Of a stretch of DNA of 64,000 nt, positions 1 through 64,000 are shown in pieces. How positions within the stretch are numbered: the first letter of the stretch is position 1; every line of letters starts with the position of its first letter. A program made the translations under genes and the position numbers. The notes under the pieces were generated by a model that was given only the letters and a program-made list of their open reading frames with translations, was not told the origin of the DNA and did not search any database. Source of the DNA: Acetivibrio sp. MSJd-27 (GTDB taxonomy: Bacteria > Bacillota > Clostridia > UMGS1840 > HGM11507); NCBI RefSeq assembly GCF_018918095.1, contig NZ_JAHLPV010000004.1:1-64000 (forward strand). Direction: 5' to 3'.

Positions 1-375
1 GTGGTAAAATGATGGTGGATAGGGCTTGTACTCTACCGTCATCAGATAACGGGCTATCATTTCGCAGTCAATCGCATCTGTTTTGGTTTTTCTAAGAGAT
101 TTACTCTTAATGAAGCGATTGATTAATAGCGGATTAAACTCCATGAATGTGGTGCTACACGATTCAAGAAAGAGTTTAAGGTTCGTACCGTAATGACCGG
201 TGGATTCAAGCCCTATTCTTGTTTCTGAGCCAAGAGAGTCTAATAATGCTTTGAACTGCAAAAAGCCCTCGTGGTCATTTGCAAATGACCACGAGGGAGT
301 GACAACATCACCAACGTCATCAATTACAGCACAATCGTGTTTGAATTTAGAAATGTCGATTCCAATGTAATACAT
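1..375 (-). CDS. IS110-family transposase, N-terminal part (runs off the window)
   Basis: An open frame reads leftward from the ATG at 375 and is still open at base 1, giving 125 residues. It begins MYYIGIDISKFKHD and continues with a GLESTGHYG segment and a KTKTDAIDCEMIARYL segment. These are the first, second and third/fourth acidic positions of the RuvC-like DEDD domain of IS110 transposases, a family that moves without classical DDE chemistry and uses a structured guide (bridge) RNA. An AAAGGAGG ribosome site lies just before the ATG. The C-terminal Tnp_20 (transposase_20) domain is outside the window, so whether the element is intact is unknown. A perfect palindrome (266-297) lies inside the coding region. 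Confidence 0.9.
   Translation of the reverse strand, partial: MYYIGIDISKFKHDCAVIDDVGDVVTPSWSFANDHEGFLQFKALLDSLGSETRIGLESTGHYGTNLKLFLESCSTTFMEFNPLLINRFIKSKSLRKTKTDAIDCEMIARYLMTVEYKPYPPSFYH
266..297. repeat. 32-bp perfect palindrome inside the IS110 transposase gene
   Basis: The half-site CCCTCGTGGTCATTTG is followed directly by its exact reverse complement, giving a 16+16 palindrome with no spacer. It encodes part of the segment PSWSFANDHEG. It could form a strong mRNA hairpin about 80 nt into the transposase message, or a DNA cruciform. Confidence 0.9.
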
Positions 376-600
376 GGTTTCCTCCTTTACCTTTCTGCAC
401 TGCTGTTTTCCACAGACGGCTTGTCCCTGTATTCACGCAAATAAAAACGTCAAAGCGTTAACGAACTGATTACCATTTCAGACAAACCACTGTGGTTTGA
501 GTCACCTCGAACCAGTCTAAGCTGTAATAATATAGCTACAAATCCACAGTGCTTGTCTTTATTATATCGCAGGTAGCTACTCCTGCAAATATAATCAAAA
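376..600 (-). ncRNA. Candidate IS110 left-end (bridge-type) RNA region
   Basis: This non-coding stretch lies immediately 5' of the transposase start, which is where IS110-group elements (as opposed to the IS1111 group) are known to carry the bridge RNA. Seen directly: a long imperfect inverted repeat, 480-499 against 539-558, enclosing about 39 nt. It would fold on the minus strand as a stem with the pairs AGACAA/TTGTCT and CACTGTGG/CCACAGTG. A second hairpin (561-595, GCAGG/CCTGC inside ATTATAT/ATATAAT) overlaps a TATAAT box read leftward, with TTGCAG 16 bp upstream of it. The RNA start, end and guide loops cannot be fixed without related copies, and the outer element boundary is also undetermined. 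Confidence 0.5.
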
Positions 601-617
601 ACTTTAAGAAAGGAGAT

Positions 618-654
618 ATAATTAAAACCACCCCTTTCGAGATGGTTTAATTAT
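618..654 (+). other. AT-rich hairpin between ribosome site and nuoE-like start
   Basis: ATAATTAAAACCA (618-630) pairs with TGGTTTAATTAT (643-654) with one bulged A. It sits between the only good Shine-Dalgarno match (AAAGGAG, 609-615) and the ATG at 665. Folding would bring the two closer together. It could instead mark an IS110 insertion boundary or a damaged leader. Confidence 0.5.
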
Positions 655-664
655 ACGTGATTGT

Positions 665-1090
665 ATGCAGGAAATTCAAGCAATATTTGACTATTATAAA
701 GAAAAAAACGGAAATCAGGAGGAACTCATCGCCTGTCTTAGGGAAATTCAAGCGGTTCTCGGATGTATTCCTAAAGAGTTTCAGCAAAAGATAGCTGAGT
801 TGTTTGGAGTAAAGGTAACCGTTGTACAGGCCTATATCAAGCTGTACCCAAGTTTGAAGGAGCAGGCGTCAAAACATATTATCACAGTGTGTAACGGCCC
901 TAGATGCGGAAATAAAGGGGCTCAGAGACTGCTTCGGGAACTGAAACAGCTGCCCGGTGTCCAAAAAGGAGAAATTGAAGTAAAAACGCAAATGTGTATG
1001 CATCACTGCGCCACATCTCCGAACATAAAAGTGGATGGAGTCTTGCTGGAGCATGCACGGATGGAAGAAATTCTAAAGCGTCTGCAATAA
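665..1090 (+). CDS. NuoE-like [2Fe-2S] thioredoxin-fold protein (orphan)
   Basis: This 141-residue protein matches the NuoE / 24-kDa subunit family of NAD(P)H-linked oxidoreductases and [FeFe]-hydrogenases. An N-terminal helical bundle (about 1-65) is followed by a thioredoxin-like ferredoxin domain. The four cluster ligands are visible as CNGPRC (C76, C81) and CMHHC (C111, C115), the expected Cx4C and Cx3C pairs. Family members normally pass electrons between NADH-oxidising NuoF and partner subunits. No nuoF or hydrogenase gene is next to it here, because the upstream side is IS110 DNA, so the insertion may have separated it from partners. The ATG at 665 has no close ribosome site. A clear terminator follows at 1161-1190. 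Confidence 0.8.
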   Translation: MQEIQAIFDYYKEKNGNQEELIACLREIQAVLGCIPKEFQQKIAELFGVKVTVVQAYIKLYPSLKEQASKHIITVCNGPRCGNKGAQRLLRELKQLPGVQKGEIEVKTQMCMHHCATSPNIKVDGVLLEHARMEEILKRLQ

Positions 1091-1160
1091 GAAAGCGGCA
1101 GAAATCCAAATCCATATACTTCTGTCAAATAAAAAACATTATATAGATGTTGTTACAATA

Positions 1161-1190
1161 AGGGTGGTGACTATACATCGCCCTATTTTT
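1161..1190 (+). terminator. Rho-independent terminator after the nuoE-like gene
   Basis: AGGGTGGTG (1161-1169) pairs, with two G-U pairs, with CATCGCCCT (1176-1184), followed by ATTTTT. The dispersed hairpin repeat copy A begins directly after the T-run. Confidence 0.75.
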
Positions 1191-1333
1191 ATAACTGTGG
1201 GCAAGATGTCCGCCGCCTCTTAAGGCGGCGGGGTTCATATCCGCAGTCAGCGGGAGTGCAATCTCCTGCTGACTGCGGCACTGCCAAGCAGTGTTCTTGT
1301 CCTCGTTGGATGACGGGACAAGCCCTTATTGAA
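1191..1333 (+). repeat. Dispersed multi-hairpin repeat, copy A
   Basis: Full-length copy, about 143 bp. It opens ATAACTGTGGGCAAGATGTC and closes CGGGACAAGCCCTTATTGAA. Four hairpins follow in order: CCGCC/GGCGG around TCTTAA; a 16-bp stem CCGCAGTCAGCGGGAG with its near-perfect complement; CACTGC/GCAGTG; and CTTGTCC/GGACAAG. It lies between the nuoE-like gene and a leftward XRE gene and contains no reading frame worth calling. The rest of the gap to 1444 shows nothing recognisable. Related copies are at 14294, 40066, 46141 and 58854, with short derivatives at 36843 and 61239. Confidence 0.85.
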
Positions 1334-1444
1334 CACAGAAAATTGCGCCGAATCGTATGAATTGCATGTTCCGAAAATAGAACAAAGACGGCTTGTGCTT
1401 TTGAAAAGAAGAAATTTTTATATGCGATTCTCCAGCCTCAATCG

Positions 1445-1636
1445 TCAGCCTTGTAGATCATTAAAAAAATCTTCTGTAGAGCATTTATAGATGTCCTTTA
1501 ATGCAAGAAGAATACTAACTCTTATGTTATATTTTCCGTTTTCCATTTGAGAGAGCATTTCTCTGCTTACAGAAAGGCCTTTTACCTGTAATTTAGCCAC
1601 AACTTGTTCCTGTGTATACCCCCATCTTTTTCTCAA
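1445..1636 (-). CDS. Small XRE-type helix-turn-helix protein, start uncertain
   Basis: The frame encodes a Cro/CI-type DNA-binding domain (YTQEQVVAKLQ...LSVSREMLSQMENGKYN...LLALKDIYKCSTEDFF). The first permitted start in frame is a TTG at 1636, but that removes the usual first helix. In the same frame upstream the codons read ISIGKNLKRLRKRWG, which is exactly how this family begins, yet no ATG, GTG or TTG precedes them before a stop. The gene may use a non-standard start, or be a decayed remnant. It is AT-rich and divergent from the unknown gene at 1807, a layout typical of a small regulator with its target. No target function is assigned. Confidence 0.6.
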   Translation of the reverse strand: MRKRWGYTQEQVVAKLQVKGLSVSREMLSQMENGKYNIRVSILLALKDIYKCSTEDFFNDLQG

Positions 1637-1731
1637 CCGTTTTAGATTCTTTCCAATGGAAATATCCTGTTTGATTTTCTGAGATATTCTATCACCCTTC
1701 TTATTTTTGGAATAAAATCATTACATTATTC

Positions 1732-1760
1732 TTGATTTTACCTTTTAAAGGCGATATAAT
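1732..1760 (+). promoter_or_regulatory. Sigma-A-type promoter for the 1807 gene
   Basis: TTGATT (1732-1737) and TATAAT (1755-1760) are separated by 17 bp. It lies between the divergent XRE gene and the small unknown gene. Confidence 0.65.
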
Positions 1761-1806
1761 GGGAATGTATAAATTCCAAACGAGATATAATAAAGAGGTG
1801 TATTTC

Positions 1807-2058
1807 ATGAGTAATAATGTTTCTAAAGAAAAAATGGAAGAATACAGACAATATTTAAAAGAATTGACTGAGCATCAATGGGATACGTTAAATTGGATTG
1901 TAATAAACGATGAAAAAATCAAAATTATCTTAGGCGAAAAACCAGCAAATCTAGAAAGATGGGAAGAATTATGGAAAGAATTTAAGAAAAACAACTTGGA
2001 AGAGTTTGCGTTATTAGCATTATATAAAATAAGAAGAATAAATAAAATATTAGGATAA
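1807..2058 (+). CDS. Unknown 83-residue AT-rich protein
   Basis: The start is set at the ATG at 1807, preceded by AAAGAGGTG. A longer frame from 1732 would begin inside the promoter. The product (MSNNVSKEKMEEYRQYLKEL...) is highly charged, mostly helical and rich in Lys/Glu, with several Trp residues. It has no signal peptide, no membrane segment and no motif I recognise. Base composition is clearly more AT-rich than neighbouring housekeeping genes, as in the divergent XRE gene, suggesting the pair arrived together by transfer. A small toxin, antitoxin or phage-type protein is possible but not supported by any specific feature. Confidence 0.55.
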   Translation: MSNNVSKEKMEEYRQYLKELTEHQWDTLNWIVINDEKIKIILGEKPANLERWEELWKEFKKNNLEEFALLALYKIRRINKILG

Positions 2059-2090
2059 TCATCCTGTTGTGAAAGTAAAGATTTTCAGGC

Positions 2091-2133
2091 AAAAAGAAAA
2101 ACGGTTTTCGAAGCCACTTCTTACGAAAACCGT
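2091..2133 (-). terminator. Terminator of the tRNA operon
   Basis: Read leftward, ACGGTTTTCG (complement of 2124-2133) and CGAAAACCGT (complement of 2101-2110) form a 10-bp stem followed by TTTTCTTTTT. It lies 16 nt past the tRNA-Val CCA end. Confidence 0.85.
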
Positions 2134-2148
2134 CAATCTATGGATATG

Positions 2149-2224
2149 TGGTGGGCACAATAGGGCTCGAACCTATGACCCTCTGCTTGTAAGGCAGATG
2201 CTCTCCCAGCTGAGCTATGCGCCC
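2149..2224 (-). tRNA. tRNA-Val (anticodon TAC)
   Basis: Read leftward, a 76-nt cloverleaf starts GGGCGCATAGCTCAGCTGG and ends with an encoded CCA. The anticodon loop is CTTACAA, giving anticodon TAC (valine, GUA-type codons). The T-arm contains GGTTCGAGCC. The acceptor stem GGGCGCA pairs with TGTGCCC through one G-U pair. Confidence 0.97.
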
Positions 2225-2227
2225 GAA

Positions 2228-2304
2228 TGGTAGCGGTAAATGGATTTGAACCATCGACACTGCGGGTATGAACCGCATGCTCTAGCCAACTGAGCTATAC
2301 CGCC
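2228..2304 (-). tRNA. tRNA-Met (anticodon CAT), elongator type
   Basis: A 77-nt cloverleaf starting GGCGGTATAGCTCAGTTGG with loop TTCATAC (anticodon CAT) and an encoded CCA. The acceptor and D-arm resemble Bacillus elongator tRNA-Met rather than the initiator. A CAT-anticodon tRNA-Ile2 is a less likely alternative. It is separated from tRNA-Val by 3 nt and co-transcribed with it. Confidence 0.93.
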
Positions 2305-2328
2305 ACATTGTTTGTGAAAACAAGATTC

Positions 2329-2357
2329 ATTATAATAGAAATTGGACAGCTTGTCAA
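2329..2357 (-). promoter_or_regulatory. Promoter of the tRNA-Met/tRNA-Val operon
   Basis: Read leftward, TTGACA (2352-2357) and TATAAT (2329-2334) with an exact 17-bp spacer: both boxes match the consensus. It lies about 25 bp upstream of the tRNA-Met gene. Confidence 0.9.
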
Positions 2358-2402
2358 CACATTTTTGAATTTTTTTTAAACTTTTTGTTAAATTTCGTTG
2401 TT

Positions 2403-2677
2403 TTAAGCATAGAGCACCGTATACGAACCCGTTTTTTGAACGCTTTTCCGCCATGACATCGTCAAAATGCTCGCGCATACGCCAGTATACCCTGTGCTTT
2501 TTCCTCGCCCTGCCAAAAAATCGAATCAAAAAAATTGCAAACCGAAAGCAATCATAAAACGAGAAGTTTTCAAGGCGAAAGGGTGCGGGCATACCGACGT
2601 ATGCCAAGCCCGACAACACAGAAAAATTCCGTTTTTGGTTGGTTGCTGCGGGTTCGGATACGGCGTTCTATGCTTAA
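2403..2677. mobile_element. TTAA-flanked miniature inverted-repeat element (MITE-1)
   Basis: A 267-bp unit (2407-2673) is bounded on both sides by TTAA. Its ends are inverted repeats: GCATAGAGCACCGTATACG... at the left matches the complement of the right end at 22 of 25 positions. It has no transposase gene; the reading frames crossing it are unconvincing. An internal CGTCAAAATGCTCG block recurs, inverted, in the element at 14324-14486, which ties the two into one family. TTAA target duplication is the signature of piggyBac-like transposition. The trans-acting enzyme is not in the window. Confidence 0.75.
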
Positions 2678-2761
2678 GCATTAGAGAGTCGAAACCACTA
2701 TGCCCTGCAATTGCTGAATTTTTATCTTTTGAAATTTCTGGTCTTTCAAGGCGCCCGGCAT
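2674..2761. mobile_element. Truncated TTAA element (MITE-2 fragment)
   Basis: It starts at the same TTAA that closes MITE-1 and reads GCATTAGAGAGTCGAAACC..., followed by TATGCCCTGCA and a TCTTTCAAGGC block. This aligns over about 83 bp with the left half of the intact element at 14328. The right terminal repeat is missing; the sequence stops just before the 3' end of spoIIR. Confidence 0.65.
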
Positions 2762-2765
2762 AATT

Positions 2766-3347
2766 CTATGTGCGGTTCAGCCATTCCAACAGTTTGAATT
2801 TGAAAACAGGCTTTGTTTCCGAGATTTCCTCCACCTCATTTTCGGTGAGTACGTCATTTATTTTTATGTCGGTATCCATGCTGGGCGATACGCACAGCGG
2901 CGGAAACATCACACAAAAAAAGTTCATTCCCTCCCCCGATCCGATAACAATTTTTAAAGCGTCATAATCTCCTGCCGGAAGAGTGAAATTTTCATAGTTC
3001 TTCTGCGGAAACGTTCCGCGGGAGATAGAGGCGGAGGCGCGGTTATTGTATCCATTGGCTGCAAGTGTTCGATTGGCAAGTGATTCGATATCGGAAAGAT
3101 TCTCCTCCAAGAAATGAAGCGTTTCTCTTTTGGAATGTAGTTTAGAAAAGGACGCCTCATAAGCACGGAATATTTCATCCCTCACGATATACTTCATATG
3201 CTGATCGTAAGGGCTATTTGAATGCGCAATAATATGTACCCGCACAAATTTATCGCACAGTGCTTCGTTTTGACTGTATACGCTGATTAAAGAAAAACAG
3301 CCGGTAAACAACAAACCAAGTAAGATAGATGCAATGATTCTTTTCAT
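2766..3347 (-). CDS. spoIIR: Stage II sporulation protein R (SpoIIR)
   Basis: A 193-residue secreted protein with an N-terminal hydrophobic export segment (residues 4-24) followed by the family core VRVHIIAHSNSPYDQHMKYIVRDEI, matching the SpoIIR pattern of R-x-H-V-I-A-x-S-x-S-x-x-D-Q. In spore formers SpoIIR is made in the forespore under sigma-F and signals across the septum to SpoIIGA, which then activates sigma-E in the mother cell. Start: the ATG at 3347 has AAGGAGG 9 nt upstream. It is the last gene of the leftward run from ftsE and is separated from ispE by 110 bp, so it may have its own forespore promoter. Confidence 0.9.
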   Translation of the reverse strand: MKRIIASILLGLLFTGCFSLISVYSQNEALCDKFVRVHIIAHSNSPYDQHMKYIVRDEIFRAYEASFSKLHSKRETLHFLEENLSDIESLANRTLAANGYNNRASASISRGTFPQKNYENFTLPAGDYDALKIVIGSGEGMNFFCVMFPPLCVSPSMDTDIKINDVLTENEVEEISETKPVFKFKLLEWLNRT

Positions 3348-3457
3348 ACGAAAAACCTCCTTATTCTTCTGTCATAAGCATTGACCAAAAAAAGGAGGTT
3401 TATACATAAAATTTTAAGCGATGAAAAAAGAAGGGCTTTCAAAGAAAAAACAGGATG

Positions 3458-4315
3458 CTATACATAAAAAACCTGCTTGCTCCATCTTCTCAAAAAGGCG
3501 GCTGCTTTGCGTGCCTTATCCAATGTTTCGAAAATTCCGAACACCGCATTGCCGCTGCCGCTCATGATGGAACCCAGCGCACCGTTTTCCAGCATCGCGT
3601 TTTTAAAGCTTTCCACGTCCGGCGATTTCTGCAGGGTATATGGTTCCATTACATTATACAGCCTTCTGGCAATTCCTTGTAAGTCACCGTCTTTAAGAGC
3701 CTGGATCATCCCTTTGGTATCCGGGTGAAGCTGAATTTTCGATACGTCCACCATAGAAAAAATTTCTTTGGTGGAGACCCCCCGGTTTGCCGGCTTGGCC
3801 ACAACGAAGTGGCATCGGGGCGGCGATGGAAGCGGACTCAGCTTTTCTCCGATTCCCTCTGCGAGACATGTACCGCCCAAAATGCAGTACGGAACGTCGG
3901 CGCCGATGGATTTTCCCACTTGCAGCAGCTGCTCCTCCGAAAAAAACTGCTCATACCGGTTGTTCAGAAATAAAAGAGTACCCGCCGCGTTGGAGCTTCC
4001 CCCAGCCAGCCCAGCGGCTACGGGAATCACTTTTTTGATCCGGACATCAAAACCTTCCGGCGAAAGGCCGGAAGCCTCATAAAACGTCTGTATGGATTTT
4101 ATGACAATATTCCGTCCGTCACAAGGAAGATATTTCAGATTCGACTGAACGGTACAGTTTTTGGTGCCATTGGGCTTTATATAGATTTCGTCGTAGATAT
4201 TCAGGGAATGCATGATCATGCGCAGTTCATGATAACCGTTTGGCAATTTCCCTACAATATCCAGCGTCAGATTGATTTTTGCGCGTGTTTTGATTCGTAC
4301 TTCCTGTTTGGACAT
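3458..4315 (-). CDS. ispE: 4-diphosphocytidyl-2-C-methyl-D-erythritol kinase
   Basis: A 285-residue GHMP-family kinase of the non-mevalonate (MEP) isoprenoid pathway. It phosphorylates the 2-hydroxyl of CDP-methylerythritol with ATP in the cytoplasm. Seen: the N-terminal AKINLTLDI (catalytic-site Lys13), the glycine-rich ATP loop PVAAGLAGGSSNAAG (about 99-112), IGADVPYC with the catalytic Asp (D140), and the C-terminal GSIMSGSGNAVFG motif. Length is standard. Its start lies 3 bp from the end of the ROK repressor gene, so the two are almost certainly co-transcribed. Confidence 0.97.
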   Translation of the reverse strand: MSKQEVRIKTRAKINLTLDIVGKLPNGYHELRMIMHSLNIYDEIYIKPNGTKNCTVQSNLKYLPCDGRNIVIKSIQTFYEASGLSPEGFDVRIKKVIPVAAGLAGGSSNAAGTLLFLNNRYEQFFSEEQLLQVGKSIGADVPYCILGGTCLAEGIGEKLSPLPSPPRCHFVVAKPANRGVSTKEIFSMVDVSKIQLHPDTKGMIQALKDGDLQGIARRLYNVMEPYTLQKSPDVESFKNAMLENGALGSIMSGSGNAVFGIFETLDKARKAAAFLRRWSKQVFYV

Positions 4316-4318
4316 ATG

Positions 4319-5506
4319 CTACTCCCCGAAGAAATGCCATGGATTTTCAAAAATGCCGGAGAGCACCAAGGAAACGGCACCTTTAAACACTGCGTCTCTT
4401 CCCAGGGGAGAGAAAATAATATTGACTTCGCTCTGCATATATTTCAGACTCCGGAGCTGAACCTGTTTTAAAATCTCCGGCATAAGAATTCCGCCGGTTT
4501 TGATGATAAAGCCGTTTAGGATAATCATAGAGGGATTGAAGGTATTAATGATATTTGCCAGGCCTACCCCTATGTAATACGCCTGTTTTTTCAAGAGTGC
4601 CATCAAATCCTCATTGCCGGCGAGAGCCTTGTCAATGACTTCCTCCACGTCGATTTTTTCACCGTCAAAGTACTTTTTGTCATATCCGTTTTCTTTGATT
4701 TGCTGCAGAAGGGCGAATTCGGAGGCGAGCATTTGGAAACAGCCTCTGTTCCCGCAGGAGCACAGAGGACCTTCTGCCTCAATGGTGGTATGCCCAATCT
4801 CACAGGCGTAATTCAGCGCGCCCCGGTAGATTTGACCGTTGGTAACCAGCGAGGCACCAATTCCGTAACCGGTGTACAGCATGACAAAGTCATCGGCATC
4901 CCGTCCGGCGCCAAACCATTTTTCACCCAGAGTCATGGTTTTCACATCATTGTCCACAAAAACGGGCAGTTTAAACTCGCTTTCCAGCAGATCCTTGATC
5001 CGCACATTTTCCCAGCCCAGATTCGGGGCAAGAACGGACACGCCCTCTTTGGAACGCACCAAACCGTGGACGCCTACACCGATGCCGAGAATTTTTTTGT
5101 TGGCCTTTTTCATGACCTTTTTGATACCTCCGATGACCTTTGCAATCACTTCCTCCGACGTCATGGAATCATTGATCTCAGAAAAAGTGGTGTCAATAAT
5201 ATTCGCGCCCAGGTCGGAAATGGAGATATCAATATATTTGGAGCCAATAAATACGCCGACGGTGTTAAAACCTTTTGTATTCAGCTCCAGCATTACCGGC
5301 TTTCTTCCACCGCTGGATTTTCCCAGAGTGGTTTCCACGATCAGGTGCTTCAAAATCAGTTCACCGGTGATATTGGTCACAGTAGCGGGGGTCAGGCCGG
5401 TAATCTTTGCAATCTCGGCGCGTGAAATGCTTTTGTTGTCCCGGATGGTGTTGAGTATCACCGATGTATTCAGTTCTTTAATCAGAGAGAAACTGCCTAT
5501 CTGCAT
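4319..5506 (-). CDS. ROK-family transcriptional repressor (NagC/XylR type)
   Basis: A 395-residue protein. An N-terminal winged helix-turn-helix (about 10-75, SRAEIAKITGLTPATVTNI) is fused to a ROK sugar-kinase-like domain carrying the zinc motif CSCGNRGC (about 248-255) and a GVGVHGLV phosphate-loop region. Members bind a sugar or sugar phosphate and release operator DNA. The effector cannot be read from the sequence; nagB lies elsewhere in the window, so amino-sugar control is conceivable but unproven. The gene begins 6 bp after ctpA ends and is followed 3 bp later by ispE. Lodging between a protease and an isoprenoid gene is not explained by sugar regulation. Confidence 0.9.
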   Translation of the reverse strand: MQIGSFSLIKELNTSVILNTIRDNKSISRAEIAKITGLTPATVTNITGELILKHLIVETTLGKSSGGRKPVMLELNTKGFNTVGVFIGSKYIDISISDLGANIIDTTFSEINDSMTSEEVIAKVIGGIKKVMKKANKKILGIGVGVHGLVRSKEGVSVLAPNLGWENVRIKDLLESEFKLPVFVDNDVKTMTLGEKWFGAGRDADDFVMLYTGYGIGASLVTNGQIYRGALNYACEIGHTTIEAEGPLCSCGNRGCFQMLASEFALLQQIKENGYDKKYFDGEKIDVEEVIDKALAGNEDLMALLKKQAYYIGVGLANIINTFNPSMIILNGFIIKTGGILMPEILKQVQLRSLKYMQSEVNIIFSPLGRDAVFKGAVSLVLSGIFENPWHFFGE

Positions 5507-5512
5507 GGGGCT

Positions 5513-6733
5513 CTACCTCACTTTTTTTACTTGATTTATCGCTTCCAGCAGCTGCACATCTTCATTGACCGGAAGGGTTGTTATCTTTGCTTTCAGCTCT
5601 TTGGACATCTCAACCGGAATATCCGGCTCAATCCCTACACCGTGTATATTTTTTCCAGTGGGAGTAAAATATTCGCCTACTGTCAGCACAACACTTGTTT
5701 TGTCCGTCAGTTTGAATTTTTGGTTTACCACACCTTTGCCATAGGTTTTTTCACCTACCAGTACAGCCTTCCCGTTTTCCTGAAGCGCTGCAGACAGAAT
5801 TTCACTGGCGGATGCGGAGGAACTATTTACCAGGACAACAATCGGGGTCTTTACGTTCAAAACACCTTTTTTTGCATCGTAGGATTTATCCGGCTGGTTT
5901 TTGCACTTTAAGGTGACGATGTTGCCCTCCTCCAGGAAGGAGTCGGCGATATCCGCCGCAATGTCCACAACGCCGCCGCCGTTATTCCGCAGATCCATAA
6001 TCATAGCGTTAGTGCCTGTGATCTCAATTTCATTCAGTGCTTTGAGCATGTCGTCATAGGTGGTCATATCAAACCTGGAAATCCGAACATAGGCGATATT
6101 GTCGTCAATGATTTTTGCCTCCACACTGGGGGTTTCAATTTTTGCCTTTTCTACCTCTACGGTGAAATCATCCATGCCCTCCCGGGCAATCTCCAGGGAA
6201 ACTTTTTCTCCCGCTTTGCCGCGCATCAGCTTTAATGCGTCCTCAATACGCTCATAGGTATAATCCTCGCCGTTGATTTTTACAATTTTATCTCCCGCCT
6301 GGATGCCTGCTTTGGCCGCAGGCGAACCATCCATAGGAGAAACGACTTTGATGCTGTAATCCTTCTCGTCGGGAGAGATGGTAACGCCGATGCCGACATA
6401 ACTGCCGGTGACGCTCTCATCAAAATCCTCCTGCGCAATTTCAGGGAGATAGTAGGAATATGGATCGTTGAGCCCGGCCACCATACCAGCAAGGGTCATA
6501 TCCTGCACTTTATTAAAGTCATATTCCTTATAATAATTTTGGTCAATCCGGTTTTTCAGCTTATTCAGAAGGGAGATATCCATTCCTTCACCAGGCATAA
6601 TCTCAATGAAATTCCCAGCCAGAAAGCCGATTGCAAAAATTAGAATAACAGAAGCTATTCGAAACAATAGCTTCTGTCCTTTTCCTCTGTGTGATTGTTC
6701 CTGCGAAATTTCGTTATTTTCTTCGTTCAGCAA
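5513..6733 (-). CDS. ctpA: C-terminal processing peptidase (S41, CtpA/CtpB type)
   Basis: A 406-residue membrane-anchored serine protease: one N-terminal transmembrane segment (about 23-43), a PDZ domain (about 95-175, GIGVTISPDEKDYSIKVVSP then AGIQAGDKIVKING), and an S41 catalytic domain. The catalytic serine lies in VNSSSASASEILSAAL and the catalytic lysine in GEKTYGKG, both intact. The active site faces the outside of the membrane. It is encoded 21 bp downstream of the M23 hydrolase gene. In Gram-positives CtpA-type proteases trim cell-wall or sporulation proteins, and the partner here may be the FtsEX-dependent hydrolase just upstream. Confidence 0.95.
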   Translation of the reverse strand: MLNEENNEISQEQSHRGKGQKLLFRIASVILIFAIGFLAGNFIEIMPGEGMDISLLNKLKNRIDQNYYKEYDFNKVQDMTLAGMVAGLNDPYSYYLPEIAQEDFDESVTGSYVGIGVTISPDEKDYSIKVVSPMDGSPAAKAGIQAGDKIVKINGEDYTYERIEDALKLMRGKAGEKVSLEIAREGMDDFTVEVEKAKIETPSVEAKIIDDNIAYVRISRFDMTTYDDMLKALNEIEITGTNAMIMDLRNNGGGVVDIAADIADSFLEEGNIVTLKCKNQPDKSYDAKKGVLNVKTPIVVLVNSSSASASEILSAALQENGKAVLVGEKTYGKGVVNQKFKLTDKTSVVLTVGEYFTPTGKNIHGVGIEPDIPVEMSKELKAKITTLPVNEDVQLLEAINQVKKVR

Positions 6734-6754
6734 ATGCTGTCATCTCCTAACTTA

Positions 6755-7912
6755 TTACGGGCTTACATAGCCCCTCGGGTTCACCGGATTCCCGTTTATT
6801 AGAACTTCAAAATGCATATGGGGGCCGGTGGAATATCCGGTATTTCCGGATCTGGCAATGGTTTGCCCTTGTTTTACTGTCTGCCCTACGCTGACCAACA
6901 GGCTGGAATTGTGAGCATACAGGGTGGAAACGCCGTTTCCGTGGCTAATCACCACATGATTTCCATAAGCGGTATTGTAGCTTGCTTTAATCACGGTTCC
7001 CGCCTGTGCGGCGACCACTGTAGAACCGGTTCCGCAGCCGATATCCATTCCCGTATGTAATTTATACTGTCCAGTGACCGGATGGACTCGCATCTTATAT
7101 TCTGACGTGACAATATGACAGGAGGGAACCGGCCATATCATTCCGCTGGCATTATAGACGACAGGCGTATAGACGGTGCCGTTCTTTTTCGCAGCCTCCT
7201 CCGCCTTTCTCCGCTCCTCGGCTTCCCGGGCGGCAATCTCTCTGCGGGTCTGCTCCTCCTCGGCTTCAATCTTGGCAAGGCGGGCTTTGGCGGCTTCAAT
7301 ATTTTCATTTTCTTTGTTAATTAAGTCTTTTTTCTCCTGAGACTGCGCATCCAGTTCTTGCTTTTTGGAGGCTACAACCGCTTTCTTTTCCTCCGCGGCG
7401 GTTTTATCGGCTTCGATTTGCTGCTGTTTGTCCTCAATTTCCGCACGGGTACTCTTTATTGTATTTAAAAGGTTGTTATCATATTCAGTGATTTCCTTAA
7501 TAATTTCTATCTTATAGAAAAAATCAAAGATGGATTCGGAAGACATTAGGATATTAAAATAAGAAAGCGAGCCATCCTCATAGATCGCGCGCAGCCTTTT
7601 TCGCAGGGATTCCGTTTGCTGCTGTTCCTTCTCCTGAGCTTCCTTTAAAGCCGCTTGGTTTTTTGTGAGCGAATCGTTGACCTTATTCAGCTCATCCTCT
7701 GCCGCAGAAAGCTGGTTGGAGGTTGCTGTGATATTTTCTATAATTTTATCCAAGGATTTCTGAATTTGCTCTTTTTTTGTCTGACTGTCCTCTATAATTT
7801 GGTTCTGTTCTTTTTTCTGAGAATCGTAATCCGCTGCAAACGCGGAGAAGAAGGACAGGGTGGTCATACTGACAGCCAAGGACAGGCTGACCGCTTTTGC
7901 CCAGTATTTCAT
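6755..7912 (-). CDS. Secreted coiled-coil M23 peptidoglycan hydrolase (EnvC/PcsB-like)
   Basis: A 385-residue exported protein: signal peptide (1-27, ending SAFAA), a long coiled coil (about 30-240, rich in Glu/Lys/Gln with a KAEEAA tract), and a C-terminal LytM/M23 domain. The zinc ligands are present as HTGMDIG and HMHFEV, with LYAHNS between. Architecture and position directly after ftsX match hydrolases or hydrolase activators that FtsEX controls through contact between the coiled coil and the FtsX outer loop. Because the metal ligands are intact, the protein is probably an active endopeptidase, unlike E. coli EnvC, which only activates amidases. Confidence 0.93.
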   Translation of the reverse strand: MKYWAKAVSLSLAVSMTTLSFFSAFAADYDSQKKEQNQIIEDSQTKKEQIQKSLDKIIENITATSNQLSAAEDELNKVNDSLTKNQAALKEAQEKEQQQTESLRKRLRAIYEDGSLSYFNILMSSESIFDFFYKIEIIKEITEYDNNLLNTIKSTRAEIEDKQQQIEADKTAAEEKKAVVASKKQELDAQSQEKKDLINKENENIEAAKARLAKIEAEEEQTRREIAAREAEERRKAEEAAKKNGTVYTPVVYNASGMIWPVPSCHIVTSEYKMRVHPVTGQYKLHTGMDIGCGTGSTVVAAQAGTVIKASYNTAYGNHVVISHGNGVSTLYAHNSSLLVSVGQTVKQGQTIARSGNTGYSTGPHMHFEVLINGNPVNPRGYVSP

Positions 7913-7925
7913 CGTATCGAACCTC

Positions 7926-8810
7926 CTAAACTTTCAAGTGCTTCCGGACGGATATCAGGCTGCCGAGAACCCCCAGAAGAATTCCGGCCGCAAAGATTAC
8001 CAGCACAATGGGCAGTATCATCTGCTGCTTGTCCACCAAACCCAGTGTATTGTTAAAACTGGTAGCGGAGCCGATGATAGCATCATACAGGAAGTAAACG
8101 CCCGCAAAGGATATCAAGGCGGCAATCAGTCCGATGACGGCACCCTCGATCACAAAGGGCCAGCGGATATACCAGTCGGTAGCTCCTACATATTTCATGA
8201 TATTAATTTGTTTTCTGCGGTTAAAAATAGACAGGTTAATGGTATTTGTAATAATCAGAACGGACAGCAGTCCGAGAATCAGACTGACAATAATCGTCCC
8301 CATCTGCAATTTTTTCGTAACATCTAAAAAGGTGTTCATGGTATCGTCCATGGTCACTACTTTTACAATGCCGTCAATTTTCTGCAGCTCTGGAACCAGC
8401 TGGGGCGCAAGGCTTAAATCAGTCAAGGTCAACTGGTAAGAATCCCTAAGGATACTGCCGTTGTCAATTCCCTCCAGTATATCCGTTTCACCGAACGTTT
8501 CCTTGAAGTCCTCAAACGCCTGATCCTTCGGCACAAAAGCAACCTCTGAGACATTGGGAAGCTTTGCGATCTCATCCTTGATCCGGCTGATGTTTTCAGT
8601 TGGATACTTTTCATCGATATAGACTGCAATTTTGAAATCATTCTCCAGCTTGTCCGTGATGGAGAATACATTCAGTGTGATGGCGGTAGCAAATCCAAAG
8701 AGAAACAGGCCTGCCGCCAGAGTGATAACGGTTGCTAACGTCAAAATTTTGTTGAGCGTGACGTTGCGCAGCGCATCCTTTAGAAAATTATGAAAGGAAT
8801 GCAGTTTCAA
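7926..8810 (-). CDS. ftsX: Cell-division ABC-type protein FtsX
   Basis: About 294 residues with the FtsX layout: cytoplasmic N-terminus, a first membrane helix (about 23-45), a large outer domain (about 46-170), then three more helices. The chosen start is the TTG at 8810 (MKLHSFHNFLKDALRN), 8 nt after AAAGGAG. The longer frame to an ATG near 8864 is inside ftsE and unlikely. The gene overlaps ftsE by 23 bp, indicating coupled translation. FtsX carries the FtsE signal across the membrane to the hydrolase encoded next, at 6755-7912. Confidence 0.95.
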   Translation of the reverse strand: MKLHSFHNFLKDALRNVTLNKILTLATVITLAAGLFLFGFATAITLNVFSITDKLENDFKIAVYIDEKYPTENISRIKDEIAKLPNVSEVAFVPKDQAFEDFKETFGETDILEGIDNGSILRDSYQLTLTDLSLAPQLVPELQKIDGIVKVVTMDDTMNTFLDVTKKLQMGTIIVSLILGLLSVLIITNTINLSIFNRRKQINIMKYVGATDWYIRWPFVIEGAVIGLIAALISFAGVYFLYDAIIGSATSFNNTLGLVDKQQMILPIVLVIFAAGILLGVLGSLISVRKHLKV

Positions 8811-9486
8811 TATAACCACTCCTTTCCTCATCGCTGACAATCTGACCTGCGTCCAAGGCAACAACCCTTTTTTGCAAGGTGTTTACAAGTTCCTTGTCAT
8901 GGGTGACTACGATGACAGTTGTACCATTTTTGTTGATTTCAGCCAGCATTTGCAAAATTTCTTTTGAGATGGTTGGATCCAAATTTCCGGTAGGCTCGTC
9001 CGCGATAATCACAGACGGGTTATTCACCAGGGCTCTCGCGACCGCAACCCTCTGCTGTTCCCCGCCGGAGAGCTGACCGGGATAGCTTTTTGCCTTTGCC
9101 GCAAGGCCAACACTGGAGAGCACCTCCGGTACCTTCCTGCGAACCTGACGGCTGGTCGCTCCCACGATCTGCATGGCGAAGGCTACATTTTCATACACCG
9201 TTTTATTTTCTAACAGGCGGAAATCCTGAAACACCATGCCGATTCCGCGCCGGAAGTAAGGGATTTCCTTCCGTTTCAATTCATGTACTTTATAGCCGTT
9301 GATCAAAACCTCGCCGGAGGTTGGCTTTTGTTCCGCGATCATCAGCTTGGTGAGGGTGGACTTCCCCGCACCCGACTGGCCTACAATAAAGACGAACTCA
9401 CCGTTTCTAATTTTCAGACTGATGTTTTTAATCGCATCTGTCGATGTATTTTCATAATATTTTGAGACATTTCTAAATTCAATCAA
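8788..9486 (-). CDS. ftsE: Cell-division ATP-binding protein FtsE
   Basis: A 232-residue ABC ATPase with Walker A GQSGAGKST (about 37-45), Q-loop VFQDFRLL, signature LSGGEQQRVAVARAL, Walker B VIIADEPTG and the H-loop VVTHD. Sequence and pairing with ftsX identify it as FtsE, which powers septal wall hydrolase control rather than transport. It lies 16 bp after the PucR-type regulator gene. Confidence 0.97.
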   Translation of the reverse strand: MIEFRNVSKYYENTSTDAIKNISLKIRNGEFVFIVGQSGAGKSTLTKLMIAEQKPTSGEVLINGYKVHELKRKEIPYFRRGIGMVFQDFRLLENKTVYENVAFAMQIVGATSRQVRRKVPEVLSSVGLAAKAKSYPGQLSGGEQQRVAVARALVNNPSVIIADEPTGNLDPTISKEILQMLAEINKNGTTVIVVTHDKELVNTLQKRVVALDAGQIVSDEERSGYIETAFLS

Positions 9487-9502
9487 GGTAAGATACCCCC
9501 GA

Positions 9503-10588
9503 TTACATTTTAATGACGTTTGCAGAAAGGTATTTCTTGACCATCATTGCGATTTTGAAGATGATTGCATCATCGAAGTGCCTCAGATCCAGACCGGTGT
9601 TTTTCTGAATCTTATCCAGCCGATACACCAGTGTATTTCTGTGAACATAGAGTTTTCTGGCGGTTTCGGAGATGTTGAGGCTGTTTTCAAAGAATTTTTG
9701 GATCGTGAAGATGGTGTCATTGTCCAGATGTTCCAGAGAACCTTTTTTAAATACCTCATCCAAAAACTTTTTGCACAGGGTGGTAGGCAGCTGATAAATC
9801 AGGCGGCCAATCCCCAGGTTTTCGTAATTTATGATATCCTTTTCATTTTCAAATACCTTGCCCACTTCAATTGCTATCTTTGCCTCGCGGAAGGAGGTTG
9901 CGATTTCCCGGACTGTCTGCACTTCGGAACCAACGCCGATCTTCGCCGGGGCGAATGCATCCGCATTGATTGTGTTTTTAATCAGCTCCGCAATTTTGTT
10001 GATGGTTGCATTGTCATCTGTGGATTTCAGTTCTTTTACGAGCACAATAGTCTGCTCGTCCAGACTGACGATAAAGTCCTTGTTCTTCTGAGGGAACAGT
10101 GTGACCATAATATCGTAAACCGCCTCGCCATAATCTGCATCAACCTTTATGACATATACAACCCGCTCGATATCGGTCGCGATTTTGAGCTCTTTTGCCT
10201 TCACGTATATATCGGAAGGAAGCACGCTGTCCTGCAGCAGAAGTTTGATATAATTGGCCTTGTTGACCTTCTCCTCCTGCAGCTGTTTGATATTCAAAAA
10301 TGCAATGCTCAGGATATTCAGAAGCTTAACACTGTTTGGCTCCGTATTCTGAATAAATAGGATGAATTCCACTTTGCCCCGCACGAAAACAGGCTTAAAG
10401 GCAAAACCCCGGTCATAAATCACATTATCGTTCTCATCGATCATGTCCTCCAAATAGCTGAAATCGTCATTGTTCAGACTGTCATCCGAACAGGTTGCGA
10501 CATGAAAATCATCGCCGATAATGCCGAAGCAATCGTCAATCAGCCCCTTGTACTGATAAATCAAGTTCTTAAATAAATTCTGTGACAT
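9503..10588 (-). CDS. PucR/CdaR-type helix-turn-helix regulator
   Basis: About 361 residues from the ATG at 10588, which has a GGGTG ribosome site 5 nt upstream; ATGs at 10600 and 10621 are also in frame. The C-terminus carries the PucR helix-turn-helix (FFENSLNISETARKLYVHRNTLVYRLDKI), and the middle has the GGDEF-like fold seen in CdaR proteins (GVGSEVQTVREIATSFREAKIAIEVG). The N-terminal sensor part is not assigned. It is the first gene of the ftsEX operon, so it probably tunes division and wall turnover genes and may control itself through the palindrome at 10726-10750. The signal sensed is unknown. Confidence 0.85.
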   Translation of the reverse strand: MSQNLFKNLIYQYKGLIDDCFGIIGDDFHVATCSDDSLNNDDFSYLEDMIDENDNVIYDRGFAFKPVFVRGKVEFILFIQNTEPNSVKLLNILSIAFLNIKQLQEEKVNKANYIKLLLQDSVLPSDIYVKAKELKIATDIERVVYVIKVDADYGEAVYDIMVTLFPQKNKDFIVSLDEQTIVLVKELKSTDDNATINKIAELIKNTINADAFAPAKIGVGSEVQTVREIATSFREAKIAIEVGKVFENEKDIINYENLGIGRLIYQLPTTLCKKFLDEVFKKGSLEHLDNDTIFTIQKFFENSLNISETARKLYVHRNTLVYRLDKIQKNTGLDLRHFDDAIIFKIAMMVKKYLSANVIKM

Positions 10589-10725
10589 ATTTTCACCCAT
10601 TCCGCCGCTGTACCCCGGCATTTTATTCTTTTTTCCGGTCTGGCTTGTACAGGAAGTCCGTCTATTGCCGGATTGGAAAACCAGACCTTTATCCTATCCT
10701 TTTGAAAAAGCAAAGTAAGTCGAAA

Positions 10726-10787
10726 AATACATAAATCACCATTATGTATTTATACCTTATTATATATCTTTTCTACCTTTTTTTCAA
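10726..10787 (-). promoter_or_regulatory. Promoter with overlapping palindromic operator for the PucR-ftsEX operon
   Basis: Read leftward: TTGAAA (10782-10787), 17 bp, TATAAT (10759-10764). The expected start point is near 10752. A perfect inverted repeat AATACATAA...TTATGTATT (arms 10726-10734 and 10742-10750, 7-bp centre) begins right there, a position suited to repression. Confidence 0.7.
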
Positions 10788-10882
10788 GGTTTTGCACAAA
10801 AAAAGACGATGAATATGTGTATTTTGTCATAATATGTACACTGGATTTAGGGAAAATAAGGATATTAGTTGAAAAAATTTAC

Positions 10883-10932
10883 TTGACAGGGAGAAGAAAA
10901 CCATATATAATTGCAAATGCAAATTATTCGCA
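10883..10932 (+). promoter_or_regulatory. Consensus promoter with Fur-type palindrome for the metal exporter operon
   Basis: TTGACA (10883-10888), 17-bp spacer, TATAAT (10906-10911). Downstream lies TGCAAATTATTCGCA (10918-10932), a 7-1-7 inverted repeat with one mismatch, overlapping a TTGCAAATGCAA block (10911-10922). The 7-1-7 arrangement over the start point is the form used by Fur-family repressors, and the operon encodes one. Confidence 0.75.
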
Positions 10933-10949
10933 ACAAAGGAGAAGATACA

Positions 10950-11804
10950 ATGGAACTATTCATAGACGTTTTGAAAGATGCGGTTATTGACTCGCTTAAG
11001 ATGCTTCCCTTCCTGTTTGCCGCATATCTGCTGATCGAATATTTGGAACACAAATCTTCCAAAAAATTGCAGGCAGTTCTTCGGTCAGGAAAATATGGAC
11101 CAGTCGGGGGCGCTGTTCTGGGGTGTCTGCCCCAATGCGGTTTTTCCGTTATGGCTTCCAATCTCTATGCCGGAAGACTGATCAGCGCCGGCACTTTAAT
11201 TGCCATTTTTCTTTCCACCTCGGACGAGGCGATCCCCGTTTTGCTTGCGAATCCGGATCGCGCAGGTGTCATCCTTCAGCTCCTGCTGGTGAAGCTGCTG
11301 ATTGCAATCCCTGTTGGTTTTCTGATTGATGCTGTGGGGAGACGTTTCATTGATGCAAGGCCGGAGGCTGGCGAAGAAAACCTTCACCATCTTTGCGAAC
11401 ATTGTGGTTGCGATCATGGCATTTTAAAGCCTGCTATAAAACATACGGTGCAGATTTTTCTCTTTATTCTGATGTTTTCTTTTCTGCTCAATTTACTGAT
11501 CGCTGTGATCGGAGAGGAGAACCTTTCGGTTATTCTGATGTCTAACAGCTTTCTGCAGCCGCTGCTTGCCGGTGTTCTGGGGTTCATCCCCAACTGTGCG
11601 GCCTCTGTGGTGCTGACCGAGCTGTATCTGGCGGGCAGCATCAGCTTTGGATCTGCGGTGGCCGGGCTTTGCACGGGGGCCGGTGTGGGACTGGCGGTTT
11701 TGTTTAAGGTAAACCGGAATCCGAAAGAGAACTTTAAGATCCTTCTGATATTGTATATTGTCGGCGTTTTGGCCGGAATGCTTCTGCAGATATTGGGGGT
11801 GTAA
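10950..11804 (+). CDS. Putative 10-TM heavy-metal exporter (ArsP_2 type)
   Basis: A 284-residue polytopic membrane protein beginning MELFIDVLKDAVIDSLKMLPFL after GGAGA. It is built as two similar halves, each with a GxxP(Q/N)C signature: GCLPQCGFSVMASNLY in the first and GFIPNCAASVVLTELY in the second. Between them is a cytoplasmic linker with the metal-ligand-rich stretch HHLCEHCGCDH. This matches the ArsP_2 family (Pfam PF11449), annotated variously as arsenic efflux or putative manganese transporter. Co-transcription with a Fur-family repressor argues for a transition metal rather than an arsenical as the inducer. The ion is not determinable here. Confidence 0.8.
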   Translation: MELFIDVLKDAVIDSLKMLPFLFAAYLLIEYLEHKSSKKLQAVLRSGKYGPVGGAVLGCLPQCGFSVMASNLYAGRLISAGTLIAIFLSTSDEAIPVLLANPDRAGVILQLLLVKLLIAIPVGFLIDAVGRRFIDARPEAGEENLHHLCEHCGCDHGILKPAIKHTVQIFLFILMFSFLLNLLIAVIGEENLSVILMSNSFLQPLLAGVLGFIPNCAASVVLTELYLAGSISFGSAVAGLCTGAGVGLAVLFKVNRNPKENFKILLILYIVGVLAGMLLQILGV

Positions 11805-11807
11805 GGT

Positions 11808-12215
11808 GTGAACAGACCGGAAGAACTTCGCATGACAAAACAGCGCAGGACAGTCATCGAACTGCTGGAAAAGAGCAGTTCCCCGATGACTGCAGAGGAT
11901 ATCTATAAACGGGCGGAAGAAGTGAATCTGTCAACCATCTACCGCACACTGTCCACCCTTTCGGATATGGGAATTGTTCTGAAAAATGCGAGCCAGGATG
12001 GTAAGGCTTATTATCAGCTGAACTCTCCTCGCCACGGGCATCATTTGAAATGCAGTATATGCAAACGAGCTGTTTTGATTGATGCCTGTCCCATTGAGCA
12101 GATGGCAAAACAATTGGAACAAAAGACCGGATATCAGATCACAGGACACAATCTGGAGTTTATCGGAATTTGTCCGAGCTGTATCAAAAAGAAGGAGGAA
12201 GAACAACATGAGTGA
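11808..12215 (+). CDS. Fur-family metalloregulator
   Basis: A 135-residue repressor starting at GTG 11808, 3 bp past the exporter stop. The winged helix (MTAEDIYKRAEEVNLSTIYR, about 26-45) is followed by the HHLKC.IC metal-sensing dimer domain and a final CPSC. The two CxxC pairs (CSIC, CPSC) form the structural zinc site. The regulatory site includes the RHGHH histidines. Fur, Zur, PerR and Mur cannot be separated by eye. Location between a metal exporter and a Cys-motif protein, with a 7-1-7 palindrome at the operon promoter, suggests autoregulation in response to metal. Confidence 0.93.
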   Translation: MNRPEELRMTKQRRTVIELLEKSSSPMTAEDIYKRAEEVNLSTIYRTLSTLSDMGIVLKNASQDGKAYYQLNSPRHGHHLKCSICKRAVLIDACPIEQMAKQLEQKTGYQITGHNLEFIGICPSCIKKKEEEQHE

Positions 12216-12654
12216 AAAAGCACAGCAGGCAGAGAAGCTGTTTCGGGAAGGCTATAATTGCTGTCAGGCAGTGATAGGAGCTTTTGCGGAGGAACTGGGC
12301 ATGCAAACGGAGGATATTCTCCGCCTGGCCTCCTCCTTCGGCGGGGGAATGGGGCGTTTGCGGGAGGTTTGCGGCGCCGTCAGCGGTATGTTCATGATTG
12401 CCGGTTTGGAACGGGGATATGACGATCCCAAAGCGCAGCAGGAAAAAAAGGAGCATTATGCTCTGATTCAGCGGCTGGCGGAAGCATTCCGCGAGGAAAA
12501 CGGTTCTATCGTTTGCAGGGAGCTTTTGGGTTTGGAACATAAAAAGGACGATCCGACCCCCGCTGTCCGGACGGCAGAGTACTACCGCAAGCGGCCTTGT
12601 TCGGAAATGGTGAAATCCGCAGTTAGGATTCTGGAAAAAGAATTATATGAATAA
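12208..12654 (+). CDS. C_GCAxxG_C_C family protein
   Basis: 148 residues from the ATG at 12208, preceded by GAAGGAGG and overlapping the Fur gene by 8 bp. Conserved cysteine pattern: YNCCQAV (about 19-20), VCGAVSGMF (the GCAxxG-like core), a CRELL cysteine and a C-terminal PCSEMV. This family (TIGR01909-type, redox-active or disulfide-linked) is common in anaerobes near redox or metal genes; its biochemical role is not established. The operon ends with the terminator at 12673. Confidence 0.85.
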   Translation: MSEKAQQAEKLFREGYNCCQAVIGAFAEELGMQTEDILRLASSFGGGMGRLREVCGAVSGMFMIAGLERGYDDPKAQQEKKEHYALIQRLAEAFREENGSIVCRELLGLEHKKDDPTPAVRTAEYYRKRPCSEMVKSAVRILEKELYE

Positions 12655-12672
12655 AACCATATAAACGATCAC

Positions 12673-12715
12673 AAAAGCGGCAATGTTGTCTGAAAACAGA
12701 AACATTGCCGCTTTT
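12673..12715 (+). terminator. Terminator of the exporter-Fur operon
   Basis: A perfect 15-bp stem AAAAGCGGCAATGTT / AACATTGCCGCTTTT with a 13-nt loop. The right arm supplies the T-run. Confidence 0.9.
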
Positions 12716-12852
12716 ACAAGCCAGTGACTGGTTGTTTATAAGAGTGCTTTTACAGTATATAACATTTCACTGAATGTGTCAAGAAATATGTACATATAAT
12801 GATAAGTAAATATCGTATTCTGCATATTATAATGAACACAAGAGGTGAAGAT

Positions 12853-13155
12853 ATGTTTATATTGGGTGAAAGAATTGGGCAATTAAGAAATCGGAATAAT
12901 ATCAGTCAAAAGAAACTGGCTGAAATTTTGCATGTTTCCAGAACATCAATCTGTTCGTGGGAAGCGGGAACAGCCTATCCGACCGCACAATATCTGGCCG
13001 CCTTGGCTCGTTATTTTCATGTTACCACTGATTATTTATTGGGCATCGATACGGAAGAGATCTTGAAAATTGATAAATTGAATGCAACTGAAAAAGAACT
13101 GGTTTTAAATCTAATTCACTATTTCGAACAGCAAAAAGAAGAGAACGGGAAATAA
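12853..13155 (+). CDS. XRE-family helix-turn-helix regulator
   Basis: 100 residues from the ATG at 12853 (AAGAGGTGAAG upstream); a longer in-frame start at 12799 lacks a ribosome site. The first about 65 residues are a Cro/CI DNA-binding domain (ISQKKLAEILHVSRTSICSWEAG), followed by ATDYLLGI-type linker VTTDYLLGI and a helical tail (LNATEKELVLNLIHYFEQQ) probably used for dimerisation. It stands alone between two terminators; no target is evident. Confidence 0.88.
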   Translation: MFILGERIGQLRNRNNISQKKLAEILHVSRTSICSWEAGTAYPTAQYLAALARYFHVTTDYLLGIDTEEILKIDKLNATEKELVLNLIHYFEQQKEENGK

Positions 13156-13266
13156 AAGCAACAAACGAAAATAGAAGAATTAACAATATAGGTATGTGGC
13201 ATGGATGAAACCAAAGTGATTTAAAATGTGAAATTTTCTATCTTCCACCTTGTACATTGTATTTCG

Positions 13267-13311
13267 AAACAGTGTCTAGAGAGCAAATGGACTCTTCTCG
13301 GCACTGTTTTT
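13267..13311 (+). terminator. Probable terminator after the XRE gene
   Basis: AAACAGTG (13267-13274) pairs with CACTGTTT (13302-13309), with an inner GAGAG/CTCTTC helix, then a T-run. It lies 110 bp past the stop codon. On the other strand it also follows the radical SAM gene's end. Confidence 0.6.
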
Positions 13312-13337
13312 GTTATTTGGATATACACATCAAGGTT

Positions 13338-14279
13338 TTACAGAAATCTCCGAACTGCTTTTCCGCCGAGATAATCACATAAATCACCCTGCTTTATGTT
13401 TTTCTCCGTCATACGGTCCACAATCTCATCATGTATTTTTCGCCAGCTGTTCCCCCAGTTACAAAATACGGTTTCCTCCTCCGGCGCTCGTCCCAACAGC
13501 CGCTGTACCGGAATGTCCGGGCTTAAGTACCGTAAAAACAGAATTGCTTCCTCCACAAACTGTTCCTTCGTCTTTAAAGTGAAATTTTTGTTCCGATACC
13601 AATCGGCCAGCTGGGTGTTCCTGAGAATATAGAGGGCATGAAGCTTTACGTTGTCCACTTGAAGGGCGGACAAAATTTTTGCGGTTTCCCGCACATCTTC
13701 CTCTGTGTCCCAGGGCAGTCCCAGCATTACATGTGCGCCAGCTTGCAGATGGAAGGCTTTGACGCGGAGAACTGCGTCGATGAACTCCGCCAGAGTATGC
13801 CCGCGGTTCATCAAGGACAAGGTTTTATAATTGGCGGTCTGCAATCCCATTTCAACAACAAGGTCGATTGGATAGGTCTCTTGTATTTCCCGGGCGATGT
13901 TTAAGTAGGCGTCGCTGATACAATCCGGACGGGTAGAGACTGTGATCCCCACGATCCCTCTGTGCTGTGCGGCTTCCTCCAATGCCGACTGGAAATTCTC
14001 CGGCGGCAGATAGGTGTTGGAGTAATTCTGAAAATAGGCGATGAATTTCCGCGCCTTATATTTGGGGCCGATGTATGCGATATTTTTCTCCAGCTGTTCT
14101 GAGACGGACAGGGACGGGCTGAGCATCTCGAAATCCGCGCCGGATCCGCCGCAGTAGATACAGCCGCCCTGACCGCAGGTCCCATCCCGGTTGGGACAGC
14201 TCACCGGCAAATTTACCGGAATCTTATATACCTTTTCATCATATTTTTCTTTTAAATAATCGGAATATTTATAATACAT
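13338..14279 (-). CDS. TIGR01212-family radical SAM protein (YhcC/YtqA-like)
   Basis: A 313-residue enzyme with the iron-sulfur motif CPNRDGTCGQGGCIYC (about 28-43), whose spacing (Cx7Cx4Cx2C) is typical of this subfamily rather than the standard CxxxCxxC. A radical SAM barrel follows with IVGITVSTRPDCIS and VVEMGLQTANYKTLSLMNRGH motifs like those of HemN/Elp3-type enzymes. Substrate and product are not known for the family. It is monocistronic, reading away from the repeat-rich gap at 14280-14789. Confidence 0.9.
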   Translation of the reverse strand: MYYKYSDYLKEKYDEKVYKIPVNLPVSCPNRDGTCGQGGCIYCGGSGADFEMLSPSLSVSEQLEKNIAYIGPKYKARKFIAYFQNYSNTYLPPENFQSALEEAAQHRGIVGITVSTRPDCISDAYLNIAREIQETYPIDLVVEMGLQTANYKTLSLMNRGHTLAEFIDAVLRVKAFHLQAGAHVMLGLPWDTEEDVRETAKILSALQVDNVKLHALYILRNTQLADWYRNKNFTLKTKEQFVEEAILFLRYLSPDIPVQRLLGRAPEEETVFCNWGNSWRKIHDEIVDRMTEKNIKQGDLCDYLGGKAVRRFL

Positions 14280-14293
14280 TTTTCTCTTCCTTT

Positions 14294-14596
14294 TATAACT
14301 GCGGGCAAGATGTCCCCCGCCTCTTAAGCATTAGAGAATCGAACCCTATATGCCCTGCACTTGTTAAACTTTCGCCTTTTCGGATTGTCGGTCTTGCAAG
14401 GCTGACGGATTGACGAGCATTTTGACGTAGGATTGCGGGAAATTTGCCTGTGGAAACCATATTGTGTTCGATTCTCTAATGCTTAAGGCGGCGGGTTCCA
14501 TATCCGCGATCAGCGGGAGTACAATCTCCCGCTGATCGCGGCACTGCTATGCAGTGCCCTTGTCCTCGTTGAATGACGGGGCAAGCCCTTATTGAA
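14294..14596 (+). repeat. Dispersed multi-hairpin repeat, copy B, interrupted by a TTAA element
   Basis: The parts 14294-14323 and 14487-14596 together give a full copy. It opens TATAACTGCGGGCAAGATGT and closes with GGGGCAAGCCCTTATTGAA. The main stem reads CCGCGATCAGCGGGAG / CTCCCGCTGATCGCGG, perfectly paired but different from copy A at two positions on both arms. The 163-bp TTAA element sits exactly in the TCTTAA loop of the first hairpin. The copy lies between divergent genes (radical SAM and AEC permease). Confidence 0.85.
14324..14486. mobile_element. Intact TTAA-flanked miniature element (MITE-3)
   Basis: A 155-bp unit (14328-14482) with perfect 17-bp terminal inverted repeats, GCATTAGAGAATCGAAC and its complement, flanked by TTAA on both sides. 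Removing the unit and one TTAA restores an uninterrupted hairpin-repeat sequence as in copies A and E. This demonstrates a real insertion with a 4-bp TTAA duplication. It is non-coding and shares its left half with the fragment at 2674 and a GCTCG block with MITE-1. Confidence 0.9.
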
Positions 14597-14600
14597 GTGC

Positions 14601-14631
14601 AGAGAACAGCGTGCAATGCACAAAGTTCTCT
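14601..14631 (+). other. Nested hairpin downstream of repeat copy B
   Basis: AGAGAAC (14601-14607) pairs with GTTCTCT (14625-14631), enclosing GTGCA/TGCAC. There is no T-run. Function unknown; it could be part of the AEC leader region or a leftover mobile sequence. Confidence 0.4.
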
Positions 14632-14682
14632 ACGCTTTGTTCTTCCTGAAAAAACGTTTCAACTACGTAAAGCGGGGCATAC

Positions 14683-14706
14683 TGGGCTCGACGCTCTATG
14701 CTTATT
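14683..14706. mobile_element. Terminal fragment of a TTAA-type element
   Basis: GGGCTCGACGCTCTATGCTTA resembles the right end of MITE-1 (GGTTCGG...GTTCTATGCTTAA). No partner end is nearby. A similar fragment ending ATCTAATGCTTAA lies near 21711-21725. Confidence 0.4.
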
Positions 14707-14728
14707 ATAACAAATCATCCATATCAAT

Positions 14729-14757
14729 TGCAATTTAATTCTGAAAATGATACAATA
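14729..14757 (+). promoter_or_regulatory. Promoter of the AEC permease gene
   Basis: TTGCAA (14729-14734), 17 bp, TACAAT (14752-14757), 32 bp before the start codon. Confidence 0.65.
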
Positions 14758-14789
14758 AACAATGATACTCAAAAAAGGATGAAGAAGTT

Positions 14790-15713
14790 TTGACCTACTT
14801 AAACAACCTGCAGGTGATATTGGCATTGTTTATTCCACTGTTTCTCGGTATTTTTCTCTACCGGAAGAAACTTGTGGATTCGGACTTTCCAAAAGGACTT
14901 TCCAATTACCTGTTTTATATTGCGCTCCCCTGCACTATCATCAGTTCCATGCAGTTTGACATCGGATTTGCCGAGTTTGCATCGTCTCTTCCGCTGATTC
15001 TGACTGGAGTTGCAATCACCTTTGCCTGCTGGGGTCTTGCAAAGCTGACTGCCCCATTGGTCGAAAAGGACAGAAAAAAGCGGCGGCTCATCGAATACAG
15101 TTTTATGTTCTGCAATTTTGCATACACGGGCTATCCGATTTTGGAGAATCTCTATGGCAAAGAATCTCTGTTCTATGCTTCTATCTTCAATATAGGGCTG
15201 TTTGTTCTGACGGTGACTGTGGGAACTTACGTGATAAAGCGGGCAGGAGCCGATGAAGCGGTCTCACACGTCAGCTGGAAGGATGTGCTTTCGCCGCCGT
15301 TTCTATCCCTGTTTGTTGGGATAGCGCTGATGTTGCTGCCCATCCGTATGCCGATGTTTTTGGATCAATCCATCCATGTTATTGCGGCGACTACAACACC
15401 GATGGCGCTTTTGATGACGGGGATGATTATTGCCCGTGAAAGGGCTTTTGACTGGAAGAACTGGAAGGTGTTTTTCATTTGCCTGTTCCGTCTTCTGCTG
15501 ATACCAATCGGTCTGCTGCTTTTGCTCAAAGCATTTGGATGTTCCGGGCCTTCCCTGTATGTGCCGGTTATTCTTATGGCGAATCCGGTGGCGGTGAACA
15601 TTGTGTTGTTTGCGGAGACCTACGGGGCCCCTTCGGATGAGGCGGCGAATATTGTGGTTTGGTCTTCTGTTCTGTCTATCTTTACCATTCCGCTGGTAAA
15701 TCTGTTGATTTAG
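14790..15713 (+). CDS. AEC-family permease (auxin efflux carrier / malate permease type)
   Basis: 307 residues, ten predicted membrane helices arranged as two five-helix halves, with the family feature of broken helices around ALPCTIISS and MANPVAVNIVLFA. The start is a TTG at 14790, preceded by AAAAGGATGAAG. AEC transporters in anaerobes move organic acids such as malate or malonate, or other anions; the substrate cannot be read from the sequence. The next gene starts 10 bp downstream, so the small stalk-domain protein is likely co-transcribed. Confidence 0.88.
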   Translation: MTYLNNLQVILALFIPLFLGIFLYRKKLVDSDFPKGLSNYLFYIALPCTIISSMQFDIGFAEFASSLPLILTGVAITFACWGLAKLTAPLVEKDRKKRRLIEYSFMFCNFAYTGYPILENLYGKESLFYASIFNIGLFVLTVTVGTYVIKRAGADEAVSHVSWKDVLSPPFLSLFVGIALMLLPIRMPMFLDQSIHVIAATTTPMALLMTGMIIARERAFDWKNWKVFFICLFRLLLIPIGLLLLLKAFGCSGPSLYVPVILMANPVAVNIVLFAETYGAPSDEAANIVVWSSVLSIFTIPLVNLLI

Positions 15714-15723
15714 AGGTGATTTC

Positions 15724-16167
15724 ATGAAACGAATAAAGAGCATCGGCATTTTGATTCTTATCACGGCGTTTTGCTGCATGTATCCGGTTTATACAGAGGA
15801 TTCTGTTCCCAAAGTCTATGTGAACGGTGAGCCGATTACATTCTCGGAGAATGAGCCTATGCTGATAAATAACAGAACCATGATCCCCTTGCGGGAAATG
15901 TTCTATATTTTTCGCTTTGACGTTTCCTATCACGACGACACCCGGACAATCTATTTGAGAAACGATGAGATGAAAGCCTTTTTCCGAATCGGCGATCTAC
16001 GCTTTTTTATAGAGCAGGACAACACGATCCGATACCGGGATTTGGATGTGGCTCCGGTCCTGCAGGATTCACGAACCTATATCCCTCTGCGCGCGATTGC
16101 GGAGGTGATGGGAGCCGAGGTCAAATGGGACAGCGAAACAGCAAGCGTTTTGATTACCTTAAAATAA
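15724..16167 (+). CDS. Small secreted stalk-domain (copper amine oxidase N-like) protein
   Basis: 147 residues: signal peptide (1-24), then two tandem copies of the copper-amine-oxidase-N1 type beta module (PF07833). They are recognised by VYVNGEPI...NNRTMIPLREMFYIF and DSRTYIPLRAIAEVMGAEVKWD. Despite the family name there is no oxidase active site. Such modules occur at the cell surface of Clostridia, usually attached to enzymes; here the protein is only the module. Similar modules end or precede the proteins at 25565, 37208 and 61304. Confidence 0.88.
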   Translation: MKRIKSIGILILITAFCCMYPVYTEDSVPKVYVNGEPITFSENEPMLINNRTMIPLREMFYIFRFDVSYHDDTRTIYLRNDEMKAFFRIGDLRFFIEQDNTIRYRDLDVAPVLQDSRTYIPLRAIAEVMGAEVKWDSETASVLITLK

Positions 16168-16257
16168 ATGGATGAGAAAAAACATAATTGCGCACAATTG
16201 TGCGCAGCTTCGCGCAATTTCTTATGTTATGAAAGAAAAGAGGAATATTTGACATGA
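16168..16257 (+). other. 29-codon Cys-containing open frame and palindrome before the SCIFF maturase
   Basis: An ATG follows the previous stop codon directly and the frame runs to a TGA that overlaps the maturase ATG (ATGA). The product MDEKKHNCAQLCAASRNFLC... has three cysteines. There is no convincing ribosome site. The middle of the frame is the perfect palindrome TGCGCACAATTGTGCGCA (about 16189-16206) nested within AATTGCGC/GCGCAATT, a sequence that recurs in part at 40216-40251. It may be chance or part of a repeat. It is recorded because SCIFF precursor genes normally occupy this position. Confidence 0.3.
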
Positions 16258-17612
16258 TACATAAATATAAACTATTTGATCAGAATATTGTTCTGGATGT
16301 AAACAGCGGCAGTGTACATCTTCTGGATGATTTGAGTTACAGCCTCCTGGATTTTGATATCGCTGCCATGGATACGCCTACAGAGGAGATAAAAAAAGCG
16401 TTCTCGGAGTATTCCGGGGAAGCGGTGGAGGAGTGTTTTGACGAACTAAAATCGCTTCAGAAAGAGGGGCTTCTGTTCTCGGAGGATTTGATCGATCCGC
16501 AGAAGGTGAAAAATTTCCGCCTGGATCCGCCGGTTAAAGCGCTGTGCCTGCATATCTGTCACGACTGCAACTTAAGATGCCGCTATTGTTTTGCGGAGAC
16601 GGGCACCTTTCACGGGGAGCGGAGCATGATGTCCAGGGAGGTAGGCTTCAAAGCCATCGACTTCGTGCTGGAAAAGTCACGGAACCGGAAGAATATCGAG
16701 GTGGATTTCTTTGGCGGCGAGCCGCTGATGAACTTCGATGTGGTGAAGGATATTGTTTCCTATGCCAGAAGCAAGGAGAAGGAGTACGGCAAAACCTTCC
16801 GCTTTACCCTGACCACCAATGGGATGCTGCTGGATGACGATATCATGGAATATCTCAATGAGAATATGTCAAACATTGTCCTGTCTCTGGATGGCACAAA
16901 AGAGGTCAATGACTATCTGCGTCCCGACACGCAAAAAAGCGGCAGTTATGACAAAATCATTGACAAATATAAAAAACTTGCGAAGTTGCGCAACCAGGAT
17001 AATTATTATGTCCGGGGGACATTTACCGCCCATAACCTGGATTTCACCAAGGATATTCTTCACATTGCCGACGAGGGTTTTTTCCAGACCTCTATGGAGC
17101 CGGTTGTTTTGAAGGAAGGGCATCCTCTCGCCATCCGGGAGGAGCATCTGGAACAGCTGAAACAGGAGTATGAAAAGCTGGCGCTGGAATACGTCAAGCG
17201 CAGGAAAGAGGGAAATCCCTTCAACTTTTTCCACTTTATGATTGACTTGGAGCAAGGCCCCTGCGTGATCAAGCGAATCTCCGGATGCGGCGCGGGCAGT
17301 GAATATGTGGCTGTCACACCGACAGGGGATATCTATCCATGTCACCGTTTTGCCGGCGAGGAGGGATACAAGATGGGTTCTGTGTTTGATGGCACAATGG
17401 ATGAGGCCATCAAGCGAACTTTTATCAATTCCAATGTCTATACAAAAAAAGACTGCGGCGAATGTTTCGCCAAATTTTACTGCAGCGGCGGCTGTCATGC
17501 GAACTCCTGCCTGATTGCGGGCGGTATGGATCAACCCTATAAAATCGGCTGTGAACTGGAGAAAAAACGTGTGGAATGCGCGATTGCAATTCAGGCGCTG
17601 CTTGCAGAATGA
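16254..17612 (+). CDS. scfB: SCIFF peptide radical SAM maturase (thioether-forming)
   Basis: 452 residues. An N-terminal peptide-recognition (RRE-like) region (about 1-90: YKLFDQNIVLDVNSGSVHLLD) precedes the radical SAM core with CNLRCRYC (about 104-111) and FFGGEPLMNF. It ends with a C-terminal SPASM domain rich in Cys (CGAGSEYVAVTPTGDIYPC... and CGECFAKFYCSGGCHANSC), binding auxiliary Fe-S clusters. This layout and sequence match the maturases that build Cys-to-Thr thioether links in the SCIFF (six cysteines in forty-five residues) ribosomal peptide, nearly universal in Clostridia. The usual short precursor gene directly upstream is not visible here. Confidence 0.9.
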   Translation: MIHKYKLFDQNIVLDVNSGSVHLLDDLSYSLLDFDIAAMDTPTEEIKKAFSEYSGEAVEECFDELKSLQKEGLLFSEDLIDPQKVKNFRLDPPVKALCLHICHDCNLRCRYCFAETGTFHGERSMMSREVGFKAIDFVLEKSRNRKNIEVDFFGGEPLMNFDVVKDIVSYARSKEKEYGKTFRFTLTTNGMLLDDDIMEYLNENMSNIVLSLDGTKEVNDYLRPDTQKSGSYDKIIDKYKKLAKLRNQDNYYVRGTFTAHNLDFTKDILHIADEGFFQTSMEPVVLKEGHPLAIREEHLEQLKQEYEKLALEYVKRRKEGNPFNFFHFMIDLEQGPCVIKRISGCGAGSEYVAVTPTGDIYPCHRFAGEEGYKMGSVFDGTMDEAIKRTFINSNVYTKKDCGECFAKFYCSGGCHANSCLIAGGMDQPYKIGCELEKKRVECAIAIQALLAE

Positions 17613-17633
17613 CAAAACAAAGAGGGTGAAAGA

Positions 17634-18293
17634 ATGCTCACGTTTGATCAGATAGAAAAGGATCCCGAAATCCAGGAATACATCAAAAAGAGCGACGAAT
17701 TTCTTTCTGAAATCGGATATACCGAACACAGCTTCGCTCATGTGAAGAAAGTAGCTTTGGATGCCGGCAATATCCTGACAACGCTGGGATATGACGAGCA
17801 TATGGTGGAGCTGGCGAAAATGGCGGGCTATATCCATGATATCGGCAACATGATCAACCGCGTGGATCATGCCCATAACGGCGCAATACTGGCGTTTACC
17901 CTGTTGAAGGAACGCGGAATGCCGCCGGCGGATTTGGCGATGATTGCGGGCGCTGTAGGAAATCACGATGAAGCTACTGGACTTCCCATTTCTCCTGTCA
18001 GCGCGGCATTGATTCTTGCGGATAAATCGGATGTACGCCGCACACGCATCCGGGATCTCGGAAATATCACCACGGATATTCACGACCGGGTTAATTATGC
18101 TGTCACCGATTCCAAACTGATTCTGGATTTGGTTTCCAAGGATGTCAGCCTGAAGCTGAAGGTTGACGTTCACGTATCCTCCGTTATGGAGTACTTTGAG
18201 ATCTTTCTGGGGCGGATGCTGATGTGCAAAAAGGCGGCGGAGTATTTTGGTTTTAAATTTGGCTTGGTGATTAACCGCCAGCGATTGCTGTGA
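17634..18293 (+). CDS. HD-domain phosphohydrolase
   Basis: A 219-residue soluble HD-superfamily protein. The metal ligands are visible as H36 (EHSFAHVKKV), H68-D69 (AGYIHDIGN) and a later NHDEATG segment. Family members hydrolyse phosphate esters of nucleotides or cyclic nucleotides; no specific substrate can be assigned. It lies 21 bp behind the SCIFF maturase with its own ribosome site (AGAGGGTGAAAG) and 21 bp before the CoaE-M18 gene, so it belongs to this transcript. HD genes next to SCIFF maturases recur in Clostridia. Confidence 0.88.
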   Translation: MLTFDQIEKDPEIQEYIKKSDEFLSEIGYTEHSFAHVKKVALDAGNILTTLGYDEHMVELAKMAGYIHDIGNMINRVDHAHNGAILAFTLLKERGMPPADLAMIAGAVGNHDEATGLPISPVSAALILADKSDVRRTRIRDLGNITTDIHDRVNYAVTDSKLILDLVSKDVSLKLKVDVHVSSVMEYFEIFLGRMLMCKKAAEYFGFKFGLVINRQRLL

Positions 18294-18314
18294 AAAGATA
18301 AAAGGACAGTTTCT

Positions 18315-20297
18315 ATGAAAAAAATAATCGGAATCATCGGGAAAAGCGGCTCGGGAAAAACCACCGTCAGCCGTATACTGGAAGAGTGCGGGGCACATGT
18401 TATAAACTGCGATTTGATTGCAAGAGAGATCGTGGAGCCGGGAAGCGCGGCTCTGCGCCAGATTGAAGAAACGTTCGGAACGAAATACCTTCAGCCGGAT
18501 GGGAGTCTGAACCGAAAGAAATTAGGCAAACTGGTGTTCCAAGAGCCGGAGGCTCTGAAAAAATTAAACGCGGTAACCCATCCGCAGATTGAAAAACAGG
18601 TTTTAAAGCGAATAGAATCCATCCGGGATGGAATTATTCTGCTGGACGCGCCGGTTCTTTTGGAAACGGAGCTAAAAAAGCTGGTATCCGATATAATTTT
18701 GGTGACAAGTACACATAATAAATTGATAGAACGGCTGAAAAAACGGGACAGTCTAAAAGCCGCAGACGCGGAGAACCGTCTGAATGCGCAGCGGACGGAC
18801 GCTTATTTCAAAAAATATGCCGGCATGGTGCTCGAAAACAGCGGGTCCCTTGCCGAACTCAGAAAAAAGACGAAATCTATTTATGAAACACTTCTCAAGG
18901 AGGATTTACAAATGGCAGTGAAAAAAAATGAAAAATTACTGTTCCAGCGGGAAAAGGGTTACGATAAGCCATCCCCAACTGAAAAGAAAAAAATTTTTGA
19001 ATTCAGCGACGGATATTTAGGCTTTCTGGATCGCGCGAAAACCGAGCGCACTTTTGTCAAAAAGGCAGTCCACGCGTTGGAGGCGGAGGGCTTTAAAGCG
19101 TTCAACCGAAAGGGAGATCTGAAACCGGGGGATAAAGTTTATATTCTCAACCGTGACAGAGCGCTGATTGCCATAAAGGTCGGCAGCGGTTCTCTGAAAA
19201 ACGGGGTTAATCTGGTGGGCGCCCACGTGGATTCCCCGAAGCTGGACTTCAAGCCCATCCCCCTGTTTGAGCAGGACGGGTTTCTGTTCTTGAAAACGCA
19301 TTATTACGGCGGCATCAAAAAATATCAATGGCCCGCCATGCCCTTGTGCCTGTATGGTACGGTTGTGCTGAAAAACGGCAAAAAGATTGATATCTGTATC
19401 GGAGAGGAGCCGGAGGATCCGATCTTTACCATTACCGATCTGCTGCCCCATCTTGCCAACACGCAGATGGGCAAGAAGCTCTCGGAAGGGATCCATGCGG
19501 AACAGCTGAACGCAATCGGCGCTACGATTCCCATGGATGTGGAGGATGTCAAAGAAAAAATCAAATATCACTTTATGTATCTTCTGAATAAGAAATATAA
19601 AATTACCGAAGCGGATCTGATCTCCGCGGACATGACCTTAGTTCCCGCTTTCGGATTCCGCAGCGTGGGGCTGGATGAAAGCCTGGTCGGCGGATATGGA
19701 CAGGATGACAGAGTCTGCGCCTACACCGGGTTAAAGGCCATTTTAGATTCCAAGGACAGCGCTTCCACCCAAGTATTGCTGCTTGCGGATCGGGAAGAAG
19801 TCGGCTCCATGGGCAACACTGGGATGGAATCCCGCTTTTTGGAACATAGTCTGGAGGAGATCGCAGACAAGCTCAACTGCAAAATGCGGGATGTCCTCTC
19901 GAATTCCCGCTGTGTATCTGCCGATGTATGCGCGGGATACGACCCCAATTTCCCGGAGGTGTTTGAGAAGAATAACAGCGTGTTCTTAAACGGGGGCATT
20001 GCCATTATGCGCTATACCGGAGCGCGGGGCAAATCCGGTTCCTCCGAAGCCAACGCGGAATTCACTGCCCAGATCCGGAATATTTTTGAAACAGGCAATG
20101 TCATGTGGCAGGTCGGTGAACTGGGCAAAACAGACGAGGGGGGCGGCGGCACCATTGCGCAGTATGTGGCAAATCTGGGGCTGGACGTCATCGACTGCGG
20201 TGTTCCGGTTCTGTCCATGCATTCCCCCTTTGAAGTGACCTCGAAATTTGATGTATATATGGCTTACAAAGGCTATAAAGCCTTTCTGGAATCCTGA
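18315..20297 (+). CDS. In-frame fusion: dephospho-CoA kinase (CoaE) plus M18 aminopeptidase
   Basis: 660 residues. Residues 1-199 are a complete CoaE: P-loop GKSGSGKTT (9-17), INCDLIAREIV, LLDAPVLLET. It phosphorylates dephospho-CoA in the last step of CoA synthesis. Residues 200-660 are a complete M18-type zinc aminopeptidase: GAHVDSPKLDFKP, GYGQDDRVCAYTG, ADREEVGSMG and a C-terminal SMHSPFE carry the two-metal ligands. The peptidase part has its own ribosome site (AAGGAGG, 18897-18903) 8 nt before an in-frame ATG at 18912. The codon just before that ATG is CAA, one transition from TAA, so this looks like two adjacent genes merged by loss of one stop. Both a fusion and a free peptidase may be made. 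A base-call error at 18909 would also explain it. Confidence 0.85.
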   Translation: MKKIIGIIGKSGSGKTTVSRILEECGAHVINCDLIAREIVEPGSAALRQIEETFGTKYLQPDGSLNRKKLGKLVFQEPEALKKLNAVTHPQIEKQVLKRIESIRDGIILLDAPVLLETELKKLVSDIILVTSTHNKLIERLKKRDSLKAADAENRLNAQRTDAYFKKYAGMVLENSGSLAELRKKTKSIYETLLKEDLQMAVKKNEKLLFQREKGYDKPSPTEKKKIFEFSDGYLGFLDRAKTERTFVKKAVHALEAEGFKAFNRKGDLKPGDKVYILNRDRALIAIKVGSGSLKNGVNLVGAHVDSPKLDFKPIPLFEQDGFLFLKTHYYGGIKKYQWPAMPLCLYGTVVLKNGKKIDICIGEEPEDPIFTITDLLPHLANTQMGKKLSEGIHAEQLNAIGATIPMDVEDVKEKIKYHFMYLLNKKYKITEADLISADMTLVPAFGFRSVGLDESLVGGYGQDDRVCAYTGLKAILDSKDSASTQVLLLADREEVGSMGNTGMESRFLEHSLEEIADKLNCKMRDVLSNSRCVSADVCAGYDPNFPEVFEKNNSVFLNGGIAIMRYTGARGKSGSSEANAEFTAQIRNIFETGNVMWQVGELGKTDEGGGGTIAQYVANLGLDVIDCGVPVLSMHSPFEVTSKFDVYMAYKGYKAFLES

Positions 20298-20314
20298 ATA
20301 AAGGCGGACGATAA

Positions 20315-21196
20315 ATGAAAAGTGGATTTGTGAGTGTCGTCGGGCGCACCAATGCGGGAAAGTCAACCCTGGTGAACAGCCTGATCGGCGAGAAGATTGC
20401 GATTGTCTCCAATAAGCCTCAGACTACCCGTTACCGCATTATGGGTGTGCTGAATGAAAAAGAGTGCCAGATTGTTTTTACGGATACTCCCGGTATTCAC
20501 AAGGCGAAAACCCGTTTGGGGGATTATATGAACGCTCAGGCAGCCGACGCTATGGCGGACACCGACGTGGTGCTTCTGGTGATCGAGCCGGTGGCAAATG
20601 TCGGGCATGCGGAGCAAAAGCTGATTGCATCGCTCAAAACAATGGGAATTCCGGCGATATTGGTTATCAATAAGATCGACACCATTCCAAAGGAAAAAAT
20701 ATTGGAGATTATCCAGATGTACGCCAAGGAATTTGATTTTGATGCAATCATTCCGATCAGCGCTCGGAAACGGGATGGAATTCCGGTTTTGAAAGAAGAA
20801 ATTCAGAAATATATGCAGGAGGGTCCCATGTTCTTCCCGGAGGATATGGTCACCGATTCTCCAATCCGCCAGAGAATGGCGGAGATTATCCGCGAAAAGC
20901 TGCTCTGGTCACTGGAAAAGGAAGTTCCTCACGGGATCGCCATCGAGATTTCCCAGCTGAAGGAAACCTCCAATTTATTGGTGATCCATGCGATCATCTA
21001 CTGTGAAAAGGCAAGCCATAAGGGAATTGTTATCGGGAAAAACGGTGAACTTTTGAAAAAGATCGGAACCGCTTCCCGGCAGGAAATTGAAAAACTGATG
21101 GAGAAAAAAGTGCATTTGGATCTCTGGGTAAAAATCAAAGAAGGATGGCGTGACAACAACACACTTCTGCGGAATTTCGGATTCTCGGAACATTAA
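20315..21196 (+). CDS. era: GTPase Era
   Basis: 293 residues. A Ras-like GTPase domain with G1 GRTNAGKST, G3 DTPG, G4 NKID and G5 SAR, followed by a KH RNA-binding domain with the VIGKNGELLKKIG loop (about 235-247). Era binds the 3' end of 16S rRNA and assists 30S assembly. It sits 17 bp after the CoaE-M18 gene. The usual Clostridial neighbours of era (yqzL, recO) do not follow; yqzL is at 40267 on the other strand. Confidence 0.98.
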   Translation: MKSGFVSVVGRTNAGKSTLVNSLIGEKIAIVSNKPQTTRYRIMGVLNEKECQIVFTDTPGIHKAKTRLGDYMNAQAADAMADTDVVLLVIEPVANVGHAEQKLIASLKTMGIPAILVINKIDTIPKEKILEIIQMYAKEFDFDAIIPISARKRDGIPVLKEEIQKYMQEGPMFFPEDMVTDSPIRQRMAEIIREKLLWSLEKEVPHGIAIEISQLKETSNLLVIHAIIYCEKASHKGIVIGKNGELLKKIGTASRQEIEKLMEKKVHLDLWVKIKEGWRDNNTLLRNFGFSEH

Positions 21197-21239
21197 AATT
21201 GTGGAACGGAATACTAAATAAAAGGAAAGCGGAGGAAAT

Positions 21240-21695
21240 ATGAGAGCACCATATCAGATACTCGCCATTCCATACAAAGTGATACAAGGCGATTCGCTAT
21301 TCTGTGTATTTCGCCGTTCAGACTGCGGACAATGGCAGTTTGTCGCCGGAGGCGGTGAGGATAACGAAATGCCTATTGAAGCCGAAAAACGGGAGATATT
21401 TGAGGAAACCGGGATCACGGCAGATGACATTATCCCGCTTCAGTCAATATGCCACATTCCTGTAAACATTTTTCCAAGCCGGTATTTGTATCATTGGGAC
21501 AAGGACATTTACGTCATACCGGAATATACTTTTGCATTTAAATGTAGTAAAAACATTGTTCTGTCACATGAACATATGGAATATGCCTGGTTACCATATA
21601 AAGAAGCAAAAGAAAAGCTTAAATGGGATTCTAATCGAACAGCTTTATATGAACTTAACTGTAAACTGGATGTGATTAGCCTCACTGAACAATAA
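21240..21695 (+). CDS. NUDIX hydrolase
   Basis: 151 residues with an intact Nudix box: a GGGEDNEMPIEAEKREIFEE core followed by TGI, supplying the Glu ligands for the metal that cleaves nucleoside-diphosphate-X bonds. The start has GGAGG 6 nt upstream. Lines of sequence around the box (FCVFRRSDCGQWQFVAGGG) resemble NTP pyrophosphohydrolases of the MutT-like group, but the substrate is not determinable. It is 43 bp after era and probably the last gene of that transcript. Confidence 0.9.
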   Translation: MRAPYQILAIPYKVIQGDSLFCVFRRSDCGQWQFVAGGGEDNEMPIEAEKREIFEETGITADDIIPLQSICHIPVNIFPSRYLYHWDKDIYVIPEYTFAFKCSKNIVLSHEHMEYAWLPYKEAKEKLKWDSNRTALYELNCKLDVISLTEQ

Positions 21696-21780
21696 TATCT
21701 TTTCGACGCTTCATCTAATGCTTAATAATAAACAAAAAGCAGACTTCGAAAAAGGAAGTTCTGTAACGAAGGTTAAAAAT

Positions 21781-21813
21781 GAGGTTGAGTTCTTTGACTC
21801 AGCCTCGTTTTTT
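21781..21813 (+). terminator. Terminator after the NUDIX gene
   Basis: GAGGTTGAGT / ACTCAGCCTC (one G-U pair) with a 6-nt loop, then GTTTTTT. The remainder of the gap to 21936 has a degraded TTAA-element end (near 21711-21725) and nothing else recognisable. Confidence 0.85.
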
Positions 21814-21936
21814 GCTATATATTGCTTTCCGAAAGTATATAACCCACTATGACACTTTCAGACGGCGTCCGAAAAGATATCGGGTGGGAGATTATGTGCG
21901 TTTTGTGAGGTTGAATTGATTTCAACGAATGCGTCA

Positions 21937-21965
21937 TTGATAATTGATTTATATATAGCTATAAT
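21937..21965 (+). promoter_or_regulatory. Promoter of the XRE-TPR gene
   Basis: TTGATA (21937-21942), 17 bp, TATAAT (21960-21965), 30 bp before the chosen start. Confidence 0.7.
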
Positions 21966-21995
21966 CAAATTAGTTCAATGGAAAGGTGGATTACT

Positions 21996-22625
21996 ATGTT
22001 ATATTTATCCGAAAATCTAAAAAAATTTCGTTCCAAAAAAAATTTAACGCAAGAAGATATTGCCGAATTTCTCAGCATCACACCACAGAGTGTTTCAAAA
22101 TGGGAGCGGGGCGAGAGTTATCCGGATATCACCTTTTTGCCTGCCTTGGCGAATATACTCGAAACGAGTATAGATGCGCTTATTGGAATGGATACTATAC
22201 GCTCAGAACAAACACGGTATAATATTCATAAAACAGCAAATGAATTTCAAAAAAATGGCGATTATGAATCTGCTGAAAAGGTTTATCGTGATGCCTTACT
22301 AAGTTACCCAAATAAACCCGGTATGATACTGGGGCTTGGAGGTGTGTTGGCCTTGCAGGGAAAATCCGAGGAGGCAATCGAGCTTATGGAAAAAGGTTTG
22401 CCGCTATCTATAAATGAAAAGCAAAAAGCCACTACTCGTGCTACACTCTGCTTCTTATATTTGAAGTGTGGTAAAGCTGAAAAAGCGAGCGCACTTGCAG
22501 CTTCGCTGCCACATACAAGAGAAAGTCGTGAAGTAATTTTGCCTTTAATACGAAAGGGAATTCGTGAGAATGAAATAAACAATCATATTAAAACAATTTT
22601 ACTTGGTGATGCCAATACCCTTTGA
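21996..22625 (+). CDS. XRE regulator with TPR-like C-terminus
   Basis: 209 residues from the ATG at 21996, which follows AAAGGTGG; an ATG at 21978 lies upstream of that ribosome site. An N-terminal Cro/CI helix-turn-helix (LTQEDIAEFLSITPQSVSKWERG) is followed by tetratricopeptide-like helices (about 75-190; NGDYESAEKVYRDALLSYPNKP and KSEEAIELMEKGLP). This layout is common in cytoplasmic peptide- or stress-responsive regulators. The target is unknown; the gene is monocistronic. Confidence 0.87.
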   Translation: MLYLSENLKKFRSKKNLTQEDIAEFLSITPQSVSKWERGESYPDITFLPALANILETSIDALIGMDTIRSEQTRYNIHKTANEFQKNGDYESAEKVYRDALLSYPNKPGMILGLGGVLALQGKSEEAIELMEKGLPLSINEKQKATTRATLCFLYLKCGKAEKASALAASLPHTRESREVILPLIRKGIRENEINNHIKTILLGDANTL

Positions 22626-22666
22626 CAATGGAAGTATCTTCCCTTCCATTTTAATATGATAAACAT

Positions 22667-22697
22667 AAGCGGTGGAAATATTGTCTTTCCACCGCTT
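22667..22697. terminator. Hairpin between convergent transcripts
   Basis: A perfect 12-bp stem AAGCGGTGGAAA / TTTCCACCGCTT. There is no strong T-run on either side, but it lies between the ends of the XRE-TPR gene and the leftward feo operon, so it probably ends both. Confidence 0.6.
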
Positions 22698-22759
22698 AAT
22701 AAATACTTCGTTATCGCACCTTGGCTAATAAAGTCTGCTTTTTTGTTCTTGCGTCACGG

Positions 22760-22879
22760 CTATTCACATTTTCCGCATCCCTTACAGCTTTTCCGTTTTC
22801 CGAACAGCTGAGAGAGAAGAATATACCCTGAATACAGCACTGCGAGTGCTGCTGAAATATAAATCAACAATTCGCTCAT
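22760..22879 (-). CDS. FeoB-associated Cys-rich membrane peptide
   Basis: A 39-residue protein, MSELLIYISAALAVLYSGYI..., with one membrane helix and the C-terminal cluster KSCKGCGKCE (three Cys). Start: ATG 22879 with GGAGGTGAC upstream. The short helix followed by a Cx2Cx2C tail is the FeoB-associated Cys-rich family (PF12669), encoded right behind feoB in many Clostridia. It probably handles ferrous iron or a redox step at the transporter. It lies 55 bp downstream of feoB. Confidence 0.9.
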   Translation of the reverse strand: MSELLIYISAALAVLYSGYILLSQLFGKRKSCKGCGKCE

Positions 22880-22934
22880 ATCCGTGTCACCTCCATTCTT
22901 TTGAAAACGATAAGCTTAACAAGATTCTTAATGT

Positions 22935-24905
22935 TTACCGTATCAGAATTTGGCCCGACTGGTAAATGAGAAATGTCAGACCATAGGCCGCTACCATTTG
23001 CAGACAAAAACTAAACAGCACCCATCCCTTTGATTTTAGCTCTCTGACCATAGTGGAAAAAGCTGAGACACACGGTACATATAACAGACAAAACACCATA
23101 AAACTGTATGCTCCCATGGGTGTAAAATGATCGGCAATTCCCAGAGAAGGATTGCCTCCATATAAAACGGTCAGCGAGGAGACGACCGATTCTTTTGCAA
23201 TCAGACCACTCAACAAGGCGATTCCAGCCTCCTGACTGCCAAATCCCAGAGGGGCTAAAACCGGCGCAAGAAGGCTCCCTATTCTGCCCAGAATGCTGTC
23301 ACTCCCATCCTGAATGAAATGCAGCTGCAGACTCACGTTCTGCATCAGCCAAATCACCACGCTCATGGAAAAAATGATCGTTCCAGCTTTGATCAAAAAG
23401 CCTTTCGCCTTGTCCCAAAGCAGATAGAACGTACTCCGCAAGCCAGGCATCCGGTAAGGCGGAAGCTCCATTACAAAAGGAGCCTGACTAGTTTTGAACA
23501 GGGTGCTTTTCAAAAATAATCCGCATAACACAGCGGTCAGCATACCCAGGAAATATAGGCTGAACAGAACCATGCCCCGGTGTTCCTGAAAAAAAACTCC
23601 CGTAAAGAGGGCATAGATAGGAAGCTTGGCCCCGCAGGACATAAACGGAGTCAGTAAAACCGTCAGCCTCCTGTCTCTCTCATTCTCCATGGTTCTTGCC
23701 GCCATCACGGCGGGGGTTGTACAACCAAATCCCATCAGCATCGGAATAAACGCCTTTCCCGACAGGCCGATCTTTTCCAGAAGGCAATCCATCATAAACG
23801 CGGCTCTGGCCATATAGCCGCTGTCCTCCAGAAGGGAAAGGCAGAAAAATAAGATCAGGATCTGAGGCAGAAAACATAGCACACTGCTGATGCCTCTGAA
23901 AATGCCGCCGATCAGAAGGCCGTGAACCCAATCCGGCACGCCATTGCTTCGGATGATTCCGGAAAGGGGTTGTTCCAACAGGGTTTCCATTAAAAACTCC
24001 ATTCCATTCTGAAGCCCTGTTCCCAATCCGCTGAAGGTTGTATAAAAAATGAGAAATAGCAATCCTATGAAAATCGGAATGGCGAGAAAACGGTTCAGCA
24101 CAATTTCATCGGCTTTTTCCGCAAACGTTTTGGAAGGATTGGGATTTCTATGAATAAAACGGTGTGAGATCTGCTCCACAACTTGATAGCGGCTGTCCGC
24201 TAGGCTCAACTCCCTGTCGTGCAGACGGCTTTCCTGTTCGTATTTGCTTGAAATTTCTTCAAAGATACGAATTTCCCGGGAAGTATAGTTTTTGAGGCAG
24301 TGGGCATCGCTCTCCAGAAGCTTGGGTGCAAAAAAGTTTTCAAAGCCATCCTCTTTGATTTTGTTCTTAATCAGATTGATATATTTCTGCGTAACCGGCG
24401 GATAGCAAATGGAAGGGCGCTTGAAATGCTTCCTCTGATACAGCATTTTTTCCATGAGAAGATCTGAGTTTATTCCTTTTTTCGCTGAGATAGGGACAAC
24501 TGGAATTCCGAGAAAGGCTTCCATTCCGTCATAGTCGATATGGTCTCCGCGCAGCTTTAGCGTATCGGACATATTCACCGCTGTAACAACCGGAATTCCA
24601 AGCTCCAGAATCTGCAAAGTCAGATACAGATTCCGTTCCAGATTGGTTCCATCTAGGATATTGATGATGCCCTGCGGTTTTTCCTTCAAAATATAATCTC
24701 TCGCGATCACTTCCTCCATGCTGTAAGGAGAGAGCGAATAAATGCCCGGCAAATCTATGAGAGACACCCCATATTTTTTGACCTGTCCCACTTTCTTTTC
24801 CACGGTGACTCCAGGCCAGTTTCCAACATATTGATTGCTTCCGGTCAGGCTGTTAAAAAGCGTTGTTTTCCCGCAGTTTGGATTTCCAATTAAGGCGATA
24901 TTCAT
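22935..24905 (-). CDS. feoB: Ferrous iron transport protein B
   Basis: 656 residues. The N-terminal G domain has G1 GNPNCGKTT (7-15), G3 DLPGIYSLSPYS and G4 VNMSD, followed by a GDI-like helical segment. The C-terminal half has the polytopic FeoB core with the two Gate motifs (FVLCFLPQILILFF-type and CVSAFSTMVRELKSKG). It imports Fe2+ under anoxic conditions. It is smaller than E. coli FeoB (773 residues), as in many Clostridia. The start overlaps feoA by 53 bp. Confidence 0.97.
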   Translation of the reverse strand: MNIALIGNPNCGKTTLFNSLTGSNQYVGNWPGVTVEKKVGQVKKYGVSLIDLPGIYSLSPYSMEEVIARDYILKEKPQGIINILDGTNLERNLYLTLQILELGIPVVTAVNMSDTLKLRGDHIDYDGMEAFLGIPVVPISAKKGINSDLLMEKMLYQRKHFKRPSICYPPVTQKYINLIKNKIKEDGFENFFAPKLLESDAHCLKNYTSREIRIFEEISSKYEQESRLHDRELSLADSRYQVVEQISHRFIHRNPNPSKTFAEKADEIVLNRFLAIPIFIGLLFLIFYTTFSGLGTGLQNGMEFLMETLLEQPLSGIIRSNGVPDWVHGLLIGGIFRGISSVLCFLPQILILFFCLSLLEDSGYMARAAFMMDCLLEKIGLSGKAFIPMLMGFGCTTPAVMAARTMENERDRRLTVLLTPFMSCGAKLPIYALFTGVFFQEHRGMVLFSLYFLGMLTAVLCGLFLKSTLFKTSQAPFVMELPPYRMPGLRSTFYLLWDKAKGFLIKAGTIIFSMSVVIWLMQNVSLQLHFIQDGSDSILGRIGSLLAPVLAPLGFGSQEAGIALLSGLIAKESVVSSLTVLYGGNPSLGIADHFTPMGAYSFMVFCLLYVPCVSAFSTMVRELKSKGWVLFSFCLQMVAAYGLTFLIYQSGQILIR

Positions 24906-25134
24906 TCTTCTGTACCTCTTCTATCTGAATCTGTTTCATATCCTTTTTCCGCAGGGACAATTCATATCCCCTTACGCATATCAAACAGGGGTCTCCAAAA
25001 GGAGCTGTCTTTCTAACCGAAATTTTCACGCCCGGCGTGATCCCCATATCAATCAGCCTGCGGCGCGCCGGAGAAATTCCGACGATATCTTTTACGGTTC
25101 CTGTCCATCCTGGTTTTAATTCTTTCAGCGTCAT
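24853..25134 (-). CDS. feoA: Ferrous iron transport protein A
   Basis: 93 residues from the ATG at 25134, preceded by AGGAGATGATAGC; the upstream in-frame start at 25164 has no ribosome site. SH3-like FeoA fold: MTLKELKPGWTGTVKDI...RRRLIDMGITPGVKISV...GDPCLICVRGYELSLRK. The last about 17 residues extend past the usual end and overlap the feoB coding start. FeoA assists FeoB gating. It is the first gene of the feo operon; no clear Fur box was found upstream. Confidence 0.93.
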   Translation of the reverse strand: MTLKELKPGWTGTVKDIVGISPARRRLIDMGITPGVKISVRKTAPFGDPCLICVRGYELSLRKKDMKQIQIEEVQKNEYRLNWKSKLRENNAF

Positions 25135-25365
25135 GCTATCATCTCCTGTACTTCTTTTATTCATGATTATGCTTGTCTGTGGACAAATATACCTCTGCCG
25201 TTTTATTGCACTGAATTTTTGATAGCCTTGTTCTTAGAGCCTGTAAGCACGAGAGCCTAAAATTGGATTATTTTCTTCAAATTTTTTTCTCTTTTTTATG
25301 AATGCTTCACAAATTTGAATTGTAATTTTTATCTATGTTTTTATAAAAATTGTTTTTTGTATTTG

Positions 25366-25394
25366 TTGAACTTGAACAATAAAAATGATATACT
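25366..25394 (+). promoter_or_regulatory. Promoter of the beta-helix protein gene, long leader
   Basis: TTGAAC (25366-25371), 17 bp, TATACT (25389-25394). The leader to the start codon is about 165 nt and contains no recognised riboswitch. Between feoA and this promoter (25135-25365) nothing else is recognisable. Confidence 0.6.
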
Positions 25395-25564
25395 AATCAT
25401 ATCATAGCATTGTAACTTCGTCTCTACGGAAAGCGTTGAGGATGCGTTATGAGCAGCGGGCGGATATTCATCTCCTGCATCGGCAGCATTTACTTTGCGA
25501 AAGTGTTTTTCGGAACGAAATTTTTTTATCTTATATAAAATACAAAATACGGGAGGAATGACAA

Positions 25565-28500
25565 ATGAATAAAAAGTTTTTAGCGGTTACTTTATCTTTA
25601 CTGATGCTTTTATCCGGTCTAAGCGGGATGGCCGCTTTCGCCGAAGATGGGGAAATTGTCTTTGCCGATTCGTTTGAAACGCCGTTTACCGATTTGCCCA
25701 AGGAGTGGACTTATTTTGGTGCGAACAGCGAAGGCAACGTCAAGGCGGATACAACCACTGCTTCCGACGGGAAATACAGCGTAAGGATTACCGAGGAATC
25801 CAACCAGGCCAGCAGCGGTCTTCAGTCAAAGCAGTTCAAGGTGGAGGCCGGAAAGACTTACACCGCTTCGGTGGACAGCTATATTTTCAGCGGACAATGC
25901 CATATGTTTTTAAAATATTTTGACGCTGCCGGTAAGCAGCTGTTCAGCAAATCTGTCTCCAATGCACTTGCCGGAAAATGGACCACGATTTCCATCTCTG
26001 AGCCGGCTCCTGCGAACAGTGCAGCCGGCAGTATCGTTCTGTGTATCAACAAGGCGTTAATCGGTGATGGATGTTATGATAATGTCAGGGTGCAAAGCGG
26101 CAAAGCATCGGTTTCTCAGCCTGCTGATTCCGGCGAGATTACCAATCCCCCGGTGCAGTCTGCGCCTGTAGATGCAAAATTGGTCGCTCCAGATGGAAAC
26201 GGATTGAAATACATGGCGTATAACGAGAAGGGGGACACCCTCTCCGATTTCTCTTATGCTGGTTTCTATGCAGGTGAAGTTGACCTGCCTGACACTTCCA
26301 AGCTTCCGGTTATGGAGACAATTACACCTTCCGCTGATGCCGGCGCCGATGACACAGCTCGTCTGCAGGAAATCATTAACAGGGCATCTGCGAGCATTCC
26401 GGATGGAGAAATGGGAGTCGTCAAAGTGGAAGCCGGGCGATATAACATCAACAAAAAAGGACTGGAGATCAAAAATGGTGTCGTACTCTCCGGTTCCGGC
26501 CAGGGACCAAACGGCACTGTGTTTTTCGGAACGGACAAATCTCAGTACACCGTGTTGAAAGCCAGCGGCAATCAGCCTGCTGTCATAAGCGAAAAGGCGG
26601 ATATTACCGATGACTACGTGAAATCTGGAAGTGCGGAAATTAACATTGCTGCTGACAAAATCGGCGAGTTTGCAGTCGGGGACACCATTGTGATTTACCA
26701 TCCATCCTCCAGTGAATGGGTAAAAGGGATGGAGATGTCCTCAACGAAAACATCCGCCGGAGCGGATAACTCTTGGAAAGAGGGCTCGGTCGACATGACG
26801 ACCGAGCGCACCATAAAAGCCATCAACGGAACAACCATCACACTGGACTTCCCGATGTTTGTGCCGCTTGACAAGAAATATACCACTTCCTATATTTACA
26901 AGATTGATGAGAGCACCAAGATTACCAATTTTGGGGTTGAAAATCTGCGAGTGGAATCTTATTATAATGGCAATGCGGACGATGAGGAACACGCCAATGT
27001 GGCCATCGGATTGTCCAATGCAAAAAATGGGTTTATCCGTAATGTAAGCGCAAAACATTTTATATTGAGCGCAGTGCGATGCGGTGCAAACACAAAGCAA
27101 ATCACGGTGCAGAATTGCTCCTCTCTGGAACCGGTTTCCAAGGTAGCCGGTTCTAGACGTTACTCCTTTTCCTGCACCACATCAGCCCAGCAGATTTTAT
27201 TCACAGGTTGTTATTCGTTTGCCGGCCGGCATGATTACATGTCCAGTTATAGCTCGACCGGTCCGCTGGCGTTCGTTGACAATATTGCTGAGGATTCTAC
27301 AAACGCTTCTGAAACCCACGGAACCTGGACGACTGGCTTGTTATACGATAACGTTTACTGTATTAACGCAGGAAACTATGGGTTCATCGCACTGTCCAAC
27401 CGCGGGATCTACGGGACATCTCTCAGCCAGGGATGGACCGGAGCCGGATGCGTTGCATGGAACAGCCTGGCTCCAACGATTATTGCCCACAAGCCTTCCC
27501 TTACCTACCAGAATTTTATGGTAGGGACGTGGGGCCGGTATCTCGACGACGCGTCGTTGGCTCAGAAAGCGAAGGCTGTATCCACTTGGACGAACCTATA
27601 TCACACCGACAACGTTCCTGCAGGCAGTGCGTCGGACTCTTTCTTTCAGACGACAGGGGAGACGCCTTTTGTCGGGGATGCATACCAGGAAGCGCCGACT
27701 GCGCCAGTAGAACCCCGAAGCCTGTTCAAAGCGCAGCTTGCGCTCCGTCTTACAGGCGATATGAAAAACGCAAAACCCAATGCGCCGATCCTTGTTTCTC
27801 CGAAAGCGGAGGCGGAACTGACAGACAAGACAGTGTCGGTTTCCGGTATCTATCAGATGGGGGCGGAAAAAGTTACGGTATATGTGGACGATAAAGCGAC
27901 TGATGCAGTGTTGGATAGTGCGGCCAACACATTTGCACTGAGCGTTCCGATGACCGACGGCTGGCATAAAATCTATGCCACCCAGACGATCAATGGCGTG
28001 GAAGGAACAAAGGGAGCAGATCGTTTTATTCTGGTGGGTCAGGACGACAAAGCCAATCCTGACACCCTGCTGAGCGTTTATCCCCGGGAGAAGACTGCCT
28101 TAATCACCGCTGACAGCCGGAAAACCTTTGATGAAGTCATGGGTACAAGTCAAGGCGGTGAGGCTGACCAGTCAATCAAAATCCTCGTCAACGGCAAAAA
28201 GCTGACCACAGATGTGGAGCCGTTTGAAACCAACGACAGGGTTCTGGTGCCCATGCGCGCAATCTTTGAGGCACTGGGTGCCACGGTGGATTGGGATGAA
28301 GCTTCCGCCACAGCGACGGCAGTTAAGGATGGCACTGAGATTAAAATCACCGAGAATTCCGACATTGCATTCAAAAACGGCACGGAAGTCAAGCTGGATG
28401 TTACCGCAATGATTGTCCAGGATCGCTTTATGGTTCCGGTTCGCTTTATCTCTGAAAGTTTCGGAGCCGAGGTAGACTGGATTGACCGAAGCAAAACGGT

Positions 28501-28954
28501 TACGGTAAACCTCTCTCTGACGGTCTATCCTCCCGCTCATAATATTCCCAATGCTCTTACTGTCAAGAGTATTAAGGGCAGCGGAGATGACGGGGCAGGC
28601 AACGTGATTGAGAATATATTTGATGGAAATTTCACCAGCAGATGGGCCTTCCAGGGAGAGGGAGAAACTGCTTGGGGGATCTTTGACCTTGGGGGCGCCT
28701 ATTCATTGGACAAAATCATGATCGCATTCTATTCCGGCAACAAAAGAGCATACAGTTTCTCTATAGACGTGTCTGAGGATGGTGTGAATTATACAAGAGT
28801 TCTGGAAAATGCATCTTCATCGGGTGCTTCCACCGAGCTGGAGAGTTTTGATTTGAAAGGTGTAAAAGCCAGATATGTAAAATATATTGGTGCTGGGAAC
28901 AGCGTCAATGCTTGGAATAACATCACAGAACTGACTATCATAGAAAAGAAATAG
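25565..28954 (+). CDS. Large secreted beta-helix protein with stalk and F5/8-type domains
   Basis: 1129 residues. Order: signal peptide (1-27); carbohydrate-binding-like module (about 30-175, FADSFETPF...KFKVEAGKTYTASV); right-handed parallel beta-helix of pectate-lyase type (about 255-680; DDTARLQEIINRA, VVKVEAGRYNINKKG, IRNVSAKHF); an Ig-like module (about 730-825); copper-amine-oxidase-N stalk modules (about 865-985; RVLVPMRAIFEALGATVDWD, RFMVPVRFISESFGAEVDWI); and an F5/8 type C (discoidin) domain (about 990-1129). It is most likely a polysaccharide-binding or -cleaving surface enzyme. No lyase catalytic residues could be fixed by eye, so activity is inferred only from the fold. The start has GGGAGGAATGAC upstream. 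Confidence 0.85.
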   Translation: MNKKFLAVTLSLLMLLSGLSGMAAFAEDGEIVFADSFETPFTDLPKEWTYFGANSEGNVKADTTTASDGKYSVRITEESNQASSGLQSKQFKVEAGKTYTASVDSYIFSGQCHMFLKYFDAAGKQLFSKSVSNALAGKWTTISISEPAPANSAAGSIVLCINKALIGDGCYDNVRVQSGKASVSQPADSGEITNPPVQSAPVDAKLVAPDGNGLKYMAYNEKGDTLSDFSYAGFYAGEVDLPDTSKLPVMETITPSADAGADDTARLQEIINRASASIPDGEMGVVKVEAGRYNINKKGLEIKNGVVLSGSGQGPNGTVFFGTDKSQYTVLKASGNQPAVISEKADITDDYVKSGSAEINIAADKIGEFAVGDTIVIYHPSSSEWVKGMEMSSTKTSAGADNSWKEGSVDMTTERTIKAINGTTITLDFPMFVPLDKKYTTSYIYKIDESTKITNFGVENLRVESYYNGNADDEEHANVAIGLSNAKNGFIRNVSAKHFILSAVRCGANTKQITVQNCSSLEPVSKVAGSRRYSFSCTTSAQQILFTGCYSFAGRHDYMSSYSSTGPLAFVDNIAEDSTNASETHGTWTTGLLYDNVYCINAGNYGFIALSNRGIYGTSLSQGWTGAGCVAWNSLAPTIIAHKPSLTYQNFMVGTWGRYLDDASLAQKAKAVSTWTNLYHTDNVPAGSASDSFFQTTGETPFVGDAYQEAPTAPVEPRSLFKAQLALRLTGDMKNAKPNAPILVSPKAEAELTDKTVSVSGIYQMGAEKVTVYVDDKATDAVLDSAANTFALSVPMTDGWHKIYATQTINGVEGTKGADRFILVGQDDKANPDTLLSVYPREKTALITADSRKTFDEVMGTSQGGEADQSIKILVNGKKLTTDVEPFETNDRVLVPMRAIFEALGATVDWDEASATATAVKDGTEIKITENSDIAFKNGTEVKLDVTAMIVQDRFMVPVRFISESFGAEVDWIDRSKTVTVNLSLTVYPPAHNIPNALTVKSIKGSGDDGAGNVIENIFDGNFTSRWAFQGEGETAWGIFDLGGAYSLDKIMIAFYSGNKRAYSFSIDVSEDGVNYTRVLENASSSGASTELESFDLKGVKARYVKYIGAGNSVNAWNNITELTIIEKK

Positions 28955-29000
28955 TTTTCAATTGAGAAATACAAGGATAAGCGAGACGTAGGGAAACAGG

Positions 29001-29030
29001 GAACCGCTGCGCATTGCGCAGCGGTTCTTT
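29001..29030 (+). terminator. Terminator of the beta-helix gene
   Basis: GAACCGCTGCGCA / TGCGCAGCGGTTC, a 13-bp perfect stem with a one-base centre, then TTT. Confidence 0.75.
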
Positions 29031-29043
29031 CAGAAAGAAAAGA

Positions 29044-29075
29044 GGGTATCGGTGAAGAAAACTTCACCGATACCC
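29044..29075 (-). terminator. Terminator of the uvrBA operon
   Basis: A 14-bp perfect stem GGGTATCGGTGAAG / CTTCACCGATACCC with a 4-base loop. Read leftward it is followed by TCTTTTCTTTC. It sits 17 bp past the uvrA stop. Confidence 0.8.
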
Positions 29076-29091
29076 CCTTTCGATGAAAGCT

Positions 29092-31914
29092 TTATTTCAG
29101 ATATTTTTTTAAATACTGGCCTGTATAAGATTTTTCACATTTGGCAACCTGTTCCGGCGTTCCGGCGGCAACCAATTCACCGCCCTTGTCTCCGCCTTCC
29201 GGGCCTAAATCAATGATATAGTCCGCTGTTTTAATGACGTCCAGATTGTGTTCAATCACAATCACGGTGTTTCCCGAGTCAACCAACTGCTGTATCACGT
29301 CAATCAGCTTGTGCACATCCGCAATATGCAGTCCGGTGGTGGGTTCATCCAGAATATAAACCGTTTTTCCTGTCGGCTTCTTCGACAGCTCAGTGGCAAG
29401 TTTTACCCTTTGCGCCTCGCCGCCGGATAAGGTTGTGGATGGTTGTCCCAATTTAATATAGGACAATCCAACCTCTTTTAAGATCTCCAGTTTCCGCTTG
29501 ATTTTGGGGACATTCTCAAAAAAGTTGATTCCCTCTTCTACCGTCAATTCCAGCACTTCATAAATATTTTTCCCTTTGTATTGAATATCCAGTGTCTCGC
29601 GATTATACCGTTTTCCTTTACAGACTTCACAGGGCACATATACATCGGGCAGAAAATGCATTTCAATTTTGATAATCCCGTCCCCGTCACAGGCCTCACA
29701 TCGACCGCCCTTCACGTTGAAACTGAAACGGCCGGCTTTGTAGCCCCGCAGCTTGGCGTCCAGCGTGGCGGCAAACAGTTCTCGAATATCTCCAAACACG
29801 CCGGTATAGGTTGCCGGATTCGAGCGTGGCGTTCGTCCGATAGGGGACTGATCAATATTGATGACCTTGTCCAGATGTTCCAGCCCCAGCATTTTTTCGA
29901 ATTTTCCGGGAACCGCTTTGGAATGATTCAGCTTTTTGGACAAGTGTTTGTTAATGATCTGGTTGACAAGAGAGCTTTTTCCCGATCCGGAGACACCTGT
30001 CACACAGGTCAGCGTGCCCAGAGGAACAGAAACTTCAATATTTTTCAGATTGTTCTCCGCCGCACCTTTTACCACCAGCTTTTTGCCGTTCCCTTTGCGC
30101 CTCTTCTTCGGCACCTCAATTTTACATTCTCCGCTTAAATATTTTCCGGTGACAGAACGGGGAACAGCGATAATTTCATCCACAGTACCCTGGGCCACAA
30201 CCTCCCCGCCGTGAATACCGGCCCCCGGGCCAATATCTATTACATAGTCGGCAGACCGGATGGTATCCTCGTCATGCTCCACCACGATCAGAGTGTTGCC
30301 CAAATCCCGCAGGCGTTTCAGCGTGGCAAGAAGCCGATCGTTATCCCGCTGGTGCAGGCCGATGCTGGGCTCGTCAAGGATATATAAAACACCCATCAGG
30401 GAGGAGCCAATCTGGGTTGCCAAACGGATCCGCTGTGCTTCCCCGCCCGAGAGTGTCCCGGAATTTCTGGACAGGGTGAGATAATCCAAACCTACATCTT
30501 TCAGAAAGTGAAGCCGCTCTAAGATTTCTTTCAAAAGCCGCTGGGCTATCATCTTTTCTTTTTCCGTCAGGGTTAGTCCTTTCAGAAAAGAGATGATCCA
30601 ATCCACTGGATGGGTTGTGATTTCAAAAATATTTTTATCGTTTACAGTGACACCAAGGCTTTCCTTTTTCAGGCGCGCACCCCCGCAGTCAAAACAGGGC
30701 TTCTGGGACATCAAGGATTCGATTTCTCCTCGCATCCAGCTGGAGCTTGTCTCACGGTACCGCCGTTCCAGATTGGTTACAATTCCCTCGAAATCAGACT
30801 GAAAGGTTCCGCCACCATACTTCTTCTTATATTGCATCGTAATCTTTTTACCGCCGGTTCCATGCAGAATTATATCCATAATCTCCTCAGGAAGTTCCTC
30901 CAAAGGAGTGTCCAGAGAAAAACCATAGCTGGCTGCAAGGCCGTCAAAATACATGGTTGCAATGCTGTCTTCCCCGTCATAATACCATCCGCTGGCTGTG
31001 ATGCCGCCTTCCCGGATGGATTTTTCTTTGTCCATGATGAGAGCCGGATCGATTTTCATAAGATGGCCAATTCCGCCGCAGGTGGGACAAGCACCCATCG
31101 GATTATTGAAGGAAAACATCTGAGGGGAGAGCTCGTCAATACTGATGTTGCAATCCGCACAAGCATAGTTCAGAGAAAAATTGTGATCTGCTCCGTTCAA
31201 CTCATTGATGATTACCAGACCCTCTGACAGTTCGGTTGCCGTTTCGATCGAATCAGCCAGCCGCTTGCGGATTTCCTCCTTGACCACCAAACGGTCGATG
31301 ACGATCTCGATATGGTGTTTTTTGTTTTTGTCCAGTTTGATCTCCTCGGAGAGATCATAAATGTTGCCGTCTGCCCGGACACGGACATAGCCGCTTTTCT
31401 TTGCATTCTCAAAGACCTTGAGGTGCTCTCCTTTGCGGGCGCGTACCACTGGTGCCAGCACCATGATTTTGGTGCCTTGGGGCATATTCAGAACCGCATC
31501 CGTTATCTGATCGGTCGTCTGCTGTTTGATCTCCCTGCCGCAGACCGGACAATGAGGGATGCCAATGCGGGCATACAGCACCCGCAAATAATCATAAATT
31601 TCGGTCACTGTCCCTACGGTAGAACGGGGGTTTTTGGCGGTTGTCTTCTGATCAATGGAAATGGCCGGTGACAATCCCTCGATCAGCTCCACCTCGGGCT
31701 TTTCCATCTGGCCCAGAAACTGTCTGGCGTAAGAGGATAGGGATTCTACATAACGCCGCTGCCCCTCTGCATATATGGTATCAAAGGCAAGGGAGCTTTT
31801 CCCGGAGCCTGACAGACCGGTAAATACCACCAGTTTGTCACGGGGGATTTCCAGGTCTATGTTCTTCAGATTGTGCTCCTTTGCGCCCTTGATGTAAATG
31901 GTATCCTTCTGCAT
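29092..31914 (-). CDS. uvrA: Excinuclease ABC subunit A
   Basis: 940 residues, the DNA-damage recognition ATPase of nucleotide excision repair. Two ABC modules: [12 protein letters not shown] (about 32-43) and [12 protein letters not shown] (about 640), each with an LSGGEAQR signature. Zinc-binding motifs [24 protein letters not shown] and [12 protein letters not shown]...CEVCKGKRY are present. Length and order are standard. It is co-transcribed with uvrB, whose stop codon lies 13 bp upstream. Confidence 0.99.
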
Positions 31915-31927
31915 GTTTCTTCTCTCC

Positions 31928-33886
31928 TCACTCGGTCAACTCGCGGATTTTATCCCGCAGTACGGCGGCCATCTCGAAATCCAGATTCTTTGCCGCCTGC
32001 TGCATCTGGCGCGTCAGCTTCTTCACCAAATCTTCGGTGTTTTCGGCTTTGCCTTTTCCTCTCTTCGTTATCTTGTCCAAATCCTTTGTAGTGGTGATTT
32101 CCAGCAGTTCCCGCACCGCCTTGTGAATCGTCCTTGGAACAATGCCGTGGGCTTTGTTGTAATCCTCCTGAATGTTTCTGCGGCGGGCGGTTTCCCGGAT
32201 TGCATTGTCCATTGCTTCTGTGATGGAATCGGCATACATGATAACCTTTCCCTCCGCGTTTCTTGCAGTACGGCCAATGGTCTGTACCAAAGAGGTCTCG
32301 CTGCGCAGAAAGCCCTGTTTATCTGCATCCAAAATTGCTACCAGGGATACCTCGGGAATGTCCAAGCCCTCCCGAAGCAGATTGATTCCAATCAGCACGT
32401 CAAACTCGCCCAAACGCAGATCACGGATGATTTCCATCCGCTCCATGGTATCAATGTCGGAATGGAGATAGCGCACCCGAATACCGGATTTGGTGAAAAA
32501 TTCCGTCAGGTCCTCCGCCATCCGTTTGGTCAGCGTAGTGACCAAAACCCGTTCCTTCTTCTCAGCCCTGCTTTTGATCTCAAAAGTCAGATCATCAATT
32601 TGACTTTTCGTTGGCCGCACCTCAATCAACGGGTCCAGCAAGCCGGTGGGACGGATCACCTGTTCCACAATCTGTGTTGATAGATCACGTTCCAAGTCGC
32701 CGGGTGTGGCACTGACAAAGATCGCCTGATTGATCCGCTCCATAAACTCGTCAAAATTCAGCGGCCGGTTGTCAAAGGCGGACGGAAGCCGGAAGCCATA
32801 CTCCACGAGAGCTTCCTTTCTTGCCCGGTCCCCTGCGTACATGCCCCGTACCTGCGGCAATGTAACATGGGATTCATCAACGATCAGCAGAAAGTCATCC
32901 GGAAAATAGTCCATCAAGGTGTAAGGCGCGCTGCCCGGTTCCCTGCCGCTGATATGACGGGAATAATTCTCGATTCCCTGACAGAAGCCCACCTCCTGCA
33001 GCATTTCCAGATCATAGTTGGTTCGCTGGGCGATCCGCTGGGCTTCCAGCAATTTTCCTTCCTGCTCAAAATATTGAATGCGGTCAATCAGTTCATCCTC
33101 GATGGTGTGAATGGCACGTTTCATTTTTTGAGAGGTGGTGACATAATGGGAGGCGGGAAAGATTGCGGCGTGGTTTAGCTGTCCTACAATATTACCCGTA
33201 ATAGGATCTACGGTAGCGATACGCTCCACCTCATCGCCGAAGAACTCTACCCGGACAATATTTTCATTGCTGTTGGCGGGAAAAATCTCCAGCACGTCCC
33301 CTTTTACCCGAAATCTTCCACGGGTAAAATCAATATCGTTGCGCTCGTATTGGATTTCCACCAGCTTTTTCAGCACCTCGTCCCGCGGCTTTATCATGCC
33401 CGGACGCAAGGAAACAACCAGATCACTGTAGTCCTCCGGATCTCCCAGACCATAAATACAGGAAACAGAGGATACAATGATCACATCCCGCCGTTCAAAC
33501 AGAGCGATGGTAGCCGAGTGACGGAGTTTATCAATCTCGTCATTGATGGAGGAATCCTTCTCAATATAAGTATCCGTCTGCGCGAGGTACGCTTCCGGTT
33601 GGTAATAATCATAGTAACTAACAAAAAATTCTACCGCGTTGTTGGGGAAAAACTCTTTAAATTCACTGCACAGCTGTGCAGCCAGTGTTTTATTGTGAGC
33701 GAGAATCAAAGTCGGTTTCTGTACCTTCTCAATCACTTTTGCCATTGTGAAGGTTTTCCCGGAACCGGTCACACCCAACAAGGTTTGAAATCGATCGTTC
33801 CGCTTTACGCCCTCCGCCAGTTTTTCAATCGCCTGGGGCTGATCTCCGGTGGGCTGAAATTCGGAAACCACTTCAAAATGATTCAT
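31928..33886 (-). CDS. uvrB: Excinuclease ABC subunit B
   Basis: 652 residues from the ATG at 33886 (GGAAGG upstream); the frame extends further to 33934 but without a ribosome site. Helicase motifs: Walker [13 protein letters not shown], a beta-hairpin [21 protein letters not shown] used to clamp [12 protein letters not shown], and the C-terminal UVR motif ([20 protein letters not shown]) that contacts UvrC. Only uvrA follows; uvrC is not in this window. Confidence 0.98.
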
Positions 33887-33983
33887 AAAATTCCTTCCTT
33901 CCAAGTCGGTTTCTATAAGCAGTTCAAAATACAAGGGTTCCTATGATACAGTGACAGAGGCTATAGCAGGCTGTATTTGAGAG

Positions 33984-34077
33984 CCTTCGCTTTGATCGGA
34001 ATGACAGTCTGTCGAGGGAGAAGGTGGAAATTGTTGTTTCCCTGCCATTTCAAGGAACGAGAAATCTCTAACGAAGG
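33984..34077. repeat. Imperfect inverted repeat between uvrB and its promoter
   Basis: CCTTCGCTTTGATCGGAATG at the left is partly the complement of the right flank (GCCATTTCAAGGAACGAGAA followed by ATCTCTAACGAAGG): CCTTCG/CGAAGG tips with CATTTC/GGAATG blocks. It resembles the short dispersed inverted repeats common in gut Clostridia. The rest of the gap from 33887 to 34258 holds the promoter below and nothing else recognisable. Confidence 0.5.
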
Positions 34078-34122
34078 GAAGAGGGCAAAGAAAATGCGCT
34101 CTGCACGCTGTTCTATGCACCA

Positions 34123-34151
34123 ATTATACCATACAAATATTCGCTTTGCAA
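34123..34151 (-). promoter_or_regulatory. Likely promoter of uvrBA
   Basis: Read leftward, TTGCAA (34146-34151), 17 bp, TATAAT (34123-34128). It is about 230 bp from uvrB, with the inverted repeat lying between. A CGAATATTTG sequence in the spacer is only a weak match to a Gram-positive LexA box. Confidence 0.6.
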
Positions 34152-34258
34152 TAAATTTCACAATGTTAATTCATGGTTTGACCGAAATTAAGATTGCTTT
34201 TTCTCCCCTCTGTTGCTATAATAAAACTATGGATTGAGAACGCAACGGAGGTAGAAAA

Positions 34259-35155
34259 ATGAGCTATATCATGGAAGATAAAATGTTCTTCTATAAAGCA
34301 AAAGAGGTGTTCACGCCGGAGATCCCCTTTAAGATTTACCGTATCACCCGTAACATTGAACAGCCTCAGCATTATCATGATTATATCCAGATGTGGTATG
34401 TGAAACACGGGGAATGTATCCACTATTTCAACGACGTGCCTCACAGACTTACAAAAGGAAACATCTTTATACTGCCTCCCAACGTGTCCCACAGCATGAT
34501 TACCTCTGATATGAATAATACCGAACTGATCGGGCTGGAATTTATGGAAAGCTTTATCAATGAAGATATCTATAATAAGAGTGATAACCATCTGTTTGAC
34601 TTTGCATATATCGAGCCCTTTATCGTCTCTCTGGATAAAATCAAACCGACTTTCCATCTGGACGGCACCATCGCCAAGACCATTGAGGGGTTGCTGGAAG
34701 AAACCTTGATGGAGTATGAGGCGCGCGAAAAATATTATGAGCTTTTCATCAAAGCGAATCTTTTAAAAATCCTCGCGATTGTCACCCGGGAATACGACAA
34801 GGGAATCAACAAGGAAAAGCAGAATATTATCGATAAATACAAGCAGGCTATGACCGACGCACTCAACTATATGCGCGCCAATTACCAAAATAAAATTTAT
34901 CTGGAAGAGGTCTGCCGTATTGCTATGATGTCCCCTACTTACTTTTCTTATGTATTCAAGCAGATCACCGGTCGGACATTTACGGAATATCTGAACTACC
35001 TGCGAATTATGAAAGCAAAGGAACTGCTGACCAACTCCAATAAGACAGTCAGCGGGATTTCCTATGAGGTTGGCTTTAACGATCCCGCATACTTTGATCG
35101 AGTATTTAAAAAAGAGGTTGGAATGTCTCCGGGAAAATACCGGAAGTTTTTATAA
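34259..35155 (+). CDS. AraC-family regulator with cupin sensor
   Basis: 298 residues. An N-terminal AraC-type cupin domain (about 20-150; HYHDYIQMWYVKHGECIHYF, HRLTKGNIFILPPNVSHSM) probably binds a sugar. The C-terminal pair of helix-turn-helices (about 195-298; LEEVCRIAMMSPTYFSYVFKQITGRTFTEYL and VSGISYEVGFNDPAYFDRVFKKEVGMSPGKYR) is intact. The start has ACGGAGG upstream. No sugar transporter is adjacent, so the controlled genes are elsewhere or among the secreted polysaccharide-active genes of this window. Confidence 0.93.
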   Translation: MSYIMEDKMFFYKAKEVFTPEIPFKIYRITRNIEQPQHYHDYIQMWYVKHGECIHYFNDVPHRLTKGNIFILPPNVSHSMITSDMNNTELIGLEFMESFINEDIYNKSDNHLFDFAYIEPFIVSLDKIKPTFHLDGTIAKTIEGLLEETLMEYEAREKYYELFIKANLLKILAIVTREYDKGINKEKQNIIDKYKQAMTDALNYMRANYQNKIYLEEVCRIAMMSPTYFSYVFKQITGRTFTEYLNYLRIMKAKELLTNSNKTVSGISYEVGFNDPAYFDRVFKKEVGMSPGKYRKFL

Positions 35156-35265
35156 CAAGATAAAAATGCTTTTGCGAAGTGGAAGCCACGATAAAAGCGT
35201 TTTGCTATAACGGGAAGCAAAAGATTCCCACCCCTGAAATATTGCACAAAAAGGAGAGGTTTGTT

Positions 35266-35823
35266 TTGTATTACACAACAACCTGCCCATCCCCTATTGG
35301 CACCGTAACGCTGGCTTCCGACGGTCACAATCTCGTTGGGTTATGGCTTGAGGGACAAAAGTATTATGGCGGCACAATAGCGGACAAAATGACAAGGCAA
35401 GACGATATCCCTGTGTTCGATAGTGTGAAAAAATGGATGGATCGATATTTTGCCGGAGAGAAGCCGCTTATTTCCGAATTGCCCTTAGCGCCTATAGGCA
35501 GTGAATTTCGCCAGGACGTGTGGGATATTCTCTGTCAGATTCCGTACGGTGAAGTGATTACTTACGGCGATATTGCCAAAAAGATAGCCGAAAAAAGGAA
35601 CAGGCTGAGGATGTCCAGCCAAGCGGTAGGCGGAGCGGTTGGGCACAACCCTATTTCCGTTATTATTCCGTGCCACCGGGTCGTAGGCTCAAATGGCAGT
35701 TTGACTGGATATGCGGGCGGAATCAGCATAAAAATAAAACTGCTTGAATTAGAAGGGGTAGATATGAAGTCGTTATTTGTACCCAAAAAGGGAGCGGATG
35801 TATTTAGGGAAAAACGGAGATAA
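35266..35823 (+). CDS. ogt: Methylated-DNA--[protein]-cysteine S-methyltransferase
   Basis: 185 residues from a TTG at 35266 (AAGGAGAGG upstream). The frame is open from 35179 but that part overlaps non-coding sequence. The acceptor motif IPCHRVVG is intact (Cys transfers the alkyl group from O6-alkylguanine to itself), with helix-turn-helix PYGEVITYGDIAKKI and the N-terminal TTTCPSPIGTVTLASD. It ends with an unusual basic tail (DMKSLFVPKKGADVFREKRR). It lies 110 bp behind the AraC gene; adaptive-response control by that regulator is not suggested by its sequence. Confidence 0.93.
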   Translation: MYYTTTCPSPIGTVTLASDGHNLVGLWLEGQKYYGGTIADKMTRQDDIPVFDSVKKWMDRYFAGEKPLISELPLAPIGSEFRQDVWDILCQIPYGEVITYGDIAKKIAEKRNRLRMSSQAVGGAVGHNPISVIIPCHRVVGSNGSLTGYAGGISIKIKLLELEGVDMKSLFVPKKGADVFREKRR

Positions 35824-35843
35824 AAATCTCTTTTGAGACAATA

Positions 35844-35880
35844 AGAGGACGGAAGCAATTTATGCTTTCGTCCTCTATTT
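35844..35880 (+). terminator. Terminator after ogt
   Basis: AGAGGACGGAAGCA / TGCTTTCGTCCTCT stem with a short loop, then ATTTGTTG. It lies between convergent ogt and the Spo0A-type gene and may serve both. Confidence 0.75.
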
Positions 35881-35940
35881 GTTGTTATTCGGGAAGCAAT
35901 GAACACAATTTATATCTCAATAAAAAACGTTTCCTGCGAC

Positions 35941-36699
35941 TTAAGCATAAATATTTAAAGAGATGTGATTGCTTGCAGCTGACAGGAATTGACCGTTTGA
36001 CGGAGGCTTTTCCGTATAGACTTCAAACAGCTTGCTGTTGTTGAAACGGCTGTCTTTCCATGCTCTTTTGATAGCGGTTCGAAGAGCCCGTTCAATACTT
36101 GGGGGCGTGTCACCATATTTTTCAGACACAAGCACATAAAGTTCTTTGGAAAGTGCACACATATGATTCGGAGCTTTTACCATTTCGGTCAGGATGAGCT
36201 GAATATATTTATAGCCTTTTACATTGGAAGGAATGCGAAGCTCGTCCAGCATCTCCGCGACATATTTTTCGACGCTGACTGGCTTGGAGAATATGGACGG
36301 ATCCGCCAGAGGTGCCTCTTTATAATAATAGATATCCTTTATATTTTCCATCAAAGATCCAAGTTCAAATGGTTTTGCCACATAATGAAAGGCTCCCATA
36401 CTCTTGGATTTCTGAACTTCATAGGTATCGGCCAAAGAGGAAATGATAACAATTTTTGTAATATGTCCACCCATATTCAGCTTCTGAAAATCTTTCAGCA
36501 CGGTAAAACCGTCTTTTTCCGGCATTACCATGTCCAGAAGGATAATGTCCGGCTTCTTCTCTTGTGCTATACGCAATCCATCGATACCGTTGCTGGCCGA
36601 TCCTGCCAGCGTCAATTCGGGATCTATCTGCACAGCACGCTCAATAGAGATACGGATATGTGCATCGTCATCTATAATTAAAACGGATATTTTATCCAT
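35941..36699 (-). CDS. spo0A: Spo0A-type sporulation response regulator (divergent)
   Basis: 252 residues from the ATG at 36699 (GGGAGGAATTTG upstream). The receiver domain has IDDDAHIR acidic residues, phosphoacceptor Asp in DIILLDMVMPEKDG and Lys in VAKPFE. The C-terminal Spo0A DNA-binding domain follows: VAEMLDELRIPSNVKGYKYI, TPPSIERALRTAIKRAWKD, KPPSNGQFLSAASNHI. It differs from Bacillus/Clostridium Spo0A at many normally constant places of the recognition region, and its usual neighbour spoIVB is absent. It may be the only Spo0A or a second paralogue. The gene is monocistronic. Confidence 0.8.
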   Translation of the reverse strand: MDKISVLIIDDDAHIRISIERAVQIDPELTLAGSASNGIDGLRIAQEKKPDIILLDMVMPEKDGFTVLKDFQKLNMGGHITKIVIISSLADTYEVQKSKSMGAFHYVAKPFELGSLMENIKDIYYYKEAPLADPSIFSKPVSVEKYVAEMLDELRIPSNVKGYKYIQLILTEMVKAPNHMCALSKELYVLVSEKYGDTPPSIERALRTAIKRAWKDSRFNNSKLFEVYTEKPPSNGQFLSAASNHISLNIYA

Positions 36700-36842
36700 C
36701 AAATTCCTCCCTTTATCATATCACCACTGCGATGGCAATGTGATTCAATATTCTTCAATTTGTTTCATGTAAGCAAATCCGGCGGCTGCCGATTTTTGTG
36801 AAGCGAACCAAATGGATGATTCAATAGGCTTGCTTCCACTCA

Positions 36843-36897
36843 TGCTCAATAAGAGGCTTTGTCCTGCCATGCAACGGTTCAGCGGGGACATCTTACT
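36843..36897 (-). repeat. Short derivative of the dispersed hairpin repeat (copy G)
   Basis: Read leftward it opens AGTAAGATGTCCCC and closes GGACAAAGCCTCTTATTGAG, matching only the two ends of the full repeat with about 20 nt between. It lies between the divergent spo0A and lyase genes. The rest of that 508-bp gap holds a TACTTTTT/AAAAAGTA inverted repeat (about 36894-36930), the possible 0A box below, and no further recognisable elements. Confidence 0.55.
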
Positions 36898-36960
36898 TTT
36901 TATTCTATTTTTATTATATAACAAAAAGTAAAATTTTTCAACTCTCTAATTCGCTAAATA

Positions 36961-36967
36961 TTCGACA
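36961..36967. promoter_or_regulatory. Possible 0A box
   Basis: TTCGACA, the 7-bp core bound by Spo0A (TGTCGAA on the other strand), lies upstream of both the lyase gene and the Spo0A-type gene. A single 7-mer can occur by chance. Confidence 0.3.
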
Positions 36968-37207
36968 TAAAATTCTGAGAATTTTGGAATCTATTTCAAA
37001 ACGCAGAAAAGACACTTCCCGTTCCCCAAGAGGAGAGTTTCCGTCAAAAATGTGCAAAAAAGATGAAAACTTTGTGTAACGACAAAAAAAGAGGAATGTG
37101 ATAAAATAATTTTGCAGATGAATCATAAAAATGGTTTTGCCGTTGCCTGTTATCCTTTTAAAAATTGTTTTTGGCGGATGGCAGAAAAACAAAAAGGAGG
37201 TTCTTGC

Positions 37208-39985
37208 ATGAAGAAGAAACTTATCTGTTGTGGTTTAATGTTATGCATTTTAACGGGACTTCTGGCCTTTCCCAGTGTTGCCGCAGAAAAAGTCTTAATC
37301 CGGATGGATTCGACCACGCAAAAGTCTTATGAAATTATTGAAAAAGACGGATCGGCAACAATGACGGACGAGGGGCTGATGTGTAACTCCAGCACGAACG
37401 TAGCCGTTTATTATCGGCCAGCTGAGCCTGTAAAGATTTCCCGAATGGATACCTTGATAAGATACCGCTTTAAAGTGGATATGGAGGAGCCGGTGGATTA
37501 CATAGCTGTGCGTCTTTATGATGCTTCCGGGGACGCTGCTACCGCGCAAACAGCAGTTAGAAAGCCAGCGTCCGGCGAGTGGTACGAGGGCTCTTTTCCC
37601 CTGCATAAAGCAAAGGTGTCTACCGGGAAACGGCAGTTTAAAGCAGGTGATGAACTGAAACAGATTCAGCTGAATGTTAAAAATACGGCTGGGATAGAGG
37701 TGAATCTCACTTGCGACTATTTGGAGATTGTTGAGCCCGACGGACCCGACAGCTCTCCGGCAATCTTTGAATCCGAAGATATCGGCATCGACTATATTCA
37801 GAAGCTCAACAGTAAGATTGCTTCTGCCAAAGCCGGCGATGTGATCGAAATTGACGACGGTATTTATTCTAACTGTACTTTGGAGATCAACGCATATGGC
37901 TCAAAGGATAAGCCGGTTACGATAAAGGCCAAAAATCCTGGAAAGGCAATTTTCACAGGAACCTCCTCCGCCGTGATAAACGGCTCTTATATTACGGTGG
38001 ACGGGCTGTATTTTAAGGATGGCATGCATTCCAATGTGATTCAGTTTGCCGCCGGCTCGGATCATTGCAGGCTTACCAATACGGCAGTTGTCAATTACAA
38101 CGCGCCGGATATTGAATTCCAGAGCAAATGGGTGTTTATCCAGGGGACTTACCATACGGTGGATCACTGCTATTTCAGGAACAAAAACACAATGGGGCAG
38201 ATGCTTGAGGTAATTCGGAAAAGCGATGAGCCGGATTATCATGTGATTGAAAACAACTATTTCGGTTATTTTGAGCCCGGTCCGGGCAATGGTTATGAGA
38301 CGGTTCGCGTAGGGACATCTACTTATTCCCTGTCAGCTTCCAATACTCTTTTCAAAGGCAATTTTTTTGAGCGGTGTGACGGAGAAGCGGAGATTATCTC
38401 CAACAAGAGCTGCGGCAATACCTTCACCAACAATACTTTTTATGACAGTAAGGGTGCTTTGACTTTGCGGCATGGCAACGACAGCGTGGTGAATGGGAAC
38501 TTGTTTATCGGCGGGGCTTCTACCGTTCGAACCACAGGAGTGCGTGTTATCGGAGAGCGAAATAAGGTTTATGACAACTATTTCTTCAATATGTCTTCCG
38601 GCTCGAACTCCGTTACCATTGAAAACGGTGTGCCGGACGCTGAATTAGCTTCCTATGCACCGGTTACAGATCTGGATTTTCACAACAATACCTTTATCGG
38701 CGGTGACAGAGAGCTTTGGGTTGGGGCTTATAATTCTCCCAGCGCTACCCCGAATGTAAACAGAATTATTCCCCCGCAAGGAAAGATATATGACAATGCG
38801 TTTTTGACCTTTAAGGGAAAACAGCCAATCATTGAAAACGGTGATGTCACAAATAAGGTGGTATTTGAAAATAACAGTGTATACGGAAAAGAACTGGGAT
38901 ATGAAGGCGGAGTACCTTCCGGTATCAGCCTGAAAGATCCCAATTTTGAAAAAACGGACAGTGGATTTTACAAAACATCTGACGGTATCGGCGCAGATAT
39001 CGAAAATTTAAAGGCTGCTCCGAAAAATCCTTTTGATGTGATCTGCGGCTGGGTAAAGAAGGATCTCTATGACAGCGGCTTGTACACCTTCCAAAAAGCT
39101 GAGATCGATCCCATTAACGATGCTGCTGCGGATGTGAGTAAGCTGTTCCCCTCCAAGGATAAAATTAATATCCGCATCAACGATTACTTTATCTCTTTCG
39201 ATGTTGCACCACAGCTGATCAATGACCGCACCATGGTTCCCATGCGTGCCATATTTGAGAATCTGAACGCAAAGGTAGAATGGGATGAAGCAACAGCCAG
39301 CGCAACAGCGGTGCGGAATGATACCACCATCAAGATAACGGAAAATTCATCGGCAGCCTTCGTGAACGACAAGGAGGTCACACTGGATTCACCGGCTGTG
39401 ATCATCGATGACAGGTTTTTGGTTCCCATCCGGTTTATTTCGGAAAGTTTCGGGGCGGAGGTAGGCTGGGACGACGCTTCGCAGACTGTATTTATCTATA
39501 TGGATGAAGAAAAAAAGGAAGAGATCAAAAAGGATATCTACGAACCCCAGAATAACATCCCGAACGCCTTGACGGTTTACGGTATTCTGCAGAGCGGAGA
39601 TGACGGAGACGGTAATTCCATTCAAAACACACTGGATGGAAAGATGGGAACAAGATGGGCTGTGCAGGAAACGGACGGTGCCGCACCGTATGGCATATTC
39701 GACTTGGGAGAAACACATAAACTGGACAAAATTGTATTGGCTTTTTATAAAGGTGATTCCAGAACTTATTATTTTTCAGTCGAAGTATCTGAGGATGGGC
39801 AGAATTATACCCGCGTTCTTGACAATGTAAAGTCGAGCGGTTCGAGCAACGAACTTGAATATTTCAATCTGAAAGGTGTCTCCGCCCGGTATGTAAAATA
39901 CGTCGGCGGCGGAAACGATTCAAATAAGTGGAACAATATCACGGAGATTGTCTTTGTTGAGATGAAGGAAAGCCTTTCAGCGTAA
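37208..39985 (+). CDS. Secreted polysaccharide lyase, family 6 type, with stalk and F5/8 domains
   Basis: 925 residues from the ATG at 37208 (AAAAGGAGG upstream). Signal peptide 1-26; an N-terminal beta-sandwich (about 27-180); then a right-handed beta-helix (about 195-600) with family PL6 features: GDVIEIDDGIYSNCTL, ITVDGLYFKDG, EIISNKSCGNTF and GALTLRHGN. The candidate catalytic Lys400 and Arg421 are 21 residues apart, the spacing known for Lys250/Arg271 of chondroitinase B. Next come stalk modules (about 665-775) and an F5/8 type C domain (about 780-925) very like that of the 25565 protein. It should cleave an acidic polysaccharide (chondroitin/dermatan or alginate type) by beta-elimination outside the cell. 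Confidence 0.88.
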   Translation: MKKKLICCGLMLCILTGLLAFPSVAAEKVLIRMDSTTQKSYEIIEKDGSATMTDEGLMCNSSTNVAVYYRPAEPVKISRMDTLIRYRFKVDMEEPVDYIAVRLYDASGDAATAQTAVRKPASGEWYEGSFPLHKAKVSTGKRQFKAGDELKQIQLNVKNTAGIEVNLTCDYLEIVEPDGPDSSPAIFESEDIGIDYIQKLNSKIASAKAGDVIEIDDGIYSNCTLEINAYGSKDKPVTIKAKNPGKAIFTGTSSAVINGSYITVDGLYFKDGMHSNVIQFAAGSDHCRLTNTAVVNYNAPDIEFQSKWVFIQGTYHTVDHCYFRNKNTMGQMLEVIRKSDEPDYHVIENNYFGYFEPGPGNGYETVRVGTSTYSLSASNTLFKGNFFERCDGEAEIISNKSCGNTFTNNTFYDSKGALTLRHGNDSVVNGNLFIGGASTVRTTGVRVIGERNKVYDNYFFNMSSGSNSVTIENGVPDAELASYAPVTDLDFHNNTFIGGDRELWVGAYNSPSATPNVNRIIPPQGKIYDNAFLTFKGKQPIIENGDVTNKVVFENNSVYGKELGYEGGVPSGISLKDPNFEKTDSGFYKTSDGIGADIENLKAAPKNPFDVICGWVKKDLYDSGLYTFQKAEIDPINDAAADVSKLFPSKDKINIRINDYFISFDVAPQLINDRTMVPMRAIFENLNAKVEWDEATASATAVRNDTTIKITENSSAAFVNDKEVTLDSPAVIIDDRFLVPIRFISESFGAEVGWDDASQTVFIYMDEEKKEEIKKDIYEPQNNIPNALTVYGILQSGDDGDGNSIQNTLDGKMGTRWAVQETDGAAPYGIFDLGETHKLDKIVLAFYKGDSRTYYFSVEVSEDGQNYTRVLDNVKSSGSSNELEYFNLKGVSARYVKYVGGGNDSNKWNNITEIVFVEMKESLSA

Positions 39986-40018
39986 TAGAAAAGGATAGAT
40001 GTACAAAATAGGGTGGCA

Positions 40019-40049
40019 AAGGGGTTTTCTCTTTTGGAGGAAACCCCTT
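40019..40049 (+). terminator. Hairpin after the lyase gene
   Basis: AAGGGGTTT / AAACCCCTT with a short loop, 33 bp past the stop codon. The T-run is weak. Confidence 0.6.
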
Positions 40050-40065
40050 GCTATTATCTGTAATT

Positions 40066-40156
40066 TATAACTGCGGGCAAAATGTCTCCCGCTTCGTGCG
40101 GCACTGCTGTGCCATGCCCTTGTCCTCATTAAATGGCGGGACAAGCCTTTATCGAA
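40066..40156 (+). repeat. Dispersed hairpin repeat, copy C (internally deleted)
   Basis: It opens TATAACTGCGGGCAAAATGT and closes GGGACAAGCCTTTATCGAA. The first hairpin and the left arm of the main stem are missing; the remaining right arm CCCGCTTCGTGCGG matches copy D. The third hairpin (GGCAC/GTGCC) and the fourth (CTTGTCC/GGGACAAG) remain. Confidence 0.75.
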
Positions 40157-40266
40157 AAAAGTTTTTTATTCTGAAAAACGCCGCTGCGCTCCGCACACTG
40201 TTTTTTGAGACGTAAAATTGCGTACAATTTCCGCGCAATTTACTATGTTATAAAAAAATATTTTTA

Positions 40267-40401
40267 TCACCGCAATGCCAATAAATGTTTTTCTTCTTGC
40301 TTTTTTCCCTCTTCTTCCTCCTTTAAGTGGACATAATCGACATATGCATCCAGCCTGCCGGTGTTACGGAATAATTCCCAGTAAAAGTCTTTGTCAAACA
40401 T
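40267..40401 (-). CDS. YqzL-family small protein
   Basis: A 44-residue protein starting MFDKDFYWELFRNTGRLDAY and ending in a charged tail. This matches the short YqzL family (an F-W-x-F/L-F-x-x-T-G-x-x-x-x-Y motif), conserved near era/recO in Firmicutes but of unknown function. The start has AAGGGG 10 nt upstream and a fitting promoter at 40422-40450. Here it is far from era (20315) and on the other strand. Confidence 0.8.
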   Translation of the reverse strand: MFDKDFYWELFRNTGRLDAYVDYVHLKEEEEGKKQEEKHLLALR

Positions 40402-40421
40402 TATCGTCTGCCCCTTTTCCT

Positions 40422-40450
40422 ATTTTATTTTTCAATAATAGCATTGACAA
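40422..40450 (-). promoter_or_regulatory. Promoter of the YqzL-family gene
   Basis: Read leftward, TTGTCA (40445-40450), 17 bp, TAAAAT (40422-40427), 21 bp before the start codon. Confidence 0.6.
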
Positions 40451-40605
40451 CTTGAAAAATGTTATACTGGAAAAACGACCAAAAAAAGATTGGAAATTTG
40501 GATAGTTTATGGATTGATTTTTTCATATTTTTTATTAGGAAGAATTGTCCTGCCATACAACCTTGCTAAAATATTCCATCACTTTCGTAAGTGGTCCGCA
40601 ACATG

Positions 40606-40659
40606 AAACGCTTTTATGGGGGCTTTTGCCTTGCAAAAGCGTTTTTATCTTGTTATAAT
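40606..40659 (+). promoter_or_regulatory. Orphan terminator overlapped by the promoter of the recG operon
   Basis: AAACGCTTTT (40606-40615) / AAAAGCGTTT (40635-40644) followed by T forms a terminator-like hairpin, although no gene ends upstream on this strand after the lyase gene. Its right arm overlaps TTGCAA (40631-40636), which with TATAAT (40654-40659, 17-bp spacer) makes a good promoter for the gene at 40772. The rest of 40451-40605 shows no gene. Confidence 0.6.
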
Positions 40660-40771
40660 AAAGACACATCATAAGCGGAAAACTGGCTTCCGCGGATTGA
40701 AGCGTAGCACGCCGCCGCAATGCGGCTTGTGACTATGGTATCAGAAAAAAGCAGGAAGTGAGGCGAATGGA

Positions 40772-41431
40772 ATGCAGCAGGTTTTTGCCAATAATTTTGT
40801 ACCGAAGGGGCGGTATATCTGTCTGAACTGCTCCAAGGAATTTATCCTGGAGAAAAGGGAGTATCTTCGTCCCTGCGATGAGTGCGGATACAATCAGTTC
40901 AAAGCAAACATCATTCTTCAGATGAGCGGCGACGAGCTCAAAGAGAAGTGCCGTGATGTGATTCGTGTTCTGGAGGTATCCACCTTTCTCTTTGAAGAAA
41001 AAGGCCAGAAAGAATTTTTGAACGTTATGGCGATCAACCTGCGCTTACTGCTCTGCGACGGTGAAAATTCCCTTCTTCCGAAGGTGTATAAAAACCCACA
41101 GTTTAACAAGGCAAATGCAAAATACAAAGACAATGTTCTGCTTCCGAAGGATTTGTTTTTCAACGAGCTGGAGCAGGTGGACCTGAACACCTTTTTGGGC
41201 ACGGTACTCGCCTATCCGCGCAATGCAAGACCTATCACGGTAAAGAAATGTATTCGTTCGGTTGCAAACAAGCTTGGCGGCGCTCATGTGGACAGTGAAA
41301 TGGAAAGCGACGCTTTCCTTTCCGGTACGCTCGCCAAATATTATATCACCGAAGTCGCGAAATATATTATTGATATGTGTGAATTTGACTATAAAAAAGA
41401 TATTGGAGAATTTCTGAACTTAATGAGGTGA
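40772..41431 (+). CDS. Unknown Zn-ribbon protein encoded before recG
   Basis: 219 residues. A rubredoxin-like N-terminal zinc ribbon (RYICLNCSKEF...RPCDECGYNQF, CxxC at 19-22 and 35-38) is followed by a helical domain of about 170 residues with no motif I can name. It is soluble with no signal peptide. The start is the ATG at 40772, in frame, with GAAGTGAGG upstream. It runs into recG with overlapping or abutting starts, so the two are translationally coupled. A DNA- or RNA-binding role would fit the ribbon and the neighbour but is inference. Confidence 0.75.
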   Translation: MQQVFANNFVPKGRYICLNCSKEFILEKREYLRPCDECGYNQFKANIILQMSGDELKEKCRDVIRVLEVSTFLFEEKGQKEFLNVMAINLRLLLCDGENSLLPKVYKNPQFNKANAKYKDNVLLPKDLFFNELEQVDLNTFLGTVLAYPRNARPITVKKCIRSVANKLGGAHVDSEMESDAFLSGTLAKYYITEVAKYIIDMCEFDYKKDIGEFLNLMR

Positions 41432-41436
41432 GCCAT

Positions 41437-43488
41437 ATGCTGGAGCTTCCGATTGAGAAGGCACTGGGCGTCAGTCAAAGCAGGCTGGCGCTTTTAAAAA
41501 AATTAAAAATAGAAACCATAGAAGATTTGATATGCTATTATCCCAGAGGATATGAGGATCGGTCTCAGCTTCGGGAAATCGCATCGCTGAAAAATGGGGA
41601 GACTGCGCTGATCAAGGGGACAGTGGCGGAGGAGCCCGCTTTATCCCGCATTCGGAAAAATCTTTGTATGATCAAAGTGAAGGTTTTTGATGATTCCGGT
41701 ATGATGCAGATTACTTTTTTTAATCAGAAATTTGTGGTAAGTAGCCTAAAGAAAGGAGAAACCTATCTATTTTATGGCAAAGCAAAGGTGGATTATCGCA
41801 GCATTTCGATGTCCAGTCCTGTCTTTGAACCGGAAAACAGCAATCGGCATATGGGGCATATCATTCCTCTGTACTCTCTGACAAAAGGCCTGTCGCAGAA
41901 GGTGTTCACCAATATCATGGCAGGGGTTGTAGGCACCGTGGATGAAGACTTGGAGGAGACACTGCCGACCTACTTAAAGGAGCGGCTGCACTTATGCGAT
42001 CGGGTGTTTGCCTTTCACAACATTCATTTCCCTCGCAGCTTTGAAGCACTGGAAGCGGCGAAGCAAAGGCTTGTGTTTGAGGAACTGCTTTTCCTGCAGC
42101 TGGGACAGCTTTCCATGAATCGGCTCAGTCAGGCGAGCCATGGAATTCGATTAACCAATTTTAAGATCGTAGAAAGACTGAATGAGATGCTTCCCTTTGA
42201 ACTGACCAATGCTCAAAAAAGGGTGATACGGGAAATCTGCGCGGATTTCCGGGACGGCAAACAGCTTAACCGCCTGATTCAGGGGGATGTGGGATCTGGG
42301 AAAACCATTGTAGCCTGTGCCATCATGCTGGTTGCAGCGAATAACGGCTATCAGTCCGCTTTGATGGCACCAACGGAAATTCTTGCGGTTCAGCACTATG
42401 ATGGACTGAAAGGGTATTTCGAAGCCTTTGGATTTGTCAGTGATATTCTGACAGGCAGTACCCCGAAGAAAAGGAAAAAAGAAATTTTAGAGAGGTTGAA
42501 AAACAACGAAATACAGATTCTGTTCGGAACGCATGCCATTTTGGAGGATGATGTGGAGTTTGCGAAGTTCGCCCTTTGTATCACGGATGAACAGCACCGT
42601 TTCGGGGTAAAACAGCGAAATTCTCTTTACAGCAAGGGAGAAAATCCTCACACCCTGGTGATGACAGCCACTCCTATTCCCAGAACACTGGCTCTGATCA
42701 TGTACAGTGATTTGGATGTATCGGTTATCGATGAGCTCCCCCCCAACCGGCAGAAGGTGGAAACGTATTGTGTCAGTGAGGGGAGCAGAACAAGAATTGA
42801 CGCTTTTCTATCCCGGGAATTGAAAGACGGCAGTCAGGCTTACATTGTGTGCCCTCTGGTGGAAGAATCGGAGACTATGACAGAGCAGCTTAAAAATGTG
42901 ACGGATTATACCCGGCAGCTAAAGGAAAAATTTCCGGATTTCCGAATGGAACTGCTTCACGGAAAAATGAAATCCAAAGACAAGGACGAAATTATGATGC
43001 GGTTCAAAAATCATGAGGTTGATGTTTTGGTATCCACAACTGTAATTGAGGTTGGGGTAAATGTACCAAATGCCACTCTGATGATTGTGGAAAATGCAGA
43101 GAGGTTCGGCTTGGCACAGCTTCACCAGCTGCGGGGCAGAGTCGGAAGGGGAAAGAAGAAATCCTATTGCATTCTTGTTTCTTCCGCAACGGCGAGGAAC
43201 ACGCGGGAACGCCTGAAAGTCCTGTGCCAGACCAATGATGGCTTTCAAATCAGCGAGCAGGACTTAAGGCAGCGCGGTCCGGGTGATTTTTTCGGAACCG
43301 ATCAGTCCGGTTTTGTGGATTTAAAAATTGCCAATTTGATTGGCGACGTAAAGGTTCTGGAACTGGCTTCCCGGACGGCAAAAAAAATTCTTGCCGAGGA
43401 TCCGGAGCTTTCGGATCGCAAAAATTATCTTTTAAAAAAGAACGTGAAAAAGCTGTTTTTGAAAAATGGAGTGAAGGTGTTTAATTAA
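41437..43488 (+). CDS. recG: ATP-dependent DNA helicase RecG
   Basis: 683 residues from the ATG at 41437; an in-frame GTG at 41428 is an alternative. An N-terminal wedge (OB-fold) domain for branched DNA (about 60-170), then superfamily-2 helicase motifs: Walker A GDVGSGKT, TDEQHRFGVKQR and TATPIPRTLAL, followed by the helicase C domain with STTVIEVGVNVPNAT and QLRGRVGRG. It remodels stalled forks and Holliday junctions. The length is normal. Confidence 0.98.
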   Translation: MLELPIEKALGVSQSRLALLKKLKIETIEDLICYYPRGYEDRSQLREIASLKNGETALIKGTVAEEPALSRIRKNLCMIKVKVFDDSGMMQITFFNQKFVVSSLKKGETYLFYGKAKVDYRSISMSSPVFEPENSNRHMGHIIPLYSLTKGLSQKVFTNIMAGVVGTVDEDLEETLPTYLKERLHLCDRVFAFHNIHFPRSFEALEAAKQRLVFEELLFLQLGQLSMNRLSQASHGIRLTNFKIVERLNEMLPFELTNAQKRVIREICADFRDGKQLNRLIQGDVGSGKTIVACAIMLVAANNGYQSALMAPTEILAVQHYDGLKGYFEAFGFVSDILTGSTPKKRKKEILERLKNNEIQILFGTHAILEDDVEFAKFALCITDEQHRFGVKQRNSLYSKGENPHTLVMTATPIPRTLALIMYSDLDVSVIDELPPNRQKVETYCVSEGSRTRIDAFLSRELKDGSQAYIVCPLVEESETMTEQLKNVTDYTRQLKEKFPDFRMELLHGKMKSKDKDEIMMRFKNHEVDVLVSTTVIEVGVNVPNATLMIVENAERFGLAQLHQLRGRVGRGKKKSYCILVSSATARNTRERLKVLCQTNDGFQISEQDLRQRGPGDFFGTDQSGFVDLKIANLIGDVKVLELASRTAKKILAEDPELSDRKNYLLKKNVKKLFLKNGVKVFN

Positions 43489-43618
43489 AGATTTGGCAAA
43501 GTGATATAGGTTAGAAACATATGCGAAATAAAATGCCTCATAGCTGTCGGATGCTGTATTCGATGTGTTTTGCCACATGGTTTCGCAATTTTTGATATGG
43601 TACAGAGTACGATAAAAA

Positions 43619-43646
43619 GGGTGTTGAAATTTGATTTTCAACACCC
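43619..43646 (-). terminator. Terminator of the aldolase gene (convergent with recG)
   Basis: GGGTGTTGAAA / TTTTCAACACCC stem; read leftward it is followed by TTTTTATCG. It may also stop recG transcripts. Confidence 0.8.
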
Positions 43647-43683
43647 AAAATATTTGACCGAAAATATAGAATCATTTTTTTGT

Positions 43684-44655
43684 CTAGAAATTATCAAGCA
43701 GAGCTTTATAGAACTCGCAGTAGTCTTTGCGCTTCTCTGCGGTGAAATCCATTGCTTCACGGGGATGGCGGTTTAATTGGCCGGTAAGCATATATTGCAG
43801 GTCATAGCCCCAGACAACTCCCTGTTCTTTTAAGGGAAGCATATATTTTTCAATAAAGGTAAGAACACTATAGAGATTATACTTCGGGTTTCTCAGGAAA
43901 CCAAGCAGAAGCTCTGTTGCACAGTTCCCGGCGCCGCGCCCCATTCCCTGTATAGTGGTATCCAGATAAGAAACGCCATAGGACAAGGTTTCAATCGTGT
44001 TGGCAAATGCCAGATTCTGATTGTTGTGTGCGTGGAAACCGACCTTTTTGCCCGCCTTTTCTGCAGCCTCGATATATATCTTTGTAAGTTCACAGGCATT
44101 CTCGGGATAAAGGGATCCATAGCTGTCCACCAGATAGATAACATCCACGCAAGAATCACAAAGCATCTCCAATGCCTGCTGTATTTGGTCGGATCCTGCC
44201 TGCGAAATTGCCATAATATTGCAGGTTGTTTCATATCCGAGATGATGGAAATATTCTATCATTTCAATCGCTGCGGGAATCTGATGAATGTAGCAGGCAA
44301 CCCGCACCATATCAATCACGCTTTCCTTTTTGGGAAGGAAATCCGTTTTAAAATCGCATCTTCCCACATCCGCCATCACGGCGATTTTCATGTCGGAAAT
44401 GTTGTCTCCCACAATGGTGCGGAGATCCTCCTCATTGCAGAATTTCCATTTGCCGAAGTCACTTTCGCGAAATAGGTTTTTGCTGGCTTTGTAGCCAAAT
44501 TCCATATAGTCTACGCCGCTTTTGATATTTGCTTTGTAAAGCTCTGTAACAAATTCGTCGGTAAATTCAAAATTGTTGCAAAGTCCGCCGTCTCTTATTG
44601 TTGCGTCAAGAACTTTAATGTCGTCTCTGACTTCCATCAAATTGCCTTTTCTCAT
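43684..44655 (-). CDS. DRE-TIM metallolyase-type aldolase domain protein
   Basis: 323 residues with the family signature VLDATIRDGG near the N-terminus and the metal-binding HAHNNQNLA late in the TIM barrel. Sequence groups it with 4-hydroxy-2-oxovalerate aldolase / HMG-CoA-lyase-like proteins, but the second reductase partner of the aldolase pathway is not nearby. Related genes occur in polysaccharide or nucleotide-sugar clusters. The exact reaction is unassigned. The start (ATG 44655) has AGGAG 8 nt upstream. It has its own consensus promoter and a structured leader. Confidence 0.8.
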   Translation of the reverse strand: MRKGNLMEVRDDIKVLDATIRDGGLCNNFEFTDEFVTELYKANIKSGVDYMEFGYKASKNLFRESDFGKWKFCNEEDLRTIVGDNISDMKIAVMADVGRCDFKTDFLPKKESVIDMVRVACYIHQIPAAIEMIEYFHHLGYETTCNIMAISQAGSDQIQQALEMLCDSCVDVIYLVDSYGSLYPENACELTKIYIEAAEKAGKKVGFHAHNNQNLAFANTIETLSYGVSYLDTTIQGMGRGAGNCATELLLGFLRNPKYNLYSVLTFIEKYMLPLKEQGVVWGYDLQYMLTGQLNRHPREAMDFTAEKRKDYCEFYKALLDNF

Positions 44656-44730
44656 TTTACTATCTCCTGGCTAAGTTTTTAATGATTTAAACTGCTTTCT
44701 TTTATTCAACGAGGTTTTGTACCATTATTC

Positions 44731-44781
44731 AACATTCCTCCATTCCGCGGGAGATTACACTTTTTCCGAAAAAGGAATGTT
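44731..44781 (-). promoter_or_regulatory. Structured 5' leader of the aldolase gene
   Basis: Read leftward, AACATTCC...GGAATGTT (8-bp perfect outer stem, 44731-44738 / 44774-44781) encloses two small hairpins: CTTTTT/AAAAAG with a 3-nt loop, and CTCC/GGAG. Together they form a possible three-way junction right at the expected transcript start. No known riboswitch class is recognised. Confidence 0.45.
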
Positions 44782-44788
44782 TTGTTTT

Positions 44789-44817
44789 ATTATAGCATCA
44801 CGAAAATAATTTGTCAA
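44789..44817 (-). promoter_or_regulatory. Consensus promoter of the aldolase gene
   Basis: Read leftward, TTGACA (44812-44817), 17 bp, TATAAT (44789-44794): both boxes are perfect, suggesting strong expression or regulation after initiation. Confidence 0.85.
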
Positions 44818-44887
44818 AACAGCGACGGTTTACAAAGAACCATTCTGATACAAAGCAAGCTTGTTGTTTTCGGAATGAAAAGCTTTT

Positions 44888-46117
44888 TTATTTCTGTTCC
44901 AGCGTCTGCTGTATGATATTCTGCATCATTTCCTTTGTCATCATGCCGGGCACGTAACCCATCACATTGCCTTGACGGTCTATCATAAAGGTGGTAGGGA
45001 AAGAGTTAATGTAATAATCTGCAAAGACTTCTCCATTCTCATCGAATACGGTGGGAAAGGTGTAGCTGTTTTCTGCCAGAAATGCTGTGATTCCTAAAAT
45101 GTCCGTTTCCCTGCCGATATTTGGCTGGGCGACTCCCAGAAATATCACCTCTCCGCTATTGCTGCCATATTCCTGATAAAGCTCTTCAATATGAGGCATT
45201 TCCATTTGACAGGGACCGCACCAGGTTGCCCAAAAGTTCAGAAAAACGACCTTGCCTTTGTAGTCTGAAAGGGTATGGCTTTGCCCTTTTTGATCGGTCA
45301 ATGTAAAATCGAAAGCGGGCAGTTCGGGTTTCTCGGTTTGCTTTGGCGGCTCTGTCTGCTGTGCGGTGGGAGCCGGAGTGGGAGATGCAGTGCTAAAGTA
45401 ACCGGATAAACCTTCCATCCATCCGCTTATCATCATAATGCCGATGAAGAGCAAAAGGATGCCTCCGGCTTTGATCGTATATTTCATTATTTTCTGATTC
45501 TTTTTGACAAAGTTAAGCGCCTTGGAGGTGAAAAGACCCAATAAAAGAAAAGGGATGATGAAACCCGCTGTATATACCAGAACCAGCAGATTGCCAATCA
45601 GGGCGTTCTCAGCGCTGGACGCCAGAATCAGAACAGATGAAAGCGCTGGACCCACGCAGGGTGTCCAAGCAAAACTGAAGGTGAATCCCATGATCAGTGC
45701 AACAAAGGGATTCATCCGTTCCAAATTCCAGCGAAAGGGCAATTTCTTCTCTCTGCTTAGAAAAGAAAAGCGCACAAAACCCAATTGTATCAAGGCCAAA
45801 AAGATAATCAGGACGCCGCCGACGCGGCTAAACCATAGCTTATATTCCTGAAAGAAGGAACCAAGGGCGGAGAATGCCATACCCAGAATAAAAAACGCAA
45901 AGGAGATACCGAGGACAAAGCAGAGAGTATGCAGGAACACAGTGGATTGTTTATAGCGATACGTTCCATCCTCCAGCTTTTCTTTGGTATTCCCTGCAAG
46001 ATACCCTAAATAGACAGGGAGAAGCGGCAGTATGCAGGGAGAGAAAAAAGATAAAAGTCCTTCCAGAAAAACCAGAAAATAATTGATGTTTTCTGCGGAA
46101 ACAATATTGTCAAACAT
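44888..46117 (-). CDS. CcdA-type membrane electron carrier fused to a thioredoxin-like domain
   Basis: 409 residues from the ATG at 46117 (AAGGAG upstream); the reading frame continues into repeat copy D but that is not a plausible start. Residues 1-250 are a DsbD/CcdA-type membrane domain (FFSPCILPLLPVYLGYLAG, TPCVGPALSSVLILASS with the paired membrane cysteines). After a Pro/Thr/Gln-rich linker (PTPAPTAQQTEPPKQ) comes a TlpA/ResA-type thioredoxin domain with WATWCGPCQMEMPH (about 310-323). It carries reducing power from the cytoplasm to extracytoplasmic disulfides. A single polypeptide for both roles makes the relay self-contained. A cytochrome c biogenesis link is unlikely to be the only role in an anaerobe. 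Confidence 0.93.
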   Translation of the reverse strand: MFDNIVSAENINYFLVFLEGLLSFFSPCILPLLPVYLGYLAGNTKEKLEDGTYRYKQSTVFLHTLCFVLGISFAFFILGMAFSALGSFFQEYKLWFSRVGGVLIIFLALIQLGFVRFSFLSREKKLPFRWNLERMNPFVALIMGFTFSFAWTPCVGPALSSVLILASSAENALIGNLLVLVYTAGFIIPFLLLGLFTSKALNFVKKNQKIMKYTIKAGGILLLFIGIMMISGWMEGLSGYFSTASPTPAPTAQQTEPPKQTEKPELPAFDFTLTDQKGQSHTLSDYKGKVVFLNFWATWCGPCQMEMPHIEELYQEYGSNSGEVIFLGVAQPNIGRETDILGITAFLAENSYTFPTVFDENGEVFADYYINSFPTTFMIDRQGNVMGYVPGMMTKEMMQNIIQQTLEQK

Positions 46118-46140
46118 TGTGGGAAACTCCTTTTTCCAAA

Positions 46141-46285
46141 TAGAATTGCGGGCAAGATGTCCCCTGCCTCTTTCTGCAGCGGATTCCATATCCACACGAA
46201 GCAGGAGAGTCATCTCCCGCTTCGTGCGGCACTGCCGTATCGTGCCATTGTCCTCGTTGCATGACAGGACAAGCTCTTATTAAAT
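46141..46285 (+). repeat. Dispersed multi-hairpin repeat, copy D (variant stem)
   Basis: Full-length copy with a differently sequenced main stem: CCACACGAAGCAGGAGA / TCTCCCGCTTCGTGCGG. Seven core positions differ from copies A/B/E on both arms yet still pair. First hairpin CTGC/GCAG, third GGCAC/GTGCC, last TTGTCC/GGACAA. It separates the CcdA-thioredoxin gene start from the comM end, both leftward genes. Confidence 0.8.
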
Positions 46286-46298
46286 CCATCCACGAAGC

Positions 46299-47831
46299 TT
46301 AATTCCAATATTTTTTATCCAGTGAGCGGTAACCGATGGCCTCTGCCAAATGAGCGGCAGTAATCCGTTCGCTGTTGTCCAAATCAGCAATGGTCCTTGC
46401 CACTTTTAAAATTCGGTTGTGTGCTCTCGCTGAGAGACCAAGGGATTCATAAGCATTTTTCATCAAAGTGTTCTCCTCTTGTCCTAACACACAGAAGGTA
46501 TCAATCATAGAGGACGGAATTTCGGAATTGGTGTAAAAGCCCAAGCCCTGATACCGTTTCAACTGAATATCCCGCGCTTTCTGCACTCTTTCCCGCATCA
46601 CACTGCTGTTGTAATCGGATTTTTTGTCCGCTAGATCCTCATATTCCACACTGGGAACTTCAATGTGCAAATCAATCCGATCCAGAAGGGGACCGCTGAT
46701 CTTTTTCAGATAATTTTTGATCTGAGTTGCCGTACAACTGCAGCGGTGTGTACCGGAGGAATAAAAACCACAGGGACAGGGATTCATGGAGGCGACCACC
46801 ATCATGCTGCAGGGATAGGTGGCGGAACCAGTCACCCGGGTTACAGTGATTTTTCCATCCTCCAAAGGCTGCCGCAAGGTTTCCAAAGAGTCCCTTCTAA
46901 ATTCCGGAAGCTCGTCCAGAAACATAACGCCGCGGTGGGACAAGGAAATCTCTCCCGGTTTAGGTGTTTTTCCTCCGCCTGTGATGCCAATGGTAGACGC
47001 CGTGTGGTGTACCTGTCGGAAAGGACGAACCCGTATTAACGGATCCTCCCGGCTCAGAAGGCCTGCAACCGAATAGATTTTGGTAACCTCAAGGGACTCC
47101 TGCAGAGACAGAGGAGGCAAAATGGAGGGAAGCCGCTTTGCAATCATCGTTTTACCGGACCCCGGCGCGCCCACCATCACACAGTTATGCGCGCCTGCCG
47201 CCGCTACTTCCAGCGCCCGTTTGACCGATTCCTGCCCTTTGACGTCAGCGAAATCCTCAGCGAAAGGCAGTATGCTGTTGCCTTTCTGCTCTTGTTCCCG
47301 TCTGTACACTTCCAGGCCCTTTTCATTTTTCATGAAAAGGAAACAATCCAGCAGATTCTTAACCGGATATACATTGATGTCCTCAATAATTGCCGCTTCC
47401 TTTGCGTTCTTTTCCGGCAAAAATACATTTTTGATGCCTTTTTCATAAGCGGATATCACAATGGGCAGCACACCGTCCACCTCCCGCAATGTCCCGTCCA
47501 GAGAAAGCTCTCCCAGAAAGATCGCATTCTCAATGAAATAGGTATTTAAACCGTTGTCATGACATAAAATAGACATAGCGATCGGGAAATCGAAATGGGA
47601 GCCTTCCTTGCGTACTGCGGCAGGAGCCAAATTCACAACGATTTTCCGGTGTGGGATCATCAGGCCCGAGTTCTTGATAGCGGCTCGGATCCGCTCCCTG
47701 GATTCCTTTACAGCTGCGTCGGGCAGCCCTACGATATCGAATGACGGCAAAGCGGGAGTAAAATCGGATTCCACCTCGATAAGATATCCCTCGATCCCGC
47801 TGATACCGGCCGTATAAATCACATTTGACAT
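46299..47831 (-). CDS. comM: YifB/ComM-family Mg-chelatase-like AAA+ ATPase
   Basis: 510 residues. N-terminal chelatase-like domain (about 20-190; LPSFDIVGLPDAAVKESRERI), AAA+ core with Walker A GAPGSGKTMIAKRL (about 217-230) and sensor segments, an Mg-chelatase C-terminal part, and the typical AHNRILKVARTIADLD (about 460-475). ComM-type proteins are branch-migration helicases used in natural transformation and recombination. No dprA neighbour is visible here, although dprA often follows. Confidence 0.93.
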   Translation of the reverse strand: MSNVIYTAGISGIEGYLIEVESDFTPALPSFDIVGLPDAAVKESRERIRAAIKNSGLMIPHRKIVVNLAPAAVRKEGSHFDFPIAMSILCHDNGLNTYFIENAIFLGELSLDGTLREVDGVLPIVISAYEKGIKNVFLPEKNAKEAAIIEDINVYPVKNLLDCFLFMKNEKGLEVYRREQEQKGNSILPFAEDFADVKGQESVKRALEVAAAGAHNCVMVGAPGSGKTMIAKRLPSILPPLSLQESLEVTKIYSVAGLLSREDPLIRVRPFRQVHHTASTIGITGGGKTPKPGEISLSHRGVMFLDELPEFRRDSLETLRQPLEDGKITVTRVTGSATYPCSMMVVASMNPCPCGFYSSGTHRCSCTATQIKNYLKKISGPLLDRIDLHIEVPSVEYEDLADKKSDYNSSVMRERVQKARDIQLKRYQGLGFYTNSEIPSSMIDTFCVLGQEENTLMKNAYESLGLSARAHNRILKVARTIADLDNSERITAAHLAEAIGYRSLDKKYWN

Positions 47832-47947
47832 AACGATCCTTGCCTTTCCAGTTTCTTTTCTCTGTTTTCTTTTTCCATTTTATCAAATGAATACAGATTA
47901 TGCAACAAAAAAGTATTTTCCCTCTATGCAAAATAGGGATTTTAGTG

Positions 47948-48034
47948 TATAATAATTTAATTAAGATGGTCTCTGTCTTTTTTAGAAGGCGGCAGAGGTC
48001 TTCTTTTGGGTTAAAAAAACAGGGGAAATCCCCT
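47948..48034 (+). promoter_or_regulatory. Leader region of the cysES-mrnC operon
   Basis: TATAAT (47948-47953) with only a poor upstream box, then two hairpins: an imperfect GGTCTCTGTC / GGCAGAGGTC-type stem (about 47965-48004) and AGGGGAAATCCCCT (48021-48034). A T-box would be expected in front of cysES in Clostridia, but no AGGGTGGNACCGCG antiterminator block is present. Confidence 0.4.
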
Positions 48035-48055
48035 TACTGAATGAGGTGGCCTGCT

Positions 48056-48730
48056 ATGTTTCGAGCATTACGGGCGGATATCCGGGCCGTGCTTGACCGC
48101 GACCCTGCAGCCAGAAACGGATTTGAGGTATTTTTCCTCTACTCCGGCGTACACGCGTTATTCTGGCACCGCGCCGCACAGTTTTTCTATATACATAAAA
48201 TGAAATTTCTTGCAAGAATGATCTCTCAGATGACAAAATTCTTTACAGGGATTGAAATTCACCCTGCCGCGAAAATCGGCCGGGGAGTAATGATTGATCA
48301 CGGTATGGGGGTTGTCATCGGCGAGACAGCCGAAGTGGGAGACAATTGCACCATCTATCAGGGCGTCACCCTTGGCGGTACTGGAAAAGAAGTCGGCAAA
48401 CGGCACCCCACCATCGGAAACAATGTGATGATCGGCGCGGGGGCGAAGGTTCTTGGACCTTTTAAGGTTGGGGATAATTCCAAAATCGCCGCAAATGCTG
48501 TGGTGCTTAACGAGGTTGCGGATGGTTGTACCTGTGTTGGCGTTCCCGCTAGAACCGTACGCAGGCATAACAAAAAAATCCGGCCCTGTGACGATTTGGA
48601 TCAGACACATATTCCCGATCCGACAGCGCAGGAAATCTGCAAGCTAATGTCCCGGCTCAACCATCTGGAAAAAAAATTAGAAACCATGCAAAAAGAACTG
48701 GAGGATTCAAAGCATGATAAAGATATATAA
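48056..48730 (+). CDS. cysE: Serine O-acetyltransferase
   Basis: 224 residues from the ATG at 48056, which follows GAGGTGG. An N-terminal helical region (1-70) precedes a left-handed beta-helix of hexapeptide repeats (IGRGVMIDHGMGVVIGETAE, DNCTIYQGVTLGGTGKE, GDNSKIAANAVVLNEV). It transfers acetyl from acetyl-CoA to serine, giving O-acetylserine for cysteine synthesis. It overlaps cysS by 17 bp. The extended charged tail (MSRLNHLEKKLETMQKELED) is a predicted coiled coil. Confidence 0.95.
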   Translation: MFRALRADIRAVLDRDPAARNGFEVFFLYSGVHALFWHRAAQFFYIHKMKFLARMISQMTKFFTGIEIHPAAKIGRGVMIDHGMGVVIGETAEVGDNCTIYQGVTLGGTGKEVGKRHPTIGNNVMIGAGAKVLGPFKVGDNSKIAANAVVLNEVADGCTCVGVPARTVRRHNKKIRPCDDLDQTHIPDPTAQEICKLMSRLNHLEKKLETMQKELEDSKHDKDI

Positions 48731-50120
48731 CTCACTGAGCAATCAGAAGGAAGAATTTAAACCAATTATTGAAAATGAAGTAAAAATGTATGCCTGCGGG
48801 CCGACGGTCTATAACTATTTTCATATTGGAAACGCACGTCCCATCATTGTGTTTGATGTGCTGCGGCGTTATTTTGAGTACAGAGGCTATAAGGTAACCT
48901 TTGTTCAGAACTTCACCGATATTGATGACAAGATGATAAACCGCGCAAACGAGGAAGGCATAACGGTGAAAGAACTGGCCGACAAATTTATCGCCGAATA
49001 TTTTAAGGATGCTCAGGGACTCGGCGTCCGTGGTGCGACAATCCATCCCAAAGCAACGGAAAACATTGACGTGATCATTGATACCGTCGACAAGCTGATT
49101 GAAAACGGACATGCATATGCTGTCGGCGGAAATGTCTACTTCCGCACAAAAAGTTTTCCGGAATACGGGAAGCTTTCCCATCAGCCCTTGGAAGATTTGG
49201 AGGCGGGTGCACGTATCGATGTCAATGAGGACAAGGAAGACGCCATGGACTTCGTTCTCTGGAAGGCAAAAAAACCGGGTGAACCGTCCTGGCCCAGTCC
49301 TTGGGGAGAAGGTCGTCCCGGGTGGCACATTGAGTGCTCGGCGATGGTAAACAAGTTTTTGGGAGAAACCATCGATATTCATTGCGGAGGAAAGGATCTG
49401 ATTTTCCCGCATCACGAAAACGAGATCGCCCAGAGTGAATGCGCTAACTGCAAGCCTTTTGCCCATTACTGGATGCATAACGGTTATATCAACGTGGACA
49501 ACCGCAAAATGTCAAAATCCCTGAACAATTTCTTCACTGTGCGTGATGTCGTAAAAGATTTCAGTTATGAGGTTATCCGATTCTTTATGCTGTCCGCCCA
49601 CTACAGAAGCCCTATCAATTTCTCAAGGGATCTGCTGGAACAGGCGGAGACGGGCTTGAAACGTATTAAAACCTGTCTGGAGAATCTGGAATTCCTGATG
49701 AACAGCTATACCGACGGCGAAATAACCGCGGAAGAAAGCACGCTTCTGGAAAATCTGAAAACGCATCGAAGCCGTTTCATCGAAGCCATGGACGATGATT
49801 TGAACACAGCAGACGGCATCTCTGCGGTCTTTGAACTGGTTCGGGAAATGAATTCCGTCTTTGTCAACGGGAAACAGTACAGCAAAGCCTTTGCTTCAAA
49901 GGCTCTCGAACTGGCAAAGGAACTGCTGGATGTTCTCGGATTCTCTGTAGCAAAAGAAGAGCTCTTGGATGAAGAGATTGAAAAAATGATCGCAGAACGG
50001 AATGATGCCCGAAAAGCAAAGGACTTCAAAAGGGCGGATGAAATTCGTGACACTCTGAAGGCCAAAGGAATTGTTTTGGAGGATACTCCGCAGGGTGTCA
50101 AATGGAGAAAAGCAGATTAA
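48714..50120 (+). CDS. cysS: Cysteinyl-tRNA synthetase
   Basis: 468 residues of class I type. HIGH-like PTVYNYFHIGNARP (about 30-43), zinc-binding Cys/His (HIECSAM, HHENEIAQSEC) and KMSKS (about 265-270). The usual C-terminal DALR helical domain (about 350-415) and anticodon part follow. It charges tRNA-Cys. Coupled with cysE upstream and with mrnC, whose start overlaps by 19 bp. Confidence 0.98.
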   Translation: MIKIYNSLSNQKEEFKPIIENEVKMYACGPTVYNYFHIGNARPIIVFDVLRRYFEYRGYKVTFVQNFTDIDDKMINRANEEGITVKELADKFIAEYFKDAQGLGVRGATIHPKATENIDVIIDTVDKLIENGHAYAVGGNVYFRTKSFPEYGKLSHQPLEDLEAGARIDVNEDKEDAMDFVLWKAKKPGEPSWPSPWGEGRPGWHIECSAMVNKFLGETIDIHCGGKDLIFPHHENEIAQSECANCKPFAHYWMHNGYINVDNRKMSKSLNNFFTVRDVVKDFSYEVIRFFMLSAHYRSPINFSRDLLEQAETGLKRIKTCLENLEFLMNSYTDGEITAEESTLLENLKTHRSRFIEAMDDDLNTADGISAVFELVREMNSVFVNGKQYSKAFASKALELAKELLDVLGFSVAKEELLDEEIEKMIAERNDARKAKDFKRADEIRDTLKAKGIVLEDTPQGVKWRKAD

Positions 50121-50533
50121 AAGGTCGTGAAATTTTGAAAGATTATTGTTTTGAACCGGCGAATATGTATTCCCCGCTGGTTCTTGCCTATATCGGCGAT
50201 GCTGTCTATGAAGCTTATGTGCGCTGCAGCATCGTCAGCACCGGCAATATGCCGGTACATAAGCTGCATAAAGCAGCCACCGGTTTTGTAAAAGCCAAAG
50301 CGCAAAGTGACTTGATGGAGAAAATTTTGCCTCTTCTTACGGAGAAGGAGACAGCTGTATTCAAACGGGGACGGAACGCAAAATCCGCAACTTCCCCGAA
50401 AAATGCAGATATCGTGGACTATCGGCGGGCTACCGGATTTGAAGCGCTTGTTGGATATCTGTATATTGCCGGAAAAAAGGACAGGCTGATCGAGCTTCTC
50501 GATTCCTGCATTGATTTTAACAAGCATGAGTGA
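50102..50533 (+). CDS. mrnC: Mini-ribonuclease 3
   Basis: 143 residues, the RNase III catalytic domain without a double-strand-RNA-binding domain: YSPLVLAYIGDAVYEAYVR (acidic active-site residues in GDAVYE) and FEALVGYLYI. It matures 23S rRNA precursor ends. The cysE-cysS-mrnC order is a conserved Firmicute arrangement. The start overlaps the cysS stop. Confidence 0.95.
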   Translation: MEKSRLKGREILKDYCFEPANMYSPLVLAYIGDAVYEAYVRCSIVSTGNMPVHKLHKAATGFVKAKAQSDLMEKILPLLTEKETAVFKRGRNAKSATSPKNADIVDYRRATGFEALVGYLYIAGKKDRLIELLDSCIDFNKHE

Positions 50534-50543
50534 GTTGAATTAG

Positions 50544-50568
50544 CTGCTGCAAAAGAATTTTGCAGCAG
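50544..50568 (+). terminator. Terminator after mrnC
   Basis: CTGCTGCAAAA / TTTTGCAGCAG, 11-bp perfect stem, followed by TCTTCCTTTT. Confidence 0.7.
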
Positions 50569-50604
50569 TCTTCCTTTTATGATATATGCTGCTGGAGGTT
50601 AAGA

Positions 50605-51966
50605 TTGTTAAAACAACTTGGATTAAAGGATAAATCATTTTATAAAACCTTTCTTTTTCTGACGTTTCCCATGGCTCTGCAGAATCTGCTTACTACGGCT
50701 GTCAACATGCTGGATAATATTATGATTGGGCAGCTGGGGGCAGTACCCATCGCCGCCGTAGGGCTGGCAAACAAGGTTTTCTTTCTTTACAGCATTGTCA
50801 CCTTTGGGTTGTGCGGCGGCGGGGCCGTCTTTATCAATCAATTTTGGGGGAAAAAGGACACTGCCGGGATTAAGAAGGTATTATTTCTGAACTTGGTGCT
50901 GTCCATCTTATTTGCCTTTTTCTTTTTTGTGATGGCATTCTTTGCACCGTACCAAGTGATGCGGATGCTGACAAACGATCCCGCGGCTGTGGATATCGGT
51001 GCGGTTTACTTGAAGATCATTTCCGTAAGCTATCTGATGTCAGCGGTTATTTTTGCTTTTTCCTTTTTTTTAAAAAGTATGGAAAAACCAAAATATCCGC
51101 TCATTACCTCTCTGGTATCGATCGCAGTGAATTTTTGCATCAATTACACTCTGATCTTCGGGAAATTTGGTTTTCCCGCACTTGGCGTGAAGGGTGCCGC
51201 TATCGGAACGGTCTGTGCGCGTATGGTAGAAATGCTTCTCATCGTATTTCTTTCTTTCCACAGTATTTCTTTTCTGCGCCATAAAATAGGAGAATATCTT
51301 TCTATCAACCGTGAATTTATTGGGAGATATCTGAAAACCTCCGTTCCCGTGATAGGAAACGAAGGCTTTTGGGCGCTGGGGGTAACTGTGATGTCTGCTA
51401 TTTACGCGAGGGTTTCCACCGACGCCATTGCGGCGATCAACATCGTCAACCTGATAAGCGATGCAGCCTCGGTCTTTATCTTTGGCGCCAGTAATGCCGC
51501 GGCGATCATTGTGGGAAAACAGATTGGCCTTAAGCGGGTCAAGAGAGCTTATTTATATGCCTCGCGTTTTTCCCGTTTGGCTCCGCTCTTAGGAGTCCTG
51601 TTCGGACTCTTTGCGGTCGGGACGGCACCATGGTTCATCCATTGTTTTGCAATCACGGATGAGCTGAGTGCGACGGCATTCCGTTTAACGGTCATTATGG
51701 CCTGTTTTATGCCTTTTAAGACGTTTACCTTGGTCAACATTGTCGGCGTACTGCGAAGCGGAGGAGATACCGTCTTTTGTTTTTGGACAGACTTCGCCGG
51801 GATCTGGCTGATCGGGGTACCTTTTACGGCGATCAGCGGTCTGCTTTTGGGATGCCCCATTGAGATTGTCTATCCTCTCTCCCTGTGTGAGGAATTTGTC
51901 AAATCATTCATTATCATTCGGCGTTTGAAAAAAGGCGGCTGGATCACAGATCTGGTCAATGAATAG
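50605..51966 (+). CDS. MATE-family multidrug/metabolite exporter
   Basis: 453 residues with twelve predicted membrane helices in two six-helix halves. Start at TTG 50605 (GGAGG upstream); the frame also extends to 50560. Family marks: FPMALQNLLTTAVNMLDNIMIGQLG, VGLANKVFF, and repeats in the second half (IAAINIVNLISDAASVFIFGASNAAAIIVGKQIG). MATE proteins exchange Na+ or H+ for cationic drugs or metabolites; the substrate is undetermined. The gene is 11 bp before the binding lipoprotein gene. Confidence 0.93.
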   Translation: MLKQLGLKDKSFYKTFLFLTFPMALQNLLTTAVNMLDNIMIGQLGAVPIAAVGLANKVFFLYSIVTFGLCGGGAVFINQFWGKKDTAGIKKVLFLNLVLSILFAFFFFVMAFFAPYQVMRMLTNDPAAVDIGAVYLKIISVSYLMSAVIFAFSFFLKSMEKPKYPLITSLVSIAVNFCINYTLIFGKFGFPALGVKGAAIGTVCARMVEMLLIVFLSFHSISFLRHKIGEYLSINREFIGRYLKTSVPVIGNEGFWALGVTVMSAIYARVSTDAIAAINIVNLISDAASVFIFGASNAAAIIVGKQIGLKRVKRAYLYASRFSRLAPLLGVLFGLFAVGTAPWFIHCFAITDELSATAFRLTVIMACFMPFKTFTLVNIVGVLRSGGDTVFCFWTDFAGIWLIGVPFTAISGLLLGCPIEIVYPLSLCEEFVKSFIIIRRLKKGGWITDLVNE

Positions 51967-51977
51967 GAGGCTTATCT

Positions 51978-52472
51978 ATGAAACAACTCATTCGTATCGG
52001 CATTCTTTTGCTGTGTGCAGTACTGCTCTTTTCTTCCTGCGGGAAAAAGGAAGATATCACTGAGCGGCCCAAGGTTGCAATATCCTTCGGAAATCTGAAA
52101 GAGCCCTTTTTCACCGATGTAAAAAGCGGAATTGAGCGGAGAGCTGCTGACAGCAATCTGACACTCCTGTCAGTGGATGCACAGAAAGATTCGTCAAAGC
52201 AGCTGACCGACATCACCAACATGCTGGCTGGAGAGCCGGATTTGCTTATTGTTCATCCCCTGGAAAAAGAGAAGGTCCAATCCATTCTGGAGGCGTGCAG
52301 AGCAGCAAATATAAAGATATTGATTTTGGATGTGGAGCCGGAGGGAGAATATGCGGCGGACGGCTATATGAAGCTTGATCCGTCGGCGGATGGAAAAGAA
52401 ACCGGCGTATCGGTTGCACAGAAGGCGGAATATATGCTGGGAATCGGGAGAGAAAAGAATGGAGATAAATAA
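51978..52472 (+). CDS. One-lobe substrate-binding lipoprotein (type 1 periplasmic binding fold)
   Basis: 164 residues: lipoprotein signal with lipobox LFSSC (Cys21), then only the first lobe of a sugar-type (Peripla_BP_4) binding domain ([60 protein letters not shown]). The second lobe and hinge are missing and the gene ends inside the deoC start. Either it is a natural half-domain sensor or the gene was truncated in place. No ABC permease or ATPase gene is adjacent. Confidence 0.8.
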
Positions 52473-53109
52473 GATAATCGATCATACGATTTTAAAGCCG
52501 GATGCTACAAAAGAGGAAGTACAAAGGGTATGCGCCGAGGCAAAGCAGTACCGTTTCGCATCCGTTTGTGTGAACTCCTGCTATACTCGCTTGGTGCATG
52601 AAGCTTTGACGGGGACAGAGGTAAAAACCTGTACGGTGGTGGGATTTCCTCTGGGAGCGACCTCCGTTAAGCCGTTGGAGGCCAGCCGTGCTGTGTGGGA
52701 CGGTGCGGACGAAATTGATATGGTGATAAATCTTGGTGCTCTGAAGCAAAAAGAATACCAGGCAGTTCGTCTGGACATCGAATCGGTGGTAGAAGCCTCA
52801 GAGCATGCGCTGGTGAAAGTGATCATTGAAACCTGCCTGCTCACCGACGATGAAAAGAAACGTGCCTGTGAGCTTGCTGTATTGGCTGGCGCAGACTTTG
52901 TGAAAACTTCCACCGGATTCAGTACAGGAGGCGCTGCCACCGCAGACGTTGCTCTCATGCGCAAAACCGTTGGGGCTGATATCGGGGTGAAAGCTTCCGG
53001 GGGAATCCGCACACTGGAGGATGTCCTTAAGATGACAGGGGCTGGAGCAAACCGCATCGGCACCAGTTCAGGAGTTCAAATTATCGCTCAAACCCAGAAA
53101 ACAGAGTGA
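52459..53109 (+). CDS. deoC: Deoxyribose-phosphate aldolase
   Basis: 216 residues from the ATG at 52459 (GGGAGAGAAAAG upstream), overlapping the lipoprotein gene by 14 bp; the longer frame from 52375 lies within it. Class I aldolase TIM barrel with Schiff-base lysine in [10 protein letters not shown] and the second Lys in [11 protein letters not shown], plus MVINLGALK. It splits deoxyribose-5-phosphate to glyceraldehyde-3-phosphate and acetaldehyde. No deoB or phosphorylase gene adjoins. Confidence 0.96.
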
Positions 53110-53120
53110 GGATTATTTTT

Positions 53121-54038
53121 ATGCGAAGTGAAAAGGAAATGCTCGATCTTATTTTGGAGGTGGCCAGGCGGGACAAGCGGATCCGTGCTGTTTATATGAA
53201 CGGTTCCCGCACCAACCCCAATGTGGAAAAAGATATCTTTCAGGATTATGACATTGTGTATGCTGTCACGGAAACCGCCGGTTTTATTGCAGATGAAAAT
53301 TGGATCTCTGTATTCGGGGATCCTTTGATCGTACAGCAGCCGGAAAAACTGGATTCCCTGCAGGGCAAACCTTGTCACCCTGAAGAAAGCTATGGATATT
53401 TGATGCTGTTTTCGGATGGGAATCGCATTGACTTGCATATTGATTCCATAGCCTTTACAAAGGAAATCTACGGAACCGATAGCTTGACCGTTCCCCTGCT
53501 GGATAAAGACGGCTTGCTCCCGCCGATTGAACCGGCCTCCGATGTTTCCTACCATGTCAAAAAGCCGTCAGCCGGACAATATCTGAGCGCTTGCAACGAT
53601 TTCTGGTGGTGTATGCAGAACGTGGCAAAAGGGTTGCGGCGCGGGCAGCTTCCTTATGCGAAGAATATGCTGGAGCAGGTTATCCGTCCGCATCTGGATG
53701 ACATGGTTTCTTGGTGGATTGGCTGTCATTATAATTTCAGGGTTTCAGTGGGGGCTTTTGGCAAGTATTTTGAAAAATATTTGCCGGAGGATTATTGGGA
53801 ATTGTATAAGAATACTCATTGCAGTGCGGAGTGTCAAAGTGTTTGGAATACTGTTTTTCATTTTTGTGATTTATTCCAAGCTCTTTCCCGTACAGTGGCC
53901 GAATGCCTTGATTTCGCATATAAAACGGAAGAGGCGGAGAATATGACTGCATATTTAAAGATGGTATACCGAATGCCGCTGGATGTGGGGGATTTTCAGC
54001 AAAAAGATAAACTTGATAGGATTTATAAGGAACAGTGA
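53121..54038 (+). CDS. AadE-like aminoglycoside 6-adenylyltransferase family protein
   Basis: 305 residues from the ATG at 53121 (TGAGG upstream). Nucleotidyltransferase core with AVYMNGSRTN and FQDYDIVYAVTE, the GSR plus D-x-D metal pattern of the streptomycin/6-adenylyltransferase family. The rest shows the family's helical cap (ACNDFWWCMQNVAKGLRRGQLPYAKNML). Many chromosomal members of this family are not proven resistance enzymes. It follows deoC by 11 bp. Confidence 0.85.
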   Translation: MRSEKEMLDLILEVARRDKRIRAVYMNGSRTNPNVEKDIFQDYDIVYAVTETAGFIADENWISVFGDPLIVQQPEKLDSLQGKPCHPEESYGYLMLFSDGNRIDLHIDSIAFTKEIYGTDSLTVPLLDKDGLLPPIEPASDVSYHVKKPSAGQYLSACNDFWWCMQNVAKGLRRGQLPYAKNMLEQVIRPHLDDMVSWWIGCHYNFRVSVGAFGKYFEKYLPEDYWELYKNTHCSAECQSVWNTVFHFCDLFQALSRTVAECLDFAYKTEEAENMTAYLKMVYRMPLDVGDFQQKDKLDRIYKEQ

Positions 54039-54262
54039 GATGCTCGATGCCTCATAAGGGCCTGTCAAGAGACGGGGAGTATTTTCTCACAAAAATCTTT
54101 GATTGCGCTCCTTGAAACAATGTCAATTTTGAATTGTTATATGACGGTGGAAACCACTTCCTTTTTTATCAAGAGTGCAATCTCAGGCTTAATCGTTCAT
54201 AGGGGGGATATTTCCCTTATGGTATAAGATGAAATGCTCTTTCAAAGCAAAGGAAGCCATTC

Positions 54263-54300
54263 AAAAAATGCCAAAGGATTTTTACCCTTTGGCATTTTTT
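54263..54300. terminator. Bidirectional terminator between the aadE-like gene and rnj
   Basis: AAAAAATGCCAAAGG / CCTTTGGCATTTTTT, a perfect long stem with A/T tails on both sides, ending 12 bp before the rnj stop. The remainder of the gap from 54039 contains no recognisable element. Confidence 0.92.
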
Positions 54301-54311
54301 ATGCAATATAT

Positions 54312-55979
54312 TTATACTTCCATGATTACCGGCAAAATCATTGGATGCCGTTTGGTCGCATGTGATAGATAAGAGAACACATTGGACCGAACCTCATTTT
54401 TCAGGCTTGACCAGTCCTTGATTCCTTCCGCAATGCATTTTTCCATCGTTTCTTTGGCAATGTTTTTCACATTATCCATCAAATCTTCACTTTCCCGTAC
54501 ATACACAAAACCTCTGGAAATGACATCAGGGCCTGCGACAACTTCAGTGATATTGTGGGAGACCGTCACCACGATAACAATCAGACCGTCCTGTGAGAGA
54601 TGCTTTCGGTCTCTTAAAACGATATTTCCGACATCTCCGACCCCCAGGCCGTCCACAAAGATCCGTCCGGAGGAAACGCTTCCGTTAAATTTGACTTTCT
54701 CTTTCGTGACTTCCAATATTTTTCCGATCTGAGAGATGAATACATTGCTTTTGGGAATACCAATCTTCTGCGCTAGCTGTGCATGGCACATTAAATGGCG
54801 GTATTCACCGTGAACCGGCATGAAATATTTGGGCTTCACAATCCCCAGAATCAGCTTCAGCTCCTCCTGGCAAGCATGTCCTGAGACATGCACATCCATC
54901 AGTGCTTCATAGATGACATCCGCACCCTTGCGGAACAGTTCATTGATTACCTTGGAGATGGACTTTTCATTGCCGGGAATAGGGTTTGCGCTGACGACAA
55001 CCACATCGCCCGCTTTGATCTCAACCTTCCGGTGATCCGAATAAGCCATCCGGTAAAGTGCGCTCATCGGCTCCCCTTGACTTCCTGTTGTGATGATGAC
55101 AACATGTTCCTTATTGTACTTTTTGATGTCATCTATCTCAATCATGACGTTTTTATTGGCTTTGATATAGCCAAGCTCCATAGCCACTCGGACAACATTC
55201 TCCATACTTCTGCCGGACACAGCGACTTTTCTTCCATACTTTGCGGCAGCATCAATAATTTGCTGCACCCTATGTATGTTTGATGCGAATGTCGCTATAA
55301 TAAGGCGGCTTTTGGTATGATCTTTGAAAATATTATCGAAGGCTTCGCCAACCGTTTTCTCCGACATGGTATAACCGGGACGCTCTGCGTTGGTACTGTC
55401 GGACATCAGCAGGGTAACCCCCTGCTTGCCCAGCTCGCCGAAACGCGCCAGATCGATCATATCTCCCGTGACAGGGGTGGAATCAATTTTAAAATCCCCT
55501 GTGTGCAGGATGATACCTGCCGGCGTGTGGAATGCGATTGCTACTGCATCTGCGATACTGTGATTTGTTCGGATAAATTCTGCTGTGATTTCTCCCAGCT
55601 TGACTCTGTCTCCCGGGACGACTTTGTTCAGTTTTACTTTTGATAATAGGTTGTGTTCTTTTAATTTACATTCTACTAACCCCAGAGTCAGTTTGGTGCC
55701 GAATACCGGCACATTGATGTCCTTTAAGACATAGGGCAGAGCACCGATATGATCCTCATGACCATGTGTCAGCACGATTCCCCTCACTTTTTTCTTATTT
55801 TTTACAAGATAAGAGATGTCGGGGATAACCAAATCGACCCCCAACATTTCCTCATCAGGAAACGCAATACCACAGTCCAAGACAACGATATCCTTACTAC
55901 TTTCAATCACAGTAAGGTTTTTTCCGATCTCGTTGAGTCCGCCCAGTGGTATCACTTTTATTTTTGGATTTTTTACCAC
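54312..55979 (-). CDS. rnj: Ribonuclease J
   Basis: 555 residues with start at GTG 55979, placed 7 nt after GGAGG; the longer in-frame ATG at 56009 lies before that ribosome site. Metallo-beta-lactamase motif LTHGHEDHIGALPY (about 72-85), beta-CASP domain, and the C-terminal RNase J domain (SGHACQEELKLIL, PVHGEYRHL). Endo- and 5'-3' exoribonuclease; the main RNA decay enzyme in many Firmicutes. It is monocistronic. Confidence 0.97.
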   Translation of the reverse strand: MVKNPKIKVIPLGGLNEIGKNLTVIESSKDIVVLDCGIAFPDEEMLGVDLVIPDISYLVKNKKKVRGIVLTHGHEDHIGALPYVLKDINVPVFGTKLTLGLVECKLKEHNLLSKVKLNKVVPGDRVKLGEITAEFIRTNHSIADAVAIAFHTPAGIILHTGDFKIDSTPVTGDMIDLARFGELGKQGVTLLMSDSTNAERPGYTMSEKTVGEAFDNIFKDHTKSRLIIATFASNIHRVQQIIDAAAKYGRKVAVSGRSMENVVRVAMELGYIKANKNVMIEIDDIKKYNKEHVVIITTGSQGEPMSALYRMAYSDHRKVEIKAGDVVVVSANPIPGNEKSISKVINELFRKGADVIYEALMDVHVSGHACQEELKLILGIVKPKYFMPVHGEYRHLMCHAQLAQKIGIPKSNVFISQIGKILEVTKEKVKFNGSVSSGRIFVDGLGVGDVGNIVLRDRKHLSQDGLIVIVVTVSHNITEVVAGPDVISRGFVYVRESEDLMDNVKNIAKETMEKCIAEGIKDWSSLKNEVRSNVFSYLSHATKRHPMILPVIMEV

Positions 55980-56390
55980 GTTTTTACCTCCGTATTCATT
56001 TTTAAGCATCAGGAAGATTAGATTATCTCATTGGATTGCTCCCTGAATCCGTTCATTACCGAATCATCATATTTGAAAGGCAGGCCCTGGGAAAAGGATT
56101 CCGAACTGTCCCCGTTTACCGGCCTGTCAACGCAGAATTATCCGAACATAAAATCACTCATTTAATAGTATAGCACAAATCGCGGCAGAAAGAAACACTT
56201 TTTTCTAATATTTCTCAATTGGATTCCCCAATACATTTTTTGACAAGAAAACGGCTGCATGACACAGCAGTGTATATCATCCCTTTGCGCTCGTCCGCAT
56301 TCTTGCCGGAGATACGGTTTAAAGTATATTTAACTATGTGGCAGAATACGGGAATTCATCCCTAAAATAAAGCGAAAGATCCTGCTTTTA
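55980..56390. other. Intergenic region upstream of rnj
   Basis: A 411-bp gap between two leftward genes. Read leftward, a TGCTATACT extended -10 box lies near 56172-56178, with only a weak -35. A GC-rich CGGCTGCATGACACAGCAG hairpin (about 56251-56269) is present. No ORF, tRNA or known riboswitch was found. Confidence 0.4.
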
Positions 56391-58754
56391 TTACGATTGC
56401 TTTTTCAATTCCAATTCATAAAAATCGCATAGCTCATTGGCGTACTCTTCATTGATCCCTTCGGTGATGATGGTAAAGGATGCCTTGTTATTATCCGGCA
56501 CAATGAAAACCCAGCCGTCCTTTTTGTTGATTTTAATGCCGTCCAGAAGCTGAAGGTTTTCCTTTTCATACTGGTTTAAGATTTTTCGCATAACCAAGGC
56601 CCTGTCATCGTGTTCGAGGCGCACCTTTCGGTGTGTCTTGAAAATTTCCGGCAGATTGCGCGTGATGTCAGAAAGCTGAAGATTTTTCACTGCCAAGTAC
56701 TCCATGATTTTTGAGAGGGCATATACTGCGTCATAACACATCCGGAATTCTTCCTGTGCATTCTGGCGCAGCATTTCCTTCATGAAAGCGGCGTCAGAGT
56801 TTTTGCTGACAATCACCTCGGCGCCGTTGTTTTCCGCAAGAGTGACCGCCTTTTGACTCAGATAAGGGGGAACCACAATTTTTCCGCTGTTGCGGTCGCC
56901 CATCAATATCAGGATTATGAGCATAAACATTTTATCATCCTTGATTTCACTGCCGTCTTCGGCATACAGTGTGAGGCGTTCACCGTCTCCCGATATGCGA
57001 GCGGTGATTTCCCCGTTTTTCATAATTTTATCCTTTAACCGGATGGGTTTGATCAGCACTTCTTCAAACAACTGATCACAGTATTGATCAACCAGAGGAG
57101 ACTCCGCTTTTAGATAGACAAAACGGTCAATTTTATTCAGATAGAAACGGGTTGACATGGTTTTAAAATAATAGTTTTTATAGTTTTCAAGATTCAGAGG
57201 CGTTTCAATCAGATGACTGCCCACCCGTGCGAAATCTTCCCGTCCCATCAAGCCCTCTATTGCCTTTTCTGTCTTTCGGTCAATATTGGCTCCGTCCGCA
57301 TCAATAAACTCAATCTGCAGCTTTTTAGAGCGAAAAGAGACATACATTGCTCCTTTCAACCCATAAAAGCTGACAGCGGACCGGACGACTGACAGCAGAT
57401 TCTGTCCGAAATCATAAACCTTCACACCGGAGGACATCGCTCCAGCGGTGAGCGCTGCCTTTGCCATATAGGAAACCGCGTGTCCGTCGTAGGCCACAGC
57501 AAGCTTTCCCATCTTATTCATGGCACCGAAGCAGGCGCTGAGCTTTGCAATATTCTCCGGTGTAAAATCTACGCCTGGTGTGCCTGTAATCCCTCGATAA
57601 CCAAACAGGTTCCGGTTGAGGCGCTCGCTGTTTATAATACTTAGGCTGACAATGCTCTCATCTTCAATTTGCTTATTGGTCCATATTTTGATATCGGGTT
57701 TGACAATGGAATTTACGCCAATCACAGTCTCCTCCCCGATCACCGCTCCCTCATATACCTTTGCGTTTTTTTTCAGTGTCACCTTTTTCGCCAGCACGGC
57801 ACCATCGACATAGCTGCCTTCATCCAGATAAGAGCCGCAGTCCACAACGGAACCGCTGGTTTTCACCCTGTCAGACACTACGCAGGAGGAGCCGATAACC
57901 GAATAAGGCATAATTTCCGCTCCTGATTGGATATAAGTATTTTTTCCAATGTAAACCGGAGGCATTATGGTTGCCCCCACTTCCAGAAAGGCACCCTCCT
58001 CCAGAAAGACCCCTTTATCCCGGATGATTCCCTCCAGAGAAATATTTACTTTGCCATCCAACAAATCGCGGTGACATCGGAGGTAAGCTCTTAAATCCCC
58101 CATATCACACCAATAACCAGGTGCGTTATACCCAAAAAAGCGATCCCTATTTTTCAAGATGGCCGGGAATAGATCTCTGGAGAAATCCATATTGATCCCG
58201 GGCTCAAAATAGGACAGCATCTTTTTATTCAATATATAGATTCCGGTATTCACTGTATTGGAAAACGCCTCGCTGGGACTGGGCTTCTCCAAAAAACGCT
58301 GTATCCGTCCTTCTTCATTGGTGACGACAATTCCGTATTCTGACGGATTGTTCACCTCGGACAGAACAATAGTGGCAGCTGCATTGTTTTCATTGTGAAA
58401 AGAAACCGCCTTTTCCAGGTCAATATCGGTCAGACAATCTCCGCTGATAACCAAAAAGTCCTCTGAGAGAAAATCTTCTGCATTTTTTACGCTGCCGGCA
58501 GTACCCAGAGGTTTTTCCTCAACAAAGTATTCAAGGTGCACTCCGAAACGGCTGCCATCTCCAAAATAGTCTTGGATAACATTGGGAAGATAGAGCAGCG
58601 TCACTGCGATTTCGGTGATGCCATGCTGTTTCAAAAGTCCGATGATATGCGCCATCATCGGACGGTTCAAAACGTTGACCATTGGTTTTGGAACGTTCAA
58701 TGTCAGGGGCCTTAAACGGGTGCCTTCCCCGCCTGCCATGATAACTGCCTTCAT
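56391..58754 (-). CDS. Sugar-1-phosphate nucleotidyltransferase / phosphomannomutase-like fusion
   Basis: 787 residues from the ATG at 58754 (AAAGGAATGG upstream). Residues 1-235: nucleotidyltransferase with [12 protein letters not shown] and VISGDCLTD. About 245-370: left-handed beta-helix repeats ([39 protein letters not shown]). About 400-787: a phosphohexomutase-like part. In that part the expected phosphoserine loop (TxSHNP) is VSFRSK and the metal loop (DGDGDR type) is SGDGERL, so mutase activity is doubtful. It probably activates a hexose-1-phosphate for surface polysaccharide synthesis. GDP-mannose is only one possible product. Confidence 0.85.
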
Positions 58755-58853
58755 GTAAAAATCCATTCCTTTCATCAGTCGTTTCTTCTAGTATTGCCTG
58801 ATGATTGGGGGAATTATACAAGATATGAAATTCATTTTTCAACCGTATTCGGA

Positions 58854-58997
58854 TATAACTGCGGGCAAGATGTCCCCCGCCTCTTAAGGCGGCGGGTTCC
58901 ATATCCGCAGTCGGCGGGAGTACAATCTCCCGCTGATTGCGGCACTGCTATGCAGTGTTCTTGTCCTCGTTGAATGACGGGACAAGCCCTTATTGAA
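58854..58997 (+). repeat. Dispersed multi-hairpin repeat, copy E
   Basis: Full-length copy nearly identical to copy A: opens TATAACTGCGGGCAAGATGT, closes GGGACAAGCCCTTATTGAA. Main stem CCGCAGTCGGCGGGAG / CTCCCGCTGATTGCGG pairs with two G-U wobbles. It lies between the nucleotidyltransferase start and the IS481-type element. The remaining 58998-59132 holds nothing recognisable. Confidence 0.85.
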
Positions 58998-59132
58998 TAA
59001 TAAGATGAAGCGCTTTTGTCAGACACTGCATGCAAAAGCCGCCTGAAGACTGCGAAACGTGGGGCAGGAACCGTCGCTTGCGCATAAATTTGTATATCAG
59101 CAGAGGCGGGGCATGAAAGCCGCAGATAGATT

Positions 59133-59158
59133 ATAAAAACATTAAAATAACCGTGATG
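59133..59158. repeat. 26-bp direct repeat, left of the IS481-type element
   Basis: ATAAAAACATTAAAATAACC plus six further bases (GTGATG) are identical to 60241-60266. Confidence 0.9.
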
Positions 59159-60240
59159 TGTTACGATACAATAGATGGGAGACAAATAAAAAAAGAAAAT
59201 AGACTCCAATATGATATAATGTTAAGTGACTAAACCAAACATATGCCAAAGGAGCTATTTTCATATGAATATAGTAGCATCAAATGCGCACTTTCGTCAA
59301 CGGGTAATTAAAAAAAGTTACAAAGTGGGAGTAACGGCGGCATCAAAATACTACAGAATCAGCCGGAATGCAATCTACGAGTGGCGAAAGAAATATGATG
59401 GGAATTGGAAAAGCCTGATAGACAAAAGTCACAGACCGGCTCATCATCCAAACGAGCATACACAAGCCGAGAAAGAAATGATTTTAAGGCGGTATCCGCG
59501 ATACAAAGACGATATGATTATGCTGTGGGGCAGCCTTAGAAAAAGCGGGTATACACGCAGTTACACAAGCTTGGTACGGGTGGTAAACAAGTGGATAAAA
59601 CCTGAAATCAAGAAAAAGGCTGCAAAGAACTGGAAGCCATATAAAAAAGCGGACTATCCGGGACAAAAAGTGCAGGTTGATGTGAAATTTGTGCCGTCAT
59701 ATTGCGTTGTAAGTGGACAGAAATATTATCAGTATACAGCAGTAGATGAGTGCACAAGATGGACGTTCCGAGAGATGTATGATGAACACAGCACTTACAG
59801 TTCAAGAGATTTTTTGCTTAAACTGATAGCAGCAGCTCCTTTTCAAATAAGAGAAATACAAACAGACAACGGCAGTGAATTTACCAACGCCAATGTTGAT
59901 CGTCCGGATGCTCCGTTAACCTCATTTGAGTTGTTACTGCAAAAGATGGATATTATCTACCACCGGATTAAAATAGCAACGCCGCGGCACAACGGCAAGG
60001 TGGAACGCCAGCACAGAACCGATGAACAGCGTTTTTACAAGAAAATGAAAATGTATAATCTTGAAGATGGCAGGAAACAGCTTGCCAAATATAATAAAAA
60101 ATCGAATGACATTCCTAAGATATGCCTTGAATTCAAAACACCAAACGAGGTTATGGCAGAATATTTAGGAATTATGTGAAGATAAAACAGGACGTTATAT
60201 TTTTTTGGAGAAACTGTCACCCATCATTGACAATTGAACA
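59159..60240 (+). mobile_element. IS481-type insertion sequence, complete, 1082 bp
   Basis: Left end TGTTACGATACAATAGATGG and right end (complement) TGTTCAATTGTCAATGATGG agree at the TGTT tip and at a GATGGG(A/T)GACA inner block, so they are imperfect terminal inverted repeats. The single transposase gene lies inside. Exact 26-bp direct repeats flank both ends. The insertion sits just upstream of the nagB promoter. Confidence 0.85.
59265..60179 (+). CDS. IS481-family transposase
   Basis: 304 residues from the ATG at 59265 (AAAGGAG upstream); the frame also opens at 59226 without a ribosome site. An N-terminal helix-turn-helix (KKSYKVGVTAASKYYRISRNAIYEWR) is followed by an rve integrase core with the DDE triad: VQVDVKF (Asp), QTDNGSEF (Asp) and NGKVERQH (Glu). 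The frame is intact and all catalytic residues are present, so the element may be active. Confidence 0.95.
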   Translation: MNIVASNAHFRQRVIKKSYKVGVTAASKYYRISRNAIYEWRKKYDGNWKSLIDKSHRPAHHPNEHTQAEKEMILRRYPRYKDDMIMLWGSLRKSGYTRSYTSLVRVVNKWIKPEIKKKAAKNWKPYKKADYPGQKVQVDVKFVPSYCVVSGQKYYQYTAVDECTRWTFREMYDEHSTYSSRDFLLKLIAAAPFQIREIQTDNGSEFTNANVDRPDAPLTSFELLLQKMDIIYHRIKIATPRHNGKVERQHRTDEQRFYKKMKMYNLEDGRKQLAKYNKKSNDIPKICLEFKTPNEVMAEYLGIM

Positions 60241-60266
60241 ATAAAAACATTAAAATAACCGTGATG
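60241..60266. repeat. 26-bp direct repeat, right of the IS481-type element
   Basis: Identical to 59133-59158. The next gene's promoter begins 5 bp further on. Confidence 0.9.
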
Positions 60267-60270
60267 TCCC

Positions 60271-60299
60271 TTGTATTATTGAAGGAAAGGTAGTATAAT
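60271..60299 (+). promoter_or_regulatory. Promoter of nagB
   Basis: TTGTAT (60271-60276), 17 bp, TATAAT (60294-60299). It starts 30 bp outside the insertion element, so the element did not disrupt it but may have cut off upstream control sites. Confidence 0.75.
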
Positions 60300-60366
60300 A
60301 AATATAAATAAGGTTTATTCGGAAAGAATATTAAATAATTAAATTAAGTTTTAGAGGTGTTATATT

Positions 60367-61089
60367 ATGAAAATCATCCGATGCAAAGATTATGATGAGA
60401 TGTCTGCAATTGCAGGAAAAATTATGGTGGATCAGGTAAAGGAAAAACCGGACAGTATTTTGGGACTTGCTACAGGGTCCACTCCAATTGGCATGTACAA
60501 GAAAATGATTGAGGCTTATAAAAACGGTGAGGTCAGTTTCAAAAACGTGCACACTTTCAATTTGGACGAGTATTATAAAATTGAAAAAACCAATGATCAG
60601 AGCTATTATTATTTTATGAACGAAAACCTGTTCTCCCATATTGATATTGACAAAAACAACATTGACATTCCGAATGGGCAGGCAGACGACTATCAAGCGG
60701 AATGTGAACGGTACGAAAAGGCAATGGAGGAATCCGCGGGAATTGATATTCAGGTTCTCGGCGTCGGTGTAAACGGGCATATTGGTTTTAATGAACCGGA
60801 AGAGCTATTATATGAAAAAACACATTTGACCGGGTTAACGCAGTCTACCATTGAGGCAAACTCCAGATTTTTTGATTCGATTGATCTGGTTCCGACCAGT
60901 GCGCTCACCATGGGGATGGGCTCTATTATGAAAGCGAAAAAAATTCTTGTCCTTATCTCCGGCAAATCAAAACACGACGTGGTGACCAAAATTCTCGGGG
61001 ATAGAATGAGTACCCAAACTCCTGTCACTCTTCTGAAAGGCCATCATGACGTGACTGTCATTGTGGATGATGAAGCCTATAATGGTTAA
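60367..61089 (+). CDS. nagB: Glucosamine-6-phosphate deaminase
   Basis: 240 residues. Family motifs: GLATGSTPIGMYKKMI (phosphate-binding), FNLDEYY and GVGVNGHIGFNEP (catalytic His/Asp/Glu region), TMGMGSIMKAKKILVL. It converts glucosamine-6-phosphate to fructose-6-phosphate and ammonia in amino-sugar use. It stands alone here, with its own promoter and terminator; nagA is not nearby. AGAGGTG precedes the start. Confidence 0.97.
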   Translation: MKIIRCKDYDEMSAIAGKIMVDQVKEKPDSILGLATGSTPIGMYKKMIEAYKNGEVSFKNVHTFNLDEYYKIEKTNDQSYYYFMNENLFSHIDIDKNNIDIPNGQADDYQAECERYEKAMEESAGIDIQVLGVGVNGHIGFNEPEELLYEKTHLTGLTQSTIEANSRFFDSIDLVPTSALTMGMGSIMKAKKILVLISGKSKHDVVTKILGDRMSTQTPVTLLKGHHDVTVIVDDEAYNG

Positions 61090-61092
61090 TCG

Positions 61093-61118
61093 AAAAGCCC
61101 TGCTAAGCAGGGCTTTTT
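61093..61118 (+). terminator. Terminator of nagB
   Basis: AAAAGCCCTGCT / AGCAGGGCTTTTT, 12-bp perfect stem with U-run, 3 bp past the stop codon. Confidence 0.95.
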
Positions 61119-61238
61119 CTATTAAAACTTAATTTAATATTTTAAACAAGATATGTTGAAAGATAGTTGGTTTTTGGCAAATACAAATGAGGCGAACGGC
61201 GCTATAATGATATCGTTCATATGAATTGAATAACGAAA

Positions 61239-61287
61239 AGCAAGATGTCTCTCATCGCTGAATAATGGGACACAGGCCTTTATTGAA
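61239..61287 (+). repeat. Short derivative of the dispersed hairpin repeat (copy F)
   Basis: AGCAAGATGTCTC...GGGACACAGGCCTTTATTGAA: only the two ends of the full repeat, about 50 bp. Its end lies only 3 bp before the AAGGAGG ribosome site of the next gene, so it forms part of that gene's leader. Confidence 0.55.
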
Positions 61288-61303
61288 AAAAGGAGGAAGA
61301 AAA

Positions 61304-64000
61304 GTGAGAAAAAAAGTGTGTTCGCTTTTGCTGTGCGCAGGGATGATGCTATCCCTTGCCTTTCCGGCAGGATCTGCTGAAAAGAGCCGGATTGAAAGTG
61401 TGAAAGTGGGATCTATGGAGCATTTCGGATATCCTATACAGGCGGCTCAGACAAATAGTTCGGTCTGTTCTGTCATGGATGGAAACAATATTTTCGGCGC
61501 TATGATTGAAGGAAAGCCCTCGGTTTTTTATGTTTATGACTTGGACAATAACAAATTGATCGGGCAATATCCGGTAGATGGTGTCTCCGACGGCGCGCAC
61601 GGTTTTGGAAAAGCGCCCAACGGCGACATATATGTCACCACACAGAGCACTGCAAAGCTTTGTCGCTATTCGGTTTCTGCCAAAGAGTTTACCGTTATCG
61701 GTGATCTGCCCGGACAGTCCGCCTCCTATGGCGTTACCTTTGACGAGGAGGGAAATGCGTATGTGGGAACCTATCCGGATGCAAAAATTTTTAAATATGA
61801 TCCGGTAAAAAAAGAACTGACGGACATGGGAACCCCTTTTCCAGGGCAGAATTATGTGCGGGCTTTGAGCTATCATGGAGGTTACATTTATTGCGGCGGT
61901 TATCACAATGAAACAAAGTTTGCCCGTATGAATGTGAAAACCGGCGCCTTTGAAATGCTGGAGAATCCAAACTTTGAAGGTGTTGTAAACAAGGATAAAA
62001 TCAAGCTTTATTGGTTTATGGATACCGTGCATGACGACGAGGCGGGGGATTTCCTTACAGCTCTTGTCACCCCTTTGGACGGCTCATCCTTTACGGGGAT
62101 TTACGACCTGTCCAAGCAAAAATGGATTGACACCATCAATGTTTGCTATGGATACCGTACTCCTTCCACTACCGATAACGGTGTTATCTATACCGTTAAG
62201 AATTTTCCGGTTTCCGCCGGCGAAGAGGCAAGCTTTTCATCCGGCAACAACCGTATAGCAGGCTATAATCTGAGAACCGGCGAAGAGTTTGATACGGGAA
62301 TCCCGTATCTGGAACCTGGGTCCGGGGACGGCTTGAGGGGTGCAAGCCTCTTAAGGCTCAAAGATCAGCAAACCTATCCGGGACTGAGTATTGTCACCAC
62401 CAACTTTGAATTCGGCGTTCCCGCCATCATCAATCTGCAGAATAAAACGGTGACTGTTTTAAAAGAAGAACTGAGAAGCCAGAATTTGATCACCCGTCCC
62501 GTTAAGTTGCGCTCCATTGGCTATGCGGGGGAAAACCTGATCGGCTATGGCGGTTATAAAGCCAGAAGTGGTGGTGTTTTTAACACGGACACCAACACGA
62601 ACATTGATTTTCCTATCGAGCAGGTCGAAGATGTGGAGGGAATTGACGGGAAGGTTTATTACGGTCAGTATGCGGGCGCCAAGCTGTTTGAGTTTGATCC
62701 ATCGAAACCGCCCGCAAAAGGGGAAAATCCAAAGCAGGTCGCGCGCTTGAACAATGAACAGGACCGTATTTTTGACATGACGAAAGCAGGAGATAAAATC
62801 GCCCTTTCCTCCTATCCGATCACCACTTCCCATACCGGAGCCCTTTCCTTCTATGACCCGGAGACAGGGGATCTAGAAGTGGTGCGTCCTATGGACGGGC
62901 ATTCCATCACCTGCTCCGTGTACAAAGACGGATTGCTGTATGTAGGGACGAATGTTTGGGGCGGCCTGGGGACAAAGCCTGTTGTGGAGCATGCGAAGAT
63001 TTTCATCTATGATATGGTGAACAAAAAGATTATCAGGGAAGCGCAGCCAAAAATAGAGGGGTACGACAAGCCTATTTTGAACTATGGCGATTTGATTTTC
63101 GGGGATGACGGCCTTTTATGGGGAAATACCATAGGCGGAATATACGCCTTGGATCCGCAGACTCTGGAAGTAAAGAAATCCAAGGTGCTGGATGATAAAA
63201 GATGGCCGGATTTGATGTCCTCCACGGGGATTGTTCTGTTCCCACAGGATTTGTACCGGCTCAAAAACGGTTTGCTGGTCTCTAAGTCCAGTTCCAATGT
63301 ACATTTGGTGGATCCGGAAACCCTGGAATCAAAGCAGATTCTTTCCAATGCATACCGTCTGACCGTAGGCGGCGATGGAAATATATACTATACCACTCTG
63401 TATGATTTGAGAAAAATACCCCTGTATTTTGAAGGGGAGACGGTTTCTTCGGATCAGGAGGTAACCGAAAAATTGGCGAAGACGATCGTGCTGCAGCTTG
63501 ACAACAGCAAAGCTTTGGTGAACGGTACCTCCGTGCCGATTGATACAAATGACGGTTCTGTCACAGCGCGAACCATCAATGACCGCACTGTTGTTCCTGT
63601 CCGGTTTGTAGGGGAATCGGTGGGAGCTTCGGTGGATTGGGATGATGCCAGCCAAACGGTTACTGTCCGGGCAGGGAGCACGGTGATAGAGACTGTCCTC
63701 GGTGAGCAAAAAATCATTGTGAACGGAGAGGAAAAGGCGATTGATGTGCCTGCCCAGACGGTTAATGACAGGACATTGCTTCCGCTTCGCGCCTTTGTAG
63801 AAGCGCTTGGGAAAACAGTTTACTGGGATGAACGGGGCTTTATTTTGGTTGGTGACGGGATTGCGTATGACGGGCAGAAGGATCGGGAGCTCATTGACCG
63901 CATCCGGTACCAAATCGCGCCGGAACTCCTGGAGGATCTGCAAAAGGGCGGTTCTACTTCCCCGTTTATCGAGGAGTGTAAAAAAACGGTGAAGTTTGAG
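61304..64000 (+). CDS. Large secreted beta-propeller-like protein with stalk domains (runs off the window)
   Basis: Starts at GTG 61304 behind AAGGAGG and is open to the window end (899 codons so far). Signal peptide 1-25 (SLLLCAGMMLSLAFPAGSAE). Then a long region of repeated beta-strands with WD/Kelch- or SMP30-like blades (GFGKAPNGDIYVTTQST, GVTFDEEGNAYVGTYPDAKI, VTPLDGSSFTGIYDLSKQKW, LLYVGTNVWGGLG), about residues 40-700. Two copper-amine-oxidase-N stalk modules follow (about 720-850; NDRTVVPVRFVGESVGASVDWD, NDRTLLPLRAFVEALGKTVYWD). The C-terminal part lies beyond the window. Probable extracellular carbohydrate-related protein; no catalytic motif is visible yet. Confidence 0.88.
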   Translation, partial: MRKKVCSLLLCAGMMLSLAFPAGSAEKSRIESVKVGSMEHFGYPIQAAQTNSSVCSVMDGNNIFGAMIEGKPSVFYVYDLDNNKLIGQYPVDGVSDGAHGFGKAPNGDIYVTTQSTAKLCRYSVSAKEFTVIGDLPGQSASYGVTFDEEGNAYVGTYPDAKIFKYDPVKKELTDMGTPFPGQNYVRALSYHGGYIYCGGYHNETKFARMNVKTGAFEMLENPNFEGVVNKDKIKLYWFMDTVHDDEAGDFLTALVTPLDGSSFTGIYDLSKQKWIDTINVCYGYRTPSTTDNGVIYTVKNFPVSAGEEASFSSGNNRIAGYNLRTGEEFDTGIPYLEPGSGDGLRGASLLRLKDQQTYPGLSIVTTNFEFGVPAIINLQNKTVTVLKEELRSQNLITRPVKLRSIGYAGENLIGYGGYKARSGGVFNTDTNTNIDFPIEQVEDVEGIDGKVYYGQYAGAKLFEFDPSKPPAKGENPKQVARLNNEQDRIFDMTKAGDKIALSSYPITTSHTGALSFYDPETGDLEVVRPMDGHSITCSVYKDGLLYVGTNVWGGLGTKPVVEHAKIFIYDMVNKKIIREAQPKIEGYDKPILNYGDLIFGDDGLLWGNTIGGIYALDPQTLEVKKSKVLDDKRWPDLMSSTGIVLFPQDLYRLKNGLLVSKSSSNVHLVDPETLESKQILSNAYRLTVGGDGNIYYTTLYDLRKIPLYFEGETVSSDQEVTEKLAKTIVLQLDNSKALVNGTSVPIDTNDGSVTARTINDRTVVPVRFVGESVGASVDWDDASQTVTVRAGSTVIETVLGEQKIIVNGEEKAIDVPAQTVNDRTLLPLRAFVEALGKTVYWDERGFILVGDGIAYDGQKDRELIDRIRYQIAPELLEDLQKGGSTSPFIEECKKTVKFE

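What the first reader, a model, noticed from the sequence alone, without database searches (positions are those of the whole stretch)
376..600. Possible IS110 bridge RNA in the left end
IS110-group elements encode a bridge RNA, with target- and donor-binding loops, in the end 5' of the transposase. Here that region holds a long imperfect stem (480-499/539-558) with a 39-nt loop, plus a hairpin-associated TATAAT box. This is the right place and right form for such an RNA, in an element whose transposase N-terminus has the RuvC-type residues intact.
Basis: partly seen in the sequence, partly recalled or inferred. Interest (0 to 1): 0.6.

Follow-up and report, generated by a model that had tools for sequence, protein, structure and literature searches.

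The report
Bridge RNA aimed at ribosome-binding sites
The left end of this jumping gene encodes a guide RNA whose guide bases spell the ribosome-binding signal in front of bacterial genes, so copies insert there, and the element seems to carry a spare signal with a bridging hairpin that could keep the gene behind it translated.

Summary
The feature is real and is an IS110-group (IS621-like) bridge RNA, on the minus strand at about 397-558, inside the left end (376-657). Nine left ends and nine right ends of the same element sit at contig edges of this genome. Homologues (53-100% transposase identity) conserve a target-binding loop and a donor-binding loop with compensatory changes.

The guides match what they should bind. 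RTG-RT and LTG-LT beat 5000 shuffled pairings, and the donor guide tracks the core and left end in three classes.

The unexpected part is the target. The RTG (GAGGUGA) reads the Shine-Dalgarno (SD). Inserts lie between SD and start codon: 25/25 left flanks in the close clade have ATG 3-7 nt away. Two empty sites were rebuilt, one exact. In this clade insertion cuts the SD from the ATG, and the left end carries GAAAGGAG plus a covarying hairpin next to the junction: a likely replacement SD.

SD targeting has a precedent (IS900). I found no report of a bridge-RNA basis or of the replacement cassette. Interest 0.6; new variant.

The parts
1..375 (-). N-terminal 125 aa of an IS110-group transposase (full length about 387 aa in homologues); cut by the contig edge
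   Evidence: Pfam DEDD_Tnp_IS110; full-length homologues have DEDD_Tnp_IS110 + Transposase_20 and match IS621 and ISCro4 structures by sequence
381..386 (-). Shine-Dalgarno of the transposase (AGGAGG)
   Evidence: sequence; conserved in homologues
397..558 (-). Bridge RNA, approximate extent (ends not mapped)
   Evidence: alignment and covariation
489..550 (-). Target-binding loop; closing stem 539-550/489-499, inner stem 522-524/513-515
   Evidence: helix 1 and 2
525..535 (-). Left target guide (LTG), CUAUAUUAUUA; exact register uncertain
   Evidence: LTG-LT permutation tests (for the CA-core clade, for CT-core elements)
502..509 (-). Right target guide (RTG) with core guide, CGAGGUGA; complementary to TCACCTCG, the antisense of a Shine-Dalgarno
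   Evidence: RTG-RT permutation test; right flanks
419..487 (-). Donor-binding loop; closing stem 480-487/419-426, inner stem 456-459/446-449
   Evidence: helix 3 and 4
459..467 (-). Left donor guide (LDG) AGUUCGUUA, matching the right end ATAGTTAGTCA with one mismatch
   Evidence: comparison by eye with the right ends; not tested statistically
434..438 (-). Right donor guide (RDG) GCGUG, pairing with core + left end CACGT
   Evidence: three covarying classes
561..589 (-). Promoter-like site of the bridge RNA: TTTGCA (584-589), 17 nt, TATAAT (561-566), overlapping palindrome 569-586
   Evidence: consensus match only
608..615 (+). Element-borne Shine-Dalgarno-like GAAAGGAG in host-gene sense (proposed replacement SD)
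   Evidence: conserved in elements that cut the host SD away
618..654 (+). Hairpin next to the junction (618-630/643-654) between the element-borne SD and the host ATG
   Evidence: covariation, 19 two-sided cells against 6.3 shuffled, 0/500
650..655 (-). TATAAT at the left tip: -10 of the circle-junction promoter; its -35 (TTGACT) is in the right end
   Evidence: right ends TTGACTTTTAATAGTTAGTCA and left tip give a 17-nt spacer
658..659 (.). Core dinucleotide (CA in transposase sense, TG in host-gene sense); element boundary 657/658
   Evidence: divergence point of nine copies; exact empty site C24+C9 counts it once
660..1090 (+). Host flank: spacer ATTGT and the target gene (thioredoxin-like [2Fe-2S] ferredoxin, NuoE-like; ATG at 665)
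   Evidence: Pfam 2Fe-2S_thioredx; ORF

Best explanation
Window 376-657 is the left end of a multi-copy IS110-group insertion sequence. On the minus strand it encodes an IS621-type bridge RNA. The donor-binding loop pairs with the circular element's right end-core-left end junction. The target-binding loop pairs with a site whose right half is the antisense of a Shine-Dalgarno (core CA + CCTC) and whose left half runs into the start codon. The recombinase therefore inserts the element between the SD and the ATG, transposase pointing away from the host gene, with no duplication beyond the shared core. These steps follow from sequence covariation and rebuilt junctions; RNA expression and catalysis are inferred from the family. 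Further inferred step: because this clade cuts the SD from the ATG, the left end supplies a new SD (GAAAGGAG) and a hairpin that shortens its distance to the host ATG to about 10-13 nt, so the host gene can still be translated (about 0.55 for this step alone).
For: Nine left and nine right ends with different flanks in one genome. Target and donor loops covary: 24 two-sided cells against 7.1 in shuffles, 0/500. RTG-RT agreement over 35 guide groups, sum 4.13 against 2.22 in the null, 0/5000. LTG-LT: CT-core elements 0/5000, CA-core 0/5000. RDG follows core and left end in three classes. L037 changes core CA to CT together with RTG (GGAGA) and RDG (GCGAG); L022 and L126 change RTG to GGAGATG with RT CATCTCC. 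ATG 3-7 nt from the core in 25/25 left flanks against 9-18% at control CA, CACC, CACCT and CACCTC sites of the window. Exact empty site GAGGTGATAATG inside one radical-SAM gene, with the Pfam domain spanning the junction. A second insert separates two genes that are adjacent in a relative, whose site reads GAGGTGGAAATAATG. The left-end hairpin covaries, and the SD-hairpin cassette goes with a cut SD (21/3/1/19).
Against: No expression, RNA-binding or transposition data. The LTG register in the CA-core clade is not fixed: the best-scoring of five registers makes the core guide AC rather than CA or UA. The LDG was compared only by eye. The cassette association rests on about three origins on the tree, so it is not significant once kinship is counted. 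L069, L070, L172 and L091 carry the cassette although part of the SD stays by the criterion used, and L168-L171 lack it although the SD is scored as cut. Some own copies sit inside genes, where a replacement SD has no obvious use.
Confidence: 0.88

Rival explanations
1. The stem is only a transcriptional or translational control hairpin of the transposase (attenuator, or hairpin blocking read-through translation), not a guide RNA.
For: It lies between a promoter-like site and the transposase gene, and the region can fold in alternative ways, including a pairing of its two ends.
Against: It does not predict covariation of loop bases with two separate DNA partners, target and donor, nor conservation of two guide loops.
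Confidence: 0.03
2. Bridge RNA yes, but the SD-ATG preference is survivorship: the element inserts at any CACCT-like site, and only insertions at gene starts are tolerated.
For: Some own copies lie inside genes at SD-like sequence; the CA-core spacer to the ATG varies from 3 to 7 nt, so a start codon at one fixed position is not required.
Against: The guides themselves spell the SD in both clades, by the RTG here and by the LTG in several CT-core elements; LTG and left target agree beyond shuffles. Both effects may act together.
Confidence: 0.1
3. The left-end GAAAGGAG/CTCCTTTC block and hairpin serve the element, not the host gene: in the junction-promoter transcript CUCCUUU pairs with the transposase SD (AAAGGAGG) and holds its translation down, or the hairpin is a recombinase or termination signal.
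For: CTCCTTT is complementary to the transposase SD (conserved SD). The cassette is present in some elements that keep part of the host SD.
Against: Elements that leave the SD in place also have transposase SDs but mostly lack the block; the hairpin lies exactly between the block and the host ATG.
Confidence: 0.35

Closest known systems
IS621 and its bridge RNA (IS110 group; Durrant et al. 2024, PMC11208160; structures 8wt6-8wt9)
   Same: DEDD + Transposase_20 recombinase, guide RNA in the left end, two loops, each with left and right guides that include the core dinucleotide, circle-junction promoter.
   Different: Target is the SD-ATG region instead of REP elements; core CA instead of CT in the window clade; long left end with its own internal promoter-like site, an SD-like block and a junction hairpin.
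ISEc21 and IS1111-type seekRNAs (Siddiquee et al. 2024, PMC11187229)
   Same: IS110 type has the non-coding region upstream of the transposase; short RNA stretches match both strands of the target; natural reprogramming.
   Different: Different targets; no replacement-SD block was found in the passages read.
IS900 of Mycobacterium avium subsp. paratuberculosis (Doran et al. 1997, cited in PMC8141618)
   Same: IS110-family element reported to target translation initiation signals.
   Different: The reported rationale is expression of its own antisense hed gene, not rescue of the host gene; no guide RNA was known then. I did not compare sequences or read the 1997 paper itself.
T4 gene 38 and gene 25 split initiation regions (PMC3014915)
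   Same: A hairpin between SD and AUG shortens the effective spacing (22 to 5 nt; 27 to 11 nt) and improves initiation.
   Different: Phage genes, not a mobile element that places its own SD and hairpin before a host gene.

Membership tests
IS110-group insertion sequence | DEDD (RuvC-like) N-terminal domain | tested here: met
   PF01548 in the window ORF
IS110-group insertion sequence | C-terminal Transposase_20 domain | tested here: met
   met in close full-length homologues; the window copy is cut by the contig edge
IS110-group insertion sequence | No target duplication beyond the core | tested here: met
   exact empty site C24 + C9, reading frame and Pfam domain continuous
IS621-type bridge RNA | Non-coding region in the left end, upstream of the transposase | tested here: met
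   376-657, boundary at 657/658
IS621-type bridge RNA | Conserved RNA structure with target and donor loops | tested here: met
   covariation, 24 two-sided cells against 7.1, 0/500
IS621-type bridge RNA | RTG pairs with core + right target | tested here: met
   0/5000 shuffles
IS621-type bridge RNA | LTG pairs with left target + core | tested here: met
   0/5000 in both clades; exact register at the core unclear in the CA-core clade
IS621-type bridge RNA | RDG pairs with core + left end (right donor) | tested here: met
   three covarying classes
IS621-type bridge RNA | LDG pairs with the right end (left donor) | tested here: inconclusive
   AGTTAGT shared by eye, one mismatch in the window copy; not tested statistically
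IS621-type bridge RNA | Promoter formed at the circle junction | tested here: met
   TTGACT-N17-TATAAT when right and left ends are joined; sequence only
IS621-type bridge RNA | RNA is made and binds the recombinase | not testable with these tools
   needs small-RNA sequencing or pull-down
IS900-like translation-start targeting | Insertion at translation initiation signals (between ribosome-binding site and start codon) | tested here: met
   25/25 left flanks; right flanks mostly CCT(C); empty sites
IS900-like translation-start targeting | Antisense hed-type ORF expressed from host signals | not tested
   only the N-terminal end of the element is in the window; the antisense strand of full-length homologues was not examined

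The most novel reading that the evidence does not exclude
A whole clade of IS110 elements in Bacillota (Clostridia, Enterococcus, viral contigs) has bridge RNAs programmed for the cell's translation-start signal, a target found in nearly every genome. The lineages whose cut removes the SD have acquired, about three times, a replacement SD plus a length-correcting hairpin, so that the insertion is translationally neutral for the host gene.
Probability: 0.5. Interest if true: 0.78.

Novelty: new variant of a known kind. Interest (0 to 1): 0.6.

Why it matters
It ties a decades-old oddity (IS900 at translation starts) to the bridge-RNA mechanism and shows natural guides programmed for a universal sequence class rather than one locus, with natural retargeting between elements (SD read by the RTG in some lineages, by the LTG in others; L071 and L117 reprogrammed to other right targets). 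If the SD-hairpin cassette works as proposed, it is a built-in way for a mobile element to sit between a gene and its ribosome-binding site without silencing it, testable with a simple reporter and possibly useful for gene insertion with bridge recombinases.

Tried and rejected
No Rfam family matches the region at its gathering score; the left end has no nucleotide relative in plasmids. A scan for an outward promoter toward the host gene found no canonical site on the + strand. My first LTG test in the CA-core clade used wrong anchors for two elements and was repeated with corrected ones (one script failed). A phylogenetically independent test of the cassette association could not reach significance (one supported pair). 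L089 was left out because its left boundary is ambiguous. Literature: no open paper in the library holds IS110, bridge RNA and Shine-Dalgarno together; Durrant et al. do not mention ribosome-binding sites.

Full report
WHAT IS THERE. The window is the start of contig C4 of a 3.05-Mb, 104-contig genome. ORF 1-375 (minus) is the N-terminal part of an IS110-group transposase (PF01548), cut by the contig edge.

BOUNDARIES. The stretch from about 540 to 657 recurs at eight other contig ends, and all nine diverge just after ...ATTATACG. A pattern from the right ends of close homologues finds exactly nine right ends in the same genome, also at contig edges. So there are nine copies, the left boundary is 657/658, and the whole finding lies inside the element. 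Complete relatives are about 1.5 kb with a 387-aa transposase; full-length proteins have PF01548 + PF02371 and match the IS621 and ISCro4 structures by sequence.

THE RNA. Twenty left ends (53-100% transposase identity) were aligned. A target loop (stem 539-550/489-499) and a donor loop (stem 480-487/419-426), each with an inner stem, pair in 97.4% of cells, with 24 two-sided changes against 7.1 in shuffles (0/500). A pairing of the two RNA ends (546-552 with 397-403, and 490-495 with 410-415) is also kept and may be an alternative or precursor fold.

THE GUIDES. RTG against right target over 35 guide groups: 4.13 matches of 6 against 2.22 in shuffles, 0/5000; within CT-core elements 4.02 against 1.99; within the CA-core clade alone p = 0.008. 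LTG against left target: CT-core 4.64 of 8 against 2.73 (0/5000); CA-core 4.08 against 3.25 in the best of five registers, and a register-free score 4.37 against 3.27 (both 0/5000). The CA-core register implied is odd at the core, so that detail stays open. The shuffles do not correct for kinship among elements. The right donor guide follows core and left end in three classes, CACG/CGUG, CTCG/CGAG and CTTG/CAAG; where the regular expression missed, the sequences read by eye agree, except L032 with a U.G wobble. L037 is a telling case: its core is CT inside an otherwise CA clade, and its RTG and RDG changed to match. L022 and L126 changed RTG to GGAGAUG with right target CATCTCC. Joined right and left ends give TTGACT-N17-TATAAT, the usual circle-junction promoter.

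THE TARGET. Read in the host-gene sense, the rebuilt sites are Shine-Dalgarno plus start: ttgaGG.TG.attagATG, aaaaGG.AG.gtacttATG and so on. All 25 left flanks of the close clade (9 own, 16 homologues) have ATG 3-7 nt from the core. At control CA, CACC, CACCT and CACCTC sites of the window the figure is 9-18%. Targets include start codons of NuoE-like, CwlD-like and XRE-type genes and, in L027, a gene whose start reads like purA; a few copies lie inside genes at SD-like sequence (names other than NuoE-like are my reading of the translations). Two empty sites were rebuilt. C24 + C9 rejoin into one radical-SAM gene in frame, GAGGTGATAATG, with the Pfam domain across the junction, so there is no duplication or loss. 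C57 + C54 flank two genes that are neighbours in a relative, where the uninterrupted site reads GAGGTGGAAATAATG. More distant relatives (31-43% identity, including Enterococcus and viral contigs) mostly also sit at SDs, but many read the SD with the LTG (L075: guide and site share TTTTATCACCT), so the SD stays beside the ATG.

THE REPLACEMENT SD. In elements where the cut removes the SD from the ATG, the left end carries, in host-gene sense, GAAAGGA(G) followed by a hairpin that ends at the junction. The hairpin has 19 two-sided changes against 6.3 in shuffles (0/500). With the hairpin looped out the SD is about 10-13 nt from the ATG (counted by hand). Elements that leave the SD in place mostly lack it: 21 cassette/cut, 3 cassette/retained, 1 none/cut, 19 none/retained (Fisher p 4e-8). 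On the transposase tree the cassette changes only about three times, so this is suggestive rather than a proof. T4 genes 38 and 25 show that such a hairpin can work (PMC3014915). The rival that CTCCTTTC masks the transposase's own SD remains possible.

COMPARISON. As an RNA this is a new member of the IS621-type bridge RNAs; the defining features that can be tested from sequence are met except the LDG, which is inconclusive. As a target choice it resembles IS900, reported in 1997 to target translation initiation signals (cited in PMC8141618). I found no open paper linking the two or describing a replacement SD, but the library lacks most subscription papers and all preprints.

VERDICT. Observation confirmed with a correction to the outer stem; interpretation supported; the target choice and the cassette are the interesting part. 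Shown by sequence: element, boundaries, loops, guide covariation, SD-ATG target, clean insertion. Inferred: RNA expression, recombinase binding, cassette function.

Noticed in passing
G000:C62:1-120 (L011): The first 120 bases repeat the transposase interior (aa 86-125) and then run in frame into an unrelated ORF; either an assembly-graph overlap of about 119 nt or a real truncated element.
   Followed up: no
window 502-509 (minus strand): The antisense of the SD equals the 3' end of 16S rRNA (my knowledge: ...GGATCACCTCCTTTCT), so an SD-reading RTG should also match 16S genes. None of the left flanks listed looks like a 16S gene; the LTG may be what spares them.
   Followed up: partly
L071 and L117: Related elements whose RTG reads CCCGACAG or TCGACAG with matching right targets: natural reprogramming away from the SD on the right side.
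   Followed up: partly
L079, L175, L176 (one genome): Three copies have almost identical left flanks (TTTGCATCACACCCAC) but different right flanks, as if a repeated sequence is the target.
   Followed up: no
L089 (G209): Left end seems to hold two overlapping left-boundary motifs, perhaps one element inserted into the end of another; excluded from the counts.
   Followed up: no
window 569-586: Palindrome GCAGGTAGCTACTCCTGC between two divergent TATAA boxes, conserved in most close relatives; function unknown (operator, or outward promoter toward the host gene?).
   Followed up: partly
window 2149-2304: tRNA-Val and tRNA-Met genes (minus strand), about 1 kb beyond the target gene.
   Followed up: no
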